Shown: positions 1 to 64,000 of the stretch, in pieces | How the letters are laid out: every line of letters begins with the position of its first letter | Position numbering within the stretch: position 1 is the stretch's first letter | NCBI GenBank assembly: GCA_011523425.1 | Contig: WTGU01000073.1 | Span: forward strand, 1-64,000 | Length of the DNA: 64,000 bases | Direction of reading: 5' to 3' | From: Alphaproteobacteria bacterium | GTDB taxonomy: Bacteria > Pseudomonadota > Alphaproteobacteria > UBA828 | The notes under the pieces: model-generated | The model's input: the letters and a program-made list of their open reading frames with translations, nothing else | Databases searched by the model: none | Told to the model about the DNA's origin: nothing | Program-made: the position numbers and the translations under genes

Positions 1-234
1 CATGCCGCGACCCTCGCACGCCCACCCCGCGCCGTGCACCGCACCATGGTGCGGGCGCGCCCGGCTGGGAGCGCGCGCCTGAGTCGCTCGTGCCTGGAAG
101 GTCACGAGCGCGGTACACAAAGGTCGCGAGCGCGATAGAAGGGTCTGCGCGGGCCGCAGTCGCAGCCTGGAGCGACTTCCGAGCGCACCGGATCACGCGG
201 CGGGATCGAGCGCTCGCATCGCGCCCCGCGCCCG
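1..234. other. intergenic sequence at window edge
   Basis: No coding region is convincing here. The stretch is GC-rich and lies downstream of the minus-strand dcd gene. I see no tRNA-like fold and no clear terminator with a T-run. What lies to the left is outside the window. Confidence 0.5.
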
Positions 235-1332
235 TCAGGCGGGCCGCTTGAACTGCTTGGCGAGCGCGAGCCCCTGGCGCTGGTAGGAGGAGCCGATGCC
301 GTGCCCGTAGAGATCGGCCGGGCGCTCGGTCAGGGGCTCGAAGAGGAGGCGGCCGATGATCTGGCCGTCCTCGATCACGAAGGGCACGTCGTGGGAGCGC
401 ACCTCCAGCACCGCGCGCGTGCCGGCGGCACCGGCCTCGTCGTGCCCGAAGCCGGGATCGAAGAAGCCCGCATAGTGGGCGCGAAACTCGCCGACGAGCG
501 TATCGTAGGCCACCATCTCGGCGGCGTGATCGGGCGGAATCCGCACCGATTCCTTCGAGGCCAGGATGTAGAAGTCGTCCGGGTTCAGGATCACCCCGCC
601 GCCTGAGGGGTGCGCGATGGGCTCCCAGAAATCGTCGGGCTCGTAGCGGCCGACCGCGTCGAGGTCGATCAGGTCCGTATGGCGCTTCGCCTTCCAGCCC
701 ACCAGCCCCTCGCCGTCGCCGGCCAGATCGACGGTGAGCGGCAGCCCGCCCGCGAACCCCTTGCCGCCAACCTCGCCCTCGATCAGCCGGCGCTCGTCGT
801 GCAGGCGCTGGAGCGCGCGGTCGGAATAGCCGGGATCGCCCCGCTTGAAGCGGAGCTGGTTCAGCCGGCTACCGGCGCGCACCACGATGCTGAAGGTGCG
901 CGGCGAGACCTCGGCATAGAGCGGCCCGCGGTAGCCGCGCCGGACCCGATCGAACTCGTGCGCCTCGTCGGTGATGAGCCGGGTGAAGATATCGAGCCGG
1001 CCGGTGGAGCTCTTGGGGTTGGCATGGGCCGCGATGTCGGGCGCGAGCGCGAGGCTCTCCATGAGCGGCACGATGTAGACGCAGCCCCGCTCCAGCACGG
1101 CGCCGGACGCAAGGTCGATCTCGTGCATGCCGAGACGCGCGATCTTCGCGCTGACGCTCTCGCGCCCCGGCAGGAAGCTCGCCCGCACCCGGAAGGCCCT
1201 GGGCCCCAGCCTGAGGTCGAGACTCGCCGGCTGGATCTGGGCCGCGCCGACGGGCTCGCCCGCGACCACCCCACCGTTCTCGATCAGGGCCACGATCGCG
1301 GTGCTGGACAGGACTCCCGCTTTCCTCGCCAT
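235..1332 (-). CDS. dcd: 2'-deoxycytidine 5'-triphosphate deaminase, long type
   Basis: Predicted to deaminate dCTP to dUTP in the cytosol, feeding dTMP synthesis. The 365-residue length is about twice that of the E. coli-type enzyme and matches the two-domain form common in Alphaproteobacteria. Visible family features are the early 'IQPASLDLRLG' strand, the central 'HANPKSSTGRLDIFTRL' segment holding the conserved Ser-Ser-x-Gly-Arg substrate site, and a related 'FFDPGFGHDEAG' segment in the C-terminal half, as expected for an internally duplicated dUTPase-like fold. It is last in a minus-strand series hemE-hemH-hemJ-dcd, 19 bp after hemJ, and may be co-transcribed with it. The ATG at 1332 is directly followed by the family's N-terminal region, so the start is comfortable. 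Confidence 0.9.
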   Translation of the reverse strand: MARKAGVLSSTAIVALIENGGVVAGEPVGAAQIQPASLDLRLGPRAFRVRASFLPGRESVSAKIARLGMHEIDLASGAVLERGCVYIVPLMESLALAPDIAAHANPKSSTGRLDIFTRLITDEAHEFDRVRRGYRGPLYAEVSPRTFSIVVRAGSRLNQLRFKRGDPGYSDRALQRLHDERRLIEGEVGGKGFAGGLPLTVDLAGDGEGLVGWKAKRHTDLIDLDAVGRYEPDDFWEPIAHPSGGGVILNPDDFYILASKESVRIPPDHAAEMVAYDTLVGEFRAHYAGFFDPGFGHDEAGAAGTRAVLEVRSHDVPFVIEDGQIIGRLLFEPLTERPADLYGHGIGSSYQRQGLALAKQFKRPA

Positions 1333-1351
1333 CGGCTGCGCTCCCGGCCGG

Positions 1352-1795
1352 TCAGAAGGGTCTCACGATCACCAGCACCACGATAGCGATCATGGCCACC
1401 GTCGGCACCTCGTTCACCCTCCGGTAGAAGCGCGCGCTGCGGCGGTTGCGGTCGGCGGCGAAGTCGTGGCGCCAGCGCGCGAGCAGCCCGTGAAAGGCGG
1501 TGAGCAGCAGCGCGAGCGCGAGCTTGGGGTAGATCCAGATATCGCCCGACCAGTCGATCGCGCCGGGCTGCGCCAGCAGCGCGCCGCCGAGGCCGACGCT
1601 CGCCACCATCGCCGGGTTGACGATCAGCCTGAGCAGGCGCCGCTCCATGACCTTCAGCGTCTCGGAAAGCTCCGAGCCGGGCTCGGCGTTCGCGTGGTAG
1701 ACGTAGAGCCGGGGCAGGTAGAGCATGCCCGCCATCCAGGCGATCACCGCGATCACGTGGAGCGCGCGAAGCCAGGCGTAGAGGTCGTCGGCCAT
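1352..1795 (-). CDS. hemJ: protoporphyrinogen IX oxidase, HemJ/CopD-like membrane protein
   Basis: A 147-residue integral membrane protein with about four hydrophobic segments. The N-terminal 'LRALHVIAVIAWMAGMLYL' carries the conserved His of the HemJ (UPF0093) family. Further family features are the 'YPKLALALLLTAFHG' helix with its conserved Lys, and a charged cytosolic 'RFYRRVNEVPT' stretch before the last helix. HemJ oxidises protoporphyrinogen IX to protoporphyrin IX, the step just before ferrochelatase. Its position directly after hemH, sharing one base in a TGATG overlap at 1793-1797, supports the haem role. The ATG at 1795 was chosen over upstream in-frame codons because those lie inside hemH and give no family sequence. 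Confidence 0.88.
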   Translation of the reverse strand: MADDLYAWLRALHVIAVIAWMAGMLYLPRLYVYHANAEPGSELSETLKVMERRLLRLIVNPAMVASVGLGGALLAQPGAIDWSGDIWIYPKLALALLLTAFHGLLARWRHDFAADRNRRSARFYRRVNEVPTVAMIAIVVLVIVRPF

Positions 1796-2847
1796 CAGTG
1801 AACCGCCAGCGGGCAGCCGCGGTGGGCGGCGGGGCAGAGCCGCCCGCCTGCGCCCGCCTCCACGCCGCCCCAGTCCGCGCCCCAGCCCGCGCCACCGAGC
1901 GCGCCCCGCACGAGGCTCGCCAGCGCCGCGATGAACGCGGGCTGGGTGCCGAGCGCCGGCACCCGGTGGTAGGCGGGCACGCCGGCGGCCTCCGCACGCT
2001 CCCGGTAGTCGATGTCGAGCTCTACCAGGGTCTCGCTGTGCTCGGAGACGAACGCGACCGGCACGACCACGACCGGCACGCGCGCCCGGCCGGCGCGCTC
2101 GATCTCGTCCACGGTCGAGGGCTCCAGCCAGGCGAGCGGCCCCACCTTGCTCTGGTAGCAGACCGCCCAGTCCAGCCCCTCGCGGCCCAGCCGGGCGACG
2201 ATCCGCCGCGCGGTCTCCTCCACCTGCCACTGGTAGGGATCGCCCCGAGCGACCACGCTCTTGGGCAGGCCGTGGGCGGAGAAGAGCAGCCGCGGGCTGC
2301 CCGTCGCGGCCGCGGCGTCCAGCAGGGGCGCGATCAGCGCCGCGTGGGCCTCTGCCAGCCCGTCGGCGCTGGGATAGCAGCAGACGGCGCGGGTCGGCGC
2401 GGTGACGGCGGCGGCGGCGGCCGCTCGTCGCCAGGCGTCGAAGGAGGATGCCGTGGTCGTGGTGGAGAACTGGGGGTAGAGCGGCAGCAGCACGATACGG
2501 TCGGGCCGGAAGGCTGCGACCCGGCGCGCTGCCGCCTCGCTCAGCGGATGCCAGTGGCGCATGGCGATGACGACCTCGACCGCGTCGAGGCCGCCGAGCG
2601 CCGCCTTCAGGGCCGCCGCCTGCGCCTCGGTCTCGGCCAGCAGCGGCGAGCGCCCGCCGAGCGCACGGTAGATGGTGCGCGCCTCCGGCCCGCGCCGGCG
2701 CGCGATCAGGCGGGCGAGCACATGTCGCACCGGCGCGGGCGCCCGGATGATAGCCGGATCCCGGAACAGGTTGCGCAGGAAGGGTTCGACGGCATCGAGC
2801 GAATCCGGCCCGCCCAGGTTGAAGAGCACCACAGCCACCCGGCTCAC
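1795..2847 (-). CDS. hemH: ferrochelatase
   Basis: Inserts ferrous iron into protoporphyrin IX, the last step of protohaem synthesis. The protein (350 aa) opens with the ferrochelatase hallmark 'VVLFNLGGPDSLDAVEPFL'. It contains 'LLFSAHGLP', the Ser-Ala-His-Gly-Leu-Pro segment with the catalytic His, and further on 'VPVAFVSEHSETLVELDIDY', with the conserved Glu that completes the active site. The GTG at 2847 overlaps the hemE stop by four bases (GTGA, 2844-2847), a typical translational coupling, and gives the usual family length. An upstream in-frame extension exists but lies inside hemE and is rejected. Confidence 0.95.
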   Translation of the reverse strand: MSRVAVVLFNLGGPDSLDAVEPFLRNLFRDPAIIRAPAPVRHVLARLIARRRGPEARTIYRALGGRSPLLAETEAQAAALKAALGGLDAVEVVIAMRHWHPLSEAAARRVAAFRPDRIVLLPLYPQFSTTTTASSFDAWRRAAAAAAVTAPTRAVCCYPSADGLAEAHAALIAPLLDAAAATGSPRLLFSAHGLPKSVVARGDPYQWQVEETARRIVARLGREGLDWAVCYQSKVGPLAWLEPSTVDEIERAGRARVPVVVVPVAFVSEHSETLVELDIDYRERAEAAGVPAYHRVPALGTQPAFIAALASLVRGALGGAGWGADWGGVEAGAGGRLCPAAHRGCPLAVH

Positions 2848-3902
2848 CCGTCGTCCCTCCCGCCGCGGCGACGCACCAGGTCGCAAAGCGTCGCGACGTT
2901 TTCGGGCGGCGTGCCCGGCAGCACGCCTTCGCCGAGATTGAAGACGAAGGGCCCGTGCACGAGCGTCTCCAGGATCGTGCGGACAGCGCGCTCGAGCGCG
3001 TCGCCGCCCGCCAGCAATGCCACCGGGTCGAGGTTGCCCTGGACCGCGCAGTGCGGCTGCAGGTGCGCCGCAGCCCAGACAGGCGGCACCGTACTGTCTA
3101 CCGAGATCGCGTCCGCCCCGGTCTCCCTGGCGAAGCGCTCGCAGAGCACGCCGGCACCGCGCGGATAGAGGATGACCGGCGCCCCCGGACGGGCCGCCTT
3201 CACGTCGCTCACGAGCCGCCGTGCAGGCTCGATGCACCAGCGATCGAGCTCGGCTTCCGGCAGGGCGCCGGCCCAGCTATCGAAGACCTGGACGAGATCG
3301 GCGCCGGCATCGAGCTGCGCGATCAGGTGCGCCGCCACCGCCTCGCGCACGGTCTCGATCAGCCGCGCGAAGCTCTCCGGCTCGCGATAGGCCCAGCTCT
3401 TCACCGCCGTGAAGTCCCGGCCCCTGCCACCGCCCACCATGTAGGTGGCAAGCGTCCAGGGCGCGCCGGCGAAGCCCAGCACCGCAGCCCCGGCGGGCGC
3501 CGCTTCCGCCACCCGCTCCATCGCCTCGTATACCGGCGCGAGATGCCGGCGCTGACGCTCCTCGTCGAAGACCGGCAGCGCATCGCCCTCAGCAATGGGC
3601 TCGAGCCTGGGCCCTTCGCCCTCCTGAAACCAGACCTTCTGGCCGAGGGCATCCGCCACCACCAGTATGTCCGAGAAGAGGATCACCCCGTCCAGGGCGA
3701 AACGCCGCAGCGGCTGCAGGCTCGCCTCCGCCGCCAGCGCCGGGTCGTAGCAGAGATCGAGGAAGGAGCCGGCCCTGGCCCGCAGCGCACGGTATTCCGG
3801 CAGGTAGCGCCCGGCCTGACGCATGAGCCAGAGCGGGGGCGGTTGCTGCCTCTCCCCTCGCAGCGCCGCCAGGAGAGGCTTCGCGTCTCGGTTCTTGCTC
3901 AC
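2844..3902 (-). CDS. hemE: uroporphyrinogen III decarboxylase
   Basis: Decarboxylates uroporphyrinogen III to coproporphyrinogen III in the cytosol. The 352-residue protein shows the family's N-terminal signature 'PLWLMRQAGRYLPEYRALR', with the Arg residues that bind substrate carboxylates. It also has 'GVILFSDILVVADALG', with the catalytic Asp, and the glycine-rich 'GFAGAPWTLATYMVGGG' loop. The start is GTG at 3902, which gives the normal family length. It is first in a coupled hemE-hemH-hemJ run. The AT-rich stretch 35-60 bp upstream (3937-3960) may hold its promoter. In Caulobacter and Rickettsia hemE borders the chromosomal origin, and the same seems true here. Confidence 0.96.
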   Translation of the reverse strand: MSKNRDAKPLLAALRGERQQPPPLWLMRQAGRYLPEYRALRARAGSFLDLCYDPALAAEASLQPLRRFALDGVILFSDILVVADALGQKVWFQEGEGPRLEPIAEGDALPVFDEERQRRHLAPVYEAMERVAEAAPAGAAVLGFAGAPWTLATYMVGGGRGRDFTAVKSWAYREPESFARLIETVREAVAAHLIAQLDAGADLVQVFDSWAGALPEAELDRWCIEPARRLVSDVKAARPGAPVILYPRGAGVLCERFARETGADAISVDSTVPPVWAAAHLQPHCAVQGNLDPVALLAGGDALERAVRTILETLVHGPFVFNLGEGVLPGTPPENVATLCDLVRRRGGRDDG

Positions 3903-3941
3903 GTGCCGGCTCTTGTCCCCGGGATGGCCAGACTAGCTTCA

Positions 3942-3956
3942 TTAAATATCTATTGA
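3942..3956. promoter_or_regulatory. CtrA-like half-site pair in the AT-rich patch
   Basis: The bases read TTAA, seven bases, TTGA, one mismatch from the Caulobacter CtrA site TTAA-N7-TTAA. It sits 40-54 bp upstream of the hemE start, as CtrA sites do near the weak and strong hemE promoters of the Caulobacter origin. One near-match of eight defined bases in an AT-rich patch can arise by chance. Confidence 0.35.
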
Positions 3957-4159
3957 TAAGGGTGGTTGCTGATGTTGACGGCGGAGACGGCGGGATTGTC
4001 GCGTTGTTCTCCGACCTCTGCTGAACGAGTGCCCGCGCTGGGCGCACGGGGGGCCGGGCGGGGAATATCTGTGAGGACGCACGCGTGCTCCCGGCCAGCC
4101 GCCCTCCCGGCAAGCGTGGAATAGGGGGAAGGCGATCCGGGGCCGCCAAGGCAGCGCCG

Positions 4160-4168
4160 TTATCCACG
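4160..4168 (+). promoter_or_regulatory. DnaA box-like site 1
   Basis: TTATCCACG matches the DnaA box TTATCCACA at eight of nine positions, within the proposed origin. Confidence 0.6.
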
Positions 4169-4204
4169 ATATAAGAGTTCCGCGACATGGATGGCCGGAG
4201 AGGC

Positions 4205-4213
4205 TGGGGATAA
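4205..4213 (-). promoter_or_regulatory. DnaA box-like site 2
   Basis: The minus strand reads TTATCCCCA, eight of nine positions of the DnaA box, about 40 bp from site 1 and in opposite orientation. Confidence 0.5.
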
Positions 4214-4250
4214 GCTGAGGGGCGGCGGGAGAGGCCGCGTCGCTGGCCTC

Positions 4251-4259
4251 TTGTCCACA
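4251..4259 (+). promoter_or_regulatory. DnaA box-like site 3
   Basis: TTGTCCACA matches the DnaA box at eight of nine positions, about 45 bp from site 2 and 58 bp before the ppsR start. Confidence 0.5.
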
Positions 4260-4316
4260 GCGGAGCGTTGAGGAATCGCGCTCGCGCGGCGGCGGAGCGC
4301 GAACGGGGACGGAGCC

Positions 4317-5132
4317 ATGCAGAGCTTTCACCTGCACCTGGTCTCGGACGCCACCGGCGAGACCTGCATCACGATCGCGCGGGCGGCGGCGGCGCAGTTC
4401 CAGGGCGTGGAATCGGTCGAGCACCTGTGGTCGCTGGTGCGCACGGAGAGCCAGCTCCGCCGCGTCCTCGTCAATGTCGAGGCCGAGCCCGGCGTGGTGA
4501 TGTTCACGCTGGTGGACCCGGCGCTGAGAGAGCTCCTGCACGAGGAATGCCGGCGCATCGACGTCCCCTGCATCCCGCTGCTCGACACGGCGATTGCGGC
4601 CTTGAGCGGGTTCCTCGGCATCGAGAGCCGCAACCAGCCCGGCCGCCAGCACGTCATGGATGCCGCCTATGTCGAGCGCATCGACGCCATGAACTATGCG
4701 CTGGGCCACGATGACGGCCGCTCGAGCGCGACGCTGCGCGACGCGGATATCGTGCTGGTGGGCGTGTCGCGGACATCGAAGACGCCGACCTGCTTCTACC
4801 TCGCCAACCGCGGCCTCAAGGCGGCGAACGTGCCGGTGGTTCCCGGCTGTCCCCTGCCGCCGGAGTTGAAGACCCTGAAGGACGCGCTGGTGGTCGGCCT
4901 CACCTGCCACCCGGACCAGCTCCTCGATGTCCGCCGCAACCGCATGCGCATGATCGGCGCGGTCGGCGAGACCGGCTACGTCGATCCCGCCCAGGTCGAG
5001 GAGGAGGTGCGGCAGGCGCGACGGCTCTTCGCCGAGGCCGGCTGGCCGGTGATCGACGTGAGCCATCGCTCGATCGAGGAGACCGCCGCCGCGATCCTCC
5101 AGCTTCACGACCGGCGCGCGCTGCCCGGCTGA
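4317..5132 (+). CDS. ppsR: PEP synthase / PPDK regulatory kinase-phosphorylase (DUF299)
   Basis: Bifunctional regulator that reversibly phosphorylates a Thr of phosphoenolpyruvate synthase or pyruvate phosphate dikinase. The ADP-dependent kinase reaction inactivates the target and the Pi-dependent phosphorylase reaction restores it. The 271-residue protein begins with the family strand 'FHLHLVSDATGETC'. It has the P-loop-like 'GVSRTSKTPTCFYLAN' near residue 150 and the family's 'PGCPLPPELKTL' segment. Length and motifs fit the DUF299 family throughout. The ATG at 4317 gives the complete N-terminal strand. This is the RP001/CC_0001-type gene that marks one side of alphaproteobacterial origins, and it starts the ppsR-maf-aroE-coaE-dnaQ series. 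Which target (PPDK or PEP synthase) it controls cannot be told from the window. Confidence 0.93.
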   Translation: MQSFHLHLVSDATGETCITIARAAAAQFQGVESVEHLWSLVRTESQLRRVLVNVEAEPGVVMFTLVDPALRELLHEECRRIDVPCIPLLDTAIAALSGFLGIESRNQPGRQHVMDAAYVERIDAMNYALGHDDGRSSATLRDADIVLVGVSRTSKTPTCFYLANRGLKAANVPVVPGCPLPPELKTLKDALVVGLTCHPDQLLDVRRNRMRMIGAVGETGYVDPAQVEEEVRQARRLFAEAGWPVIDVSHRSIEETAAAILQLHDRRALPG

Positions 5133-5205
5133 GCCGGTTGGCGCTGCGGTGGAAGGGTATATGCTGCGGCGCGGCGCGAACGAGCAGGAAAGGGGCGGCG
5201 AGGCC

Positions 5206-5847
5206 ATGGCGACGGCCGATTTCGGTACCGCCGCTCGCGGCGAGACCGGCGCCGCGCGGCTGGTGCTCGCGTCCGCGGCGTCGTCGCGGGCGACGATGTT
5301 GCGGGCGGCAGGCGTCTCCTTCGCCATCCAGCCGGCCATGGTAGACGAGGGCGCGGTCAAGGGCGCCATGCGCGCGGACGATCCCGAGGGCAGGGAGACC
5401 GCGCAGGCGCTCGCCGCCCTCAAGGCCCGCCGGGTCAGCGCGCGCGAGCCCGGCGCCTACGTCATCGGCGCCGACCAGCTCCTCGTCTGCGAGGCCGACT
5501 GGTTCGACAAGCCGGTGGACCGCGAGGACGCGCGCTCGCAGCTCAGGCGGCTCAGGGGCCGCAGCCACATGCTGGTCACGGCGGTGTCCGTGGTCAGGGA
5601 CGAGGCCGAGCTCTGGAGTCATCTGGCCTGCCCCGAGATCGTCATGCGACCCTTCTCCGACGCCTTCATCGAGCGCTATCTCGAGCAGGCGGGGGACGGC
5701 ATCCTCGGCTGCGTCGGCAGCTACGAGGCAGAGGCGCTGGGCGGGCAGCTGCTCGCCGAGATCAGGGGCGACTGGTTCGCCGTGCTGGGGCTGCCGCTCC
5801 TGCCGCTCCTCGCCTTCCTGCGCGAGCACGGGCTGGTGGAGACATGA
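5206..5847 (+). CDS. maf: Maf-family nucleotide pyrophosphatase
   Basis: Maf proteins hydrolyse non-canonical or damaged nucleoside triphosphates to monophosphates. Family features are 'LVLASAASSRATMLRAAGV' at the N terminus (normally LASASPRR), 'YVIGADQLLVCE' with the catalytic Asp region, and a C-terminal 'GSYEAEALGGQLL' segment. The first motif deviates from the usual Ser-Pro-Arg-Arg, a variation seen in alphaproteobacterial Maf-like proteins next to the origin. I prefer the ATG at 5206 (213 aa) because the 19 residues added by the ATG at 5149 match nothing in the family. The stop overlaps the aroE start by four bases (ATGA). Confidence 0.85.
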   Translation: MATADFGTAARGETGAARLVLASAASSRATMLRAAGVSFAIQPAMVDEGAVKGAMRADDPEGRETAQALAALKARRVSAREPGAYVIGADQLLVCEADWFDKPVDREDARSQLRRLRGRSHMLVTAVSVVRDEAELWSHLACPEIVMRPFSDAFIERYLEQAGDGILGCVGSYEAEALGGQLLAEIRGDWFAVLGLPLLPLLAFLREHGLVET

Positions 5848-6683
5848 TCCTCACGGGCGCGGCGCGGCTCGCAGGCGTCATGGGCTGGCCGGTGGCGCAC
5901 TCGCGCTCGCCGCGCATCCACGGCTACTGGCTCGAGGAGAAGGGAATCGACGGCGCCTACCTGCCGCTCGCGGTCCGGCCCGAGGCGTTGGGCGCAGCCC
6001 TTGCCGCGCTGCCTGTATTGGGTTTTCGCGGCTGCAACCTCACCGCGCCACACAAGGAGGCCGCGCTGGCCTGCATGGCGACCCTCTCGGAGACCGCGCG
6101 CCGCATCGGCGCTGTCAACACGGTGACGGTCGGCGCCGACGGGGCGCTGCACGGCGACAATACCGACGGCTTCGGCTTCATCAGCCATCTGCGCCGGGAG
6201 GCGCCGGCATGGGAGCCGCTGGCGCCGGCCTGCGTGCTGGGGGCGGGCGGCGCGGCGCGGGCCGTGGTGGATGCGCTCGCCGCGGCGGGTGCGGCCGAGA
6301 TCCGCGTGGTCAACCGCTCGCCCGAGCGTGCGGCGGCGCTCGCCGAGGCGGCCGGCGCGGGCGTCCGCCCGTTGCCCTGGGAGGAGCGCGAGGCCGCGCT
6401 CGCGGGCTGCGGCCTCCTGGTCAACACCACGCAGCTCGGCCAGGTGGGCAAGCCTGCGCTCGAACTTGATTTGGGGCGGCTACCGACCGATGCGGTGGTC
6501 TACGATCTCGTCTATGCGCCGCTCGAGACCGCGCTGCTGCGGGCGGCGCGGGCTCGGGGCAACCGGGCGGTGGACGGGCTCGGCATGCTGATCCACCAGG
6601 CCCGGCCCGGCTTCGCAGCCTGGTTCGGCGCGGACGCGGATGCTTCGGCGGCGCTCCGCTCCTTCGCCGCCGCCGGGCTCTGA
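5844..6683 (+). CDS. aroE: shikimate dehydrogenase (NADP+)
   Basis: Reduces 3-dehydroshikimate to shikimate in aromatic amino acid synthesis. The 279-residue protein shows 'GWPVAHSRSPRIHGYWLEE' (shikimate-binding Ser-x-Ser), 'LTAPHKEAAL' with the catalytic Lys, and 'NTDGFGF' with the partner Asp. It then has a Rossmann loop 'VLGAGGAARAVVDALAAAG' and the NADP-selective 'VVNRSPERA'. All key residues are present. It starts inside the maf stop codon and lies 11 bp before coaE, so the set is probably one transcript. The same order beside the origin is known from other Alphaproteobacteria. Confidence 0.95.
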   Translation: MILTGAARLAGVMGWPVAHSRSPRIHGYWLEEKGIDGAYLPLAVRPEALGAALAALPVLGFRGCNLTAPHKEAALACMATLSETARRIGAVNTVTVGADGALHGDNTDGFGFISHLRREAPAWEPLAPACVLGAGGAARAVVDALAAAGAAEIRVVNRSPERAAALAEAAGAGVRPLPWEEREAALAGCGLLVNTTQLGQVGKPALELDLGRLPTDAVVYDLVYAPLETALLRAARARGNRAVDGLGMLIHQARPGFAAWFGADADASAALRSFAAAGL

Positions 6684-6694
6684 GGGCCCGTGCT

Positions 6695-7366
6695 GTGGTC
6701 GTCCTCGGCCTCACCGGCTCGATCGGCATGGGCAAGACGACCGTCGCCAACGCGCTCAGGGCGTCCGGCGCGGCGGTCTGGGACGCCGATGCGGCGGTTC
6801 ACCGGCTGCTCGCAGCCGGCGGCGCCGCCGTGGCGCCGGTCCTCGCGCTCTTTCCCGATGCGGCCCGCGCCGGGGACCCTGCGTCGGGCGTCGACCGCGC
6901 GGCCCTCGGCGCCCGCGTCTTCGGCGATCCGGCGGCACTGGCCCGGCTGGAAGCGATCCTGCACCCGCTCGTGCGCGCCGGCGAGCGGCACTTCCTTGCG
7001 GCCAGCCAGCGCCGGGGCTGCCGGCTCGCGGTGCTCGACGTGCCGCTGCTCTTCGAGACCGGCGGCGAGACGCGCTGCGACGCGACGCTCGTGGTGTCTG
7101 CGCCCGCCTTCGTGCAGCGCGCGCGGGTGCTCGGCCGGGCACGCATGTCCGAGGAGCGGCTGGCCGCGATCCTCGCCCGCCAGATGGCGGACGTGGAGAA
7201 GCGCCGGCGCGCCGACTTCGTGATCCGCACCGGGCTCGACCGGCGCGTATCCAGGCTCGCAGCGCGCCGCGTCGCCGCCCGTCTCTCCGCGCTCACCGGC
7301 ACCCGCTGGCCGGGCTGCTGGGCGGGCGCGCTCGTGCCGAAGGCCGGAGGGGGTCGCCATGCGTGA
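6695..7366 (+). CDS. coaE: dephospho-CoA kinase
   Basis: Phosphorylates the 3'-hydroxyl of dephospho-CoA, the last step of coenzyme A synthesis. Domains are a P-loop 'GLTGSIGMGKTTVANALR' at the N terminus, 'VWDADAAVHRLL' with the conserved Asp-Ala-Asp, and 'LDVPLLFETG' in the CoA-binding lid region. The start is GTG at 6695, which places the P-loop about five residues in, as is usual. The C-terminal tail runs a little past the normal domain. The gene overlaps dnaQ by eight bases, which implies coupled translation. Confidence 0.93.
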   Translation: MVVLGLTGSIGMGKTTVANALRASGAAVWDADAAVHRLLAAGGAAVAPVLALFPDAARAGDPASGVDRAALGARVFGDPAALARLEAILHPLVRAGERHFLAASQRRGCRLAVLDVPLLFETGGETRCDATLVVSAPAFVQRARVLGRARMSEERLAAILARQMADVEKRRRADFVIRTGLDRRVSRLAARRVAARLSALTGTRWPGCWAGALVPKAGGGRHA

Positions 7367-8033
7367 GGTCGTGCTCGATACCGAGACCACCGGCCTCGAG
7401 CCGGCGGCAGGCCACAGGATCGTCGAGATCGGCGCCGTCGAGCTGGTCAACCATATCCCCTCCGGCAGGCGCTTCCAGCGCTATCTCGACCCCGAGCGCG
7501 ATATGCCGGAGGACGCCGAGCGGGTGCACGGGCTGACCCGCGCCTTTCTCGCGGGCCACAAGCGCTTCGCAGACGAGGTGGATGCCGTGCTCGCCTTCAT
7601 CGGCGACGCGAAGCTCGTCATGCACAATGCGAGCTTCGATCTCGGCTTTCTCAACGCCGAGCTGGAGCGGATCGCGAGGCCTCCCATCCCGGCGTCGCGG
7701 ACGGTGGACACGCTGGCGCTTGCGCGCCGCAAGTATCCCGGCGCGCCGGCGAGCCTGGACGCGCTCTGCAAGCGCTTCGGGGTCGACCGCTCGGCGCGCG
7801 AGAAGCACGGCGCGCTGCTCGATGCGGAGCTCCTCACCGAGGTCTATCTGGAGCTCACCGGCGGCCGCCAGCCGGGGCTCGGCCTGCAGCAGGCGGCGGC
7901 GCCGCAGGGTGCCGCGCCCGCGCCCCGCGCCGCGCGTACGCGCACGCCCCGGCCGCACGCACCGAGCGAGGCCGAAGCGGCGGCGCACGCCGCCTTCGTC
8001 GCGACCCTCGACGATCCCATCTGGAACGACTGA
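7359..8033 (+). CDS. dnaQ: DNA polymerase III epsilon subunit (3'-5' exonuclease)
   Basis: Proofreading exonuclease of the replicative polymerase. DEDDh-type motifs are all visible: Exo I 'VLDTETTGLEP' with Asp and Glu near the start, Exo II 'LVMHNASFDLGFLN', and Exo III 'REKHGALLDAELL' with the catalytic His and Asp. The C-terminal tail after residue 165 is rich in Ala, Pro and Arg and corresponds to the flexible alpha-subunit-binding tether. The 224-residue length is normal. It follows coaE with an eight-base overlap, and the neighbourhood beside the origin is conserved in related bacteria. Confidence 0.94.
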   Translation: MREVVLDTETTGLEPAAGHRIVEIGAVELVNHIPSGRRFQRYLDPERDMPEDAERVHGLTRAFLAGHKRFADEVDAVLAFIGDAKLVMHNASFDLGFLNAELERIARPPIPASRTVDTLALARRKYPGAPASLDALCKRFGVDRSAREKHGALLDAELLTEVYLELTGGRQPGLGLQQAAAPQGAAPAPRAARTRTPRPHAPSEAEAAAHAAFVATLDDPIWND

Positions 8034-8049
8034 ACGGCAGGGCGGCCGG

Positions 8050-8079
8050 CGAGACGGGCTGGCGCCCGGCCCCGTCTCG
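8050..8079 (+). terminator. hairpin after dnaQ, possible terminator
   Basis: A perfect 9-bp inverted repeat (CGAGACGGG at 8050-8058, CCCGTCTCG at 8071-8079) with a 12-nt GC-rich loop, 16 bp after the dnaQ stop. No T-run follows, so intrinsic termination is uncertain. Confidence 0.45.
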
Positions 8080-8134
8080 ACACCCCTCGGGCGATGCGGC
8101 AGGATCGCGCCGCCGCACGAGGAGGGAGACCGCC

Positions 8135-8869
8135 ATGACCTACACGGTGCTTGCCAGCAATCCGGACACGGGCGAGATCGGCATCGCGTCCACCACGATC
8201 ACCATCAACTTCGGCCGGACCTTTCCGGTCCACCGGCACCTCACGCCCGAGCTGACGGAGCGGGGGATCATCGTCGCCCCGATGGCGACCGTCCATCCCC
8301 AGAACGGCCACCGGCTCTGCGATCTGCGCGATGCGGGCGTCGGCTGGGACGACATCGAGGCCGAGATGGAGAAGCACGACGAGCACTGGAGCTGGCGGCA
8401 GATCGGCGCCGTCACCGCCACCGGCGAGACCTGGATCCGGACCAACGCCAACGCCTGGAACCACGCGAGCCACATCGTGGGCGAGGGCTCGATCGCCATG
8501 GGCAACTACATGGACGGCCCGGAGCCGGTGAAGGCGATGGCGAAGGCGCTGGAGGAGAACCGCGGCGAGGCCATGGACGAGCGCCTGCTGCGCGCCATCG
8601 AGGCGGGCAAGGCGGCCGGCGGGCAGGGCCAGCCCGATATCGGCAAGGTGCCGGAAGCCTGGGCCATGATGCTGGTGTTCAACGGCAGGCAGCCGTGGCC
8701 TGCGGTCGACGTGCGGGTGGACTTCGACGTCGATCCGGTGCCGAAGCTCCGCCGGCTCGTGACGCAGCTCAAGAACATGGACAAGGTGCTGCACACCATG
8801 TCGTTCGACCCGTCGCGGACCTTCGACGTCTACGGCGTGGTCTTCGACATGTACAACGCCCAAGTGTAG
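8135..8869 (+). CDS. DUF1028 family protein (Ntn-hydrolase-like)
   Basis: A 244-residue protein of the DUF1028 family, related in fold to N-terminal nucleophile hydrolases. Visible family features are an N-terminal 'TYTVLASNPDTGEIGIAS', 'ENRGEAMDERLLRAIEAGKA' in the middle, and 'PEAWAMMLVF' with a conserved 'RVDFDVDPVPKLRRL' near the end. Some family members sit beside amidase or peptidase genes, but no substrate is established. Here it stands alone after a good purine-rich ribosome site (aggagggaga, 8120-8129). The metabolic role is unknown. Confidence 0.75.
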   Translation: MTYTVLASNPDTGEIGIASTTITINFGRTFPVHRHLTPELTERGIIVAPMATVHPQNGHRLCDLRDAGVGWDDIEAEMEKHDEHWSWRQIGAVTATGETWIRTNANAWNHASHIVGEGSIAMGNYMDGPEPVKAMAKALEENRGEAMDERLLRAIEAGKAAGGQGQPDIGKVPEAWAMMLVFNGRQPWPAVDVRVDFDVDPVPKLRRLVTQLKNMDKVLHTMSFDPSRTFDVYGVVFDMYNAQV

Positions 8870-8897
8870 AGCGAGTCGGTCTCCGACAGCCTCGCTC
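8869..8897. terminator. hairpin between convergent genes
   Basis: A nested inverted repeat: outer GAGCGAG/CTCGCTC (8869-8875, 8891-8897) and inner GTCGG/CCGAC (8875-8879, 8883-8887). It begins at the DUF1028 stop and lies before the convergent SDR gene, so it may serve as a terminator on either strand. Confidence 0.45.
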
Positions 8898-8964
8898 CAA
8901 CCCTTTGTCGCTCACGGCAGCCGGCCGTCGCTCGATTCCGCGCGCCTGCCGGCGCCTGCGCCCC

Positions 8965-9816
8965 TCAGCCGACCCGCGCCATCACGCCGCCGTCCACCGG
9001 CAGCGCCACGCCGGTGATGAAGCGGGCGGCGTCGGAGGCGAGGAAGAGCGAGGCCTGGGCCACGTCCCAGGCGCTGCCCATGCCGCCCCGGAGCGGGGTC
9101 CATGTGTCGCGGGTGGCGGCGATCTCCTCGCGCGGCTTGCCGTAGCGCCGCGCCTGGGTGTCGACCGCCATGGGCGTGTCCATATAGCCCGGCAGGATGG
9201 CGTTCACGCGCACGCCGTCGGCCGCGCAGTCAAGCGCGAGCTGGCGGGAGAACGCGATCATGCCCGCCTTGCTCGTCTTGTAGGTCACCGATTTGTAGTC
9301 GACCACCGCGGCGATCGAGGAGATGTTGGTGATCACGCCCCGGCCCTGGGCGCGCATGATCGGCACGACGTGCTTGCAGGCCATCACCGTGCCGCGCAGG
9401 TTGATCGCCATCACCCGGTCGAAGCTCGCCTCGTCGAGGTCCGCCAGCGGCGAATCGCCGCCCGTGTAGGCGACGCCCACGTTGTTCTGCAGCACGTCGA
9501 TGCGCCCGTGGCGATCGACGACGGAGCGGACGGCGGCGATCAGCGCCTGCTCCTCGGTCACGTCGGCGACCAGCGCCTCGGCGCCGCCGCCGTCGCCTCC
9601 GATCATGGCCGCGGTCTCCTCGGCCGAGGCACGGTCGCGGTCGAGCGCGATCACGTGCGCGCCGGCGCGGGCGAAGAGCAGCGCCGTGGCCCGGCCGTTG
9701 CCGACCACGGGTCCCGGCGTCTGGCCGGCGCCGGCGACGATCGCGACGCGGCCCTCCAGGCTGAGCGTCGGGCTCTGCCAGGGCGCGGCGCCGGCTGCGG
9801 GGGTGTCCTCTGTCAT
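8965..9816 (-). CDS. SDR-family NAD(P)-dependent oxidoreductase
   Basis: A 283-residue classical short-chain dehydrogenase. The cofactor loop is extended and reads 'AGAGQTPGPVVGNGRATALL' instead of the compact Thr-Gly-x3-Gly-x-Gly; this longer loop occurs in one SDR subgroup. 'NNVG' follows the fifth strand. The catalytic set is Ser in 'NISSIAAV' and Tyr/Lys in 'YKTSK', and the C terminus holds 'FITGVALPVDGG'. The substrate cannot be predicted. It converges on DUF1028 and diverges from the LLM flavoprotein at 9954, sharing a 137-bp upstream region with it. Confidence 0.85.
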   Translation of the reverse strand: MTEDTPAAGAAPWQSPTLSLEGRVAIVAGAGQTPGPVVGNGRATALLFARAGAHVIALDRDRASAEETAAMIGGDGGGAEALVADVTEEQALIAAVRSVVDRHGRIDVLQNNVGVAYTGGDSPLADLDEASFDRVMAINLRGTVMACKHVVPIMRAQGRGVITNISSIAAVVDYKSVTYKTSKAGMIAFSRQLALDCAADGVRVNAILPGYMDTPMAVDTQARRYGKPREEIAATRDTWTPLRGGMGSAWDVAQASLFLASDAARFITGVALPVDGGVMARVG

Positions 9817-9953
9817 GGCGATACCAGGGTATGGGTGGAAGGGCGGGCGAGAGGCTCCCCGCGCTCCGGCGCCTTGTCAAGGCGGGCGCTGCGTGAGAGC
9901 GTGCGCCGGCCCGCCCGGGCACCGTTCCCGCGCAGCACCCGGAGCCCAAACAC

Positions 9954-10790
9954 ATGAAGATCGGCGCCGTCATCTTCGCCACCGACTATTCGATCGCACT
10001 CACCGAGCTCGCGCCCGCGCTCGAGGAGCGCGGCTTCGATGCCCTCTTCGTGCCCGAGCACACCCACATCCCCACCAGCCGTCGCTCGCCCTGGCGGGGC
10101 GGCGGGGAGCTGCCGCCGGAATACTCCCACACCCTCGACCCTTTCGTGGCGCTGACGGCGGCGGCGACGGCGACCAAGACACTCAGGCTCGGCACCGGCA
10201 TCTGTCTCGTTACCGAGCGCGATCCCATCGTCACGGCCAAGGCCGTCGCCAGCCTCGATCTGGTCTCCGGCGGGCGTTTCGAGTTCGGCATCGGCGCCGG
10301 CTGGAACGCCGAGGAGATGGAGCATCACGGCACGCGCTTCGAGACCCGCTTCCGCGTCCTGGAGGACCGGGTCAAGGCCATGCAGGCGATCTGGGCCGCC
10401 GACGAGGCCGTCTACGAGGGCGCGTTCACCGCGTTCGAGCCCATCTGGTCATGGCCCAAGCCGGTGCAGACGCCGCACCCGCCGGTGCTGCTGGGGGGTG
10501 AGAGCGTGCACACCATGCGCCGGATCATGGCGTTCTGCTCGGGCTGGCTGCCGCGCGGCGCGCTGCTGCCGGATCCGGCGGACGGCATGGCCCGGCTCCG
10601 CGCCGCCGCCGCCGAGGCCGGGCGCGACCCGGCCACGGTCTCCGCCACGGTCTTCGGTGCGCCGCCCGAGGCGCCCTATCTCGACGCCTGCCGGGCGGCC
10701 GGGATCGACCGCGCGCTGCTGATACTCCCCTCGGAGGGGCGGGAGACGGTGCTGCCGCTCTGCGACCGCTACGCCGCTCTCATCGGATGA
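9954..10790 (+). CDS. luciferase-like (LLM) flavin/F420-dependent oxidoreductase
   Basis: A 278-residue protein of the bacterial luciferase-like TIM-barrel superfamily. Features are the N-terminal strand 'MKIGAVIFATDYSI', 'ERGFDALFVPEHTHIP' in the second strand region, 'LRLGTGICLVTERDPIVTAK', and 'LVSGGRFEFGIGAGWNAEEM'. These match the TIGR03619-type subgroup annotated as F420-dependent, although many members in Proteobacteria use FMN. The substrate is unknown. Its last 11 bases overlap the 3' end of the convergent cytochrome P450, so the two genes may not be independent in transcription. Confidence 0.82.
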   Translation: MKIGAVIFATDYSIALTELAPALEERGFDALFVPEHTHIPTSRRSPWRGGGELPPEYSHTLDPFVALTAAATATKTLRLGTGICLVTERDPIVTAKAVASLDLVSGGRFEFGIGAGWNAEEMEHHGTRFETRFRVLEDRVKAMQAIWAADEAVYEGAFTAFEPIWSWPKPVQTPHPPVLLGGESVHTMRRIMAFCSGWLPRGALLPDPADGMARLRAAAAEAGRDPATVSATVFGAPPEAPYLDACRAAGIDRALLILPSEGRETVLPLCDRYAALIG

Positions 10791-12273
10791 ACGTGCGCCG
10801 GCCGAGATGCGCCGGCGTGAACGAGCGGAAGGCCTCGCGGGCTGCCTCGGCGCCGAGCGCGCCCCACAGCGCGCCCCCGGCGAGGACCCCGCGCGCCCCC
10901 CCGGCGGCGCTCCAGGGCTTCCGCTCCGCCAGCGGCTGCACGGCCCCACGCCGTCCTCTGACCCGGACCTTGAAGGATTCATCCGGCGCGGGCATGGGGA
11001 ACTGCGTGGTCTTCAGGTTGTAGCCGGCCCGGTCGAGGTCGAGGTCGACCTCGTGCAGGATGGTCGCCATGGTGGCGGCGATCTGCACCTCGGCGAAGCC
11101 GTTGCCGAGGCAGCGGTGGGAGCCGAGACCGAAGGGCGCGTAGACGTAGGGCTTCTTGTGCTCGGCCCGCTCCGGCCCGTAACGGTCGATGTCGAAGCGC
11201 TCCGGCTCGGGGAAGTACTCGGGCAGGTAGTGGGGCACGGCGGTGGCGATCATCATACGCTCGCCGGCGGGGATGCGGTGGCCCGCGAACTCGAAGGAGT
11301 TGGCGGCGGTGCGGATGAGCAGCGGGGTCACCGGATACATCCGCATGGTCTCCAGCGCCGCGCGGTGCAGCGTGTCCATCTGGCGCAGGCGCTCGGCCGC
11401 CGGCGCGCTGCCGGTGAGGAGGTCGTCCGCCTCCTCGCGCACCCGCTCCAGCACGTCCGGGTGCCGCAGCAGGGCGTAGAGCATGAAGGCGCAGGTGCCC
11501 GCCACCGTGTCGAGCGCCGCGACGAAGGGCCCAAGCGCCGCGAGCTTCAGGTCCGCCTCGGGGAAGAAGCGCGGGTCGGCCTCGTGCAGGTCCAGCAGGT
11601 CGTCGATCAGGTCGGGCTCGGCGCCGTGCCGCTCCCGCATCGAGCCCGAGTGGCACTCGATCACCTCGCGGTAGAGCCTGTCGACCCGGGCCGAGGCGCG
11701 GCGGAAGCGCGGCGACCAGCGCAGGTGGGGGCTGGGGACGAGCGTGGCCGACAGCACCGCGTGGACGTAGCGGACCAGGTCGTCGTTGTAGGCGCGCGGC
11801 GAGACGCCGCCGACCAGCGTACCCACTTGGTCGGTGACGATCCGCTGCAGCGCCGGCGCCGCGGGCATGGGCCGCGTCAGCGGCCACGCCGCGATCTCCT
11901 GGCGGGCGATGTCGATCATGCCGTCCATGCGCTCGACGGCGTACTCCCGGGAATAGCCCCGCTTGAGCGCGCGCCGGAACGCCGCGTGCTCCGCGCCGTC
12001 GGCGCTCAGCGTGGACCGCGCCGCGCCGAACCAGGCGTTGAAGCCGCTCCAGAACTCGAAGGAGCGGAAGTGCCTCGTGCCTTCCCGCGCGAGAAAGCGG
12101 TTGGCCTCCACGCCGGCCAGCACGGTGTAGTGCCGGTTGAGCAGGCGCATGCCGAAGACCGGCCCGTGCTCCAGGTAGCTGTCGGTGAGGAAGGCGCGCG
12201 TATCCCGCGCCATGTCGATGACGCTGCCGATGCCCGGCAGGCCGCGCGCAAACGGTATGGTCGAGGTGGCCAT
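10780..12273 (-). CDS. cytochrome P450
   Basis: Haem-thiolate monooxygenase, 497 residues from the ATG at 12273. Diagnostic motifs are the I-helix segment 'FVAALDTVAGTCAFML' (Ala-x-Asp-Thr in place of Gly-x-Asp/Glu-Thr-Thr), the ExxR motif 'ALETMRMYP', and the haem-binding loop 'FGLGSHRCLGNGF' with Cys near residue 388. No N-terminal membrane anchor is apparent. The C-terminal 50 residues after the core are Ala/Gly-rich and unusual. An in-frame ATG at 12462 would add 63 residues unlike P450s and is rejected. No ferredoxin or reductase partner lies beside it. The divergent neighbour is the STAS gene. Confidence 0.9.
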   Translation of the reverse strand: MATSTIPFARGLPGIGSVIDMARDTRAFLTDSYLEHGPVFGMRLLNRHYTVLAGVEANRFLAREGTRHFRSFEFWSGFNAWFGAARSTLSADGAEHAAFRRALKRGYSREYAVERMDGMIDIARQEIAAWPLTRPMPAAPALQRIVTDQVGTLVGGVSPRAYNDDLVRYVHAVLSATLVPSPHLRWSPRFRRASARVDRLYREVIECHSGSMRERHGAEPDLIDDLLDLHEADPRFFPEADLKLAALGPFVAALDTVAGTCAFMLYALLRHPDVLERVREEADDLLTGSAPAAERLRQMDTLHRAALETMRMYPVTPLLIRTAANSFEFAGHRIPAGERMMIATAVPHYLPEYFPEPERFDIDRYGPERAEHKKPYVYAPFGLGSHRCLGNGFAEVQIAATMATILHEVDLDLDRAGYNLKTTQFPMPAPDESFKVRVRGRRGAVQPLAERKPWSAAGGARGVLAGGALWGALGAEAAREAFRSFTPAHLGRRTFIR

Positions 12274-12509
12274 CTCCCAGCCCTCTGCGGTCGGGCCCCG
12301 GGCGTGCTGTCGCGCTCGGACGGCCGCCGCTCGATAAGATAATGGGGCCGGCGCTGTCGGAAATCCAGTCTTTCCGTTATGCGGCTCACGCATGGTCCAG
12401 CGCCCGCGGGCGGCATGCGCCGGCCCGCCGGCTCGTTCGGCTCTGACTGCACTGGCCGGCATGCGCTTGCCCGTGCTATAGGCGCGCCGCCTTCAGGGAG
12501 GGGACCGCG

Positions 12510-12848
12510 ATGCAGGTGACGAACGAACGGCACGAGGGCGTGCTGGTGGCGCGCGTGAGCGGGCGGATCGAGGCGCGCGACGCCGGGGCGCTCGAGAAGG
12601 CGATCACCGGGTCGCTCCGGAACGGCGACCGTGCCGTGATCCTGGATTTCGAAGAGCTCGCCTACATCGGCAACACGGGTTTGCGCGCGCTCCGGATCAC
12701 CGCCAGGGTCCTGCGCGATCGTGGCGCCGCCGTGGCCGTCTGCTCGCCGCAAGGCGTCGTCGCCGCGGCCTTCGCCGGGGGCGGTGTGGACGTGCTCATC
12801 AAGGTTCATTCCAGCAGGGCCGCCGCGCTCGAGTCCTTCGCGTCCTGA
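12510..12848 (+). CDS. STAS-domain protein (anti-sigma factor antagonist-like)
   Basis: A single STAS domain of 112 residues. Seen: the N-terminal 'VARVSGRIEARDAGALEKAI' and 'AVILDFEELAYIGNTGLRAL', followed by the helix and last strand. In SpoIIAA/RsbV proteins the regulated serine lies in Asp-Ser-Ser-Gly; here the equivalent is Gly-Asn-Thr-Gly, so a Thr would be the only candidate phospho-site. STAS proteins usually act in partner-switching with RsbW-like kinases. No such kinase or sigma factor is adjacent, although the NCS2 protein at 51767-53530 carries a tail that may be RsbW-like. It precedes the redox cluster by 236 bp and may be unrelated to it. Confidence 0.8.
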   Translation: MQVTNERHEGVLVARVSGRIEARDAGALEKAITGSLRNGDRAVILDFEELAYIGNTGLRALRITARVLRDRGAAVAVCSPQGVVAAAFAGGGVDVLIKVHSSRAAALESFAS

Positions 12849-13084
12849 TGCGCCGCGCCCGGGTGGACGCGGCAGGGCACCGCCTCCCGGCACGCCGATA
12901 GGGAGGACATCACTGGAATTCCAACCCTTCTGACATGCCGTTCGCGCATAGTTGATCGCGCGCAGGGCTTGGCACGCGCGCTGATCGTCCGTATCGTTCA
13001 GCCGCGCCGAGGACGGCGGTCCGGCGCGGGGGCGCAGTCTCCGACCGGGGCCGGAGGCGGCGCCGCTCTTCAGGGGGGTGGAGC

Positions 13085-13297
13085 GTGGACGCGGCACGCA
13101 TCGTCATCGAGGTCCTGCAGTATTACGGCTATGTCGGCCTCGCCGTCGCCGCCGCCTTCCTGCTCTATGGCATCGAGCGGGTGGATGTCCGTGCGCGGCG
13201 TGTTTACGCCTTCCGCCCGCTCCTGATCCCCGGCTGCATCGTGCTCTGGCCGCTGGTCATCTGGCGCTGGGTCGAAGCCGAGCGGCAACGGGGCTGA
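13085..13297 (+). CDS. small membrane protein of the redox cluster (70 aa)
   Basis: A 70-residue protein, GTG start at 13085 preceded by a strong purine-rich ribosome site (ggggggtgga region, 13073-13082). Two hydrophobic helices are visible (about residues 15-28 and 45-60), separated by an Arg-rich loop. I do not recognise a family. It is 10 bp before another small membrane protein and then the ferric-reductase-like gene, so it is probably an accessory subunit or assembly factor of that membrane complex. Confidence 0.6.
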   Translation: MDAARIVIEVLQYYGYVGLAVAAAFLLYGIERVDVRARRVYAFRPLLIPGCIVLWPLVIWRWVEAERQRG

Positions 13298-13307
13298 GGG
13301 CACCCTC

Positions 13308-13487
13308 ATGCTGCGTCGGCACCGCGCCGCCCACGCCTACATGTGGAAGGCGCTCGCGATCTTCCTGCCCGCCATGCTGATCGCGGCGCTCGCCATTCGC
13401 CAGCACGGGCCGACGGAGAAGCCCGCCGTCCAGCTCGAGGAGCCCGCGACCGGAGCCGGGGCATCCGCCGAGGGGACCGAGTCGTGA
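13308..13487 (+). CDS. small single-pass membrane protein of the redox cluster (59 aa)
   Basis: A 59-residue open frame from ATG 13308 to TGA 13487. One hydrophobic helix (about residues 13-30) follows a His/Arg-rich N terminus, and an acidic Pro/Ala-rich tail would face the other side. It fits tightly between two cluster genes (10 bp after one, 16 bp before the next), which is the main reason to accept it. Family unknown. Confidence 0.55.
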   Translation: MLRRHRAAHAYMWKALAIFLPAMLIAALAIRQHGPTEKPAVQLEEPATGAGASAEGTES

Positions 13488-13503
13488 GGGGGGCGTGCGG
13501 ACG

Positions 13504-14586
13504 ATGAGCGTGCGCTACGCGCCGGTCGGCTGGAACCGTAACAAGATCTTCTACGACGTGGTGCTGCTGGCCGCCGTCGTCGCCTACATCCTTCTCTACA
13601 TCAAGATCGCGCCGAGCTTCCAGGACGTCACCCGGCCCACCAGCGGGGCGATCCTCAGGGCCCAGGCCTTCGGCACCTGCGCCTTCCTGATGCTCACCTT
13701 CATCCTCTGCATAGGGCCGCTCGCACGGCTGGATACGCGCTTCCTGCCGCTGCTCTACAACCGCCGCCACTTCGGCGTGATCACCTGCGCGGTCGCCTTC
13801 ACCCACGCGAGCACCATCGTTAGCATCTACTTCTCGTTCAGCCCGCTGAACAAGTACGTGGCCGTGCTGGCGAGCAACACGAGCTACGACCGCTTCCTCG
13901 GCTTCCCCTTCGAGACCTTCGGCATCTTCGCGCTCTTCCTGCTGCTGGTGCTGGCGGCGACGAGTCACGACTTCTGGCTCAGGTTCCTGACGCCGCCGAT
14001 CTGGAAGGCGATCCACATCTCGATCTATGTCGCCTATGCGGCGATCGTCTGCCACATCGTGCTTGGCTCGCTGCAGTCGAAGCAAAGCCCGCTGCTGGCC
14101 GCCGTCGTGGGCCTCAGCGTGATCGCGGTCACCGGCCTGCACCTGATCGCCGGGCGCATCGAGCGGCAGAAGGACCGCAACACCGCCGAGAGCGCGTCCG
14201 AGAGCACCGCTGAGGCGCCCTGGGTCTTGGCCGGCCAGGTGGACGATATCGCCGACGGGCGCGGCATCGTGGTGGCGCTGGAGGACGGCGAGCGCGTCGC
14301 GGTCTTTCGCTACGGCGACAGGCTGTCGGCGCTCGCCAACGTCTGCGCCCACCAGAACGGCCCGCTCGGCGAAGGGCGCATCGTGGACGGCTACGTGACC
14401 TGCCCGTGGCACGGCTTCCAGTACCGGCCCAGCGACGGCTGCTCGCCGCCCCCCTTCACCGAGAAGGCCGCCACCTACCGTCTCAGGCTCGACGGCAGGC
14501 GGATCCTGCTCGACCCCCGGCCCAACGAGCCCGGTACCCATGTCGAGCCGGTGCGCGTCACGCCAACGAGTGAGACGGAGGCATAG
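13504..14586 (+). CDS. ferric-reductase-like membrane protein fused to a Rieske [2Fe-2S] domain
   Basis: Two modules in 360 residues. Residues 15-215 form a membrane domain of about six helices with His pairs at 89/101 and 171/184, the arrangement that holds two haems in ferric reductase-like proteins. Residues 238-345 form a Rieske domain with Cys281-x-His283 and Cys300-x2-His303, the complete cluster ligand set. No FAD/NAD-binding reductase domain is present, so electrons must come from or go to a partner. A partner candidate is the Rieske/FMN protein four genes downstream. I chose ATG 13504 because the GAGGGG site at 13485-13493 is better spaced for it than for GTG 13495. The electron donor and acceptor are unknown. 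Confidence 0.8.
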   Translation: MSVRYAPVGWNRNKIFYDVVLLAAVVAYILLYIKIAPSFQDVTRPTSGAILRAQAFGTCAFLMLTFILCIGPLARLDTRFLPLLYNRRHFGVITCAVAFTHASTIVSIYFSFSPLNKYVAVLASNTSYDRFLGFPFETFGIFALFLLLVLAATSHDFWLRFLTPPIWKAIHISIYVAYAAIVCHIVLGSLQSKQSPLLAAVVGLSVIAVTGLHLIAGRIERQKDRNTAESASESTAEAPWVLAGQVDDIADGRGIVVALEDGERVAVFRYGDRLSALANVCAHQNGPLGEGRIVDGYVTCPWHGFQYRPSDGCSPPPFTEKAATYRLRLDGRRILLDPRPNEPGTHVEPVRVTPTSETEA

Positions 14587-14587
14587 C

Positions 14588-15376
14588 ATGGCAGGCCGCG
14601 CGCGCGACCCCGGCTTCTTCGTCGGCTACCTGAACACCGTGCCGCGTCCGCTCGCGATCTTCCTGGTGGTGGTCGCCGCGGCGCTCGTGGGCGGCATGGC
14701 GGGATTGGCCTTCGCGCTAGGCACCAACGCGAACGATCCCGGCGACGGTACGTTCGCGCGCAAGCTCGGCAAGCAGGAGATGACGGGGGTCCTGCTGGAG
14801 AAGCCCTATCCGATCCTGCGCGTGCGCCCGGACGCCAAGAATCCCGAAGCCCGCACGGTCATGCTCACGGTGCCCGGCAAGCGCAGCGTCAAGCGCCGCG
14901 GCCGCAAGCTCTTCGGCCAGCTTGTGGACGTGAAGGGTTTCATGTTCCAGCGCGGCGACATCGACATGCTGCAGGTCCAGGGCAAGAAGTCCCTGCAGGC
15001 GGTAGAGGCGGGCGAAGGCGAGCCGCCGCCGACATTCACCCCGGCCCCGTCCGAACCCCTCGGCCGCTGGCGGCTCATCGGCGAGATCTGCGACAGCAAG
15101 TGCCATCTGGGCGCCATGCGGCCTGGCGACGGGCTCGCGCACAAGGCTTGCGCCAACCTCTGCATCTCCTCCGGCGCGCCGCCGATCTTCGTGACGCAAG
15201 AGGAAGGCGCGGTCGCCGGCGAGACCTTCCTGCTGATGGCCGACGAGGCGGGTGGGCCGCTCCCGGACCACTTCGGCGACTACGTGGCGGTCCTTATCCA
15301 GCTCGAAGGCGAGGTCGAGCGCCTCGACGACCTCCTGGTCTTCAAGGTCGACATCGACAAGGCCAAGGTGCTCTGA
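14588..15376 (+). CDS. membrane-anchored four-cysteine protein of the redox cluster
   Basis: A 262-residue protein with one N-terminal membrane helix (about residues 20-43) and a large domain most likely on the periplasmic side. Near residues 165-200 it has Cys168-x3-Cys172-x15-Cys188-x3-Cys192, with His173 and His185 nearby. This pattern could bind a metal or an iron-sulfur cluster, or form disulfides. The surrounding residues 'IGEICDSKCHLGAMRPGDG' look like a conserved functional centre, but I cannot name the family with confidence. It starts two bases after the Rieske/ferric-reductase stop, so the two are surely co-transcribed. Confidence 0.65.
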   Translation: MAGRARDPGFFVGYLNTVPRPLAIFLVVVAAALVGGMAGLAFALGTNANDPGDGTFARKLGKQEMTGVLLEKPYPILRVRPDAKNPEARTVMLTVPGKRSVKRRGRKLFGQLVDVKGFMFQRGDIDMLQVQGKKSLQAVEAGEGEPPPTFTPAPSEPLGRWRLIGEICDSKCHLGAMRPGDGLAHKACANLCISSGAPPIFVTQEEGAVAGETFLLMADEAGGPLPDHFGDYVAVLIQLEGEVERLDDLLVFKVDIDKAKVL

Positions 15377-15379
15377 GCG

Positions 15380-15619
15380 ATGCGCAACTTCGCCTGGATC
15401 GTTGTCGGCGCGATCGTGACCGCCGGCCTCGGCTACGCCTCCTGGTGGGTCTATCTGGAGGTGCAGCAGCAGATTCGCGGCACGCTCATCTCCGGCTTCG
15501 GCATCTTCGCGGGCGTCATGGGCGCCTTCGCTCTGCTGGGTGTCGCCCACACCGTCTCCAGGCAAGCCAAGCGCCTGCTGCGCAGACGCGGAATATCCTT
15601 GGCCGACGCAGACGAGTGA
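15380..15619 (+). CDS. small two-helix membrane protein of the redox cluster (79 aa)
   Basis: A 79-residue protein with two hydrophobic helices (about residues 3-25 and 36-57) and a basic 'RQAKRLLRRRG' cytosolic stretch followed by an acidic end. It begins three bases after the previous stop. No family recognised. Its position and size suggest a small subunit of the membrane complex formed by the neighbouring proteins. Confidence 0.6.
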   Translation: MRNFAWIVVGAIVTAGLGYASWWVYLEVQQQIRGTLISGFGIFAGVMGAFALLGVAHTVSRQAKRLLRRRGISLADADE

Positions 15620-15683
15620 GGGGGCGCGTGACCATCGAGAGGACGCCGCGCCGGGCGCGCGCGGCGGCGGAAGGCTGGGGCCC

Positions 15684-17294
15684 ATGAACAGGATACCGAT
15701 CAAGTCGCTCGACGAGCTGGAGGACCGCAAGCCGGCCTACGCCCTGGTCGGCGACGTCGATCTCTGCGTCGTTCGCTACGACGACCGGGTCTCGGTCTTC
15801 TACGGCCGCTGCCTGCATCGCGGCGCGCTCATGGCCGACGGCTACGTCGACGGCGAGAACCTGATCTGCGGCGTGCATTACTGGGACTACCGCCTCGATA
15901 CCGGCGTCAGCGAGTACAACAACGAGGAGATCCTGCCCAAGTTCACCTCGTGGATCGAGGACGGCGAGGTGCTGGTCGATGCGGACGAGATCGGCGCCTG
16001 GGAGAAGGACCACCCGCAGCCCTTCAGGCGCGACGAGTATCTGGGCCTCTACGCCGACACGCACCCTGCGCCCGAGGAGCCCCACGTCGGGCTCATTCAG
16101 GGCTACGCCAGGGACGGCCTGACGAAGACCGGCCATCACGGCGTCGTCGTCGCCATGGGCGTGCCGCGCCAGGACCTGCCGAGCTGGGACGACATCCAGT
16201 TCGTCACCGCGCAGCTCCACCGCATGCCGCATCTCGACGACGAGCCCGTGGGCTCCGAGGTGGTGATCGGCCCGAATGCGCAGAAGCCGCTCACGCTCGC
16301 CATCCCGCTGCTGGTCTCGGACATGAGCTTCGGCGCGCTGTCGGAGCCCGCCAAGGTCTCGCTCGCGCGGGGCGCCGAGCTTTCCGGCACCGGCATCTGC
16401 TCGGGAGAGGGCGGCATGCTGCCGGAAGAGCAGCAGGCCTGCAGCCGCTATTTCTACGAGTACGCCTCGGGCCGCTTCGGCTTTTCCTGGGACAAGCTCG
16501 AGAACGTGCAGGCCTTCCACTTCAAGGGCGGGCAGGGGGCGAAGACCGGCACCGGCGGGCACCTGCCGGGCGAGAAGGTGAAGGGCAAGATCGCCGAGGT
16601 GCGCGGCCTGCCCGAAGGCTCGCCCGCGGTCTCGCCGCCGCGCTTCCCCGACTGGTCCGACTGGCGCCAGGTGCGGGACTTCGCCGACGAGGTCCGCAGC
16701 CATACCGGCGGCATCCCCATCGGCTACAAGCTCTCGGCCCAGCACGTCGAGAAGGACATCGACGCCGCCCTCGAGGTGGGGGTCGACTACATCGTCCTGG
16801 ATGGCCGCGGCGGCGGCACCGGGGCGGCGCCGCTCATCTTCCGCGACAACATCTCGGTGCCGACGATTCCGGCACTGGCGCGCGCGCGGCGCCATCTCGA
16901 CGCGTCGGAGCGCGGGGACGTGACGCTGGTGATCACCGGCGGACTGCGCAAGCCGGCCGACTTCGCCAAGGCGCTGGCGCTCGGCGCGGACGCGGTGGCC
17001 GTCTCCAACGCGGCGATCCAGGCGATCGGCTGCCTCGGCATGCGCGCCTGCCACACCAACAACTGCCCGGTCGGCATCGCGACGCAGAAGCCGCATCTGA
17101 CCGCGCGCATCGAGGTGGAGAAGTCGGCGCGCCGGCTCGCCAACTTCTTCGAGGCGAGCGTCGAGCTGATGAAGATCATGGCGCGCGCCTGCGGCCATTC
17201 TCACCTGAGCGGGCTCTGCCGCGACGACCTCGTGACCTGGAAGGAGGACATGGCGCGCCTCTCGGGCGTCGCCTACGGCGGCGTCGGCGCCTGA
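15684..17294 (+). CDS. Rieske domain fused to glutamate synthase-like FMN/[3Fe-4S] domain
   Basis: A 536-residue fusion. Residues 1-105 form a Rieske domain with Cys43-x-His45 and Cys62-x2-His65. Residues 150-530 match the FMN-binding synthase domain of glutamate synthase, seen in 'LLVSDMSFGALSEPAKVSLA', 'GTGICSGEGGM', 'FKGGQGAKTGTGGHL' and 'YIVLDGRGGGTGAAP'. The [3Fe-4S] ligands are Cys450-x5-Cys456-x4-Cys461. No glutaminase domain is present, so it is not a complete glutamate synthase. Known relatives include orphan 'glutamate synthase family' proteins of unsettled function and N-methylglutamate synthase subunits. In context it may pass electrons between a small metabolite and the upstream Rieske/ferric-reductase-like membrane protein. 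The ATG at 15684 follows the purine-rich 'ggaaggctgggg' and starts right at the Rieske fold. Confidence 0.85.
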   Translation: MNRIPIKSLDELEDRKPAYALVGDVDLCVVRYDDRVSVFYGRCLHRGALMADGYVDGENLICGVHYWDYRLDTGVSEYNNEEILPKFTSWIEDGEVLVDADEIGAWEKDHPQPFRRDEYLGLYADTHPAPEEPHVGLIQGYARDGLTKTGHHGVVVAMGVPRQDLPSWDDIQFVTAQLHRMPHLDDEPVGSEVVIGPNAQKPLTLAIPLLVSDMSFGALSEPAKVSLARGAELSGTGICSGEGGMLPEEQQACSRYFYEYASGRFGFSWDKLENVQAFHFKGGQGAKTGTGGHLPGEKVKGKIAEVRGLPEGSPAVSPPRFPDWSDWRQVRDFADEVRSHTGGIPIGYKLSAQHVEKDIDAALEVGVDYIVLDGRGGGTGAAPLIFRDNISVPTIPALARARRHLDASERGDVTLVITGGLRKPADFAKALALGADAVAVSNAAIQAIGCLGMRACHTNNCPVGIATQKPHLTARIEVEKSARRLANFFEASVELMKIMARACGHSHLSGLCRDDLVTWKEDMARLSGVAYGGVGA

Positions 17295-17325
17295 CGCCGG
17301 GCCGCTCTCTCCCCGCCGTCCCTGA

Positions 17326-17350
17326 GCGTATCCGTTCCTGACGGATACGC
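17326..17350. terminator. perfect 10-bp hairpin, likely bidirectional terminator
   Basis: GCGTATCCGT and its exact complement flank a 5-base loop. It lies between the end of the plus-strand redox cluster and the convergent methyltransferase gene. The GCGTATCCG core recurs in the hairpin at 21602-21632, so this is also one copy of a dispersed palindrome. Confidence 0.6.
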
Positions 17351-17435
17351 GACAGGCCGCGACTGCGGCCCGCCGCTTATGCGGCGCGCCCGCGCAGGCG
17401 CCGGCCACAGGCCGGCTGCCGCGAGCGACAAGGTT

Positions 17436-18494
17436 CTACAGCGTATCCGCGATCGCCTTGTTCGCAGCCGGGATCTCGTCGACGGTGCCGAAGTAGGCGT
17501 GCCGCGACATGTCGGGCGAGTACTTGCTCGCCGGCGGGCGGCGGCCGAGCGCCTCCGCCATGCTGCGGATGTGGTGGGGTGCCGCGCCGCAGCAGACCCC
17601 GAGATAGTTGACGCCGAGCGCGTATGCGTCTCTCGCGAATTCCGCGATCTCGTAGCGGTTGCAGGCGAAGGGGTCGAGCGCGGTGGGGAAGGGCCGGCCC
17701 TCCGGCAGGCAGGCGCAGTCGGGATCCTTCAGCGAGAGGAAGGTCGGGTCGTCCCCGCCGGTGCGGTAGGCGACCGGCAGCGCCGCCACGTGGCAGTCCA
17801 CCGCCTCGCGGATCGGGCCCAGCAGCGGCAGCATGGAGGCAGGTCCGCGAACGCAGTTGAGCCCCACGACATCGGCGCCCGCGTCTTCGAGCCGCCTGGC
17901 CGCCTCGGCCGGGCTCAGGCCCTCGCGCGTCTCCGGCTCGCGGAAGATGGCGAGGGTGATTACCGCCGGCAGCCCGGCCGCCTTGATAGCCTCGAGCGCG
18001 AGCAGGGCCTCGTTCGCGTGACCGATGGTCTCGGCGACGATGTAGTCCACGCCCTCGTCGACCGCCCAGCCCACCTGCTCGTCGAACATGGCGCGCACGG
18101 TGCGGGCGGAGTCCGCGTCGCCGTCGACGAAGATGTTGGAGTTGCTCACGTTGCCGGCGACCAGCGCGTTTCCTTCGGCCGCCACCTCTCGCGCCAGCCT
18201 GAGCGCGGTGCGGTTCATCTCCTCGAGGTCGTCCTCCCTGCCGATCAGCCGGAGCTTCTCGCGATGGGCGTAGTAGGTGAAGGCCAGCACCACGTCGGAG
18301 CCCGCGCGCAGGAACTCGCGGTGCAGCTGGGCCACCGCGTCGGGGTGCTCGAGCACCGCTTCCGGCACGTAGGGGCCGGCGGTGAGGTAGCCGCGGCTCT
18401 CGAGCGCGAACAGGTAGCCCTCGGCGCAGATCACCGGCCCGGCCCCGAGCCGCTCCAGCAAGCCTGCCGTGCCAGACGCTGCGGTATCGGTCAT
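17436..18494 (-). CDS. homocysteine S-methyltransferase family protein, copy 1
   Basis: A 352-residue zinc-dependent methyltransferase of the betaine-homocysteine / S-methylmethionine-homocysteine type, a TIM barrel. The zinc ligands are visible as Cys214 in 'VVGLNCVRGP' and Cys301-Cys302 in 'LGVCCGAAPHH'. The methyl donor could be a betaine, S-methylmethionine or a sulfonium compound; nothing in the window decides this. It is 64 bp downstream of a paralogue of exactly the same length with long stretches of identity, a clear tandem duplication. The pair follows a desaturase gene in the same direction. Confidence 0.85.
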   Translation of the reverse strand: MTDTAASGTAGLLERLGAGPVICAEGYLFALESRGYLTAGPYVPEAVLEHPDAVAQLHREFLRAGSDVVLAFTYYAHREKLRLIGREDDLEEMNRTALRLAREVAAEGNALVAGNVSNSNIFVDGDADSARTVRAMFDEQVGWAVDEGVDYIVAETIGHANEALLALEAIKAAGLPAVITLAIFREPETREGLSPAEAARRLEDAGADVVGLNCVRGPASMLPLLGPIREAVDCHVAALPVAYRTGGDDPTFLSLKDPDCACLPEGRPFPTALDPFACNRYEIAEFARDAYALGVNYLGVCCGAAPHHIRSMAEALGRRPPASKYSPDMSRHAYFGTVDEIPAANKAIADTL

Positions 18495-18558
18495 GCGCGC
18501 ATCCTCCGTGGTTCCGGCGCGCGTGCCGGTGGGCGCCGCCCGGCAGCGGCGGCCTGCG

Positions 18559-19617
18559 CTAGAGGTTACCCTTGTACGCCTTGTAGTCGGCGGGAATCTG
18601 GTCGGACGTGCCGTAGAAGGCGTGCTGGGACATGTCGGGCGAGTAGCGGCTCGCCGGCGGCCGGCGGCCGAGCGCCTCCGCCACGGCGCGGATGTGGTGC
18701 GGGCCTGCGCCGCAGCAGACCCCGAGATAGCTGACGCCGAGCGCCTGCGCCTCCCGGGTGAACTCCTCGATCTCGTAGCGATTGACCGTGAAGGGGTCGA
18801 GCGCGGTGGGGAAGGGCCGCCCCTCCGGCAGGCAGCCGCAGCCCGGATCGCTCAGCGACTGGAAAGTGGGCTCCTCCTCGGTCGTGCGGTAGGCCACGGG
18901 CAGCGCCGCGACGTGGCAGCCCACCGCCTCGCGGATCGGGCCCAAGAGCGGCAGCATGGAGGCCGGTCCGCGCGTGCAGTTGAGCCCCACGACATCGGCA
19001 CCCGCGTCCTCGAGCCGCTTGGCCGCCTCGGCCGGGGTCAGGCCGTCGCGCGTCTCGGGCTCGCGGTGGATGGCGAGATTGATCACCGCCGTCTGGCCTG
19101 CGGCCTTGATCGCCTCGAGCGCGAGAAGGGCCTCGCTGCAGTAGGAGATGGTCTCGGCGACGATGAAGTCGACACCCTCGTCGACCGCCCAACCCACCTG
19201 CTCGTCGAACATGGCGCGCACGGTGCGGGCGGACTCCGCGTCGCCGTCGACGAAGATGTTGGAGTTGCAGACGTTGCCGGCCACCAGCGCGTCGCTTTCC
19301 AGGGCCGCCTCCCGCGCGAGCCGGAGCGCGGTGCGGTTCAGCTCCTCGAGTGCGCCTTCCCTGCCGATCAGCCGGAGCTTCTCGCGGTGGGCGTAGTAGG
19401 TGAAGGCCAGCATCACCTCCGAGCCCGCGTGCAGGAAGTCCCGGTGCAGCCGGGCCACCGCGTCGGGGTGCTCGAGCACCGCCTCCGGCACGTAGGCGCC
19501 GGCGCTGAGGTAGCCGCGCCGCTCGATCTCGAAGAGGTAGCCCTCGGCGCAGATCACCGGCCCCCGGGCCAGCCGTTCGAGCAGACCCGCTCCGCCGGCC
19601 ACGGTGGTGTCAGCCAT
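18559..19617 (-). CDS. homocysteine S-methyltransferase family protein, copy 2
   Basis: Second member of the tandem pair, also 352 residues, with Cys214 and Cys301-Cys302 at the same positions as zinc ligands. Segments such as 'CAEGYLF', 'VLAFTYYAHREKLRLIGRE'-like and 'NIFVDGDA-SARTVRAMFDE' are shared almost unchanged with copy 1. Differences cluster in a few loops (for example 'NVSNSNIF' against 'NVCNSNIF', 'GHANEAL' against 'SYCSEAL'), which may mean different donors or subunits. Its start lies three bases after the desaturase stop, so it is translated from the desaturase transcript. Confidence 0.85.
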   Translation of the reverse strand: MADTTVAGGAGLLERLARGPVICAEGYLFEIERRGYLSAGAYVPEAVLEHPDAVARLHRDFLHAGSEVMLAFTYYAHREKLRLIGREGALEELNRTALRLAREAALESDALVAGNVCNSNIFVDGDAESARTVRAMFDEQVGWAVDEGVDFIVAETISYCSEALLALEAIKAAGQTAVINLAIHREPETRDGLTPAEAAKRLEDAGADVVGLNCTRGPASMLPLLGPIREAVGCHVAALPVAYRTTEEEPTFQSLSDPGCGCLPEGRPFPTALDPFTVNRYEIEEFTREAQALGVSYLGVCCGAGPHHIRAVAEALGRRPPASRYSPDMSQHAFYGTSDQIPADYKAYKGNL

Positions 19618-19620
19618 GCG

Positions 19621-20568
19621 CTAGCCCTCCTGGTGGGTGCCTGTGAGCGGGCCCGGATGCAGCGGCGAATCCTTCTCCCGCCACAGGAATCGCCGCACGA
19701 TATCGCCGTATCCGGCGAACAGGAAGCCGCCATTTGCGGCGAGCAGGTCCTCGCGCTCCGCCCGGTACGTGCGGGGCAGGTCGTACCACGGGATGCCCGG
19801 CCGCTGGTGGTGGAGGGCGTGCAGGTTGTTGCCGAGATAGAGCAGCGTCATCAGGGGCCCGGCCTCGACGATGGCGGTGCGCTCCGCTTGGTCCGCCGCC
19901 GGGCGGTGCTCGTAGTAGGAGCGCAGCAGGATCAGCGCGGTGCCCGGATAGGCGTAGAGCAGCACGTAGGCCCAGAGCGGGATGCCGCAGACGCCGACCA
20001 CCCAGTAGAGCAGCAGCGCCGTCAGCGCCGCGTGGGAGGCCCAGATGCCGATGCATCCCGGCTTGCGGCGTACGAGGCGCGCGCCCTCCTCCCGCCAGAA
20101 GAGGAGCACCGTGAGCGCCGGCCCGATGAGCAGCCGGCCCGCGAGCGTGTTGTGGACCCTGAGGATGAGCCGCCGGACGGGCCCGAGGCGCCGCCACCGC
20201 GCGGTGGTGACGTAGAAGCTCTCGGTGTCGTCCAGCGGGTCGGTGAGATGCGGGGTGGCGTGGTGCCGGAGGTGGCGGTCGCGGTAGAGCGGATAGGGTA
20301 GCCACAGGAGGAGAGGGGCCAGCGCCAGCGCCGTGTTGAACGCCCGCCGGCGCGTCGGATGGCCGTGCAGCACCTCGTGCTGCAGGCTGCCGTGCCAGGC
20401 GACCAGCCAGCCGCCCAGCGGCAGGATCAGCCACCAGGGGAGCGCATGGTGGAACCAGGTGAGCGCGAACCACCCGCCGTGGACCGTCGTCGCCACGAGC
20501 CAGGTCGGCCCCTCGATGCGGCGCCAGAGGCCACGAACCTGCGCTGTATCGAGGGATTGATCGAGCAT
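19621..20568 (-). CDS. fatty acid desaturase family protein
   Basis: An integral membrane di-iron enzyme. The three histidine clusters are present: 'HGSLQHEVLHGH' near residue 80, 'RHLRHHA' about 35 residues on, and 'NLHALHHQRPG' near the C-terminal third. About four to five hydrophobic segments frame them, for example 'LLLYWVVGVCGIPLWAYVLL'. Substrates of this family include acyl lipids and carotenoid-like compounds; I cannot choose. The ATG at 20568 (315 aa) places the first helix properly. An ATG at 20637 would add a Cys/His/Arg-rich leader unlike the family. The gene diverges from the XRE regulator and heads the operon with the two methyltransferases. Confidence 0.85.
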   Translation of the reverse strand: MLDQSLDTAQVRGLWRRIEGPTWLVATTVHGGWFALTWFHHALPWWLILPLGGWLVAWHGSLQHEVLHGHPTRRRAFNTALALAPLLLWLPYPLYRDRHLRHHATPHLTDPLDDTESFYVTTARWRRLGPVRRLILRVHNTLAGRLLIGPALTVLLFWREEGARLVRRKPGCIGIWASHAALTALLLYWVVGVCGIPLWAYVLLYAYPGTALILLRSYYEHRPAADQAERTAIVEAGPLMTLLYLGNNLHALHHQRPGIPWYDLPRTYRAEREDLLAANGGFLFAGYGDIVRRFLWREKDSPLHPGPLTGTHQEG

Positions 20569-20682
20569 GTGCAGCGCGAAGACCCGGCAATCGTGGCGAC
20601 GACAGGCCACTCTGTGGCGCTGCAATCGGTGAAACAACGAGGGAATTCGCCCATTCCGTCACAAGCCGCGCCGTTTACTCCG

Positions 20683-20704
20683 ATTGCGTGATAAAATACG
20701 CAAT
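20683..20704. promoter_or_regulatory. inverted repeat, candidate operator of the XRE regulator
   Basis: ATTGCGT (20683-20689), eight AT-rich bases, then ACGCAAT (20698-20704): a perfect 7-bp inverted repeat. The hexamer CGTGAT in its left arm returns at 20707-20712. It lies 36 bp before the regulator's start and 115 bp before the divergent desaturase start, in a locally AT-rich patch, as expected for an autoregulatory operator. Confidence 0.55.
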
Positions 20705-20739
20705 AACGTGATTTCCTACACCAGTCGGGGAGAAGGCTC

Positions 20740-21603
20740 ATGGACAGGCGTGACACGGCGCAACGCTTCCGCGAGCGGCTGCACGAAGCCATGACGAGCG
20801 GGCGGGTCAACCGCTCCCGGCTCGCCGCCCGGATCGGCATCGACCGCTCCACCCTCTCGCAGCTTCTCGCGCCCGACGCCGACCGGCTCCCCCGCGCCGA
20901 TACCGCGGCGGCGATCGCGTCCGCGCTCCATGTCAGCCTCGACTGGCTGCTCGGCCTCAGCCAGGAGGCCAAGCTCGGCGCCGACATCCTGCACGAATCG
21001 GTGGAGGTGATGCCGAGCGCCGACGAGCCGGTGGATGAGAGCCTCGCCGCTTGGCACGCCGAGGCGGCCGGCTACAAGATCCGCCACGTGCCGGCGACCC
21101 TGCCCGACCTGATGAAGACCGAGGAGGTGCTGGACTACGAGTATCGCGACTTCGCCGCCCGCAGCGCCGACCGCGCCATCGCCGTCTCCCACGGCCGCCT
21201 CGCCTATGTCCGGCTGCCCGAGACGGACATCGAGATCGGCCAGTCGCGCCAGTCACTCGAGTCCTTCGCCAGAGCCGAGGGTATCTGGCGCGATCTCTCC
21301 CTGGCGGCCAGGCGCGAGCAGCTCGATCACATGATCGCGCTGATCGACGAGCTCTACCCCACGCTCCGCATGTTCTTCTTCGACGGCCGCACCCACTTCT
21401 CCGTTCCTTACACGGTGTTCGGGCCGCAGCGGGCGGTGGTCTATGTCGGCCAGATGTTCTTCGCCTTCAACACGCTGGAGCATATCCGCGTGCTAACGCG
21501 CCACTTCGACGCCCTGGTGCGGGCCGCGACCGTGCCGGCCCACGCGGCCGGCGACTTCCTGCGCGCGCTGCGGCAGGAGCTGAACGGTGGAAGGGTGGGG
21601 TAG
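20740..21603 (+). CDS. XRE-family transcriptional regulator
   Basis: A 287-residue DNA-binding protein. The N-terminal 70 residues form a lambda-repressor-like helix-turn-helix: 'NRSRLAARIGIDRSTLSQLL' contains the turn and recognition helix, and 'DTAAAIASALHVSLDWLLGL' the following helices. The remaining 200 residues form a domain I do not recognise, with a hydrophobic core ('LRMFFFDGRTHFSVPYTVF') and no obvious ligand motif. It stands alone on its strand, divergent from desaturase-methyltransferase genes, and the inverted repeat between them suggests it controls both itself and that operon. Confidence 0.85.
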   Translation: MDRRDTAQRFRERLHEAMTSGRVNRSRLAARIGIDRSTLSQLLAPDADRLPRADTAAAIASALHVSLDWLLGLSQEAKLGADILHESVEVMPSADEPVDESLAAWHAEAAGYKIRHVPATLPDLMKTEEVLDYEYRDFAARSADRAIAVSHGRLAYVRLPETDIEIGQSRQSLESFARAEGIWRDLSLAARREQLDHMIALIDELYPTLRMFFFDGRTHFSVPYTVFGPQRAVVYVGQMFFAFNTLEHIRVLTRHFDALVRAATVPAHAAGDFLRALRQELNGGRVG

Positions 21604-21632
21604 AGCGTATCCGCGTTAAGCGGACGCGCTCT
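21602..21632. terminator. imperfect 13-bp hairpin between convergent genes
   Basis: AGAGCGTATCCGC at 21602-21614 pairs with GCGGACGCGCTCT at 21620-21632 except at two positions, around a 5-base loop. It spans the stops of both the XRE gene and the convergent oxidoreductase, so it is a likely bidirectional terminator. It shares the GCGTATCCG core with 17326-17350. Confidence 0.6.
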
Positions 21633-22950
21633 AACGCTCCCTGCGCCAGCGGATTTCGTCGAGGGCGAGACGGGCGCGGACGCCGAGCGCGGTCAGCGGC
21701 GCCGCCGGCAGCGGAGACGGCTTCCCCTGCTCCTCCATGTCGGCGATGAGCGGATTGTCCTCGCCGCATGCCATGTCCGCCGCGAGCACGCCCGAGATCG
21801 TGCCCTTGGTCACGCCGACCCCGTTCTGGCAGACCGCGGCGAAGCTGTGGGGGCCCACCCTGCCGAAGCCCGGCGCGTGGTTGCGCGAGAGGCAGACATA
21901 GCCGCGCCAGGTGTGCTCGATCGTGACGTCGGGCAGCATCGGGAAGCGCGCCGCGAAGGCCCGCTGATGGTCGCGGCGGATGGTCTCCATCTCCGCGTCC
22001 GGGCGCCGCAGCCTGGGCGCGTAGAAGAAGCGCTGGCGGACGAGGATGCGCCGGTCCGTCGTGTAGCGCAGGGTCACGCTGATGTGGGAGTTGGCCGGCG
22101 TGAGGCCCCAGTCGTCCACGCCGCCCAGCGCCTGGTGCTCGGCGTCGGTGAGCGGCCGGGTCAGGCTGCCGTGCGCCGCGAAGGTGAGGAGCGAGCCCTT
22201 GAAGACCGAGAACTGCGGCGCAAAGCCGTTCACCGCGAGCACCATGGCCTGCGCGTCCACGCTGCCGCCGGGGGTCGTCGCGCGAACGCCGTTCCGCTCC
22301 TCCACCTCCATGACCGGCGTGTGCTCGTGCAGCGTCACGTTCCCAGGCAGCGTGGCGGCGAGGCCCTTGGTCAGCCCCGCCGGGTTCATCAGCCGCCCGC
22401 CCGGCGTGTAGAGCGCAGACGTGTGATAAGTGATGCCGAGCTCCCGCTTGAGCGCGGCCGCATCCACCCAGCGATAGGGCTCGCCCAGCCCGTCGAGCGT
22501 GCGCGCGAACGGCTCCAGGATCTTCTCGCGCCCGAGGTCCGTGCGGGCGGCGTGATACTTGCCGCGCCGGGTGTAGGCGCACTCGATCCCGTTCTCCGAC
22601 ACGCAGCGGTCGAGATAGTCGATCGCCGCCCGGCTGAGCCGGATGTACCCCTGCGCGCCGTCGAGCTCCTCGAACTCCCCGCCGACATTGTGCGGCAGGT
22701 CGATGGCGAAGCCCGAGTTGCGACCCGACGCGCCCTCGCCCACCTCGTGCGCCTCCAGCAGCACGATGTGATCGTCGGGCCGGTTCGCGGCGAGCCGGCG
22801 CGCCGCGGCGAGGCCGGCGAAGCCGGCGCCCACCACCAGCCAGTCGGCGCGGACGTCGCCCTTCAGCGCCGGCGTCGGCTCGCGCGGAGGCAGGATCCGG
22901 CTCCAGCCGTTGGTGGCGTCTTCCTTCGGTAGTATGCGAACCCGTGCCAT
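21631..22950 (-). CDS. FAD-dependent amino acid/amine oxidase (DadA/DAO-like)
   Basis: A 439-residue flavoprotein of the D-amino-acid oxidase / glycine oxidase superfamily. The dinucleotide-binding loop is 'WLVVGAGFAGLAAARRL' at about residue 37, followed by an Glu-ending strand 'IVLLEAHEVGEGASGRNSG', the classic DAO continuation. The C-terminal FAD loop shows 'VCQNGVGVTKGTISGVLAAD'. Related proteins oxidise gamma-glutamylputrescine, sarcosine or D-amino acids; the substrate is not determined here. It is isolated between the XRE gene and the tup genes, with a 70-bp gap to tupA. Confidence 0.82.
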   Translation of the reverse strand: MARVRILPKEDATNGWSRILPPREPTPALKGDVRADWLVVGAGFAGLAAARRLAANRPDDHIVLLEAHEVGEGASGRNSGFAIDLPHNVGGEFEELDGAQGYIRLSRAAIDYLDRCVSENGIECAYTRRGKYHAARTDLGREKILEPFARTLDGLGEPYRWVDAAALKRELGITYHTSALYTPGGRLMNPAGLTKGLAATLPGNVTLHEHTPVMEVEERNGVRATTPGGSVDAQAMVLAVNGFAPQFSVFKGSLLTFAAHGSLTRPLTDAEHQALGGVDDWGLTPANSHISVTLRYTTDRRILVRQRFFYAPRLRRPDAEMETIRRDHQRAFAARFPMLPDVTIEHTWRGYVCLSRNHAPGFGRVGPHSFAAVCQNGVGVTKGTISGVLAADMACGEDNPLIADMEEQGKPSPLPAAPLTALGVRARLALDEIRWRRER

Positions 22951-23020
22951 GGCACCGCCTCCGCGGCTCTGCCCGGATCGGCCCGGACCGAACCCGCTTA
23001 TCCGAATGCTCAGGACATTG

Positions 23021-23860
23021 CTAGTTCGCGTTGGGGATGAAGGGGCGCTCGCCGTCGATGGTGAAGCCCTCGATCGCCGCCTGGCCGTCCGCCGAGATCA
23101 GCCATGCGGCGAAGCGCCGGGCGAGCGCGGCCTTGACGTGAGGGTGCTTCTCCGGGCTCACCAGGGTGACGCCGTACTCGTTGCGGAGCCCCGCCCCGCC
23201 TTCGACCAGGAGGCGGAGGTCGAGGCGCTCCCGCATCTTCAGCCAGGTGCCGCGGTCGGCGAGCGTGTAGGCCTCCATCATCGATGCCGTGTTGAGCGTG
23301 GCCCCCATGCCCTGGCCCGCCTCGCGGTACCAGGTGCCCGAGGCGTCTCTGGGGTCGAGCCCGGCGGCGGCCCAGAGCGCGCGCTCGCGGCGGTGGGTGC
23401 CGCTGTCGTCACCGCGGCTGAGGAAGGGCGCGCGCACCGCCGCGATCCGCCCGAGCACCGCCGCCGCGTCGCCCGCCCCCGCGATCCCGGCCGGGTCGCC
23501 GGCCGGGCCCACGAGCACGAAGTCGTTGTACATCAGGTCGAAGCGCTGGCTGCCGTGACCTTCCGCGACGAAGACCTCCTCGGAGGGCCTGTCGTGCACC
23601 AGCAGGAGGTCCGCATCGCCGTTGCGCGCGAGCCGGAGCGCCTGGCCGGTGCCGACCGCGACCACGCGCACTTCGATGCCGGTCTCCGCCTCGAAGAGCG
23701 GCAGGAGATGGTCGAAGAGGCCGGCGTTCTGGGTCGACGTGGTGGAGGCGACGGTGATGAAGTCGCCGGCACCCGCCACCGGCGCCGCCAGCACGACGGC
23801 TAGTGCGAGCGTCAGCGCCGCGAGTGGCCGCAAGACACGGGCGCGCGCCCCGGCGCGCAT
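23021..23860 (-). CDS. tupA: tungstate ABC transporter, substrate-binding protein
   Basis: Periplasmic oxyanion-binding protein. An N-terminal signal sequence is clear (basic residues, then 'LAALTLALAVVLAAPVAGAG'). The mature protein opens with 'ITVASTTSTQNAGLFDHLLP', the TupA/WtpA-type start whose Thr-Thr-Ser residues bind the oxyanion, followed by 'GTGQALRLARNGDADLLLVHD'. These features separate TupA from ModA. Its position last in tupB-tupC-tupA on the same strand, 20 bp after tupC, supports the function. A GTG at 23869 is an alternative start. Tungstate or possibly molybdate would be imported for molybdopterin-type enzymes. Confidence 0.9.
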   Translation of the reverse strand: MRAGARARVLRPLAALTLALAVVLAAPVAGAGDFITVASTTSTQNAGLFDHLLPLFEAETGIEVRVVAVGTGQALRLARNGDADLLLVHDRPSEEVFVAEGHGSQRFDLMYNDFVLVGPAGDPAGIAGAGDAAAVLGRIAAVRAPFLSRGDDSGTHRRERALWAAAGLDPRDASGTWYREAGQGMGATLNTASMMEAYTLADRGTWLKMRERLDLRLLVEGGAGLRNEYGVTLVSPEKHPHVKAALARRFAAWLISADGQAAIEGFTIDGERPFIPNAN

Positions 23861-23880
23861 GGTTCTCACGAAGACGGCTC

Positions 23881-24666
23881 TCAGGATCGCGCCGTGGGCG
23901 GGGTAAGCTCGCGGCGCTCCCACCAGAGCAGCTCGCCGCGCAGGAAGGCGCCGGCCAGCTCGTTCTCCGGCCCGGCGAAGAACGCGTCCGCGCCTGCACG
24001 CTCCAGCAAGCGCCCGCGATGCAGGAACATCACCTCGTCCGCGAGCCGGCGCGCCTGGCCCAGATCGTGGGTGGTCATGACGATCTTGGTCCCCTCCCGG
24101 GCCATCGCCTCGATCGCGTCCTCTATCACGTGGGTCGCCGCCGGGTCGAGATTGGCCGTGGGCTCGTCGAGGAAGAGCACCTGGGGCCGGAGCGCCCACG
24201 AGCGCGCCAGCGCCAGCCGCTGCTGCTCGCCGAAGGAAAGCACGCGCGCCGGCACCTGCGCGAAGGCGGCGAGGCCGGTCCGCTTCAGCGCCTGGCCGAT
24301 CAGCCGCCGGCGCTCTGGCCGGGGAATGCGGCGCAGGCTGAGCGCGAAGTCGATGTTGGCGGCGACCGAGCGGCGCAGCATCACCGGGCGCTGCATCACC
24401 ATCGCCTGGAAGCGCAGCGGGTCGCGGCCGTCGGCACCCAGCCACAGCACCTCGCCCTCGCTCGGCGCGATCAGCCCGTGGCAGAGCCTGAGCAGGAGGC
24501 TCTTTCCGGCGCCGTTGGGGCCGAGGATGATCGTCTTCGGCCCCGCGGCGATGCGCACCGAGACCTCCTTGAGAAGCCGCTGCCGGTCGCGCTCGAAGCT
24601 CACGCCGCGCAGCTCCAGCGGCAGGATGGAGGGCGCTGTCATCGCGTCGGTCATCGCGGCCGTCAT
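23881..24666 (-). CDS. tupC: tungstate ABC transporter, ATP-binding protein
   Basis: A 261-residue ABC ATPase on the cytosolic side of the tungstate importer. Motifs in order are Walker A 'ILGPNGAGKSLLL', Q-loop 'VMQRPVML', signature 'VLSFGEQQRLALAR' (Leu-Ser-Phe-Gly-Glu instead of Leu-Ser-Gly-Gly-Gln), Walker B 'VLFLDEPTANLD', and H-loop 'VMTTHDLGQ'. The start shares four bases (ATGA) with the tupB stop. Several ATG codons follow each other at the N terminus, so the true start could be 12 or 24 bases further in. Confidence 0.9.
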   Translation of the reverse strand: MTAAMTDAMTAPSILPLELRGVSFERDRQRLLKEVSVRIAAGPKTIILGPNGAGKSLLLRLCHGLIAPSEGEVLWLGADGRDPLRFQAMVMQRPVMLRRSVAANIDFALSLRRIPRPERRRLIGQALKRTGLAAFAQVPARVLSFGEQQRLALARSWALRPQVLFLDEPTANLDPAATHVIEDAIEAMAREGTKIVMTTHDLGQARRLADEVMFLHRGRLLERAGADAFFAGPENELAGAFLRGELLWWERRELTPPTARS

Positions 24667-25370
24667 TGCGCCCGCGGCTGCGCCAGCGTGCCGCGCAGGA
24701 GTGCCACCGCGGCGCTGACGGCGATCGAGAGCGCCACCAGCACGATGCCGAGGCCGAGCGCCAGCGCGAGATCGCCCTTGGAGACCTCGAGCGCGATCGC
24801 CGTGGTCATCACGCGGGTGACGTGGTCGATGTTGCCGCCGACGATCATCACCGCGCCGACCTCGGCGATGGCCCGGCCGAAGCCCGCGAGCACGGCGGTC
24901 AGTAGGCTGAGCCGCCCGTCCCAGAGCAGCGCCGCGAGCGCGCGCCTCGGCGTCGCGCCGAGGGAGCGGAGCTGCTCCTCGTATTCGCCCCACATGTCCT
25001 CGATCACCTGGCGCGCCAGCGCCGCGATGATCGGCGCCACCAGCAGCACCTGGGCGATGACCATGGCCGTCGGGGTAAAGAGCAGGCCGAGGACGCCGAG
25101 CGGGCCGGCCCGCGACAGCACCAGATAGACCACCAGACCCACCACCACCGGCGGCAGGCCCATCAGCGCGTTGAGCAGGACGACGATGGCGCCCCGGCCG
25201 GGGAAGCGGAAGAGCGCGACCGCGGCGCCCAGCGGCAGGCCGACGACGCTCGCCACCGCCACGGCGCCGACGCTGACCTGGAGCGAGAGAAGCACGATCT
25301 CTCCCAGGTCGTGGTCTAGGTGATAGACGAGGGAGAAGGCCGCCGCGAAGGCCTCGCCGATATCGGTCAC
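24663..25370 (-). CDS. tupB: tungstate ABC transporter, permease
   Basis: A 235-residue inner-membrane permease with about five hydrophobic helices. It has the cytosolic coupling segment 'EEQLRSLGATPRRALAALLW', the EAA-type loop that contacts the ATPase, followed by 'FGRAIAEVGAVMIVGGNI', a segment typical of tungstate/molybdate permeases. First gene of tupBCA. The region upstream (25371-25566) separates it from divergent sucC and must contain both promoters. Confidence 0.9.
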   Translation of the reverse strand: MTDIGEAFAAAFSLVYHLDHDLGEIVLLSLQVSVGAVAVASVVGLPLGAAVALFRFPGRGAIVVLLNALMGLPPVVVGLVVYLVLSRAGPLGVLGLLFTPTAMVIAQVLLVAPIIAALARQVIEDMWGEYEEQLRSLGATPRRALAALLWDGRLSLLTAVLAGFGRAIAEVGAVMIVGGNIDHVTRVMTTAIALEVSKGDLALALGLGIVLVALSIAVSAAVALLRGTLAQPRAQ

Positions 25371-25566
25371 GCTGGCGTCCCGCCGCCCGCTGATGTGGGT
25401 CCCGGTCGCCGCTTGGCGCCCGGCCGGGCCATGGTCCCAACACCGCGTACGGAACGCAACCGCCTGTCGAGCACCGCCTGTCGTCCGCCGCCCGCCGCGA
25501 TAGCCCGCGCGGGCGGCGGAATGCTATAACGGCGCGCCCTCATTCTCGCGCCGACGGAACGGCCCC

Positions 25567-26736
25567 ATGAACCTCCACGAATATCAGGCCAAGCAGGTGC
25601 TGGCGGGGTTCGGCGTGCCCGTGCCGCGCGGCGTGCCCGTGCTCGCGCCCGCCGAGGTCGAGGCCGCCGTGGACCGGCTCGGCGGCCCGGTCTGGGTGGT
25701 GAAGGCGCAGATCCATGCGGGCGGCCGCGGCAAGGCGGGCGGCGTCAAGGTGTGCACCAGCCGGGAGGCGGCGGTCGAGGCGGCGCGCGCCATGTTCGGC
25801 ACCGTTCTCGTCACCCACCAGACGGGCCCGGCGGGCCGCGAGGTGCGCCGCGTCTACCTCGAGGAAGGGGCCGACATCGCGCACGAGTACTATCTCGGCG
25901 CGGTGGTGGATCGCGAGAGCGGCCGCGTCGCGCTGATGGCGTCGGCCGAAGGCGGCGTCGACATCGAGGAGGTCGCGGCCCGCAGCCCCGAGGCCATCGT
26001 GACCGTGGCGGTGGACCCGGCCAGCGGCTTCCAGCCGCACCACGGGCGCAGCCTCGCCTTCGGCCTCGGGCTTTCGGGCGAAGGCGCGAAGGCGGCGGGC
26101 CGGCTCGCGCGGGCGGTCCACGACGCGGTGCACGGCACCGACGCGAGTCTGGTCGAGATCAACCCCCTGATCGAGACCTCGGACGGCGCGCTCGTCGCCC
26201 TCGATGCGAAGGTCAGCATCGACGACAACGCGCTCTATCGCCGCAGCGAGATCGCCGCGCTGCGCGATGCGGACGAGGAGGACCCGGCCGAGCGCGCCGC
26301 GGCCGAGCACGGGCTCAGCTACGTCAAGCTCGACGGCAACATCGGCTGCATGGTGAACGGCGCGGGCCTCGCCATGGCGACCATGGACATCATCAAGCTG
26401 CACGGCGCAGAGCCCGCCAACTTCCTCGATGTCGGCGGCGGCGCCAGCCGCGAGCGGGTCACCGAGGCCTTCAAGATCATCCTGTCGGATGCCAACGTGC
26501 GCGGCATCCTCGTCAACATCTTCGGCGGCATCATGCGCTGCGACGTGATCGCCGAAGGCATCGTCGCGGCCGCGCGCGAGGTGGCGCTGGAGCTGCCCCT
26601 CGTGGTCCGCCTCGAAGGCACCAACGTGGAGAGGGGCAAGGCGATCCTCGCCGGCGCCGGCATCGACCTGATCGCGGCGGACGATCTCGGCGATGCCGCA
26701 GCGAAGGTGGTCGCAGCCATCGGGCGGGCCGGCTGA
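25567..26736 (+). CDS. sucC: succinate-CoA ligase (ADP-forming), beta subunit
   Basis: Beta subunit of the TCA enzyme converting succinyl-CoA to succinate with ATP or GTP formation. The 389-residue protein has an ATP-grasp domain, '[20 protein letters not shown]' at the N terminus, and '[17 protein letters not shown]' in the nucleotide site. It has '[19 protein letters not shown]' with the metal-binding residues, and '[16 protein letters not shown]' in the CoA/succinate loop. The latter is intact here, in contrast to the paralogue at 59966-61111. First gene of sucCDAB-lpd, with the stop overlapping the sucD start by one base (TGATG). Confidence 0.95.
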
Positions 26737-27635
26737 TGGCGGTCCTCGTCGATCGCGAGACGCGCGTCATCTGCCAGGGGCTCACCGGCGCCCAGGGCAC
26801 CTTCCACTCGGAGCAGGCGATCGCCTACGGCACGCGCATGGTGGGCGGCGTCACCCCCGGCAAGGGAAGTGGCAGCCATCTCGGGCTACCGGTCTTCGAT
26901 ACTGTGGCGGCGGCGCGCGCGGACACCGGCGCCGATGCCTCCGTCATCTACGTGCCGGCGCCGTTCGCGGCCGACGCGATCCTGGAGGCGATCGACGCAG
27001 GCATCCCCCTCGTCGTCTGCATCACCGAGGGCATCCCGGTGCTCGACATGGTGCGGGTCAAGCGGGCGCTCGACGGCAGCCGCACCCGCCTCATCGGCCC
27101 CAACTGCCCCGGCGTCATCACGCCGGACGAGTGCAAGATCGGCATCATGCCGGGCCACATCCACCGGCGCGGCTCGGTCGGCATTGTCTCGCGCTCGGGC
27201 ACGCTTACATACGAGGCGGTGGGCCAGACCAGCGCCGCGGGCCTGGGCCAGTCCACCTGCATCGGCATCGGCGGCGATCCCGTCGCCGGCACGGACTTCA
27301 TCGACTGCCTGGCCCTCTTCGCCGGCGACGAGGAGACCGAGGCCATCGTGATGATCGGCGAGATCGGGGGCACGGCGGAGGAGAAGGCCGCAGACTTCGT
27401 GCGCTCGGAGAAGCTCGCCAAGCCCGTCGTCGGCTTCATCGCCGGGCTCACGGCGCCGCCCGGCCGGCGCATGGGCCACGCCGGCGCCATCATCTCGGGC
27501 GGCAAGGGCGGGGCCGGAGACAAGATCGAGGCCATGCGGAGCGCCGGCATAACGGTGGCGGAATCGCCCGCGGCCATCGGCACCACGGTGCTCGACGTGC
27601 TCCGCAGCGGGCGGCGCCCGGGGCGGGCGGCATGA
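26736..27635 (+). CDS. sucD: succinate-CoA ligase (ADP-forming), alpha subunit
   Basis: CoA-binding and phosphohistidine subunit of succinyl-CoA synthetase, 299 residues. Seen: '[19 protein letters not shown]' (CoA loop), '[20 protein letters not shown]' (normal succinate-type sequence), and '[15 protein letters not shown]' with the phosphorylated His. All residues expected for succinate are kept. The start overlaps the sucC stop by one base and the stop overlaps the sucA start by four (ATGA), so translation is coupled. Confidence 0.95.
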
Positions 27636-30504
27636 GCGACGGCCTCGACGGCGCATCGGCCTTCCTGGGCGGCGCCGATCCCGCCGTCATCGAGCAGCTC
27701 CACGCCCGGTACCTCCAGGACCCTTCCTCCATCGATCCGAGCTGGCGGCGCCTCTTCGAGCGCGAGGGGCGGCCTGCCGGCGACGACGGCGCGCCTGCGG
27801 GCGCCGCCGAGGGAGACGAGGCGCGCTCGCTCGGGCTGCCGGAGCCCCGCCCGCCGGCGGCGCCGTCCGCGCCCGCGCCGCTGCCCGCCGATGCCGACGC
27901 CCCGGTGCAGGCGGAGACCATCGATTCCATCCGCGCGCTCATGCTGATCCGGGCCTATCGGGTGCGCGGCCATCTGATCGCGAGCCTCGACCCCCTCGGT
28001 CTCGAGGGCGAGCGCCACCACCCGGAGCTCGACCCCGGCAGCTACGGCTTCTCGGAGGCCGACTACGACCGCCCCATCTATGTCGACGGCGTGCTCGGGC
28101 TGAAGCGGGCGACGCTGCGCGAGGTGCTGGCGATCCTCAAGCAGACCTACTGCGCGCGCATCGGCGTCGAGTTCATGCACATCCAGTACCCGGAGCGGAA
28201 GGCCTGGGTGCAGCGGATGATGGAGGGCGAGCGCAACCGGCAATCGCTGTCGCGCGGCGAGAAGACGGAGATCCTGCGCCAGCTCTACGAATCGGAAGGC
28301 TTCGAGCGCTTCCTCGACGTGAAGTACGCCGGCGCCAAGCGCTTCTCGCTCGAGGGCTCGGAGAGCATGATCCCGGCGCTCGAGGCGGTCATCGCGCGGG
28401 CCGCGGCGCTCGGCGTGGACGAGATCGTCATCGGCATGGCCCATCGCGGCAGGCTCAACGTGCTGACCAGCATCATGGGCAAGTCCTACGCCGCGGTCTT
28501 CTCCGAGTTTCAGGGGGGCGTCACCGGCGCCGGCGACGTCCAGGGCTCGGGCGACGTGAAGTATCACCTCGGCGCGTCCGCCGACCGCGACCTCGGCGGC
28601 GGGAAGACGCTGCACATCTCGCTCACGCCTAACCCCTCGCACCTGGAGGCGGTCAATCCCGTGGTGCTGGGCAAGGTCCGCGCCAAGCAGGCGATGCGCC
28701 GCGACAAGGCCCGCCAGCGGGTCATGGGGCTTCTCATCCACGGCGATGCGGCGCTCGCGGGCCAGGGGCTCTGCTCGGAGGTCTTCGAGCTCTCGGAGCT
28801 GCGGGCCTACCGCACCGGCGGCACGATCCACATCGTCGTCAACAACCAGATCGGCTTCACCACGAGTCCCGCCCAGGCGCGCACCTCGCCCTATCCCTCC
28901 GAGGTGGCGAAGGTTATCCAGGCGCCGGTCTTCCACGTGAACGGGGACGACCCCGAGGCGGTGGTGCGCGTCTGCCAGATCGCGGCCGAGTACCGCCAGC
29001 AGTTCAAGGCGGACGTGGTGGTGGACATCTTCTGCTACCGCCGCCACGGCCACAACGAAGGCGACGAGCCGGCCTTCACCCAGCCGGCGATGTACCGCGC
29101 CATCGGCGAGCGGCCCACGACCCGCCAGACCTACACCGAGCGTCTGGTGGCCGAGGGCGTGCTCACCGACCGCGACGCCGACCGCATGATGGGGGACTTC
29201 CGGGCGCGGCTGGAGACCGAGCTCGAGGCCTCCAGGAGCTACCGCCCCAACAAGGCGGACTGGCTCGAGGGCGACTGGGCCGACATCGAGGCGGCGCCCC
29301 GCGACGAGCGGCCGGGCGCTACCGCCGTCGCGCCCGAGGTGCTGGCCGAGATCGGCCGCGCCATCACCAGCGTGCCGGAGGATTTCGCCGTCCACCACCG
29401 CATCCGCCGTCAGCTCGACGAGAAGCGCCGGGCGCTCGAGGCCGGCGGTCCGATCGACTGGGCGACGGCGGAAGCGCTGGCCTTCGGCTCGCTGCTGCTG
29501 GAGGGCAAGCCGGTGCGGCTTTCCGGCCAGGACTGCTCGCGCGGCACCTTCTCCCAGCGCCATGCGGGCCTCGTGGATCAGGAGAACGAGAAGCGCTACA
29601 TCCCGCTCAACAACATCAGGCCGGGGCAGGCCCGGCTCAAGCTCGCCGACAGCCTCCTCTCGGAGGTGGGCGTGCTCGGCTTCGAGTACGGCCACTCGAT
29701 CGCGGACCCGAACGCGCTCGCCATCTGGGAGGCCCAGTTCGGCGACTTCGCCAACGGCGCCCAGGTCATCATCGACCAGTTCGTCTGCGCCGGTGAGGCC
29801 AAGTGGCTGCGCATGTCCGGCCTTGTCATGCTGCTGCCGCACGGCTTCGAGGGGCAGGGGCCCGAGCACAGCTCGGCCAGGCTGGAGCGCTATCTGCAGC
29901 TCTATGCCGACGGCAACATCCAGGTCGTGAACTGCTCCACGCCCGCCTCCTACTTCCACGTGCTCCGTCGCCAGCTCCGCCGCAGCTTCCGCAAGCCGCT
30001 GATCGTCATGTCGCCCAAGTCGCTGCTGCGCCACCGGGGCTGCGTGTCTGCGCTCGACGAGATGAGCGGAGGCAGCCGCTTCCACCGGGTGATCGGGGAG
30101 ACGAACCCGGCGGTTCGGCCTGAGCGCGCACGCCGCATCGTCTTCTGCTCCGGCAAGGTCTACTACGACCTGGCCGCGGCGCGGGAGGAGCGCGGCATCG
30201 ACGACGTGGCGCTGGTGCGGTTGGAGCAGATCGCGCCGTTTCCGAGCAGGAGCCTCATGGTAGAGGTCGCGCCCTACCGCGACGCCGAGGTGGTGTGGTG
30301 CCAGGAGGAGCCCGAGAACATGGGCGCCTGGACCTTCGTCGCCCCCCGGATCGAGGCGGTGCTGACCGAGCTCGGCGGTGCGGCGCGCACACCCCGTTAC
30401 GCCGGGCGCGCACCCGCCGCCTCGCCCGCCACCGGCTTCCTCGTCGTGCACCAGCGCGAGCAGCAGGCGCTGATCGACGCGGCCCTCGACGGCGAGGCCG
30501 GGCC

Positions 30505-30508
<4 letters not shown>
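27632..30508 (+). CDS. sucA: 2-oxoglutarate dehydrogenase E1 component
   Basis: Thiamine diphosphate-dependent decarboxylase of the 2-oxoglutarate dehydrogenase complex, 958 residues, a normal length. It begins with the E2-binding N-terminal segment ('[14 protein letters not shown]'). Further motifs are '[13 protein letters not shown]', the cofactor site '[20 protein letters not shown]', '[18 protein letters not shown]', and '[17 protein letters not shown]' in the TPP/metal region. The ATG at 27632 overlaps the sucD stop; longer in-frame extensions into sucD are ignored. The stop overlaps the sucB GTG by four bases. Confidence 0.96.
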
Positions 30509-31791
<1,283 letters not shown>

Positions 31792-31817
31792 CGCCGGCAC
31801 GGCCGGCGGGAGCCGCC

Positions 31818-33221
<1,404 letters not shown>

Positions 33222-33255
33222 GCTGGGGCGAAGTGGGAACGGGAGAGACGCGACC

Positions 33256-35595
33256 ATGAATACCGGACCACAGGTTGCGACGATGCGGCGCATCAGCGAG
33301 ATGACCGAGACCCGTTTCGACGGCGTGACCCATCCCTACGTGCCGCCGCGCGAGCTCTCCATCTCGGAGTCCCTCACCCTCCATCGTGACTGGGAGACCG
33401 ACATCGACCCGGTCACCTACGAGGTGATCCGCCACAACCTCTGGAACATCAACGAGGAGCACGGCGCCACCATCCAGCGCATCTCCGGCTCGCCGGTCGC
33501 CATCTACGCGCTGGACCTCAATCCCTCGATCCTCACCGAGGACGCCGAGTTCGTCTATTTCGGCCCCTACATGCAGTACATGTCGGGCGTCACCGACACG
33601 CAGGTGAAGTGGATCCTGGAGAACCGCAGCGACAATCCCGGCATCCGCGAGGGCGACATGTTCCTCGCCAACGACCCCTGGGTGGGTGCCGCGCACCAGA
33701 TGGACGTGATGGTGATCTGCCCGGTGTTCTGGGAGGGCGAGCTCTTCTGCTGGATCACCAACTGCCTGCACCAGTACGACATCGGCGGCATCACGCCGGG
33801 CAGCTTCTGCCCCGCCGCCGAGAGCGCCTTCGACGAGGGGATTCTGATTCCGCCGGTGAAGATCGTCGAGAACGACGTGGTCCGCCGCGATATCGAGGAA
33901 CTCTACCTGCGCTCGTCGCGCAAGCCGGAGATGGTGGCGCTCGATTTCCGCGCTCAGCTCGCCGGCAACATGAGCGCGCGCGAGCGCCTGCTGCAACTCG
34001 TGCGCCGCTACGGGCCGCGCACGGTCAAGGGCGTGATGAAGCGCATCATCGACAATGCGGAGACCGCCTTCCTCGCCAAGCTCGAGCGCCTGCCCGACGG
34101 CGCCTGGAGCGACCGCACCTATGTCGAGGCCTGCCGGCCGGGAGACCGGCGCACCCACCGGGTGCAGATCACCGTCACCAAGAAGGGCGACCGGCTGATC
34201 TTCGACAATGACGGCACCGCGCCCCAGGACGGCGCCATGAACGCCACCTATTCCGGCTGGCGCGGCTCGGTCATGGTGGCGATCAACGAACTGCTCGCGT
34301 GGGACCAGTATTTCGCGGTGGGCGGTGCGCTCCGCCACATCGACTTCGACCCCACCGCCGGCACGCTCAACTGCGCCGATTTTCCGGCCAGCGTCTCGAC
34401 CGCGCCCACCCAGTCGATGGAGATATCGCTCTACCCCGCCTACAACGCGATCTCCAAGATGCTCTACTCGGACGAGACCCTGCGCGGCGACATCATGGGT
34501 ATCGGCGGCACCAGCCAGTGGCCGGCCACCCTCTTCCGCGGCATCGACCAGTGGGGCGAGCGCTACGGCTATCTCCTGATCGACCCCATCGGCGGCTCCA
34601 TCGGCGCGTTCGCGCATGCCGACGGCATCAACACCGGCGGCCAGGCGCGCACGCCGATCTGCCAGCTCCCCAACGTGGAGCACAACGAGCAGAACTTCCC
34701 GCTGCTCGTGCTCTACCGCAAGGAGCTGCCGGATTCGGGCGGTGCCGGCAGGTATCGCGGCGGGCTCTCGGCCGAGACCTGCTTCATCCCCCACAACACC
34801 GACCGCATCACCCAGGACACGCTGTCGTCCGGCAACGCGACGCCGACGTCGACCGGCATGATGGGGGGCTTCCCGTCCACCACCAACGCCTACCAGTTCA
34901 TCCGCGAGAGCGACATCCTGGAGCGCATGGCCTCGAGCCGCATGGTGGAGGACCATTCGGAAGTCGCCGGCCGGCCCGAGCACCTGGAGCTCAGGCAGGA
35001 GAACTTCGACCAGCTCCCGGCGGACGTCTACGCCGTGCGCTGGTCCGGCGGCGGCGGCTTCGGCGATCCCCTGCGGCGCGAGCCCGCCAAGATCCAGCAC
35101 GATCTCCTGCACCGCAACATCACGCCCGACGCGGCGCGGACGATTTTTGGGGCCGTACTGGGCGAGGACGAGGTGACGGTGGACGCGGACGCGACCGCGC
35201 GCAACCGCGCCGCCGTTCACGCCGACCGCCTCGCCCGGCTCGGCAACGGCGCATCGCCGCCGCCCGGGCGCGACGGCAGCCTCCGGCTCCACGCGACCGA
35301 TGCGCTCGACGTGCGCGAGGATGCGGCCGGGGCCTACTGGGCCTGCGGCGCGTGCGGGGCGTCCCTCGGCCCGCTCGATGCCAACTACAAGGACGCCTGC
35401 CTGCAGGACGTGCGGCCGGTCTCGGAGTCCAATCCGCTGATCGGCGACCCCGCCCTCTTCGTGGACGATCCGGTGGAATTCCGGCTCTTCTGCTGCCCCG
35501 GCTGCGGCGCCCAGATCGAGAACGAGATCGCCGTCGCCACCGACCCGATCCTGCGGGATATCTCCGTTGCGCTTCCGGCCGCGTCCGATGGCTGA
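33256..35595 (+). CDS. hydantoinase B/acetone carboxylase alpha-like protein with zinc-ribbon tail
   Basis: A 779-residue protein. Residues about 50-625 match the HyuB / acetone carboxylase alpha family: 'DPVTYEVIRHNLWNINEEHG', 'DMFLANDPWVGAAHQMDV', and 'VRWSGGGGFGDPLRREP' near the end of the domain. Residues about 690-770 add a small domain with Cys697-x2-Cys700 and Cys747-x2-Cys750 followed by 'GAQIENEIAV', which resembles the acetone carboxylase gamma subunit and probably binds zinc. The ATP-using HyuA/beta-type partner is not next to it. The substrate is unknown. It begins 34 bp after lpd and overlaps the aminotransferase by eight bases. Other in-frame ATGs at the N terminus make the exact start uncertain by up to 15 residues. 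Confidence 0.82.
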   Translation: MNTGPQVATMRRISEMTETRFDGVTHPYVPPRELSISESLTLHRDWETDIDPVTYEVIRHNLWNINEEHGATIQRISGSPVAIYALDLNPSILTEDAEFVYFGPYMQYMSGVTDTQVKWILENRSDNPGIREGDMFLANDPWVGAAHQMDVMVICPVFWEGELFCWITNCLHQYDIGGITPGSFCPAAESAFDEGILIPPVKIVENDVVRRDIEELYLRSSRKPEMVALDFRAQLAGNMSARERLLQLVRRYGPRTVKGVMKRIIDNAETAFLAKLERLPDGAWSDRTYVEACRPGDRRTHRVQITVTKKGDRLIFDNDGTAPQDGAMNATYSGWRGSVMVAINELLAWDQYFAVGGALRHIDFDPTAGTLNCADFPASVSTAPTQSMEISLYPAYNAISKMLYSDETLRGDIMGIGGTSQWPATLFRGIDQWGERYGYLLIDPIGGSIGAFAHADGINTGGQARTPICQLPNVEHNEQNFPLLVLYRKELPDSGGAGRYRGGLSAETCFIPHNTDRITQDTLSSGNATPTSTGMMGGFPSTTNAYQFIRESDILERMASSRMVEDHSEVAGRPEHLELRQENFDQLPADVYAVRWSGGGGFGDPLRREPAKIQHDLLHRNITPDAARTIFGAVLGEDEVTVDADATARNRAAVHADRLARLGNGASPPPGRDGSLRLHATDALDVREDAAGAYWACGACGASLGPLDANYKDACLQDVRPVSESNPLIGDPALFVDDPVEFRLFCCPGCGAQIENEIAVATDPILRDISVALPAASDG

Positions 35596-36982
35596 TCCCG
35601 CCCCCTCCCACGCGCCGTCCAACGCCCACGCCGACCTGATGGCGCGGGACGCGGCCCGCGTCTACGGCTGGCGCTACCAGCCGGCGATCCAGTTCGAGCG
35701 CGGCGAGGGGATCTGGCTCTTCGACGTCGACGGCAAGCGCTACTACGACCTCACCGCCGGGATGATGTGCAACGTGCTTGGCCACTGTCACCCCGAGCTG
35801 GTGGAGGTCATGCGCGACGAGGCCGGCAAGCTCTGGCACGAGAACTCCTGGTACTCGAACCCCCACCTCGTGCGCTTCGCCGAGCGCGTCGCCGGCACCC
35901 TGCCCGACGGGCTGGAGGTGGTGAACTTCGCCGTCACCGGCTCCGAGGCGAACGAGGTCGCCATGCGCATGGCGCTCGCGGTGAGCGGCAAGCACGACAT
36001 TCTCTCGGTGATCCGCGGCCTCCACGGCGGCAGCCTCGCGGTCGAATCCGTGACCACGATCGGCGGCGCCAGGCGGCGCCATCTCGGGCCGCTGCTGGCG
36101 CCGGCCAACGCGCCCGCGATCTACGCGCCCTTCTGCTACCGCTGCCCGATCAACCTCGAGTACCCGGCCTGCGACGTGGCCTGCCTCACGCGCTCGCGCG
36201 AGCTGATCGACCACGTCACCAGCGGCGACATCGCCGCGGTGCTGGCGGAGACCATGCTGGTGGCGGGCGGCATGGTGGTGCCGCCGCCGGAATGGCTGCC
36301 CCGGCTCAAGAAGCTCGCGGAAGCCGAAGGCGCGCTGCTGGTGCTGGACGAGGCGCAGCTCGCGCCGGCGCGCACGGGCAGGATGTGGGGCTTCCAGCAC
36401 TACGACGTGACGCCGGATATCGTGACCTTCGCCAAGGGCATGAGCGCTGGCCTCGCGATCTGCGGCGCGGTGACCACGCGCGAGATCGCCGAGGAGGCGC
36501 GCGGCAAGGCCGGGCTCCCCTGGGCCGGCACCTATTCCGGCGACCCGCTGCCGGCGGCGGTCGCCGACAAGCAGCTCGAGATCGTGCTGCGCGACGGGCT
36601 GGAGGGCCGCGCGGCCGCCATGGGCGACGTGCTGAGGGCCGCGCTGGAGCGCCTGCGCGAGAGCCACGCGGTGATCGGCGACGTCCGTGGCCGGGGCCTC
36701 TACCAGATGCTCGACATCGTGAGCGAGCGCGGGGGCAGGGAGCCGGACCCCGCCATGGCCGAGCGCATCCGCCTCAACGCCGCGCTCTCGGGCGTGATCG
36801 TCATCTGCGTGAAGAATTTCCTGCGCATCTGCCCGCCGCTCACCGTGACCGAAGACGAGATCGCGGCCTTCACGGAGAGGCTCGACCGCGCCGTCCGGCT
36901 GGCTCTCGACGGCCACCCGAGGGACGTGGATTTCCGCGCCTCCAGCTCGCTCGCCATGGGGAGCGCGCCCCCGGCCGGGTGA
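35588..36982 (+). CDS. class III PLP-dependent aminotransferase
   Basis: A 464-residue aminotransferase family III protein. Seen: 'VTGSEANEVAMRMALAVSGK' (PLP phosphate region), 'LLVLDEAQLAPARTGRMWGF' with the Asp that pairs with the pyridine nitrogen, and 'PDIVTFAKGMSAGLAICGAV' with the Schiff-base Lys. Family members act on omega-amino acids, diamines, taurine or 2,2-dialkylglycine; the present substrate is not evident. The ATG at 35588 lies inside the end of the upstream hydantoinase B-like gene (eight-base overlap), so the two are likely one functional unit. Confidence 0.88.
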   Translation: MADPAPSHAPSNAHADLMARDAARVYGWRYQPAIQFERGEGIWLFDVDGKRYYDLTAGMMCNVLGHCHPELVEVMRDEAGKLWHENSWYSNPHLVRFAERVAGTLPDGLEVVNFAVTGSEANEVAMRMALAVSGKHDILSVIRGLHGGSLAVESVTTIGGARRRHLGPLLAPANAPAIYAPFCYRCPINLEYPACDVACLTRSRELIDHVTSGDIAAVLAETMLVAGGMVVPPPEWLPRLKKLAEAEGALLVLDEAQLAPARTGRMWGFQHYDVTPDIVTFAKGMSAGLAICGAVTTREIAEEARGKAGLPWAGTYSGDPLPAAVADKQLEIVLRDGLEGRAAAMGDVLRAALERLRESHAVIGDVRGRGLYQMLDIVSERGGREPDPAMAERIRLNAALSGVIVICVKNFLRICPPLTVTEDEIAAFTERLDRAVRLALDGHPRDVDFRASSSLAMGSAPPAG

Positions 36983-37066
36983 GCCGGCTGCGGACCATGA
37001 CCGTGCCCGGAGTTCCGGGCTAAGCTCCCCGGCGAGACCGAACCACGGGGTTGAGGGACTGCCGTC

Positions 37067-38509
37067 ATGCGGCCGCGTCGGCCTGTCACAGCGCTGCTGT
37101 GCCTCTGGCTCTGGCTCTGGCTCTGCGTCACGGTCGCGGCTGCGGTGCCGGCACAGGCGGCCGACGAGGACCTAGACCGCGCGCTCGCCCGCGTCATCGC
37201 CTCACGCGGGCTGGAGCCCCTGGAGCTGCCGCCGCTGGTGCCCTCGCCCAAGTTCCGGCTGGGCCAGATGCTGTTCTTCGACCCCATCCTCAGCGGTACC
37301 CGCGACGTGGCCTGCGCCACCTGCCACCTGCTGGGCCGCGGCACCTCCGATGCGGTCGCGCTCTCGGTGGGCGTGGACGCAGCCGGGCTCGCGGAGGAGC
37401 GCCGGCCGCTGGGTGCGCCGCGGGTGCACCCGCGCAACTCGATGGACCTCTGGAACCGCGGCCACGAGAGCGTGCGCAACATGTTCTGGGACGGACGGGT
37501 GAGCGAGATCGAGGCGCCGGTCAGCCGCTTCCGCACCCCGATGGGGGACTATCTGCCCGACGGGCTCGAGAGCGTGCTCGCCGCGCAGGCGCTCTTCCCC
37601 CTCGCCGGCGAGGAGGAGATGCTGGGGCTCGCGCACGACCGCTCGGCGCCGGATCTCCCCGGCGGCCACGGCGACAGGCCGAACGAGATCGCGCTCGCGG
37701 CGCTCGGCCTGGACGAGGACGAGCCGCAGCTCTTCGTCGCGGTCCACGACGCGCTCATGCGCCGGCTTCTCGGCCGGGCCGGCACGCCGCTCGCCGACTG
37801 GCAGATCGCCTACCGCCGGCTCGTCGGCCGGGCCTATCCCGAGCGGATGCTCGGCGACATCGCCATGGGCGACCTCGCCAACGCCATCGGCCACTTCCAG
37901 GCGCTCGCCTTCGTCACGCGCGACACGCCGTGGGACCGCTACCTCGCGGGCGATGCAGGCGCGATCGGCGAGGCGGCGAAGCGGGGCGCGCTGCTCTTCT
38001 ACGGCAAGGCCCGCTGCGCCGCCTGCCACAGCGGCCCGCTCTTCAGCGACTTCCAGTTCCACTCCCTCGCCGCGCCCCAGATCGGCCCCGGCATCGACGA
38101 AAGCGGCGACGATCGCGGCCGCTTCGAGGCGACGCGCATCCCCCGGCACCTCTACCAGTTCCGCACGCCGCCGCTCCGCAACGTCACGCTCACCCCGCCC
38201 TACTTCCACAGCGGCGCCGTCACGAGCCTGGCCGACGCCATCGACCATCATCTCGCGCCGCCGGCGGTCGCCGGGGCCGGTGTCGAAACCGCCGGCGAGG
38301 AAGCGCCGGACCCAGCGATCGAGGCGCTGCGCCGCGAGAGCTTTTCGCCCATGCTCAGGCGTGGCGTGGCGCTCAGCGAGGACGAGCGCGCGAGCCTCCT
38401 CGCCTTCCTCGAGAGCCTGGAGGACGCCCAGACCGGGCGCCGGCCCTTGATCGTGCCCGAAAGCGTGCCGAGCGGCCTGCCCGTGCCCGCGCTCGTCGCC
38501 GGAAATTGA
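37067..38509 (+). CDS. dihaem cytochrome c peroxidase / MauG-family protein
   Basis: A 480-residue exported dihaem protein. The signal peptide contains a short codon repeat ('LWLWLW') and ends near 'AQAA' (residues 28-32). The two haem c motifs are Cys-Ala-Thr-Cys-His at 83-87 and Cys-Ala-Ala-Cys-His at 317-321. 'FRTPPLRNVTLTPPYFHSG' in the C-terminal half is typical of the CcpA/MauG family. It would act in the periplasm, either removing H2O2 with a cytochrome donor or oxidising a protein or metabolite as MauG does. It starts 84 bp after the aminotransferase. Confidence 0.88.
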   Translation: MRPRRPVTALLCLWLWLWLCVTVAAAVPAQAADEDLDRALARVIASRGLEPLELPPLVPSPKFRLGQMLFFDPILSGTRDVACATCHLLGRGTSDAVALSVGVDAAGLAEERRPLGAPRVHPRNSMDLWNRGHESVRNMFWDGRVSEIEAPVSRFRTPMGDYLPDGLESVLAAQALFPLAGEEEMLGLAHDRSAPDLPGGHGDRPNEIALAALGLDEDEPQLFVAVHDALMRRLLGRAGTPLADWQIAYRRLVGRAYPERMLGDIAMGDLANAIGHFQALAFVTRDTPWDRYLAGDAGAIGEAAKRGALLFYGKARCAACHSGPLFSDFQFHSLAAPQIGPGIDESGDDRGRFEATRIPRHLYQFRTPPLRNVTLTPPYFHSGAVTSLADAIDHHLAPPAVAGAGVETAGEEAPDPAIEALRRESFSPMLRRGVALSEDERASLLAFLESLEDAQTGRRPLIVPESVPSGLPVPALVAGN

Positions 38510-38526
38510 GCGACGTACGGTCTTAA

Positions 38527-38538
38527 GTAACCGGTTAC
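38527..38538. promoter_or_regulatory. 12-bp palindrome upstream of the apr genes
   Basis: GTAACCGGTTAC is a perfect palindrome with a central CG, about 90 bp before the aprM start and in a less GC-rich patch than its surroundings. It resembles LacI-type operators. No regulator gene is adjacent. Confidence 0.4.
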
Positions 38539-38625
38539 ATCCAGAAAATGTTATCCTTCCCGCCGGCAGATCGATACTGTCGCTCCGGGCGCTGAGCGGA
38601 ACGGGCCGAGATCGGAGAGAATTGC

Positions 38626-39411
38626 GTGTTCACGAGTAATCCCTTCGCCGCGCTTTCGGATTCCATCTCGTCCACCGCCATACAGACCTACGTCATCGTC
38701 ATGATCGCCCTGGTCGTGGGCGGCACCCTGTTCGACGTCTGGCACAAGAGGAGCGCCGCCTACTTCTTCGCAAGCTGGCGCAACGCGCAGGCCAAGGGGA
38801 CGCGGCGGGTCGCCGGCGGGACGATCGCGGGGCTCGCGGTCCGGACCGCGTTGGTGGAGGTCCTGACGTCCGCCGAATTCGGCCTCGGCCGCCGCCGGGT
38901 CGCCCACCTGCTGACGATGTACGGCTTCCTGCTCCATGTCGCGACCACCATCGTCATGGTGTTCTGCTACCCGACGGCCGCCACGCCGACGCCCGCCGTC
39001 CTGCCCCAGCTCTGGGTCGCAGGCGCCCTGCTGGTCATGGTCGGCGGCTACTGGTTCTGGTTCTTCATTCGGGTCGACGTGGCGGCCGAGGGCCACACGC
39101 CGTTCCGCATCATGCGCGCGGACCTGTTCATCCTCTCGCTTCTCGCCAGCGCGACGCTCGGGCTGATCTGGGCCGGCCTGCAGTCGATCGAGAGCGCCGG
39201 GACGAACGTGCTCCTCGGCCTCTACCTCGTCGCCACGACGGTGCTGTTCGGCTCCGTTCCGTGGTCCAAGTTCTCGCACATGTTCTTCAAGCCCGCGGCG
39301 GCCTTCGAGAAACGGGTGTCCGAAGCGGCCGGCTCCAGGAGCAACCTGCCGGCGCCGGCCGACGAGCCCGAAACCCTCGGCAGCGCCCGCGAAAGGCCAA
39401 GTCATTACTGA
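38626..39411 (+). CDS. aprM: AprM-like membrane anchor of APS reductase
   Basis: A 261-residue integral membrane protein with about five hydrophobic helices (for example 'TYVIVMIALVVGGTLFDVW', 'LLHVATTIVMVFCYP', 'LWVAGALLVMVGGYWFWFFI'). It lies directly before aprB and aprA. In sulfur-oxidising bacteria a membrane protein called AprM occupies this place and is thought to link AprBA to the quinone pool, whereas sulfate reducers use the Qmo complex. The start is GTG at 38626 after a good ribosome site (ggagag, 38614-38619). The call rests mainly on context and topology. Confidence 0.75.
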   Translation: MFTSNPFAALSDSISSTAIQTYVIVMIALVVGGTLFDVWHKRSAAYFFASWRNAQAKGTRRVAGGTIAGLAVRTALVEVLTSAEFGLGRRRVAHLLTMYGFLLHVATTIVMVFCYPTAATPTPAVLPQLWVAGALLVMVGGYWFWFFIRVDVAAEGHTPFRIMRADLFILSLLASATLGLIWAGLQSIESAGTNVLLGLYLVATTVLFGSVPWSKFSHMFFKPAAAFEKRVSEAAGSRSNLPAPADEPETLGSARERPSHY

Positions 39412-39454
39412 TCGGCCCACCATCGCTCTCGGAAAGAGGAGCTAACCGACCCCC

Positions 39455-39916
39455 ATGCCGACCTTCGTCTACATGACCCGCTGCGACGGCTGCGGCTACT
39501 GCGTCGATATCTGCCCCTCGGACATCATGCACATCGATAAGACCTACCGGCGCGCCTACAACATCGAGCCCAACATGTGCTGGGAGTGCTACTCCTGCGT
39601 GAAGGCGTGTCCGCAGAACGCCATCGACTGCCGCGGCTACGCCGACTTCGCTCCGCTGGGCCACAGCGTCCGGACGCTGAGGGAGGAGGCGAAGGGCACC
39701 ATCTCCTGGAAGATCAAGTTCCGGGACGGCAGGGAGAAGGACTTCGTCTCCCCGATCCGCACCACGCCCTGGGGATCGATCAGGCCGCCCGCCGACTACG
39801 AGACCCCCAGCGCAGAGGCGATGAAGTCCCAGGAGCTCGCGCACGAGCCGGACGCGCTCCATGTGGACGCGCTGCCCGCGATGGCGCCGGAGCGGTTCAA
39901 GGAGGGCCTCCTCTAG
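39455..39916 (+). CDS. aprB: adenylylsulfate reductase, beta subunit (ferredoxin-like)
   Basis: Iron-sulfur subunit of APS reductase, 153 residues. Two [4Fe-4S] clusters are bound by Cys10-x2-Cys13-x2-Cys16-x3-Cys20 and Cys42-x2-Cys45-x2-Cys48-x3-Cys52. The rest forms the beta-sheet and C-terminal arm that wraps around AprA ('WGSIRPPADYETPSAEAM'). It passes electrons between AprA's FAD and the membrane partner. An AGGAG ribosome site precedes it. The stop overlaps the aprA GTG by one base. Confidence 0.93.
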   Translation: MPTFVYMTRCDGCGYCVDICPSDIMHIDKTYRRAYNIEPNMCWECYSCVKACPQNAIDCRGYADFAPLGHSVRTLREEAKGTISWKIKFRDGREKDFVSPIRTTPWGSIRPPADYETPSAEAMKSQELAHEPDALHVDALPAMAPERFKEGLL

Positions 39917-41760
39917 TGGGTCTCTTCTCGCGTCGGAAGACGGTCTTCGTGGATGCGGACATCCTGGTGGTCGGCGGCGGCATGGCCGGCTGCGGGGCGA
40001 CCTACGAGGCCGGCTACTGGGGGCGCGACCTGAAGGTGGTCTGCGTCGAGAAGGCGAACATCGAGCGCAGCGGCGCCGTGGCCCAGGGCCTCTACGCGAT
40101 CAACTGCTACATGGGCATGCAGTGGGACGAGAACCAGCCCGAGGACCATGTCCGCTACGCCCGGAACGACCTCATGGGCCTGGTGCGGGAGGATCTCGGC
40201 TACGACATCGCACGCCACGTCGATTCCACGGTGCACAAGTTCGAGGAGTGGGGCCTTCCCATCATGCGGGACCCGGAGACCGGGCGCTATCAGCGCGAAG
40301 GCAAGTGGCAGATCATGATCCACGGCGAGAGCTACAAGCCGATCGTCGCCGAGGCCGCCCGCAAGGCCGCGGCCGAAGTCTACAACCGGATCATGGTGAC
40401 CCACCTGCTGACGGACCGGACGAAGCCGGGCCGCGTCGCCGGCGCCGTCGGCTTCAACGTCCGCACCGGGGATTTCCACGTCTTCCGCGCCAGGGCCGTC
40501 ATCGTGGCGGCCGGCGGCGCCTCGCACATCTTCAAGCCCCGTGCGGTGGGCGAGGGGATGGGGCGCACCTGGTATGCGCCCTGGAGCAGCGCGTCGGCCT
40601 ATGCGCTGCCGATCCTCGTCGGCGCCAAGATGACCCAGATGGAGAACCGGATCGTCCTGACCCGCTTCAAGGACGGCTACGGCCCGGTCGGCGCCTACTT
40701 CCTCCACCTCAAGACCTACACCGAGAACGCCTACGGCGAGGAGTACGAGTCCAAGTGGTATGACCACACCAAGGCGCTGGTCGGCGACTACATCGACATG
40801 CATCCGGTGCCGACCTGTCTGCGCAACCACGCGCTGCTGGAGGAGATCAAGGCCGGCCGGGGACCCATCCGCATGGTGACGACCGAGGCCTTCGCCGACC
40901 CGCACAAGGAGCAGGTCGGCTGGGAGAATTTCCTGGGCATGACCATCGGGCAGGCGGTGGTCTGGGCCTCCCAGAACATCGATCCCAAGCACACCAACCC
41001 GGAGCTCACCACGTCCGAGCCCTACGTCATGGGCTCGCACGCCACCTGCTCGGGCGCCTGGGCAAGCGGTCCGGAGGACTGCGCGCCGGCGGCCTACCAG
41101 TGGGGCTACAACCGGATGATGACCGTCGACGGGCTGTTCGGCGCCGGCGACACCATCGGCGGCTCCGCCCACAAGTTCTCGTCGGGCTCGTTCACGGAAG
41201 GCCGGATCGCCGGCAAGGCGGCGGTCAACTACGTCAACGACCTCAAGGGCGAGCAGCCCCAGGTCAGCGAGCAGGAGTACGAGGACCTCAAGAAGACCGT
41301 CTTCCAGCCGCTCGAGACCTACAGGGTGGGCCGCAACGAGATCGTCGCGGGCACGGTCTCGCCGAGCTACATGCTGCCGCTTCACGGCCTCCAGCGCCTC
41401 GAGAAGATCATGGACGAGTATGTGGGCGGCATCAGCGCCGCCTACACGACGAACGAACCCATGCTCACGCGCGGGCTGGAGTTGCTGGCCATGCTAAGGG
41501 AAGACCTCGACCATCTGGGGGCCGAAGACCTGCACCAGCTTCAGCGGGCGTGGGAGCTTCACCACCGGGTGCTCGCCTCGGAGTCCGTGACCCATCACAC
41601 GATGTTCAGGACGGAGACGCGCTGGCCCGGATACTACTATCGCGGCGATCATCCGAAGCTGGACGACGCCGAATGGCACTGCTTCACGCTCTCACGCTAC
41701 GACCGCGAGTCCGGGGAATGGGCCATGGAGAAGGCCCCCGTCTACCACATCGTGGACTAG
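39916..41760 (+). CDS. aprA: adenylylsulfate reductase, alpha subunit (FAD)
   Basis: Catalytic flavoprotein of APS reductase, 614 residues from GTG 39916. It belongs to the fumarate reductase / aspartate oxidase fold: FAD loop 'ILVVGGGMAGCGATYEAGYW', 'CVEKANIERSGAVAQGLYAI' and a later 'DGLFGAGDTIGGSAHKFSSG' in the FAD and substrate region. Signature AprA segments such as 'INCYMGMQWDENQPEDHVRY' and 'HPVPTCLRNHALLEEIKAGRG' are present. In sulfur oxidisers it runs from sulfite plus AMP to APS, in sulfate reducers the other way. The AprM-type anchor and the aerobic-type TCA genes suggest the oxidative direction here. The enzyme is cytosolic. Confidence 0.95.
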   Translation: MGLFSRRKTVFVDADILVVGGGMAGCGATYEAGYWGRDLKVVCVEKANIERSGAVAQGLYAINCYMGMQWDENQPEDHVRYARNDLMGLVREDLGYDIARHVDSTVHKFEEWGLPIMRDPETGRYQREGKWQIMIHGESYKPIVAEAARKAAAEVYNRIMVTHLLTDRTKPGRVAGAVGFNVRTGDFHVFRARAVIVAAGGASHIFKPRAVGEGMGRTWYAPWSSASAYALPILVGAKMTQMENRIVLTRFKDGYGPVGAYFLHLKTYTENAYGEEYESKWYDHTKALVGDYIDMHPVPTCLRNHALLEEIKAGRGPIRMVTTEAFADPHKEQVGWENFLGMTIGQAVVWASQNIDPKHTNPELTTSEPYVMGSHATCSGAWASGPEDCAPAAYQWGYNRMMTVDGLFGAGDTIGGSAHKFSSGSFTEGRIAGKAAVNYVNDLKGEQPQVSEQEYEDLKKTVFQPLETYRVGRNEIVAGTVSPSYMLPLHGLQRLEKIMDEYVGGISAAYTTNEPMLTRGLELLAMLREDLDHLGAEDLHQLQRAWELHHRVLASESVTHHTMFRTETRWPGYYYRGDHPKLDDAEWHCFTLSRYDRESGEWAMEKAPVYHIVD

Positions 41761-41940
41761 CGTTTCGTTCGGGACGCTTCCGTCCATGAGCACCGCGCTC
41801 CCAACACGTCATGCCCGGACTCGTTCCGGGCATCCACGTTCTTTGCCCTTGCTGCAGGAAAAACCGGTGGATGGCCGGGACAAGCCCGGCCATGACGTCG
41901 CGGGTTCGAGCGCGCGGGGCGCCCCAGGCGTGGACGGCTC
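41761..41940. repeat. REP-like palindromic element between aprA and sat
   Basis: Two long inverted arms at 41807-41838 and 41866-41897. Each is itself a hairpin (CATGCCCGGACT...CCGGGCATCC and GGATGGCCGGGAC...CCCGGCCATG), and the outer ends CGTCATG/CATGACG are also complementary. The whole can fold into a 91-nt structure around the less GC-rich centre 'ttctttgcccttgctgcagg'. Such 'gtcatggccgggcttgtcccggccatcc' elements are abundant between genes in many Alphaproteobacteria. It may stabilise or attenuate the apr message. Confidence 0.8.
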
Positions 41941-43197
41941 GTGGCTGCCCTGATCCCCCCTCACGGCGGCGCCTTGCGGCCCCTGCTGCTGCCGGCGGGC
42001 GAGCGGGAGGAGGCGCTGAAGAGGGCACGCACCCTGAAGAAGCTGCCGCTGTCGACGCGCGAGGTCTCGGACCTCTTCATGCTCGCCATGGGCGCCTACA
42101 CGCCGCTCGCGGGCTTCATGGGCGCGGCCGACTGGCGCGGCGCGTGCCTCGAGATGCGGCTGGAGAGCGGGCTCTTCTGGCCGCTGCCGGTCACGCTTTC
42201 CTGCGACGAGGACGCCGCCGTCGCCGCCGGCGACGAGGTGGCGCTGACGGACGCGGGCGGAGAGATCCTCGGCATCCTCGCGGTCGCCGAGACCTACGCC
42301 ATCGACAAGGCTCTCGAGTGCCACGAGGTCTACCGCACCACCGACGCGGCCCATCCGGGCGTCGCCAAGGTCATGGCGCAGGGTGCGGTCAACCTGGCGG
42401 GCCCGGTCACGGTCCTCTCCGAGGGCCACTTTCCCGAGACCTACCGGGGGCTCTACCTGTGCCCCGCCGAGACCCGGGCCCTCTTCGCCGGGAAGGGCTG
42501 GTCGACGGTCGCCGCCTTCCAGACCCGCAACCCCATGCACCGCAGCCACGAGTTTCTCGCCAAGGTCGGCCTCCAGGTGTGCGACGGGGTGCTGATTCAC
42601 CAGGTCCTCGGCGCGCTCAAGGCAGGCGACATCCCGGCCGAGGTCCGGGTGCGCGCCATCGACTGGCTGGTCGCCAACCACTTCCCGGAAGGGAGGGTGA
42701 TCCAGGCCGGCTATCCCATCGAGATGCGCTACGCCGGCCCGCGGGAGGCGCTGCTGCACGCCCTCTTCCGCCAGAACTTCGGCTGCTCGCACCTGGTGGT
42801 GGGGCGTGACCATGCCGGGCTCGGCGACTATTACGGGCCCTACGACGCGCAGCGCATCTTCGACGAGATCGGGGCGGACAGCCTCGCCATCCGGCCGCTG
42901 AAGGTGGACGACACGTTCCATTGCTTCGACTGCGCGGGCATGGCGACGGGGAACGTCTGCTTTGCGCCCGACGGCGGCAAGGAGCGGGCGAGCGAGGAGG
43001 AGCGCCACCGGGCGGTGGCGGCGGTAGCGACGGGCGCCGCCCCCGGCCGGCCCTGCCGCGAGGGCGACGGCGGAAAGCTCCGCATCTCGGGCACCCGGCT
43101 GCGCGCGATGTTCGCGAACGCCGAGGCGATCCCGCCCGAGTACAGCCGCGACGGCGTGCTCGCCATCCTCCGGGCCTATTACGACCGCACCCCGTGA
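41941..43197 (+). CDS. sat: ATP sulfurylase (sulfate adenylyltransferase)
   Basis: Homomeric Sat-type enzyme, 418 residues, that interconverts APS plus pyrophosphate with ATP plus sulfate. The nucleotide-binding motifs are 'QTRNPMHRSH' at 194-203 (Gln-x-Arg-Asn and two His) and 'GRDHAGLGDYY' starting at 288. This is the single-chain dissimilatory type, not CysDN. Downstream of aprBA it would release sulfate from APS and yield ATP by substrate-level phosphorylation. The start is GTG at 41941, 180 bp after aprA with the REP element between, so it may have separate regulation. Confidence 0.95.
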   Translation: MAALIPPHGGALRPLLLPAGEREEALKRARTLKKLPLSTREVSDLFMLAMGAYTPLAGFMGAADWRGACLEMRLESGLFWPLPVTLSCDEDAAVAAGDEVALTDAGGEILGILAVAETYAIDKALECHEVYRTTDAAHPGVAKVMAQGAVNLAGPVTVLSEGHFPETYRGLYLCPAETRALFAGKGWSTVAAFQTRNPMHRSHEFLAKVGLQVCDGVLIHQVLGALKAGDIPAEVRVRAIDWLVANHFPEGRVIQAGYPIEMRYAGPREALLHALFRQNFGCSHLVVGRDHAGLGDYYGPYDAQRIFDEIGADSLAIRPLKVDDTFHCFDCAGMATGNVCFAPDGGKERASEEERHRAVAAVATGAAPGRPCREGDGGKLRISGTRLRAMFANAEAIPPEYSRDGVLAILRAYYDRTP

Positions 43198-43280
43198 CGC
43201 TCTATGATGGCTGAAGCGAGACCGTCTTTGACGGACTCGGCTCAGGCCGCGACCGCGGTTCAAGAAGGGGGAGGCGCATC

Positions 43281-44189
43281 ATGGCGGAGGTATCTTCAGG
43301 CGGACGCGATCTGGTGGGCTACGGCGCCAACCCGCCGGCGGTTCCCTGGCCGAACGGGGCGCGTCTCGCGGTCTCGGTCGTGGTCAACTATGAGGAGGGC
43401 TCGGAGTATTCCGAGGCCATGGGCGATCCGACCCAGGAGGCGCTGACCGAGTTCGGCAACTACCCGCTGCCCGAGGGCTACCGCAACCTCGCCATGGAAT
43501 CGATGTTCGAGTACGGCTCCCGCGCCGGTGTCTGGCGCATCCTCAGGCTCTTCGAGGAAACCGGGATCGCGTCGACCTTCTACGCCTGTGCCGTGGCCTT
43601 CGAGCAGAACCCGGAGGTCGCCCGCGCCGTCGTCGCCGGCGGCCACGAGGTGTGCAGCCACGGCTGGCGCTGGGAGGAGGTGTTTCGCCTCAGCCGGGAG
43701 GAGGAGCGCGAGCACATCCGTCTCGCGGTCGAGTCCTTCGAGCGCACCTGCGGCAAGCGGCCGGTGGGCTGGTACTGCCGCTTCGGCCCCTCGGTCCACA
43801 CCCGCGAGCTGGTGGTGGAAGAAGGCGGCTTCCTCTACGATTCCGACGCCTACAACGACGACCTGCCCTATTTCGTCGACGTCGGCGGCACGCGCCACCT
43901 GGTGGTGCCCTACACGCCCGACATCAACGACTTCTGCTTCTGGACGGCACCGGGCTTCCTCACCGCCGATCATTTCTACCAGTACATGCGGGACAGCTTC
44001 GACACGCTCTACGCGGAATCGGCGACCTGCCCGAAGATGATGTCGATCGGGCTGCACGCCCGCATGATCGGCCGCCCCGGTCGCATCGCCGCGCTCGCCC
44101 GCTTCATCGCCCACGCGCAAGGCCACGAGGGCGTCTGGTTCGCGACCCGGGAGGAAATCGCCCGCCACTGGCTGGAAGCGGCGGGGTAG
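43281..44189 (+). CDS. polysaccharide deacetylase family protein (allantoinase PuuE-like)
   Basis: A 302-residue NodB-homology protein. The N-terminal 'LVGYGANPPAVPWPNGARLA' and 'VVNYEEGSEYSEAMGDPTQE' are typical of the PuuE / peptidoglycan deacetylase-like subgroup. 'HEVCSHGWRWEE' holds two metal-type residues and 'DSDAYNDDLPYF' another Asp-rich site. PuuE enzymes open the ring of allantoin without a metal in some bacteria; other members deacetylate glycans. No purine or ureide genes are adjacent, so the substrate is open. It has a good AGGGGGAGG ribosome site at 43264-43273. Confidence 0.82.
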   Translation: MAEVSSGGRDLVGYGANPPAVPWPNGARLAVSVVVNYEEGSEYSEAMGDPTQEALTEFGNYPLPEGYRNLAMESMFEYGSRAGVWRILRLFEETGIASTFYACAVAFEQNPEVARAVVAGGHEVCSHGWRWEEVFRLSREEEREHIRLAVESFERTCGKRPVGWYCRFGPSVHTRELVVEEGGFLYDSDAYNDDLPYFVDVGGTRHLVVPYTPDINDFCFWTAPGFLTADHFYQYMRDSFDTLYAESATCPKMMSIGLHARMIGRPGRIAALARFIAHAQGHEGVWFATREEIARHWLEAAG

Positions 44190-44198
44190 GCCGCGGAA

Positions 44199-45969
<1,771 letters not shown>

Positions 45970-45992
45970 GGATCGACCTTGCCGGCCGGGCC

Positions 45993-47786
45993 CTAGTAGA
46001 CCCGCGCCTTGAGAGGAATGGTTTCGACCTCGTTGCTGAGCGTCTGCATGTGCACCGGCCGGTAGTCGAGCCGGGGGGTGCCGCCGTCGCCGTCGAGCCA
46101 GGCGACGGTGTGCTTGAGCCACTTGTCGTCGTCGCGGTCCGGGAAGTCCTCGCGCGCATGGCCGCCGCGGCTTTCCTCCCGATTGAGCGCCGAGTGCAGG
46201 GTGACGCTCGCCTGGCGCATGAGGTTGTCGAGCTCGATGGTCTCCGCGAGGTCCGAGTTCCAGATCAGCGAGCGGTCGGCGACGCCGATATCGTTGCGGA
46301 AGCCGTCCCAGACGCGGTCGAGCTCGCGGGCGCCGTCCTCCATGATCTCGCGGGTGCGGAAGACGCCGGCATGCTCCTGCATGGTGCGCTGCATGTCGAG
46401 GCGGATCGCGGCCGTCGGCGTCGCGCCCTTGGCGTGGCGCAGCCGGTCGAACCAGGCGAGGCTCCTGTCGAGCGCGCCGTTCACGAGCGGCTTGTGCGGC
46501 GCGCCGGCCTCGACGATCTCGGCGCAGCGCTGCGCCGCCGCGCGGCCGAACACCACGAGGTCGAGCAGCGAGTTCGACCCCAGCCGGTTGGCGCCGTGCA
46601 CCGAGACGCAGGCCGCCTCTCCCACCGACATCAGGCCGGGGACCGCGGAATCCGGATCGCCGTCCCTCACCGTCACCGTCTCGCCGGTGTAGATGCAGGG
46701 AATGCCGCCCATGTTGTAGTGGACGGTGGGGATCACCGGGACCGGCTCCACCAGCGGCTCGACGCCGGCGAAGATGCGCGCCGTCTCGGTGATGCCGGGG
46801 AGCCGCTCGTTCAGCACGTCGGCGCCGAGATGGTCCATCTTCAGGTGCATGTGGTCCTTCTCGGGCCCGCAGCCGCGCCCTTCGCGGATCTCCATGGTGA
46901 TGGCGCGGCTCACCACGTCGCGCGAGGCGAGGTCCTTGGCGTTGGGCGCGTAGCGCTCCATGAAGCGCTCGCCCTCGGAGTTGACCAGGTAGCCGCCCTC
47001 GCCGCGCGCGCCCTCGCTCATCAGGCAGCCGGAGCCGTAGATGCCGGTGGGGTGGAACTGCACGAACTCCATGTCCTGCAGCGGGAGGCCGGCGCGCAGC
47101 ACCATGGCGTTGCCGTCGCCGGTGCAGGTGTGGGCCGAGGTCGCCGAGAAGTAGGCGCGCCCGTAGCCGCCGGTGGCGAGGATCACCATGTGGGCGCGGA
47201 AGAGGTGGAGCGTGCCGTCGTCGAGGTTCCAGGCGAGCACGCCGCGGCAGGCGCCGTCCTCGTCCATCACCAGGTCGAGGGCGAAATACTCGATGAAGAA
47301 CGCTGCCTGGTGGCGCAGCGACTGCTGGTAGAGCGTGTGCAGGATGGCGTGGCCGGTGCGGTCGGCGGCGGCGCAGGTGCGGTGCGCCTGCTTCTCGCCG
47401 TAGTTCAGCGACATGCCGCCGAAGGCGCGCTGGTAGATCTTGCCGTCGGGCGTGCGAGAGAAGGGCACGCCGTAGTGCTCGAGCTCGATGACCGCGCGCG
47501 GGCCCTCCTTGCAGAGGTACTCGATCGCGTCCTGATCGCCGAGCCAGTCCGAGCCCTTGACGGTGTCGTACATGTGCCAGCGCCAGTCGTCCTCCTCCAT
47601 GTTGCCGAGTGCCGCCGAGATGCCGCCCTGGGCCGCCACCGTGTGGCTGCGGGTGGGGAAGAGCTTGCTGACGCACGCGGTCTTGAGCCCGGCCTCGGCG
47701 AGGCCGAGCGTCGCCCTCAGCCCGGCGCCGCCGGCGCCCACCACCACCACGTCGTCGCGGTGCTCGGTGATCGGGTAGGCGGTCAT
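45993..47786 (-). CDS. sdhA: succinate dehydrogenase flavoprotein subunit
   Basis: Catalytic FAD subunit of complex II, 597 residues. FAD loop '[20 protein letters not shown]'; '[18 protein letters not shown]' contains the His that carries covalent FAD; '[20 protein letters not shown]' is the C-terminal FAD segment. The substrate-site residues of the family are in place ('[13 protein letters not shown]'). Third gene of sdhCDAB-mdh. Confidence 0.97.
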
Positions 47787-47790
47787 GCGC

Positions 47791-48174
47791 TCAGCCCCCC
47801 ACCGCGAGCACGATCACCGCATAGAGCGCGGCGAGGCCGAGCACGAGGCAGAGCAGGGTGTTGAGGACCAGCAGCACCCACTTGCAGTAGCCGTGCACGT
47901 AGTCCTCGATCACCACCTGCAGGCCGAGCTTCAGGTGATAGAAGGTGGCGCCGAGGAAGAGCAGCATCAGCACCGCCGCCACCGGGCCGGAGAGCCAGTC
48001 GACCAGCGCCGCGCGGTCCGCACCGCCCACCACGAGTGACCAGAGCGAGCCGACAAACCAGAGCGCGAGCGGCACCAGCAGCAGCGCCGTCAGCCGCTGC
48101 CCCCACCAGTGGCTCACCCCCTCCTTGGCGGCGCCCAGATGGCGCACCCTGGCGAGCGGCGACTGCAGCGACAC
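47791..48174 (-). CDS. sdhD: succinate dehydrogenase membrane anchor subunit
   Basis: A 127-residue hydrophobic protein with three predicted helices ('[20 protein letters not shown]', '[20 protein letters not shown]', '[19 protein letters not shown]'). '[16 protein letters not shown]' contains the His/Asp residues around haem b and the quinone site. The GTG at 48174 gives the normal length and leaves eight bases to sdhC. Confidence 0.92.
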
Positions 48175-48182
48175 GGCGCGCC

Positions 48183-48599
48183 TCAGCCCGCGAGGTTGCA
48201 GGCGAGCCCCAGGCCCCAGGAGAGCCCGGTGAGCACGAAGGAGGCGACCACCACGGCGGCGCCCGAGGCATAGGTCTGCTTCAGCGAGAAGCCGAGGCCC
48301 GCGTCCCAGAAGAGATGCCGGATGCCGTTGCAGAGGTGATAGAAGAGGCACCAGGACCACGCCGCCAGCAGCGCGTAGCCGAGCCAGGAGGTGAGGAACC
48401 ACTCGGTCCAGGCGTAGTAGCGCTCGCCTGCGGCGGCGGTCAGCAGCCAGGCGCAGAGCATCGCCGCGCCGGACGCCAGGATCACGCCGGTCATCCGGTG
48501 CAGGATCGACAGCACCGAGGTGAGCTGCGGCCGGTAGATGGAGAGGTGGGGCGAGACGGGCCGCGCTGGCGCGCCGTTGCCGCTGGATTGCTCTGCCAC
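48183..48599 (-). CDS. sdhC: succinate dehydrogenase cytochrome b556 subunit
   Basis: A 138-residue membrane subunit with three helices. 'RPVSPHLSIYRPQLTSVLSI' is the SdhC signature (quinone-site Ser/Arg region) and 'LFYHLCNGIRHLFWDAG' contains the haem-ligand His motif. First gene of the sdhCDAB-mdh transcript; the promoter should lie in 48600-48862. Confidence 0.94.
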   Translation of the reverse strand: MAEQSSGNGAPARPVSPHLSIYRPQLTSVLSILHRMTGVILASGAAMLCAWLLTAAAGERYYAWTEWFLTSWLGYALLAAWSWCLFYHLCNGIRHLFWDAGLGFSLKQTYASGAAVVVASFVLTGLSWGLGLACNLAG

Positions 48600-48726
48600 G
48601 AATTCACCCCTGCGATCCGGCGCGATCCGGCCCCGCGGGGACCGTGCCGATGCGTCCGGTTTAGCCCCGGAGCCGGAAGCGAGTCAACAAGTGGACCGGG
48701 CCTTTGGGCCCGGACGGCGCGACTGC

Positions 48727-48777
48727 GCGTCGCACGTCCACGTGCGCAGGCGCGAAGCGTCGCGCGTCCACGCGCGC
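48727..48777. repeat. two 21-bp direct repeats, each a hairpin with a compensating base pair
   Basis: Copies at 48727-48747 and 48757-48777, 30 bp apart, differ at two positions. Copy 1 contains GCACGT-cc-ACGTGC, copy 2 GCGCGT-cc-ACGCGC. The A-to-G and T-to-C changes keep the stem paired. It lies about 130-180 bp upstream of sdhC and 86 bp downstream of the AlkB-like gene stop. The rest of the 48600-48862 gap shows nothing I can name. Confidence 0.6.
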
Positions 48778-48862
48778 GGGGCGCACGATCGAGCGGAGCT
48801 AGCGCCCGGCGACTGAGGGATTTGGAAAAGCGGGGGAAGGGAGGCGGGCGGAGATTGCTCCA

Positions 48863-49525
48863 CTAGGCCGCGGCCGCCGTCGTGCGATCGCAGCGCATGC
48901 CGAGGCTGTAGCGCTCGACGGTGATGCCGTCCAGGAAGTGGAAGGGCCGCTCGCTGGCGCCGGCGAAGCCGGGGGCGCGCATCAGGATGGCATCGCCCGG
49001 CCCGGCGGCGAGCGTGCGCGCGCCGGCGCCTGCGCGGTCCGCGCAAAGCCCGAAGCGCCCGTCGCCGCTGAGCTGCACGATCACCACCAGCCCGACATAG
49101 CGCACATGGTCGCGGTGCGGGGTGATGCCGCGCGCCCCCGGCGGGTAGCGCTGCAGCACCAGGTCGTTGAGCGGAAGCTCGTCCAGCGGCGGCGCGTCCA
49201 TGGCGGCGAGCGCCGCGGCGACGAGGCGCTCCACGGCCTCCGTCAGCCGCCAGAGCCGGTGCGGGCGGGGGATGCGGAGGCAGATGTCGAAGTCCTGGTA
49301 GACCGCGCGCTCGCCCTCGCCCATGACGGGCTTCGCGGCGCGGAAGGAGAGGTCGGCGCCCGAGGCGATAAGCTCCTGGCACGCGGCCGGCTCCAGCAGC
49401 GGCAGCACCGCCGCGTCCTCCCGCGCGGTGCGGTCGAGGGCGGCGGCCATCGCTTCGGGGCCGGCGCGCAGCACGGGCGATGGAGCTTGCGCCGCGCCTC
49501 CGTTCACCCTGCCGCGTTCCGTCAT
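48863..49525 (-). CDS. AlkB-like 2-oxoglutarate/Fe(II) dioxygenase
   Basis: A 220-residue protein of the 2OG-Fe(II) oxygenase superfamily. The metal ligands are His137-x-Asp139 ('GITPHRDHVRY') and His196 ('ERPFHFLDG'). Arg205 and Arg211 in 'VERYSLGMR' would hold 2-oxoglutarate, as in AlkB. The N-terminal segment lacks a clear AlkB nucleotide-recognition lid, so the substrate might be DNA, RNA or protein. It precedes sdhC on the same strand by 264 bp and seems independent of it. Confidence 0.75.
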   Translation of the reverse strand: MTERGRVNGGAAQAPSPVLRAGPEAMAAALDRTAREDAAVLPLLEPAACQELIASGADLSFRAAKPVMGEGERAVYQDFDICLRIPRPHRLWRLTEAVERLVAAALAAMDAPPLDELPLNDLVLQRYPPGARGITPHRDHVRYVGLVVIVQLSGDGRFGLCADRAGAGARTLAAGPGDAILMRAPGFAGASERPFHFLDGITVERYSLGMRCDRTTAAAA

Positions 49526-49757
49526 GGGCGCCCTCCCCCGCTGCCCGAACTATCGCGGAAGCCGCCGGCCCGTGCCAGCCCGGCAGCGGGCTCGCTTTGC
49601 CGCCGGTCGCCTGAGCCCTAGCCCACATCTCACCTCAAGTATTCAGGGAATGGCGCCCATGCCGCACCGTCGTCCAGGCCGCCGAAATCCAGGGCGGGCT
49701 CGAAGAGCGATGAGTCGCCGATCGCCTCCCGCGCGCCTCGCTTCGGGGACTCGGAGG
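49526..49757. other. spacer between AlkB-like gene and barrel protein gene
   Basis: A 232-bp gap upstream of the minus-strand AlkB-like gene and downstream of the barrel gene. No hairpin with a T-run and no open frame with family similarity seen. Confidence 0.4.
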
Positions 49758-50651
49758 CTAGAATTCGAACCGGAGCGCCGCGAGCAACGAGTGGGTTCGG
49801 TGGTCGGCATGGGTCTCGTTGATTTGGACCGGGATCTCTCTCCGGGTGCCGTTCTCGCGGTAGCGCACGATGGCGATGTCGCCGACGTCGGTCCGGATCT
49901 CTCCCGCATCGGTATAGCGGTAGCTCAGCTCGAGGTGGGTGCTGCCGCCCATCGGGATCGCCATGCCGGCCGTCAGCATCCAGGTGACGTTCCGCCCGCT
50001 TCCCCTGGGGAGAGCGGTGAAAGGGATCTCGCCGCCCGGACCCCGGCGCAGGGGGCCTTGCGGATCGTCCGGTTCGGGAAAGCGCTGAACGTAGCCGCTC
50101 AGGCGGTAGTCGGTGATCCCGAACCCCGCGCCCAGAAAGGGCTGCACCCGGCGACCCGGAGCGATCTCCCATCCCGGGAAATCATGGAACCCGGCAAGGA
50201 GGAGCTGCCGGGCGTCGAGCCTTGCCTCGGAGGGCTGACGTTCGCCCGAGGCCCGGTAGTTCGTGTTGCCGCGCCAGTCGAGGTCACGGGCCAGCCCGAA
50301 TTCCAAGTGAGCGCGTAGTTGGTATGGCAGCCGGACGCCTGCCGCCAGTTGGAACTGCAGGCCATTGCCGACCGCTCCGGCATCGAAGAGTTTCTCGTTT
50401 CCGTAGAGCGCGGCGTGACCGGCGTCCTCGCCATCGGCGAAGCGGGCGTTCTGCGAGCGGATCAGGGCCACGCCGACGCTCAGGTATGGGGCGTTCACGA
50501 CGGCGTTCGCATCGGCCGGGGGGAGAACGGGCGCGGATTCTGGAGACTGATCCGAAGCCGCGGCGGGGCGATCATGGACCTCCAGACCACCCACCAGCAC
50601 GAGGAGAGCCAGGACCGCCACCCCAAGTCCGGCGCGGCTAGTCCGATGCAT
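49758..50651 (-). CDS. outer-membrane beta-barrel protein (exported)
   Basis: A 297-residue protein with a signal peptide (residues 1-33, hydrophobic 'AVLALLVLVGGLEV', cleavage near 'PAAAS'). It then has alternating short amphipathic strands such as 'QFQLAAGVRLPYQLRAHLEF', 'QPFLGAGFGITDYRLSGYV' and 'STHLELSYRYTDAGEI'. It ends in 'LLAALRFEF'; the terminal Phe is the usual barrel-assembly signal. Repeated Gly/aromatic patterns resemble Opa/OmpW-type 8-stranded barrels, but no precise family is claimed. The ATG at 50651 begins the signal peptide; an in-frame extension upstream is rejected. Confidence 0.72.
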   Translation of the reverse strand: MHRTSRAGLGVAVLALLVLVGGLEVHDRPAAASDQSPESAPVLPPADANAVVNAPYLSVGVALIRSQNARFADGEDAGHAALYGNEKLFDAGAVGNGLQFQLAAGVRLPYQLRAHLEFGLARDLDWRGNTNYRASGERQPSEARLDARQLLLAGFHDFPGWEIAPGRRVQPFLGAGFGITDYRLSGYVQRFPEPDDPQGPLRRGPGGEIPFTALPRGSGRNVTWMLTAGMAIPMGGSTHLELSYRYTDAGEIRTDVGDIAIVRYRENGTRREIPVQINETHADHRTHSLLAALRFEF

Positions 50652-51766
50652 GGCTGACTCGCGTTTCTTGTCTGTTGTTCGGCGTGTGCAATCCTGACGG
50701 ATAGGAGCGGGGGCAAGGGTCGATACGACCAGGTCTCTGCTGCTGTCGAGCATGTCGTCGCTCCTCCGTTTCCCGTGCGGGGTTGCACAAGCCCCAGCTC
50801 CGGCCCGAGGCCGCGGGTCGCCGCGTCTCAAAGCCGCGCGCCTCCAGGTCTTTCCCGTGTCCCGTCGCTTCCCAGATCGAACGCCGACCGCTAGCCTCTC
50901 CAGTTGCGACCCTCTCGTTAGGGCCGCTTCCAGAGATGTCGCCGCCCGCCAACTGCTTCCAAGGCTGTTATTCGGCGCGGTGGATCGACGCCGATCGGCA
51001 CAGAAAATCATTGAGTCAGCTGGATTCTGATGGGTCAGAATTCGGCGCCTAACAACATCTTGTCAATCAGCGGAACGCAAAGCTGCTTTTTCGTGCCCGC
51101 TTGTGCCACCCTCCCGACTGAGAGAGCACCGCAATGAATAAGCGAGAACGGCCTCGCGGTCGCACCGGTGACGCGCCCCGCCCCGAGGGAGAAGGCGTGG
51201 CGGAAATCTCCAGGTCGAACGCGTCGTTGACTTCCTTGAAGAACGAGACCGCATCCACGGAGTTCACGCCGGAAGCCCCCAGCCGCGCATCGACGTCCGG
51301 GGCGCGACCTCGGCAAGTCACTCTTGGGGAGTGTCTCGACGACATGGCGATTGTCGTGGAAGGCGCTCTCGGAGATGGCGTCGAGGACGTCTGCGCCCTC
51401 CTGCGAATCGTGCCGGCCGACTGCGTTGTGCCGCCGGCCGCTGGTTCGTCGGTGAACGCTGCGGCCGATGTGCCGGAGTCATGCGGCGGCACGTTCAACC
51501 TCGCCTGGGGCGGCGCAACGCGGGGGCGAGGGTAGCACTCTCGGGGGTCAGACGAGCGCGCGGGATCCACGAAAGAAGCTGGCCGGGCATATTCCGTTTA
51601 CGAAAATTCGCTTATCCTCCTCTCCAGTTCACAGAGTAGACTCACACGTGGTCCGTTCGCCCGGCACCGGCACCTTCACAAAGGCACCCGCAGAGCTCGT
51701 ACGAGCGGGTCCGCGGCCGGTCGGCGGCGGGCCGATGCTGCCGAAGCGCTCGGCACACGCAACCGC
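50652..51766. other. gene-poor 1.1-kb region with lower GC patches
   Basis: No intact gene that I trust. The patches at 50985-51080 and 51590-51650 are less GC-rich than the rest of the window. The open frames are short, low-complexity and Arg/Ala/Ser/Pro-rich. The only protein-like signal is the acyl-carrier-protein remnant on the minus strand (51063-51300). Confidence 0.6.
51063..51300 (-). pseudogene. remnant of an acyl carrier protein domain, frameshifted
   Basis: On the minus strand, one frame reads 'PDVDARLGASGVNSVDAVSF' and continues 'FKEVNDAFDLEI', which matches the phosphopantetheine-attachment helix of ACP/PCP domains, with the Ser in Val-Asn-Ser-Val. After about 51205 the frame loses similarity. 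One base over, it continues 'PPRLLPRGGARHRCDREAVL', like the last ACP helices. An extra T in the TTT run near 51205 would explain the break. No start codon or upstream synthase gene is evident. It could also be a chance resemblance, but the run of about 25 ACP-like residues makes that less likely. Confidence 0.45.
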
Positions 51767-53530
51767 ATGACCGAGGGTTCCTCACCGCGCGGCCCGAAGC
51801 TCCGCTACCAGGCCGACGACAGGGCTCCTCCCGCGCTTGCCATCGGCATGGGCGCGCAGCTCGCGCTTCTGATCGTGGCGGTCCCCATACTGATTCCGAC
51901 CGTGGTGATGCGGGCCGCGGGCACGACCGACTCCTACCTGTCCTGGGCGGTCTTCGCGGCGGTTGCTGTGTGCGGAGGGGCCACCGCGCTGCAGGCGGTC
52001 CGTTTCGGGCGGATCGGCTCGGGCCACGTGCTGGTGATGAGCAGCTCGGCTGCCTTCATCTGGCCCTGCATTGCGGCGATCGAGCGGGGCGGCGCAGGAC
52101 TGCTCGTGACCCTGGTCGTCATTTCGGCATTGCTGCAGTTCGTGCTGTCCGCGCGGATCGTCTGGTTTCGCCGCATCCTGACACCGGCCGTTTCGGGCAC
52201 GGTGCTGATGCTGGTGCCGGTCAGCGCCATGCCGGCCGTCTTCGGCCTTCTGACCGAGGTGCCGGAGGGCAAGCCCGACTACGCCGCGCCGCTGTGCGCC
52301 GCCGTCACGGTGGTGGTCATCGCCGGCATCGCGCTCAAGTCGACCCGGAGCCTGCGCCTCTGGGCGCCGGTCATCGGGGTGATCTGCGGCTCGGCAGTGG
52401 CGGGCATCGTCGGGCTCTACGACGTGGGCCGTGTTGTCGACGCCCCGTGGATCGGCGTTCCCAGCGTCGCGTGGCCGGGGGTCGACCTTGAGTTCGGGCC
52501 GGCGTTCTGGTCGCTGCTTCCCGTGTTCCTGCTGATCACCCCGATCGTGACGCTGCGCACGATCAGCAGTTGCGTCGCTGTGCAGAGCGTATCGTGGCGC
52601 AAGCGGAGAGCCGTGGATTACCGGGCGGTGCAGGGCGCGGTGAACGTCGACGGCGTGAGCAACGTCCTGTGCGGTCTCGCGGGCACGGTGCCCAACAACA
52701 GCTATGCGATCGGCGCATCGCTCACCGAGCTCACCGGCGTCGCGGCCCGCAGCGTAGGCATCGTCGCAGGCGCACTCTTCGTCATCCTCGCGTTCCTGCC
52801 CAAGGCACTCGCCGTGGTCCTGGCCATGCCGGGCGCCGTCAGCGGCGGCTTTCTCACCGTGTTGCTGGCGATGCTCTTCCTCCTCGGCATCAAGGTCCTG
52901 CTTCAGGACGGCCTCGACTACCGCAAGGGCCTGATCGCCGGCATCGCCTTCTGGGTCGGCATCGGCTTCCAGAACGGCATGGTGTTTCCCGCGCAGGTGT
53001 CGGACTTCGCGGGCGGCCTGTTCGCCAACGGCATGATCTCCGGCGGCCTCGCGGCCATTCTCATGACCATGTTCACGGAGTTGAGCGGATCCCGCCGCAG
53101 CCGGATCGAGGCCGAGCTCGATCCGGCCACGCTCACGAAGATCCGGGAGTTCCTGCGCGCGTTCGCCTCGCGCAACGGATGGGACGCCGGCATGGCGGAC
53201 CGTCTCGAAGCGGTCGGCGAGGAGGCGCTGCTGAGCCTCGTCCGGCCGGAGGAGCGCGGAGGGGAGCCCGGTCGCAGGCGCCGCCTGCGGCTGGTCGCCT
53301 CCCGGGCCGAGGGCGGTGCGGTTCTGGAGTTCGCGGTCGCACCGGGGGGAGAGAACATCGAGGACAGGCTCGCGCTGCTCGGAGACGAGGGAGACGAGAC
53401 GGGGACGGAGCGCGAGGCCTCACTGCGGCTGCTGCGGCACCTCGCGTCTTCGGTGCGCCATCAGCAGTACCATGACCTGGATATCGTCACCGTTCGAGTG
53501 AAGCTCCCGACTGCAAGCGCGCAGGAATAG
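51767..53530 (+). CDS. NCS2-family (uracil/xanthine-type) permease with extra C-terminal domain
   Basis: A 587-residue protein. Residues about 20-445 form the NCS2 transporter with 12 or more hydrophobic helices; 'GLAGTVPNNSYAIGASLTEL' is the conserved substrate-region segment ending the core repeat. Residues about 455-580 are soluble: 'LRAFASRNGWDAGMADRLEA', 'GEEALLSLV', 'LRLVASRAEGGAVLEFAV', 'LLRHLASSVRHQQYHDLDIV'. This pattern resembles an RsbW-like ATPase fold (HATPase_c_2), although a clear ATP-binding Asn box is weak. Purine or pyrimidine uptake is the family function; the tail suggests regulation. It stands alone, divergent from nothing and followed by a 339-bp gap. Confidence 0.8.
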   Translation: MTEGSSPRGPKLRYQADDRAPPALAIGMGAQLALLIVAVPILIPTVVMRAAGTTDSYLSWAVFAAVAVCGGATALQAVRFGRIGSGHVLVMSSSAAFIWPCIAAIERGGAGLLVTLVVISALLQFVLSARIVWFRRILTPAVSGTVLMLVPVSAMPAVFGLLTEVPEGKPDYAAPLCAAVTVVVIAGIALKSTRSLRLWAPVIGVICGSAVAGIVGLYDVGRVVDAPWIGVPSVAWPGVDLEFGPAFWSLLPVFLLITPIVTLRTISSCVAVQSVSWRKRRAVDYRAVQGAVNVDGVSNVLCGLAGTVPNNSYAIGASLTELTGVAARSVGIVAGALFVILAFLPKALAVVLAMPGAVSGGFLTVLLAMLFLLGIKVLLQDGLDYRKGLIAGIAFWVGIGFQNGMVFPAQVSDFAGGLFANGMISGGLAAILMTMFTELSGSRRSRIEAELDPATLTKIREFLRAFASRNGWDAGMADRLEAVGEEALLSLVRPEERGGEPGRRRRLRLVASRAEGGAVLEFAVAPGGENIEDRLALLGDEGDETGTEREASLRLLRHLASSVRHQQYHDLDIVTVRVKLPTASAQE

Positions 53531-53869
53531 CGGGACCGCGCCCCGGCCGTCACGGCGGCACGGATTGCAGACGACCGGCGTCGACGGGCGGGACACGATG
53601 CGGGCCACGTGCAGCCAGGCGGCCGCGGGACCGGCGGCCGCGCGTCAGAGCACTCCCTACGACGAGTGCGGTCTCATTACGAGGTGTACGGGCGAGCCGA
53701 TCTCGACCGCCCTTGAGCTTGGCCTGCCGGGCGACGACGCCACTGTCATCGATCGCGTCGAGGTCGTTCTCGGTCGGCCGGAGAGCGCCGCGCAGGCCAT
53801 GACCCTGGCGAGAAATGCGGGCTATAGTCCCGCCGCCGCTGCGCCGGCGGCAACCCTGCAGACGGGAGG
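53531..53869. other. intergenic region before the PfkB kinase, with a dispersed repeat
   Basis: A 339-bp gap. Its last part (53773-53824) is a copy of the 52-bp repeat also found at 63421-63472. The sequence just after the repeat, ending 'gggctatagt', could serve as a -10-like element, but spacing to a -35 is unclear. No gene-like frame seen. Confidence 0.5.
53773..53824 (+). repeat. 52-bp dispersed repeat, copy 1
   Basis: Matches 63421-63472 in the same orientation at 47 of 52 positions. It begins GTCGGCCGG and ends GCGGGCTA. Origin unknown. Confidence 0.7.
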
Positions 53870-53875
53870 ATGCGT

Positions 53876-54877
53876 ATGGGCTCGCGGCTGGATGTCATCG
53901 GGATCGGCAATGCGATCGTCGACGTCGTCGCCCGTGCGCCGGACGCGCTGCTGGCCGAGGTGGGTCTTGCCAAGGGCTCGATGACGCTGATCGACGCCGC
54001 CCGGGCCGACACGCTACGCGCCCGCGCCGAGGCGGCGGTCGAGGTCTCCGGTGGGTCCGCCGCCAACACCATGGTGGGCGCAGCCCGGCTCGGGAGCGCC
54101 GCCGGCTACGTCGGCAAGGTGCGGGGCGATGCAGCGGGTGCGGCGTTCCGCCACGACATCGAGGCGGCCGGTGTCCGCTTCCCGACCCCTGCGGCGAAAG
54201 CCGGCGCGCCCACCGCGCGCTGCATCATCTTCGTCACCCCCGACGCCCAGCGCACCATGGGCACGCATCTCGGCGCCTGCGTCGAGCTCGGCCCCGGCGA
54301 CATCGACCCGGCCTTCATCGCCAGCGCCCCCCTCCTCTACCTTGAGGGCTACCTGTGGGACCCGCCGGCGGCCAAGGAGGCCTTCCGCAAGGCGCTCGAA
54401 ATCGCGCACGGCGCGGGCGGCCGGGTCTGCCTCTCGCTCTCGGACAGCTTCTGCGTCGAACGTCACCGGGCAGAGCTCCGCGCGCTGGTGGCGGACGAGA
54501 TCGACGTGCTCTTCGCGAACGAGGACGAGGCGATGGCGCTCTACGAGGTGGGGAGCTTCGAGGCCGCGCTGGCGGCGGCGCGCGACGACTGCGCGATCTG
54601 CGCCATCACGCGGAGCGAGAAGGGCTCGGTGGTCGCCGGGCAGGGCGAGGCCCACACCATCGCGGCCGCGCCGGTCGCCCGGGTCGTGGATACCACCGGC
54701 GCGGGCGATCTCTATGCCGCGGGCTTCCTCGCGGGGCTCGCGCGCGGCTTCGATCTCGCCCGCTGCGGCCGGCTCGCGGCGCTCGCGGCCGGCGAGATCA
54801 TCGGCCATGCGGGCGCCCGGCCCGAGGCCGACATCGCCCCCTTCGTGGACGCGAGCGCTCTCCTGCCGGCTAGCTGA
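53876..54877 (+). CDS. PfkB-family kinase (adenosine kinase/ribokinase-like)
   Basis: A 333-residue sugar/nucleoside kinase. N-terminal 'LDVIGIGNAIVDVVARAP' and 'VSGGSAANTMVGAARLG' are the first PfkB signature (Gly-Gly-Ser-Ala-Asn, substrate site). 'RVVDTTGAGDLYAAGFLAGL' is the second signature with the catalytic Asp and anion hole. The 'GNAIVD' start is typical of the adenosine kinase-like branch in Alphaproteobacteria. I chose ATG 53876 because GGAGG ends six bases before it; ATG 53870 would be too close. The 3' end overlaps the convergent LLM gene by eight bases. Confidence 0.9.
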   Translation: MGSRLDVIGIGNAIVDVVARAPDALLAEVGLAKGSMTLIDAARADTLRARAEAAVEVSGGSAANTMVGAARLGSAAGYVGKVRGDAAGAAFRHDIEAAGVRFPTPAAKAGAPTARCIIFVTPDAQRTMGTHLGACVELGPGDIDPAFIASAPLLYLEGYLWDPPAAKEAFRKALEIAHGAGGRVCLSLSDSFCVERHRAELRALVADEIDVLFANEDEAMALYEVGSFEAALAAARDDCAICAITRSEKGSVVAGQGEAHTIAAAPVARVVDTTGAGDLYAAGFLAGLARGFDLARCGRLAALAAGEIIGHAGARPEADIAPFVDASALLPAS

Positions 54878-55949
54878 CCTTGGGCAGCACCTCGTTCTTG
54901 AGCATCGCCATGGAGGCGTACCAGGCGTCGTAGGGCTCCCAGTCGTGGCCCATGGCGAGCAGGGTGCCGAACGGGCCGATCTCGCCGCGCAGGTCGTTCA
55001 GCTTCTGGGTGACCTCGTCGACGGAGCCCACGATGAACACGTTGTCCACGAGATACTCGAGGGTCACGTCCGAATCGGCCATGTCCTGGTCCTTCTTCAG
55101 CAGCCGAAGCATGCCGACCTTGGGCAGGAGCCGGAGGAAGTAGTCGGTGAAATCGCGCGCGATGACCCCGTCCAGCGCGATCCTGCGCGCTTCGGCGCCG
55201 GTTTCCGCCACCACGATCTCGCGCGCGACGCGCCAGACGCTCGCATCGGGCGCGCGGCCCGCCTCGTTCGCGCCCTCCTCGATCGCGTCCCAGTGAGTCT
55301 TGAGGAGAACCGGGGGCACGAGGTTGATCGACATGGGCATCCAGCCCCTGGCCGCCGCCATCTTCAGCGTGGACGAGCGCGGCGAGACGCCGGCGACGCC
55401 GATCGGCGGATGCGGCTGCTGATAGGGGCGGACATGCGCCCGGAGCCCGACGTCGGTCTCGGTCTCGGGGATGGTGAAGCGGAAGCCGTCGCTCTCGTAG
55501 ACGCCGGGCTCGGGATCGCTCCAGAGCTTGAGGATGGTGTCGAGCGCCGCCCGCGTGTAGCTCTGGTTGTTGATGGCCGGGTTGTCGCCCCAGTAGCCGA
55601 AGACCTGCATGTCGCCGGGGAAGCTGCCAGTGCCCACGCCCCAGTTGAAGCGGCCCTCCGCCATGTGGTCGAGCTGTGCGATGCGGTGGGCGAGGACGAA
55701 GGGGTCGTGGTTCGGGATGCAACTCACGCCCGTGCCCAGCCTGATCTGCCTGGTCAGCGGGAGCGCCTGCGCGATGAGCAGGTCCGGCGCGGGGATGTTC
55801 TCCCACTCCGACGTGAAGTGCTCGCCGATCCAGGCCTCGGCGTAGCCGAGCTCGTCGAGCTTCACGATCTGATCCAGGTCCGCCTTGAGCGTCTCGGTGA
55901 AGTTCGCGCCCGGCGGGTGCAGCGGCATGGTGAAGAGACCGAGTTGCAT
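54870..55949 (-). CDS. luciferase-like (LLM) flavin-dependent monooxygenase
   Basis: A 359-residue protein of the bacterial luciferase alpha-chain branch. Features: 'MQLGLFTMPLHPPGANFTET', 'DELGYAEAWIGEHFTSEWEN', 'RQIRLGTGVSCIPNHDPFVL', and 'AQLDHMAEGRFNWGVGTGSF', all typical of flavin binding in alkanal-monooxygenase-like proteins. It needs a flavin reductase in trans; none is nearby. Longer than and only distantly similar to the LLM protein at 9954-10790. Substrate unknown. Confidence 0.85.
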   Translation of the reverse strand: MQLGLFTMPLHPPGANFTETLKADLDQIVKLDELGYAEAWIGEHFTSEWENIPAPDLLIAQALPLTRQIRLGTGVSCIPNHDPFVLAHRIAQLDHMAEGRFNWGVGTGSFPGDMQVFGYWGDNPAINNQSYTRAALDTILKLWSDPEPGVYESDGFRFTIPETETDVGLRAHVRPYQQPHPPIGVAGVSPRSSTLKMAAARGWMPMSINLVPPVLLKTHWDAIEEGANEAGRAPDASVWRVAREIVVAETGAEARRIALDGVIARDFTDYFLRLLPKVGMLRLLKKDQDMADSDVTLEYLVDNVFIVGSVDEVTQKLNDLRGEIGPFGTLLAMGHDWEPYDAWYASMAMLKNEVLPKVS

Positions 55950-56022
55950 CGAACCGTCTCCGGCGGTGGGGCTTGCGGATGGATCCAGAATACCGGGGTT
56001 GTCGCGTCCCGACCAAGCCGGG

Positions 56023-56895
56023 CTAGCTCGGCGGCGGCGCGCCCGCCCTGGCGGCGACGGTGGCCCGCGCCACCTTGGCCTCGCGGTAGGCGAGATAGAG
56101 CGTGCTCGTGAAGATGACGATGCCGCCGATCCAGACGTAGAGCACCGGCACCTCGTTGAACAGCAGGTAGCCGTAGAGCGACGACCAGATCAGGCGGAGG
56201 AAGTCCACCGGCAGAACGACGGTCGCGTCCGCCTCGCGGAAGGCCTGGCCGAGGCAGAGGTGCGCAAGCGTGCCGAACCCGCCCATCAGCGCGAACCAGC
56301 CGAGTTCCTCCAGGCTTGGCCACTGCCAGACGAAGGCCGCCGCGATGGACGACAGCGGCGTCAGGAACACCGCCATGTAGGCGGCCATGGTCAGGCTCGA
56401 TTCCGTGCGCGACAGCAGCTTGATCAGGATCATCGCGCCGGCCCAGACGGCCGACGAGCCGAGCACCAGCAGCGAGCCCGGATCGAGCGCCACCATGCCC
56501 GGCCGGATGATCACCAGCGCGCCGGCGAAGCCCGCGACGAGCGCCGCGATGCGCCGGATCCTCACCACCTCGCCCAGCAGCAGCACCGCGCCCACGGTGA
56601 CGAAGAGCGGCGCCGTGAAGCTCAGCGCCGCGATGGTGCCGAGCGGCGTGATCGGCACCGCGAAGAAGAACATCAGCATGGCCGAGACGTGGACCGCGCC
56701 GCGCGCGGCATGGAGCGGGAGCCGCCGGGTTCTGAGCGCGCCGAAGCCGTGGCGCAGCAGTAACGGCGCGATGAAGATCAGCCCGAAGAAGTTGCGGAAG
56801 AACGCGACCTCGAACGGGTGCTGCTCGCTCGACGCGATGCGGATGACCGCGTGCATGGAGGCGAAGCCGATGGTGGCGCCCAGCAGCAGCAGCAT
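56023..56895 (-). CDS. EamA/DMT-family transporter
   Basis: A 290-residue inner-membrane protein with ten hydrophobic helices in two EamA repeats (first about residues 1-118, second about 130-268). 'LSFTAPLFVTVGAVLLLGE' and 'PVDFLRLIWSSLYGYLLFNE' are the equivalent segments of each repeat. The family exports metabolites or drugs; the direction and substrate cannot be told. The start at 56895 may be slightly too late, as the open frame continues upstream without a clear ATG. Downstream is the LLM gene. Confidence 0.85.
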   Translation of the reverse strand: MLLLLGATIGFASMHAVIRIASSEQHPFEVAFFRNFFGLIFIAPLLLRHGFGALRTRRLPLHAARGAVHVSAMLMFFFAVPITPLGTIAALSFTAPLFVTVGAVLLLGEVVRIRRIAALVAGFAGALVIIRPGMVALDPGSLLVLGSSAVWAGAMILIKLLSRTESSLTMAAYMAVFLTPLSSIAAAFVWQWPSLEELGWFALMGGFGTLAHLCLGQAFREADATVVLPVDFLRLIWSSLYGYLLFNEVPVLYVWIGGIVIFTSTLYLAYREAKVARATVAARAGAPPPS

Positions 56896-56983
56896 GCCGC
56901 GGGCGGGCGGCGGCAGGGCGGCATAGGCGGCGAGAAGCGGTGCGAGCGGCCCGGCCCGGCCCGGCGGACCGGCCGGCGACGGG

Positions 56984-57379
56984 CTAGGGACGCGGCTTCT
57001 CCTCGATTGGGCCGCCGGCCTCCTTCCAGGCGCCGAAACCGCCGGCGATATGGGCGACGGGGCCGAGGCCCATGTTCTGCGCCGCCTGCGTTGCCAGCGC
57101 CGAGCGTAATCCCCCGGCGCAGAAGAACACGAACTTCCTGCCGCTGGCGAAGAAGGGCTTGTGATAGGGGCTCTCGGGGTCGATCCAGAACTCGATCATG
57201 CCGCGCGGCACGTGGCGCGCGCCGGGGACGGCGCCTTCGCGCCAGAGCTCCCGGATGTCGCGGATGTCGACGAGCTCGACGCTCTCGTCGCCGATCAGCG
57301 CGATGGCGTCCTCGGCCGTGATGGTCTCGATCTCGGCCTCGGCCTCGGCCACGAGCTGCTTGATTCCCTTCGTGATCAT
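56984..57379 (-). CDS. rhodanese-like domain protein
   Basis: A 131-residue single rhodanese domain. The active-site loop is 'FCAGGLRSA' with Cys87 as the sulfur-accepting residue. 'SVELVDIRDIRELWREGAVP' and 'GARHVPRGMIEF' are the usual surrounding motifs. It has no signal peptide, so it is cytosolic and would move persulfide sulfur between carriers. A role alongside the apr/sat sulfur genes is possible but they are 14 kb apart. Confidence 0.88.
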   Translation of the reverse strand: MITKGIKQLVAEAEAEIETITAEDAIALIGDESVELVDIRDIRELWREGAVPGARHVPRGMIEFWIDPESPYHKPFFASGRKFVFFCAGGLRSALATQAAQNMGLGPVAHIAGGFGAWKEAGGPIEEKPRP

Positions 57380-57473
57380 CGGCGCTCCCCGTGTGTGGCG
57401 GTCAGGCGGCCGGATGATGGCCGATGCAGGCCCCCGGCGCCAGCGCCGCAGGGTGAGGCGGCCGGCTCCTCGC

Positions 57474-58166
57474 TCAGGCCGGGAACGGGTAGCGCCGGGT
57501 GAGCATGAACGGCGCGTCGCGCTCCGCCTGCTCGAACAGCGCGATGCCGGCGACCGCGAGCGGCGAGGCGCAAAGGGGCGCGGTGAGCCGTGCCAGCGCT
57601 CGTCGAAGCGCGCGCCGCTCGGGCTGGTCGAGCTCGCACGTGAGCGTCATGTGGAAGCGGAACTCGTCCAGCACGAAGGGATAGCCCCACCGCCGGAGCA
57701 ATTCCTCCTGGCGCGGCGTGTGCGTCACCGCCTGCCGGCGAATGTACTCGGCCGGAGCGGGCGGCGCGCGAAAGCGCTCGAAGGCGTGGATGATGTCGTC
57801 CTCCAGCGCCTGCATGGCCTGGCTCTCGTCGGAGAGCATCAGGGCGAGGAAGTCGTCGAGCACCGCAAGCGTCAGCGGCGGCGCGCGAAAGGGCCTGCGC
57901 GTGGCGGCGAAGGCGGCGAGCGCCTCGTCGAGCATCGTGCGCGCGCACGACTGAGCGAGCCGGAACGGCGGCGCCAGGGTCGCGTGAAAGCCGTAGCCGC
58001 GCGGCGTCTCGGTGATGCGCTCCAGCCGCTCGTCGCCGAAGCCCTCGACTGCCGGCCGCGTCAGCCGCGCGCCCGATTCGGCATCGCGCCCGAGCCAGGC
58101 GGCGCCGAAGCGCGCGAGCGGCGTGCCCGGGTCGGGCGCGAAGTAGATGGCATGGCGGGCGCTCAT
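57474..58166 (-). CDS. DUF1045 family protein, 2H phosphoesterase-like
   Basis: A 230-residue protein of the DUF1045 family. Two His-x-Thr motifs, His61-x-Thr63 ('GFHATLAPPF') and His172-x-Thr174 ('FHMTLTC'), mark the 2H phosphoesterase fold. Some members lie in phosphonate gene sets; none is visible here. The ATG at 58166 begins with 'SARHAIYFAPDPGTPL', the family N terminus. It diverges from the SauS-like gene across a 332-bp gap. Confidence 0.8.
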   Translation of the reverse strand: MSARHAIYFAPDPGTPLARFGAAWLGRDAESGARLTRPAVEGFGDERLERITETPRGYGFHATLAPPFRLAQSCARTMLDEALAAFAATRRPFRAPPLTLAVLDDFLALMLSDESQAMQALEDDIIHAFERFRAPPAPAEYIRRQAVTHTPRQEELLRRWGYPFVLDEFRFHMTLTCELDQPERRALRRALARLTAPLCASPLAVAGIALFEQAERDAPFMLTRRYPFPA

Positions 58167-58498
58167 TGCTGCGGGAGGGGCCGGCGTCCGTTCGGTGCGT
58201 TCAGGTGAACAGTGTCCGGGGCCGCCGCGAGGCCAGGTCGAGGCGGCTGACGGCGCCCGCGACGATACCGGGCGCCCTCGTGGAGCGCACGGTCGATTCG
58301 AAGCGGCAAGGCGAGAAGGAGATGCGGGGCGGCAGCGCTTGCGCCCGATCCATCGTGTCCCGGCCTTTCCCCTGCTGCACGCGTCCCGCGCGCTGCGTAA
58401 GATGCTTGATTCGAGGCCGGAGCCTGCACCAAGCTCCGCCACCGGCGCGACGGCCGCATCAGGCATGCCGCCGCGCAGCCCGAGGAGCGACACGGACG
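58167..58498. promoter_or_regulatory. divergent promoter region DUF1045 / SauS-like operon
   Basis: A 332-bp gap between divergent genes, so both promoters should be inside. I see no convincing operator palindrome. The less GC-rich 'gtaagatgcttgattcg' (58397-58413) is the best candidate for promoter elements of the plus-strand operon. Confidence 0.35.
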
Positions 58499-59926
58499 AT
58501 GAGCCAGCCTGCCGAGGCCGAAATCTTCGAGCGCGACCCGGTTGCGATCGTCGCCGCGCTGGTCCGTCGCGCCCGCACGGCCATGGCGGCCTTCGCCCAT
58601 TCCGATCAGGCGCGGGTGGACGAGGCGGTGACCGCGATCGCCTGGTCGCTCTACAAGCCCGAACACGCCGAGGCGCTCGCCATGATGGCGGTGGACGACA
58701 CCGGCCTCGGCAACGCGGCCGACAAGGTCGTCAAGAACCGGCGCAAGACCTTCGGCACCCTGCGCGACCTGATGCGGGTGAAGAGCGTCGGCATTATCGA
58801 GGAGCTGCCGGCGCTCGGGCTGGTGAAGTACGCGAAGCCGGTCGGCGTGGTCGGCGCGGTGACGCCGTCGACCAACCCCGCGGCGACGCCCGTGAACAAG
58901 ACGATGATGGCGCTCAAGGGGCGCAACGCGATCGTCGTCGCGCCCTCTCCCGCCGGCCTCGCGACCACCGCCCGGGCGGTGGCGCTGATGCGGGCGGAGC
59001 TGGAAAAGATCGGCGCGCCTGCGGACCTGGTGCAGGTGCTGCCTGCGCCCGTGGACAAGGCGATCACTCAGGCGCTGATGGCGGCCTGCGACCTGGTGGT
59101 CGTCACCGGCTCGCAGAGCAACGTGCGCGCCGCCTACCGCAGCGGCACGCCCGCGATCGGGGTGGGTGCCGGCAACGTCCCGGTCATCGTCGATTCCAGC
59201 GCGAAGCTCGACGAGGCGGCGGCGAAGATTGCCGCCTCCAAGTGCTTCGACAACGCGACCTCGTGTTCCTCTGAGAACGCGCTGATCGTTCTCGACGACG
59301 TGTACGACGATGCGCTTGCCGCGCTGCAGCGCGCCGGCGGCTACCTGGCGGACGCGGCGGAGAAGGAGGCGATCCGGCGTACCCTCTGGGTCGACGGAAG
59401 GCTCAACCGGCGGGTCATCGCGAAGGATTTTGGGGTCTTCGCGGTCGAGTGCGGTCTCGAAGGCCCGGCGCCCGGCGCCCGCTTCGTCATGGTCAAGGAG
59501 ACCGGGATCGGCCCCGAGCATCCGTTCTCCGACGAGAAGCTCGCCCTGGTGCTCGCCGTCTATCGCGCGCAGAGCTTCGACGATGCCGTGGGCAAGGTGC
59601 GTGCGATCATGGACGTCAAGGGCCGGGGCCACTCCGTCGGCATTCACACCGAGGAGATGGCGCATGCCCGCCGTCTCGCCGAGGAGCTCGATACCGCGCG
59701 GGTCCTCGTGAACATGGCGCATACGTTCGGGAACGGAGGCGGCTTCGACAGCGGCCTCAACTTCACCCTCTCCATGGGGTGCGGGACCTGGCAGGGCAAC
59801 AGCATCAGCGAGAACCTCAACTACCGGCACTTCCTCAACATCACCCATCTCGCCGTCCCGATTCCCGAAGACAAGCCCAGCGAAGAGGCGCTGTTCGGCG
59901 ACTACTGGGACAAGTACGGGACGTAG
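58499..59926 (+). CDS. acylating aldehyde dehydrogenase, probable sulfoacetaldehyde dehydrogenase (SauS-like)
   Basis: A 475-residue CoA-acylating aldehyde dehydrogenase of the EutE/AdhE N-domain/SauS branch. Catalytic Cys256 lies in 'NATSCSSENALIV', the equivalent of 'DNGxICASEQ' in AdhE. 'VGAVTPSTNPAATPVNKTM' and 'KPVGVVGAV' form the CoA/NAD pocket entry. Known SauS proteins convert sulfoacetyl-CoA and NAD(P)H to sulfoacetaldehyde reversibly. Other possibilities are acetaldehyde, succinic semialdehyde or 3-sulfolactaldehyde-type substrates. The following two genes encode an acid-CoA ligase and pta lies nearby, which fits the sulfoacetate route best. Start ATG 58499; the open frame upstream is not family sequence. 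Confidence 0.75.
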   Translation: MSQPAEAEIFERDPVAIVAALVRRARTAMAAFAHSDQARVDEAVTAIAWSLYKPEHAEALAMMAVDDTGLGNAADKVVKNRRKTFGTLRDLMRVKSVGIIEELPALGLVKYAKPVGVVGAVTPSTNPAATPVNKTMMALKGRNAIVVAPSPAGLATTARAVALMRAELEKIGAPADLVQVLPAPVDKAITQALMAACDLVVVTGSQSNVRAAYRSGTPAIGVGAGNVPVIVDSSAKLDEAAAKIAASKCFDNATSCSSENALIVLDDVYDDALAALQRAGGYLADAAEKEAIRRTLWVDGRLNRRVIAKDFGVFAVECGLEGPAPGARFVMVKETGIGPEHPFSDEKLALVLAVYRAQSFDDAVGKVRAIMDVKGRGHSVGIHTEEMAHARRLAEELDTARVLVNMAHTFGNGGGFDSGLNFTLSMGCGTWQGNSISENLNYRHFLNITHLAVPIPEDKPSEEALFGDYWDKYGT

Positions 59927-59965
59927 GCGACGCAGCACCCGTCGCGCGACAGGGAACCGGACATC

Positions 59966-61111
59966 GTGGACTTCGAGGAGCATGCGGCGAAGCCGCTGCT
60001 GCGGGCGGCAGGCATCGCGATCCCGCGCGGCAGGCTCGCGCGGAGCGCCGCCGAGGCCGAGGCCGTCGCGGCGGAACTCGCGGCGCCGGTGGTGGTCAAG
60101 GCCCAGGTTCCGCAAGGCAAGCGCGGCAAGGCCGGTGGCATCCGTGTCGCGGGCGATCCCGCGGCCGCGCGCGCGGCGGCCGGCGCGATCCTCGGCATGG
60201 AGATCGCGGGGCATCGCGTCGCCTCGGTGCTGGTCGAGGAGCGCGCGCCGGTCGCCGCCGAGTACTACGCGGCGATCCTGGGCGACGCGGCGTCACGAGC
60301 GCCGCTGGTGATCTTCTCCTCCGAGGGCGGCATGGACGTGGAGGAGATCGCGGCGTCGATGCCGGAGCGGCTGCGGCAGGCGAGCGTGGACATCCTGCGC
60401 GGACTGGACCTCGAGACCGCAGGCGCGATGCTGAAGGGCCTCGGCCTCGGCGCCGACGAAGGGCCGGTCGCCGAGACCCTCGTGGCGCTCTATCGCGCCT
60501 ACCGCGACAACGACGCCGAGCTTCTCGAGGTCAATCCCCTCGCCCGGCTCGATAACGGGCGCCTGGTCGCGCTCGATTGCAAGTTCACCCTCGACGATTC
60601 CGGGATCCGGCGCCGGGAGGAGCTCGCGCGCCGAGGATGCCCCGAACCGCTCACGGCGCTGGAGGCGCGCGCACAGGCGCTGGGGCTGAGATACATCGAG
60701 CTCGACGGGGACATCGGCGTGCTCGCCAACGGCGCCGGGCTCACCATGACCACCATGGACGTGATCGCGCACCACGGGGGGCGGGCGGCGAACTTCCTGG
60801 AAATCGGCGGCGACGCCTACACCAAGGGAGCGCCGGCGCTGGAGATCGTGCTCGCCAATCCCAGGGTGCGGTGCCTCGTGGTGAATTTCTGCGGCGCCTT
60901 CGCGCGAACCGACGTGATGACCGCGGGCGTGCTCGATGCCTGGGAGGCGCTTGTGCCCGCCATGCCGGTCTTCTTCAGCGTGCGCGGCACGGGCTCGGCG
61001 CAAGCGCGGGAGATGCTCCGCGAACGGCTCGGCGTGACACCCTACGGGACGATGGACGAGGCGATCGTCGCCGCTGTCGCCGCGGCCCGCGATGCGGGCG
61101 GACGCCTATGA
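59966..61111 (+). CDS. SucC-like acid-CoA ligase beta subunit, non-succinate type
   Basis: A 381-residue ATP-grasp protein, second SucC homologue in the window. The nucleotide site is kept ('VVVKAQVPQGKRGKAGGIRV', 'LLEVNPLARLDNGRLVALDC'). The succinate loop is changed: the normal '[14 protein letters not shown]' reads 'CGAFARTDVMTAGV', and 'LEGTNV' reads 'VRGTGS'. This points to a different organic acid. The start is GTG at 59966, 39 bp after the aldehyde dehydrogenase, and the stop overlaps the alpha subunit start (ATGA). Sulfoacetate is the likeliest acid from the neighbours; malate or a hydroxy acid is possible. Confidence 0.8.
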   Translation: MDFEEHAAKPLLRAAGIAIPRGRLARSAAEAEAVAAELAAPVVVKAQVPQGKRGKAGGIRVAGDPAAARAAAGAILGMEIAGHRVASVLVEERAPVAAEYYAAILGDAASRAPLVIFSSEGGMDVEEIAASMPERLRQASVDILRGLDLETAGAMLKGLGLGADEGPVAETLVALYRAYRDNDAELLEVNPLARLDNGRLVALDCKFTLDDSGIRRREELARRGCPEPLTALEARAQALGLRYIELDGDIGVLANGAGLTMTTMDVIAHHGGRAANFLEIGGDAYTKGAPALEIVLANPRVRCLVVNFCGAFARTDVMTAGVLDAWEALVPAMPVFFSVRGTGSAQAREMLRERLGVTPYGTMDEAIVAAVAAARDAGGRL

Positions 61112-61977
61112 TCGTGCGCGGCGGAGACCGGGTGCTCGTCCAGGGGATCACCGGGCGGCAGGGCACCTACTGGACCGAGCGCATGCAGGCCTACGGAACC
61201 CGCGTCGTGGCGGGGGTGAACCCGAAGAAGGCCGGCACCCGGCATTGCGGCGTGCCGGTCTTCGCCACCGCAGGCGAGGCGATGCGCGAGGCGGGCTTCG
61301 ACCTCTCCGTCCTGTTCATTCCGCCGCTTGGGGCGAAGGCGGCGGCGCAGGACGCGATCGAGGCAGGCTGCGCGCGTCTCGTCGTGCTCACCGAGCACAT
61401 TCCGGTACAGGACGTGATGGAGATGCTGGCGATGGCACGCGCCAACGGCGCCGCCGTCGTCGGCCCGAACACCGCGGGCCTGGTGACGCCGGGCGCGTGC
61501 TTCGTCGGTTTCATGCCGGCGTTCGAGGCCGACGTCTTCCGGCCCGGCCGGGTGGGGGTGATCTCCCGCAGCGGAAGTCTCGGCACCTTGGTCTGCCTCA
61601 ACCTGGTGCAGGCCGGCTTCGGGCAGTCGGCCTTCATCGGCATCGGCGGCGACCCGATCGTCGGAACGACCACGCGCGACGCGCTGGAGGCGCTGGATGC
61701 CGACGCGCGCACCGATGCGGTCGTGGTGGTCGGCGAGATCGGCGGGACGATGGAGGAGGACGCGGCCGCCTACACGCTAGAGATGACCAAGCCCGTGGTG
61801 GCCTTCATCGCGGGCAGCGCCTCGCCGCCCGGCAAGAAGATGGGCCACGCCGGCGCGATCGTGATGGGCGACAGGGGCACCTATGCGTCGAAGCGCACGG
61901 CGCTCGAGGCGGCGGGCGTCGAGGTGCTGGACACGCCTTCCGAGGTCGGGCGCGCGCTTCAGGCGAGGCTCGGCTGA
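61108..61977 (+). CDS. SucD-like acid-CoA ligase alpha subunit, non-succinate type
   Basis: A 289-residue SucD homologue. The CoA loop '[20 protein letters not shown]' and phosphohistidine '[12 protein letters not shown]' are intact, so the enzyme should be active and form ADP. The acid-binding part differs strongly from the sucD gene at 26736: '[16 protein letters not shown]' reads '[16 protein letters not shown]' and '[11 protein letters not shown]' reads '[11 protein letters not shown]'. Together with the preceding subunit it forms a two-subunit ligase for an acid other than succinate. Translation is coupled to the beta subunit by the ATGA overlap. Confidence 0.8.
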
Positions 61978-62035
61978 CGAGCCCGGCCCCGTCGGTTACG
62001 CTTCGCTCTCCCAACCGGCGGAAGGCGAGAAGCTC

Positions 62036-63178
62036 ATGACCGATGCGAACCAGCCCGAGGTGCATCGCGGCCTGAAGGACCTCTGCTTCGACCGCTCGCC
62101 GACCACGCTGATCGACGGGCGGGCCGGCGAGCTCCGCTATCGCGGCTACTCCATCCACGATCTCGCCGCGCACTCCTCCTTCGAGGAGACCGCCTACCTG
62201 CTGCTGCATGGAGAGCTTCCGACGCGGTCCGAGCTGGACGCCTTTGACGGTGCGATGAAGGAGGCGCGCACGCTGCCCGGCGCGGTCCTGGACGTGATCG
62301 GCGCGGTGAAGGAGTCGCACCCCATGGACGTGCTGCGCACCGCGGTCTCCGCGCTCGCGGCGTTCGATCCAGAGACCGGCGACAACTCGCTGGAGGCGAC
62401 GCGCCGCAAGGGCATCCGACTCACCTCGCAGGTGCCGATGATCGTCACCGCGCACCATCACATTCGCCAGGGCCGGGAGCCGGTGCCGGCGAGCGCCGCG
62501 CTCGGCCATGCCGCGAACTTCCTCCACATGCTCAAGGGCGAGGCGCCGAGCGAGGATGCCAGCGGGCTGATGGACACCGACATGGTGCTGCACGCCGAGC
62601 ACGGCTCCAACGCATCCTCGTTCACCGCGCGGGTCGTCGTCAGCACCGACGCGAATCTGCACGCCGGCATCACCGCGGCGGTGGCCGCGCTCTCCGGGCC
62701 TGCGCACGGCGGCGCGGCGGAGAACGTGATGCGCATGGCCAAGGAGATCGGCGACCCGGTGAAGGCGGCGGCCTACGTCAAGGCGAAGCGGAAGGCGCGC
62801 GAGCCGATCATGGGCTTCGGCCACCGCGTCTATCGGGCCGAGGACCCCCGCGCCAGGCACATGCGCGAAGGGGTCAGGCGGCTTTCCGAAGAGATGGGAG
62901 AGCCCCACTGGCACGCGATCCTCGAGGCGCTGGTCGACGCGATGCGCCCCTATGCGCGCCACGGCGTCAACGTGAACGTCGATTTCTATGCGGGCGTCGT
63001 CTACTACCTGCACGGGATCCCGGAGGATCTGTTCGTGCCGATCTTCGCCATCGGCCGCATTCCGGGGTGGACGGTGCAGGCGATGGAGCAGCTCGAGAAC
63101 AACATCCTGATCCGCCCGCGCCTGCTCTACACCGGGCCCGAGGCCCGCGACTACGTTCCCATCGAGGAGCGGGGCTAG
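62036..63178 (+). CDS. citrate synthase / 2-methylcitrate synthase family protein
   Basis: A 380-residue citrate synthase of the shorter type without the N-terminal NADH-binding extension of E. coli GltA. Catalytic residues: His in 'VLHAEHGSNASSFTAR', His in 'GPAHGGAAENVM' and the 'GFGHRVYRAEDPRA' region with the substrate Arg. Full length distinguishes it from the short citryl-CoA lyase. It follows the SucD-like gene by 58 bp on the same strand. It could be the main TCA citrate synthase or a 2-methylcitrate synthase; the neighbours suggest use of acetyl-CoA made through Pta. ATG 62036 gives the family N terminus. Confidence 0.88.
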   Translation: MTDANQPEVHRGLKDLCFDRSPTTLIDGRAGELRYRGYSIHDLAAHSSFEETAYLLLHGELPTRSELDAFDGAMKEARTLPGAVLDVIGAVKESHPMDVLRTAVSALAAFDPETGDNSLEATRRKGIRLTSQVPMIVTAHHHIRQGREPVPASAALGHAANFLHMLKGEAPSEDASGLMDTDMVLHAEHGSNASSFTARVVVSTDANLHAGITAAVAALSGPAHGGAAENVMRMAKEIGDPVKAAAYVKAKRKAREPIMGFGHRVYRAEDPRARHMREGVRRLSEEMGEPHWHAILEALVDAMRPYARHGVNVNVDFYAGVVYYLHGIPEDLFVPIFAIGRIPGWTVQAMEQLENNILIRPRLLYTGPEARDYVPIEERG

Positions 63179-63477
63179 CCCGCATTTCTCACCATGGTCA
63201 CGGTCTGCGTCGCGTCCAGGCGTTCGATCCGCCAGGAGCGGGCCGAAATGCGTATCAGGGAATACGGTTGAGGCCCGCGACGCCGCGGGCGGGCGCCTGG
63301 GCGCGACCCGAAGGGCGGCGCTCTCCGGCCGACAGTGTGCGTCGAAGCGCTTGCCCGATGTCCCGCGTCGCGCCGAAGGCGCGCGTACCCGCGCGACGCG
63401 CTGCGCGCCTCTCCTACCCTGTCGGCCGGACAGCGCCGCGCAGACGATGACCCTGGTGAGAAGTGCGGGCTAAACCC
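63179..63477. other. intergenic region between convergent citrate synthase and pta
   Basis: No gene-like frame. It contains the second copy of the 52-bp repeat at 63421-63472 and several GC-rich inverted segments such as 'gcgcgacgcgctgcgcgcc' near 63391-63409 that may terminate transcription. Confidence 0.45.
63421..63472 (+). repeat. 52-bp dispersed repeat, copy 2
   Basis: Matches 53773-53824 at 47 of 52 positions, same orientation. This copy stops five bases before the pta stop codon. Confidence 0.7.
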
Positions 63478-64000
63478 TCAGGCCATCGCCGCAGTGATCG
63501 CCGCGGCGGCCACGATGTCGTCCACCGTCGCCCCGCGCGAGAGGTCGCACACCGGCCGCGCGAAGCCCTGCAGGAAGGGGCCGATCGCGCGCATCCCGCC
63601 CAGGTGCTCGCAGAGCTTGTAGCCGATATTGCCGGAGTCGAGATCCGGGAAGACGAGGACGTTGGCCCTGCCCGCCACGTCGCTCAAGCCGGCGGCCTTG
63701 AGCGCGGCGACGCGCGGCACGAGCGCCGCGTCCGCCTGGAGCTCGCCCGCGATCGCGATGTCCGGCGCCCGCGCGCGCACGATCTCCACGGCGCGGCGGA
63801 CCTTCTCGACCCTCTCGTGCCTGGCGCTGCCATGGGTGGAGAACGAGAGCATCGCCACCCGTGCGGGCCTACCGAGCAAGCGCCGGGCGTTCCCGGCAGA
63901 GGCGATGGCGATGTCCGCGAGCGCATCCGCGTCCGGCTCGACGTTGACCGCGCAGTCGGCGAAGACGAGGGGCTCGCCGCCTGCGCGCGGCACCATGATG
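63478..64000 (-). CDS. pta: phosphate acetyltransferase, C-terminal part (cut by window edge)
   Basis: Only the last ~174 residues are in the window; the frame is open to the edge at 64000. '[20 protein letters not shown]' is the strongly conserved Pta segment (acetyl phosphate/CoA site). '[20 protein letters not shown]' and '[20 protein letters not shown]' are the C-terminal signature. Pta converts acetyl phosphate and CoA to acetyl-CoA. In bacteria degrading taurine or sulfoacetaldehyde, pta is usually next to xsc; if so here, xsc would lie just beyond the right edge. Confidence 0.93.

Follow-up and report, generated by a model that had tools for sequence, protein, structure and literature searches.

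The 64,000-nucleotide stretch of DNA analysed here (the window) carries five genes, A–E, that belong to a unit conserved in Alphaproteobacteria, and next to them a sixth gene, F, for a flavoenzyme with a Rieske domain at its N-terminus. The conserved unit (hereafter the core) consists of genes A–E, or at least of A-B-C, and the enzyme encoded by F is an exchangeable partner of it. We consider it somewhat better than an even bet (probability about 0.55) that A–E form an MsrQ-like electron conduit with a Rieske domain as its input, on which Rieske-tagged flavoenzymes dock to feed electrons through haem outward. This model is built on the order of the genes, the domains of their products, co-occurrence, conserved ligands and predicted topology.

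The six genes and their products

The six open reading frames follow one another on the forward strand at 13085–17294 with intergenic gaps of 10, 7, 1, 3 and 64 bp, as tightly packed as an earlier sequence-only reading of this DNA had described them, and are flanked by genes assigned by Pfam to STAS, P450 and homocysteine S-methyltransferase. Gene A (13085..13297) encodes a protein of 70 aa with two predicted TM helices and gene B (13308..13487) one of 59 aa with a single predicted helix. The product of gene E (15380..15619) has 79 aa, two predicted TM helices and a variable sequence, on which Pfam gave two matches only, both far under the cut-off.

Gene C (13495..14586, with an alternative start possible at ATG 13504) encodes a protein of 363 aa in which Pfam recognises Ferric_reduct and Rieske: a MsrQ/YedZ-like ferric-reductase membrane domain of six TM helices is followed by a C-terminal Rieske domain, predicted to be cytosolic by the positive-inside rule. 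The Rieske ligands (C-x-H...C-x2-H) are complete at C284/H286/C303/H306, and R90, H92, H104, H158, H174, H187 and H216 are invariant. The haem-type membrane domain of the sequence-only reading is indeed ferric-reductase-like; its haem set is not the canonical one of four His, the first position being occupied by Arg90 as in YedZ/MsrQ, and the YedZ-type residues (Arg and three His in TM3/TM5) are all present. Like C, MsrQ (YedZ) is a six-TM ferric-reductase-like cytochrome, and Arg77, His91, His151 and His164 of the E. coli protein correspond to R90, H104, H174 and H187 of C (hhalign, E = 2.9e-6). In contrast to MsrQ, C possesses the Rieske domain and additional invariant His residues (H92, H158, H216), and its gene partners are A, B and D instead of MsrP. 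It scores 34.8 bits with the NCBIfam MsrQ equivalog NF003831, below the cut-off of 130, and no MsrP-type molybdoenzyme was found among the window neighbours or the annotated recurrent neighbour families at related loci; on these two results, membership of the core in MsrPQ was rejected. Assignment of C to NOX or full-length ferric reductases was rejected in view of Arg90 in place of the first His and the absence of FAD and NADPH domains. The Rieske domains of C and F are fused to ferric-reductase and Glu_synthase domains, with no mononuclear-iron oxygenase domain, which excludes a Rieske ring-hydroxylating oxygenase. A ferric-reductase domain combined with Rieske has been listed as architecture M4 of the FRD superfamily in a 2013 domain survey (PMC3591440), where, unlike in C, FMN is listed as well; no operon, partner or function was found described there.

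Protein D (gene at 14588..15376, 262 aa) consists of an N-terminal TM helix and two predicted OB folds (AlphaFold model, mean pLDDT 88.5), which the positive-inside rule places in the periplasm. No Pfam family was matched and a PDB sequence search gave no match, while the comparison of the predicted structure with PDB folds gave no significant match (best E 0.033, with weak matches to OB folds). The sequence-only reading took D for an anchored four-Cys protein. The conserved set in an alignment of 64 sequences is three Cys and one His in the second OB fold (C172, H185, C188 and C192, all invariant), C168 being substituted in several lineages. An identity with mitoNEET/CDGSH proteins, which bind [2Fe-2S] by three Cys and one His, was discarded on the grounds of the missing Pfam matches and the predicted fold of two OB domains. 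Relatives of D that stand alone possess signal peptides and lie in SCO1/SenC operons.

Gene F (15684..17294) encodes a fusion of 536 aa (Rieske-GltS), in which Pfam finds Rieske and Glu_synthase. The Rieske [2Fe-2S] ligands (C43/H45/C62/H65) are complete, as is the [3Fe-4S] motif C450-x5-C456-x4-C461, and the FMN-binding synthase domain (PF01645, 300.5 bits) together with the three-Cys motif marks the protein as GltS-like. F shares this domain and motif with GltB and scores about 100–118 bits to solved GltS, but the N-terminal glutaminase (Ntn) domain is absent, the Rieske domain alone preceding the synthase domain, and its GltB score, 127 bits, stays below the cut-off of 1047. Thus the sequence-only reading was right on the intact ligands in C and F, and also on the lack of glutaminase and flavin/NAD reductase domains, neither of which Pfam found in the six genes. 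Of the residues that we take to form the 2-oxoglutarate site of GltS, F retains SGEGG, GAK and the Arg that follows KV, whereas the PGEGGQ and PPPHHDIYSIEDL segments are changed to TGTGGH and PPRFPDWSDWRQV, which leaves room for a substrate other than 2-iminoglutarate. The N-methylglutamate enzymes MgsABC and MgdABCD have an amidotransferase-like subunit and other companion subunits, none of which is encoded by the six genes. Transporters (TctA-type in Roseobacter, branched-chain-type ABC in Roseibium, and an NhaP-like antiporter next to Rieske-GltS) were considered as a guide to the substrate and set aside as suggestive but mixed.

Direction of electron flow

MsrQ takes up electrons from a flavin reductase in the cytosol and delivers them to a partner in the periplasm (PMC11031084). 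In our model the cytosolic input of the A–E conduit would be a Rieske domain and not a flavin reductase. Soluble flavoenzymes with N-terminal Rieske domains, which may be GltS-like (FMN/[3Fe-4S]), TPP pyruvate-oxidase-like (Rieske-TPP) or FMN-reductase-like (Rieske-FMN_red), would oxidise a small cytosolic substrate. The electrons would then move from the flavin, in some cases via [3Fe-4S], to the Rieske centre of the enzyme, from there to the Rieske domain of C and to haem b in the same protein, and finally to quinone or to the periplasmic protein D, whose OB domain with three Cys and one His is a candidate next carrier. We find transfer from Rieske to Rieske and on to the membrane haem the most natural interpretation; cofactor occupancy, the Rieske–Rieske contact, the outward direction, the final acceptor and the substrate are the elements that we infer.

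Flow in the opposite sense, in which the GltS-like enzyme would receive electrons from quinol or from a donor in the periplasm by way of D, haem and both Rieske domains and would use them in the cytosol for reductive amination or a similar reduction, appears unlikely to us. Such a direction is conceivable, since GltS enzymes normally work reductively: in canonical GltS 2-iminoglutarate is reduced by reduced FMN (PMC8097209), and the [3Fe-4S] cluster takes electrons from outside. It fits poorly, however, with the pyruvate-oxidase-like Rieske-TPP and Rieske-FMN_red partners, which are natural electron donors, and characterised FRD proteins send electrons outward (PMC11031084).

Distribution of the core and its partner enzymes

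The core occurs in at least 584 genome stretches, of which 80 were examined, all of them alphaproteobacterial. The order A-B-C-D is kept in essentially all core loci sampled, and since the first four genes keep this order across Alphaproteobacteria, their clustering is far beyond chance. A homologue of A lies upstream of the cytochrome gene in 79/80 loci and D is present in 77/80; tblastn matched B in 36/80, a count that is probably too low for so short a protein, and E in 38/80. In 32 of the loci, from many lineages, F and the core are no more than about 4.2 kb apart, and in 30 of these they share a strand; F lies downstream of E in the genus of the window and, in most of the remaining lineages, upstream of A. 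Rhizobium core loci are close to DsbD/DsbA, ECF sigma/anti-sigma and peroxiredoxin-like genes. The neighbours of orphan cores (squalene synthase, GST, MTTB, malic enzyme, arylmalonate-decarboxylase-like and others) showed no recurrent pattern and were not taken as partners.

Among 385 alphaproteobacterial genomes, eight encode Rieske-GltS, 18 the core and seven both (Fisher p = 1e-9), the genomes being phylogenetically non-independent and the seven coming from five families. F and the core lie apart in four of these seven genomes, which represent two genera. This genome-wide co-occurrence, which the sequence-only reading had proposed to look for and which includes unlinked cases, supports a functional link between Rieske-GltS and the Rieske-cytochrome. 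Of the electron path outlined in that reading, from FMN and [3Fe-4S] through two Rieske centres to haem or in reverse, the link between C and F is supported and the complete six-gene set is not: F is missing near the core in 48/80 loci and from 11 of the 18 core-positive genomes, none of which has a close Rieske-TPP either, and Rieske-TPP and Rieske-FMN_red adjoin the same cytochrome elsewhere.

Rieske-TPP (≥68% identity) was found in six of the 385 genomes, all of which have both the core and Rieske-GltS; more distant forms (53–66%) are present in core-lacking genomes. None is encoded near the window and no close copy was found in the window genome. The best-scoring models for the Rieske-TPP of related loci are those of pyruvate oxidase (386 bits). 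The protein resembles the quinone-dependent PoxB in this respect, but differs from it in the N-terminal Rieske domain and in falling far under the 742-bit cut-off. In two genomes (G235/G399) of a lineage devoid of the OB protein D, A-B-C are directly followed by the Rieske-FMN_red fusion in the place of D.

In genomes that lack the core, the closest GltS relatives are CDGSH-CDGSH-GltS proteins. Their catalytic domain is 65–67% identical to that of F and they too have an N-terminal [2Fe-2S] module, in which a pair of CDGSH domains replaces Rieske. They form a single clade, sister to haloarchaeal Rieske-GltS; the pairing of CDGSH and Glu_synthase domains has already been noted (PMC5859297). Haloarchaeal plasmids carry Rieske-GltS and Rieske-TPP, and no core was detected on these plasmids, to which the search was confined. 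Hence the enzyme does not strictly require the core, and a Rieske domain does not imply it. The haloarchaeal plasmids and the CDGSH relatives thus partly bear out the finding that the sequence-only reading had named as telling against its module, a GltS-like protein without membrane partners.

The same plasmids, the Rhizobium neighbourhoods and the SCO1/SenC operons of stand-alone D relatives would agree with a shared response without electron exchange, in which the core is an MsrPQ-like periplasmic redox repair system and Rieske-GltS has a soluble partner of its own. We regard this as improbable in view of the strong co-occurrence even of unlinked genes and of the three different Rieske-tagged flavoenzymes adjoining the same Rieske-cytochrome. 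Least credible, and already disfavoured, is that F is a chance neighbour unrelated to the core in the window's genus: its changing position and the same-family genome G009, with the core but without F, could be read in this way, but the proximity in 32 of 80 loci speaks against chance, and the genome-level co-occurrence led us to reject it.

Implications of the conduit model

Cytochromes with FRD domains occur widely among bacteria; according to one description, no prokaryotic FRD protein other than MsrQ has a clearly established physiological role (PMC11031084). If the conduit model is true, the core with its three Rieske-tagged flavoenzyme partners would be a second physiological class of such proteins, in which electrons enter from amino-acid-like or 2-oxo-acid oxidation, bypassing NADH and free flavin reductase, and the Fe-S domain would serve as an exchangeable connector. 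We also suggest, quite tentatively, a modular respiratory 'plug and socket' arrangement in which otherwise unrelated Rieske-tagged cytosolic flavoenzymes feed, by Rieske–Rieske docking, one dedicated MsrQ-like membrane cytochrome, and a swap between Rieske and CDGSH re-wires the enzyme to another acceptor where the cytochrome is absent. From the core model follow concrete predictions for experiments in strains of Roseibium/Labrenzia, Pseudovibrio and Rhizobium that can be cultured. In the literature, Rieske, ferric reductase-like transmembrane and glutamate synthase domains were not found treated together; the one publication found to join Rieske, pyruvate oxidase and glutamate synthase has electron bifurcation as its subject.

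The six genes and their products

The six same-strand open reading frames proposed by the sequence-only reading are present on the + strand of the window as genes A (13085-13297), B (13308-13487), C (13495-14586), D (14588-15376), E (15380-15619) and F (15684-17294), with intergenic gaps of 1–64 bp. Pfam assigns ferric-reductase and Rieske domains to C and Rieske and Glu_synthase domains to F (Rieske-GltS), finds no family for A, B or D, and returns only sub-threshold matches for E. Both Rieske motifs (C and F) and the [3Fe-4S] motif are intact, as had been claimed. The description of D as a four-Cys protein stands for three residues only: in an alignment of 64 sequences C172, C188 and C192 are invariant, as is H185, while C168 varies.

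The AlphaFold model of D (mean pLDDT 88.5) comprises one transmembrane segment and two OB folds, with no significant match to the fold in the PDB. Stand-alone relatives of its domain have signal peptides and lie near an SCO1/SenC family gene in 5 of the 8 genomes inspected. At loci L067-L079 and L239-L246 they are proteins of 138–150 aa whose 3Cys+1His motif matches the second OB domain of D, sharing an operon with an unknown protein of 170–180 aa; the SCO1/SenC gene near these operons (five genomes) is copper-chaperone-like.

Beside the cluster, a tandem pair of 352-aa paralogues occupies 17436-19617 on the - strand. The first belongs to the homocysteine S-methyltransferase family (PF02574), scoring under every equivalog cut-off, and the second closely resembles it by eye; other genomes of the genus carry 352-aa genes at the corresponding place.

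A core with exchangeable Rieske-tagged partners

Relatives of C were sought across bacteria and archaea, each species represented by a single genome, and the best 80 of at least 584 stretches were kept and read, genes in unannotated loci being called by a simple script. In these 80 loci tblastn detected A in 79 and D in 77, and the short, variable B and E in 36 and 38. F, outside the A–E core, was found in 32 of the 80 (same strand in 30). F follows E in the window's genus and precedes A in most other lineages; Rhizobium plasmids carry A–E and lack F. Beside the core, Rhizobium and related strains (L111/L112 and Rhizobium L039-L041) repeatedly carry OpgC-like genes, a CoA-transferase III and a TPP enzyme that lacks Rieske.

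The genome searches used a loose first pass, with scores computed for part of the candidates only. The core is patchy (18 of 385 alphaproteobacterial genomes), and all core matches in a phylum sample of 219 genomes fell within Alphaproteobacteria. Seven of the eight genomes with full-length Rieske-GltS among the 385 are core-positive (Fisher p=1e-9 with genomes treated as independent, which overstates the strength because the seven fall in five families); the eighth, G095, has an assembly 67% complete. Rieske-GltS and the core lie ~19 kb apart in G163 and G030 and on different contigs in G143 and G246. G364, whose Rieske-GltS and Rieske-TPP are both truncated by contig ends, was excluded.

A second Rieske-tagged neighbour, of ~660 aa, joins Rieske to TPP-enzyme N/M/C domains and most resembles pyruvate oxidase. 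At ≥68% identity it occurs in 6 of the 385 genomes, all with core and Rieske-GltS; the same search gave no match in the window's genome. In one lineage, two genomes have a Rieske-FMN_red (flavodoxin-like) fusion immediately after A-B-C, with neither D nor E detected. Flavoenzymes of three unrelated folds, all carrying an N-terminal Rieske domain, therefore stand beside the same Rieske-cytochrome. In one Roseobacter Rieske-GltS (L153:2919-4463) the second half of the Rieske domain, with the second Cys-x2-His, is lost, and the core is still adjacent.

Probable tag exchange and haloarchaeal plasmids

In four core-lacking genomes the closest GltS homologues (65–67% identity) bear a pair of CDGSH iron-sulphur domains in place of Rieske. 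These form a single clade, sister to haloarchaeal Rieske-GltS, so that one replacement of Rieske by CDGSH would be the simplest history. More distant Rieske-TPP proteins (53–66%) also occur in core-lacking genomes, at least three with additional CDGSH or Fer4_19 domains N-terminal to Rieske. CDGSH-Glu_synthase and CDGSH-Rieske pairings are already on record (PMC5859297).

Haloarchaeal plasmids encode Rieske-GltS, with a 661-aa Rieske-TPP-type protein nearby in two of three (Pfam-checked in one) and a Na+/H+ antiporter in one; the core was not found in a search covering the plasmids. On the Salinirubellus and Halorarius plasmids (L217:5624-10683, L219:2963-10680) the Rieske-GltS and Rieske-TPP-type genes have as neighbours merA and genes for an M20 hydrolase, a TauE-like exporter and a dihydrofolate-reductase-like protein.

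Proposed electron flow and neighbouring transporters

C is a homologue of MsrQ (hhalign E=2.9e-6), a protein that takes electrons from a cytosolic flavin reductase and hands them via haem to an enzyme in the periplasm (PMC11031084). Where NOX enzymes have the first of their canonical haem His residues, C has Arg90, as YedZ/MsrQ proteins do (family rule of PMC3591440). From hydropathy and charge, the Rieske domain of C is predicted to be cytosolic and the OB folds of D periplasmic. The most economical model would be outward flow, in which electrons would pass from the flavoenzyme to its own Rieske centre, then to that of C, to haem b, and on to quinone or D. Electrons could also run the other way, since reductive catalysis is the usual role of GltS. 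The GltS-like active site of F retains the FMN/[3Fe-4S] features, but two segments conserved among solved GltS structures are different in it.

An NhaP-like antiporter gene lies immediately upstream of Rieske-GltS in several Alphaproteobacteria. At the Roseobacter-group loci L143, L146, L153, L156 and L161 a TctA family transporter gene, itself preceded by genes fitting TctC/TctB, immediately precedes the core and is a possible clue to the substrate.

Follow-up and report, generated by a model that had tools for sequence, protein, structure and literature searches.

The AprM-linked APS reductases of sulfur-oxidising bacteria (SOB Apr lineage I) were set apart by Meyer and Kuever from those of sulfate reducers and from the Qmo-linked lineage II, the AprM type of AprBA being regarded as characteristic of sulfur oxidisers (PMC2211403). 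In Allochromatium vinosum, Sat and Apr proved dispensable by genetics (PMC3779200). For 'Ca. Taurinisymbion ianthellae' in Ianthella basta, metaproteomics and the release of sulfate from taurine back a route from xsc on to aprAB-sat; sat is missing from most SAR11 (PMC10356861). Sulfoacetate clusters of the sauSCD/sauST kind are described from Bilophila wadsworthia, Cupriavidus necator and sponge symbionts (PMC12625764). The membrane protein AprM was described in 2013 as five helices that resemble neither any known domain nor any cofactor site (PMC3779200), and literature from 2021 and 2023 still handles it as an anchor or partner.

The window analysed here, a stretch of 64,000 nucleotides on contig C103 of a 3.62 Mb genome (G000; 159 contigs, 99% complete) from an uncultured, seemingly heterotrophic alphaproteobacterium, carries intact aprM, aprB, aprA and sat genes on one strand (Table 1). 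We read them, with a probability of roughly 0.8, as an ordinary reverse APS pathway of the AprM type, which would dispose of sulfite released from C2 sulfonates, with predicted direction, substrates and electron acceptor. The first-pass annotation had recognised an AprM-like anchor, an AprB with eight cluster cysteines, an AprA and a Sat with both nucleotide motifs, and family scores together with individual residues, and gene position in the case of AprM, confirmed all of these. The NCBIfam cut-offs were exceeded by AprB (TIGR02060, 195 bits against 136), AprA (TIGR02061, 965 bits, E = 1e-290, against 642) and Sat (PRK04149, 457 bits against 387). The eight cluster cysteines of AprB are C10, C13, C16, C20, C42, C45, C48 and C52, with C59 as a further cysteine, and Trp43, which serves electron transfer between cluster I and the flavin, is kept. 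An alignment of 24 Sat showed both motifs conserved, QTRNPMHRSHE (RNP) and GRDHAG (GRD). The aprM gene lies directly 5' of aprB in the window and in the loci compared with it from other genomes; the aprMBA-sat set as a whole is far beyond chance and occupies the same place in congeners.

Table 1. Positions of the aprMBA-sat locus and the sulfonate cluster (window coordinates, continued past 64,000 on the same contig)
Feature	Position	Strand	Description
aprM	38626-39411	+	261 aa; membrane protein; predicted cytochrome b anchor of NarI/QmoC type
aprB	39455-39916	+	153 aa; APS reductase beta subunit, two [4Fe-4S] clusters
aprA	39916-41760	+	614 aa; APS reductase alpha subunit (FAD); GTG start overlaps aprB stop
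aprA-sat spacer	41761-41940	+	strong palindrome, two inverted 31-32 nt blocks
sat	41941-43197	+	418 aa; ATP sulfurylase
sauS	58499-59926	+	acylating sulfoacetaldehyde dehydrogenase; NF047625 768.7 bits (cut-off 600)
ADP-forming acyl-CoA ligase beta	59966-61111	+	candidate sulfoacetate-CoA ligase (SauC-like); succinate-CoA ligase beta models below cut-off
ADP-forming acyl-CoA ligase alpha	61108-61977	+	SauD-like; succinate-CoA ligase alpha models just below cut-off; conserved neighbourhood
citrate synthase II	62036-63178	+	TIGR01800 440.8 bits (cut-off 421)
pta	63478-64000 in window, on to about 64437	-	phosphate acetyltransferase; assigned by reading and place
xsc	64452-66218; Xsc match at 64494-66215, 494 bases past window end	-	PRK07525 1017.7 bits (cut-off 620); TIGR03457 958.7 bits (cut-off 676)
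tauC, tauB, tauA	66.3-69.2 kb, beyond window	-	best TauC/B/A matches below cut-offs

Full-length AprA was found in four of the seven congeners searched (G002, G003, G005 and G006) and a partial one, cut by a contig end, in G007; of the two AprA-less congeners, G001 keeps the order sat-puuE-mdh-sdhA near the end of a contig, and the other, G004, has a completeness of 62%. Where contigs allow, the neighbours of the locus are kept, with a hydantoinase-like gene plus an aminotransferase and/or MauG-like gene on one side and puuE-mdh-sdhA on the other; the contig of G002 stops just after aprA, so that the missing sat is uninformative there. The gap between aprA and sat is much shorter in G005, and about 4.4 kb of other genes lie between the two in G006 (L183:4895-8802) and G003 (L188:6345-10062), read by eye as isocitrate-lyase/PEP-mutase-like, another aldolase-like, fatty-acid-hydroxylase-like and GntR-like. 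The spacer of the window folds with a z-score of -3.3; its palindrome is present in a single copy in the window and resembles a mobile intergenic repeat, and a scan for promoters and terminators returned nothing. Just 5' of aprM lies a gene for a MauG-like di-heme protein (37067-38509), also seen in G002, G003 and G006; it was considered as a part of the system and rejected, as its score is below the cut-off and no match stands beside aprM in G005. Further upstream (33256-35595), a hydantoinase B/acetophenone carboxylase-like protein ends in a fused C-terminal domain that resembles acetone carboxylase gamma. Sat itself, single-copy in the genome, has an insertion of about 32 residues in its zinc-binding loop, shared with five congeners (L182, L183, L186, L188 and L189) and absent from the other 18 of the 24 aligned Sat; in the Sat of this genus, the usual C-P-H of the loop is replaced by C-R, and an extra cysteine inside the insertion is conserved.

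Judged by its sequence, the APS reductase of the window is of the AprM-linked 'oxidative' type, SOB Apr lineage I, as opposed to the sulfate-reducer type, an assignment made on the basis of the AprA tree, the AprB loop and residue markers in AprA. A tree built from 45 AprA put the window protein with those of four congeners (support 100/99) inside an AprM-linked clade. The other side of the 100/100 split that sets this clade apart consists, on long branches, of just two reducer references, Archaeoglobus fulgidus and Megalodesulfovibrio gigas, and one alphaproteobacterial lineage II copy, which is the second AprA of G022. The AprM-linked clade holds records labelled Alpha-, Beta- and Gammaproteobacteria, a mixture that suggests lateral transfer, although the titles of MAG records may be wrong. 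AprB lacks the Qmo-docking KGxDK loop between Cys13 and Gly, its cluster I cysteines standing at 20, 42, 45 and 48 (compared with PMC2211403), and a longer loop is present at this site in the lineage II copies of G009 and G022; the loop between AprB elements 8 and 9, which is longer and acidic in lineage I, seemed by eye to have some two extra residues and to contain EE. Aligned to the Archaeoglobus enzyme, AprA keeps all listed catalytic and channel residues (including N74, E141, W144, W234, R265, R317, H398 and H446) bar two changes, F261 to Ile (Ile246 in the window) and D361 to Asn, the first of which is a lineage I marker according to Meyer and Kuever (PMC2211403). Matches to QmoC in the genome were AprM and one weak unrelated protein, both far below the cut-off. 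The first-pass annotation had taken AprM in the absence of Qmo as a mark of sulfur oxidisers, which agrees with these lineage I features and with the lack of any QmoC above cut-off; the AprA phylogeny it had proposed placed the protein in the oxidative clade, apart from sulfate reducers at 100/100, and the opposite outcome it had named, AprA among sulfate reducers together with a reductive dsr and qmo set, is contradicted by the tree and by a genome without DsrAB or QmoC above cut-off. A reading as a reductive, sulfate-reducer enzyme was ruled out by the tree, the AprB loop and the absence of DsrAB and QmoC. As a separate observation, G009 (L185) and G022 (L193) carry Qmo-type lineage II AprBA, about 50% identical, and G022 has both Apr types together with SoxB, a split NIR_SIR pair and RuBisCO.

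The genome encodes CysI and no CysH, which could favour AprBA and Sat running reductively and feeding sulfite to CysI in place of the missing enzyme. The cysG-DUF2849-cysI-DUF934 genes (G000:C51, L178:7112-10936) are not joined by cysH, which in the relative G010 follows right behind DUF934, and the sole PF01507 protein of the 99% complete genome is a CysD-CysN'-CysC fusion of 717 aa (G000:C91, L190:3896-6049) comprising CysD, CysC and, between them, a C-terminal portion of CysN that lacks the GTPase domain. The fusion gene adjoins a sulfotransferase-like gene, and its product likely supplies PAPS for sulfation. APS reduction with ubiquinone as partner is uphill, and the reductive direction would be so here if ubiquinone is the partner. 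Five aprA-bearing congeners (G002, G003, G005, G006 and G007, one of them just 67% complete) lack NIR_SIR proteins altogether, and in these genomes Apr therefore cannot work in assimilation; linkage to AprM is a mark of the oxidative type (PMC2211403), and sulfite derived from Xsc would supply CysI directly. We therefore consider this assimilatory use very unlikely; since CysI occurs without CysH, it is probably fed by sulfite from sulfonates.

An oxidative pathway could also serve inorganic sulfur, be it sulfide, sulfur or thiosulfate, as it does in Chromatiaceae. Sulfur oxidisers are where AprM-type AprBA is typically met with (PMC2211403), and the relatives G009, G012 and G022 carry paired HdrC-like genes, perhaps sHdr clusters. 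In G022, SoxB is present as well, along with a second split NIR_SIR pair on C77. The first-pass annotation had called for a search for sox and dsr genes, and both SoxB and DsrAB turned out to be absent from the 99% complete G000, the sole NIR_SIR protein being CysI; RuBisCO was likewise not found. The lack of DsrAB, SoxB and HdrC-like QmoC matches rules out a classical sulfur oxidiser for G000 and largely refutes the inorganic reading for this genome, which leaves it highly improbable. Since no Sox, Dsr or sHdr-like genes turned up, C2 sulfonates such as taurine or sulfoacetate, and not inorganic sulfur, are the most likely source of the sulfite.

A candidate source for such sulfite lies 15-23 kb from sat, in no shared operon with it. 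The genes run as sauS-CoA ligase pair-citrate synthase on the plus strand (58.5-63.2 kb) and pta-xsc-tauCBA on the minus strand, and the cluster is kept in G003 and G007 at 80-97% identity; the ligase pair adjoins sauS in the window and in two congeners. The Tau proteins and the ligase pair scored below curated cut-offs, and we infer their substrates for that reason. Among the 46 loci of SAR11 and its kin that offer 8 kb or more of sequence downstream of aprA, 42 have xsc within 10 kb on that side. The link between apr and sulfonate genes is looser in the genus of the window: in G007, the sulfonate cluster and puuE-sat-aprA lie on different contigs, and no Xsc above cut-off was detected in the apr-bearing G005 and G006, so other sources of sulfite must exist. 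The aprMBA-sat reading of the first-pass annotation is supported, with the source of sulfite changed to sulfonates.

Sulfite might instead be detoxified mainly by a protein of the sulfite-oxidase family or by SoeABC, with aprMBA-sat minor or redundant as in A. vinosum, which tolerates the loss of Sat and Apr (PMC3779200). A PF00174 protein of the sulfite-oxidase family (L179:675-1994) is indeed present in the genus; the check for sorAB proposed earlier placed it below the cut-offs for SorA, SorT and SoxC (245, 214 and 210 bits against 600, 570 and 420), and its gene adjoins unrelated genes. None of the six molybdopterin proteins was assigned as SoeA by the models they were compared with. A sulfite dehydrogenase of the SorA/SoxC type was rejected as the main route, being below all cut-offs, and we regard the wider possibility of another principal sulfite enzyme as very unlikely.

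In the proposed sulfonate-to-sulfate pathway, sulfoacetate would be converted to sulfoacetaldehyde by the candidate CoA ligase and SauS, and taurine imported by TauABC would reach the same intermediate through a putative deamination. Xsc would then split sulfoacetaldehyde into acetyl phosphate and sulfite, the acetyl group being taken on by Pta and citrate synthase. Sulfite and AMP would be joined to APS by AprBA, two electrons passing from the [4Fe-4S] clusters of AprB through AprM to the quinone pool, and Sat would turn APS and pyrophosphate into sulfate and ATP by substrate-level phosphorylation. We infer the reaction direction, flux and energy yield of AprMBA-Sat from sequence. On this reading, an alphaproteobacterial genus outside SAR11 joins the heterotrophs that appear to convert organic sulfonates to sulfate and ATP, which would link the turnover of taurine and sulfoacetate to the sulfur cycle in a genome holding none of the classical sulfur-oxidation genes looked for.

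The exit of electrons would depend on AprM, for which remote comparisons were informative. The C-terminal half of the QmoC model was matched by 37 of 37 diverse AprM (best E = 5.6e-13) and TcuB by 33 of the 37, and a profile-profile comparison with 15 TcuB-like proteins gave a probability of 95% (E = 3e-8); searches of AprM against PDB sequences gave no match, and those against Pfam none above cut-off. These profiles identify AprM as distantly related to the membrane cytochrome QmoC/TcuB. Two histidines of AprM are invariant, H94 (RRVAHLLTMYG) and H218 (KFSHMFFKP). H94 falls at TcuB H240 if five residues are counted back from the YGF that both proteins share, the ungapped neighbour being H241 (13/15), and H218 falls at H365; the H240/H365 pair is invariant in TcuB, and so are H261 and H347, for which AprM offers no counterpart. 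An AlphaFold model of AprM (pLDDT 79, pTM 0.73) predicted the surroundings of H218 poorly, and its seven best PDB matches in a fold search were all NarI, yet with E values of 0.2-0.6, which is support and not proof. In NarI, the heme ligands are H56-H205 (proximal) and H66-H187 (distal), and analogy with these suggests that the pair kept by AprM is the one nearest the cytoplasmic subunit. We give an even chance to AprM being a reduced cytochrome b of the NarI/QmoC/TcuB type that keeps H94/H218, has lost the second pair, and would pass electrons to the quinone pool through a single heme b near AprB. If true, this would tell what takes up electrons directly from the APS reductases of lineage I, and it narrows the electron exit of AprM-type enzymes to two testable histidines.

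Compared with known systems, the sulfonate cluster shares with the sauSCD/sauST clusters an acylating sulfoacetaldehyde dehydrogenase adjoining an ADP-forming CoA ligase (PMC12625764), which here stand together with genes for citrate synthase, Pta, Xsc and TauABC; unlike in those clusters, none of the genes read could be recognised as a TTT transporter. With SOB Apr lineage I (A. vinosum, Thiobacillus denitrificans and SAR11), the locus has in common the order aprM-aprB-aprA, the lack of the KGxDK loop, the conserved active site, the absence of Qmo (judged here by QmoC) and a linked Sat, whereas its Sat carries a genus-specific insertion and its host lacks Dsr and SoxB; sat lies downstream here and upstream in A. 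vinosum. SAR11 (Pelagibacterales) has the same AprM-type Apr with xsc linked to apr. There, xsc usually shares the strand of aprA at a distance of about 3.5 kb; here, it lies on the opposite strand, some 21 kb beyond the end of sat, and sat is present. 'Ca. Taurinisymbion ianthellae' combines TauABC, Xsc and Pta with AprAB and Sat leading to sulfate and substrate-level ATP, the route predicted here too, and it uses QmoAB-HdrBC where the window has AprM (PMC10356861); sauS and the CoA ligase pair lie within the cluster in the window. Collectively, the enzyme set itself is well known, and the same logic already occurs in SAR11 and sponge symbionts.
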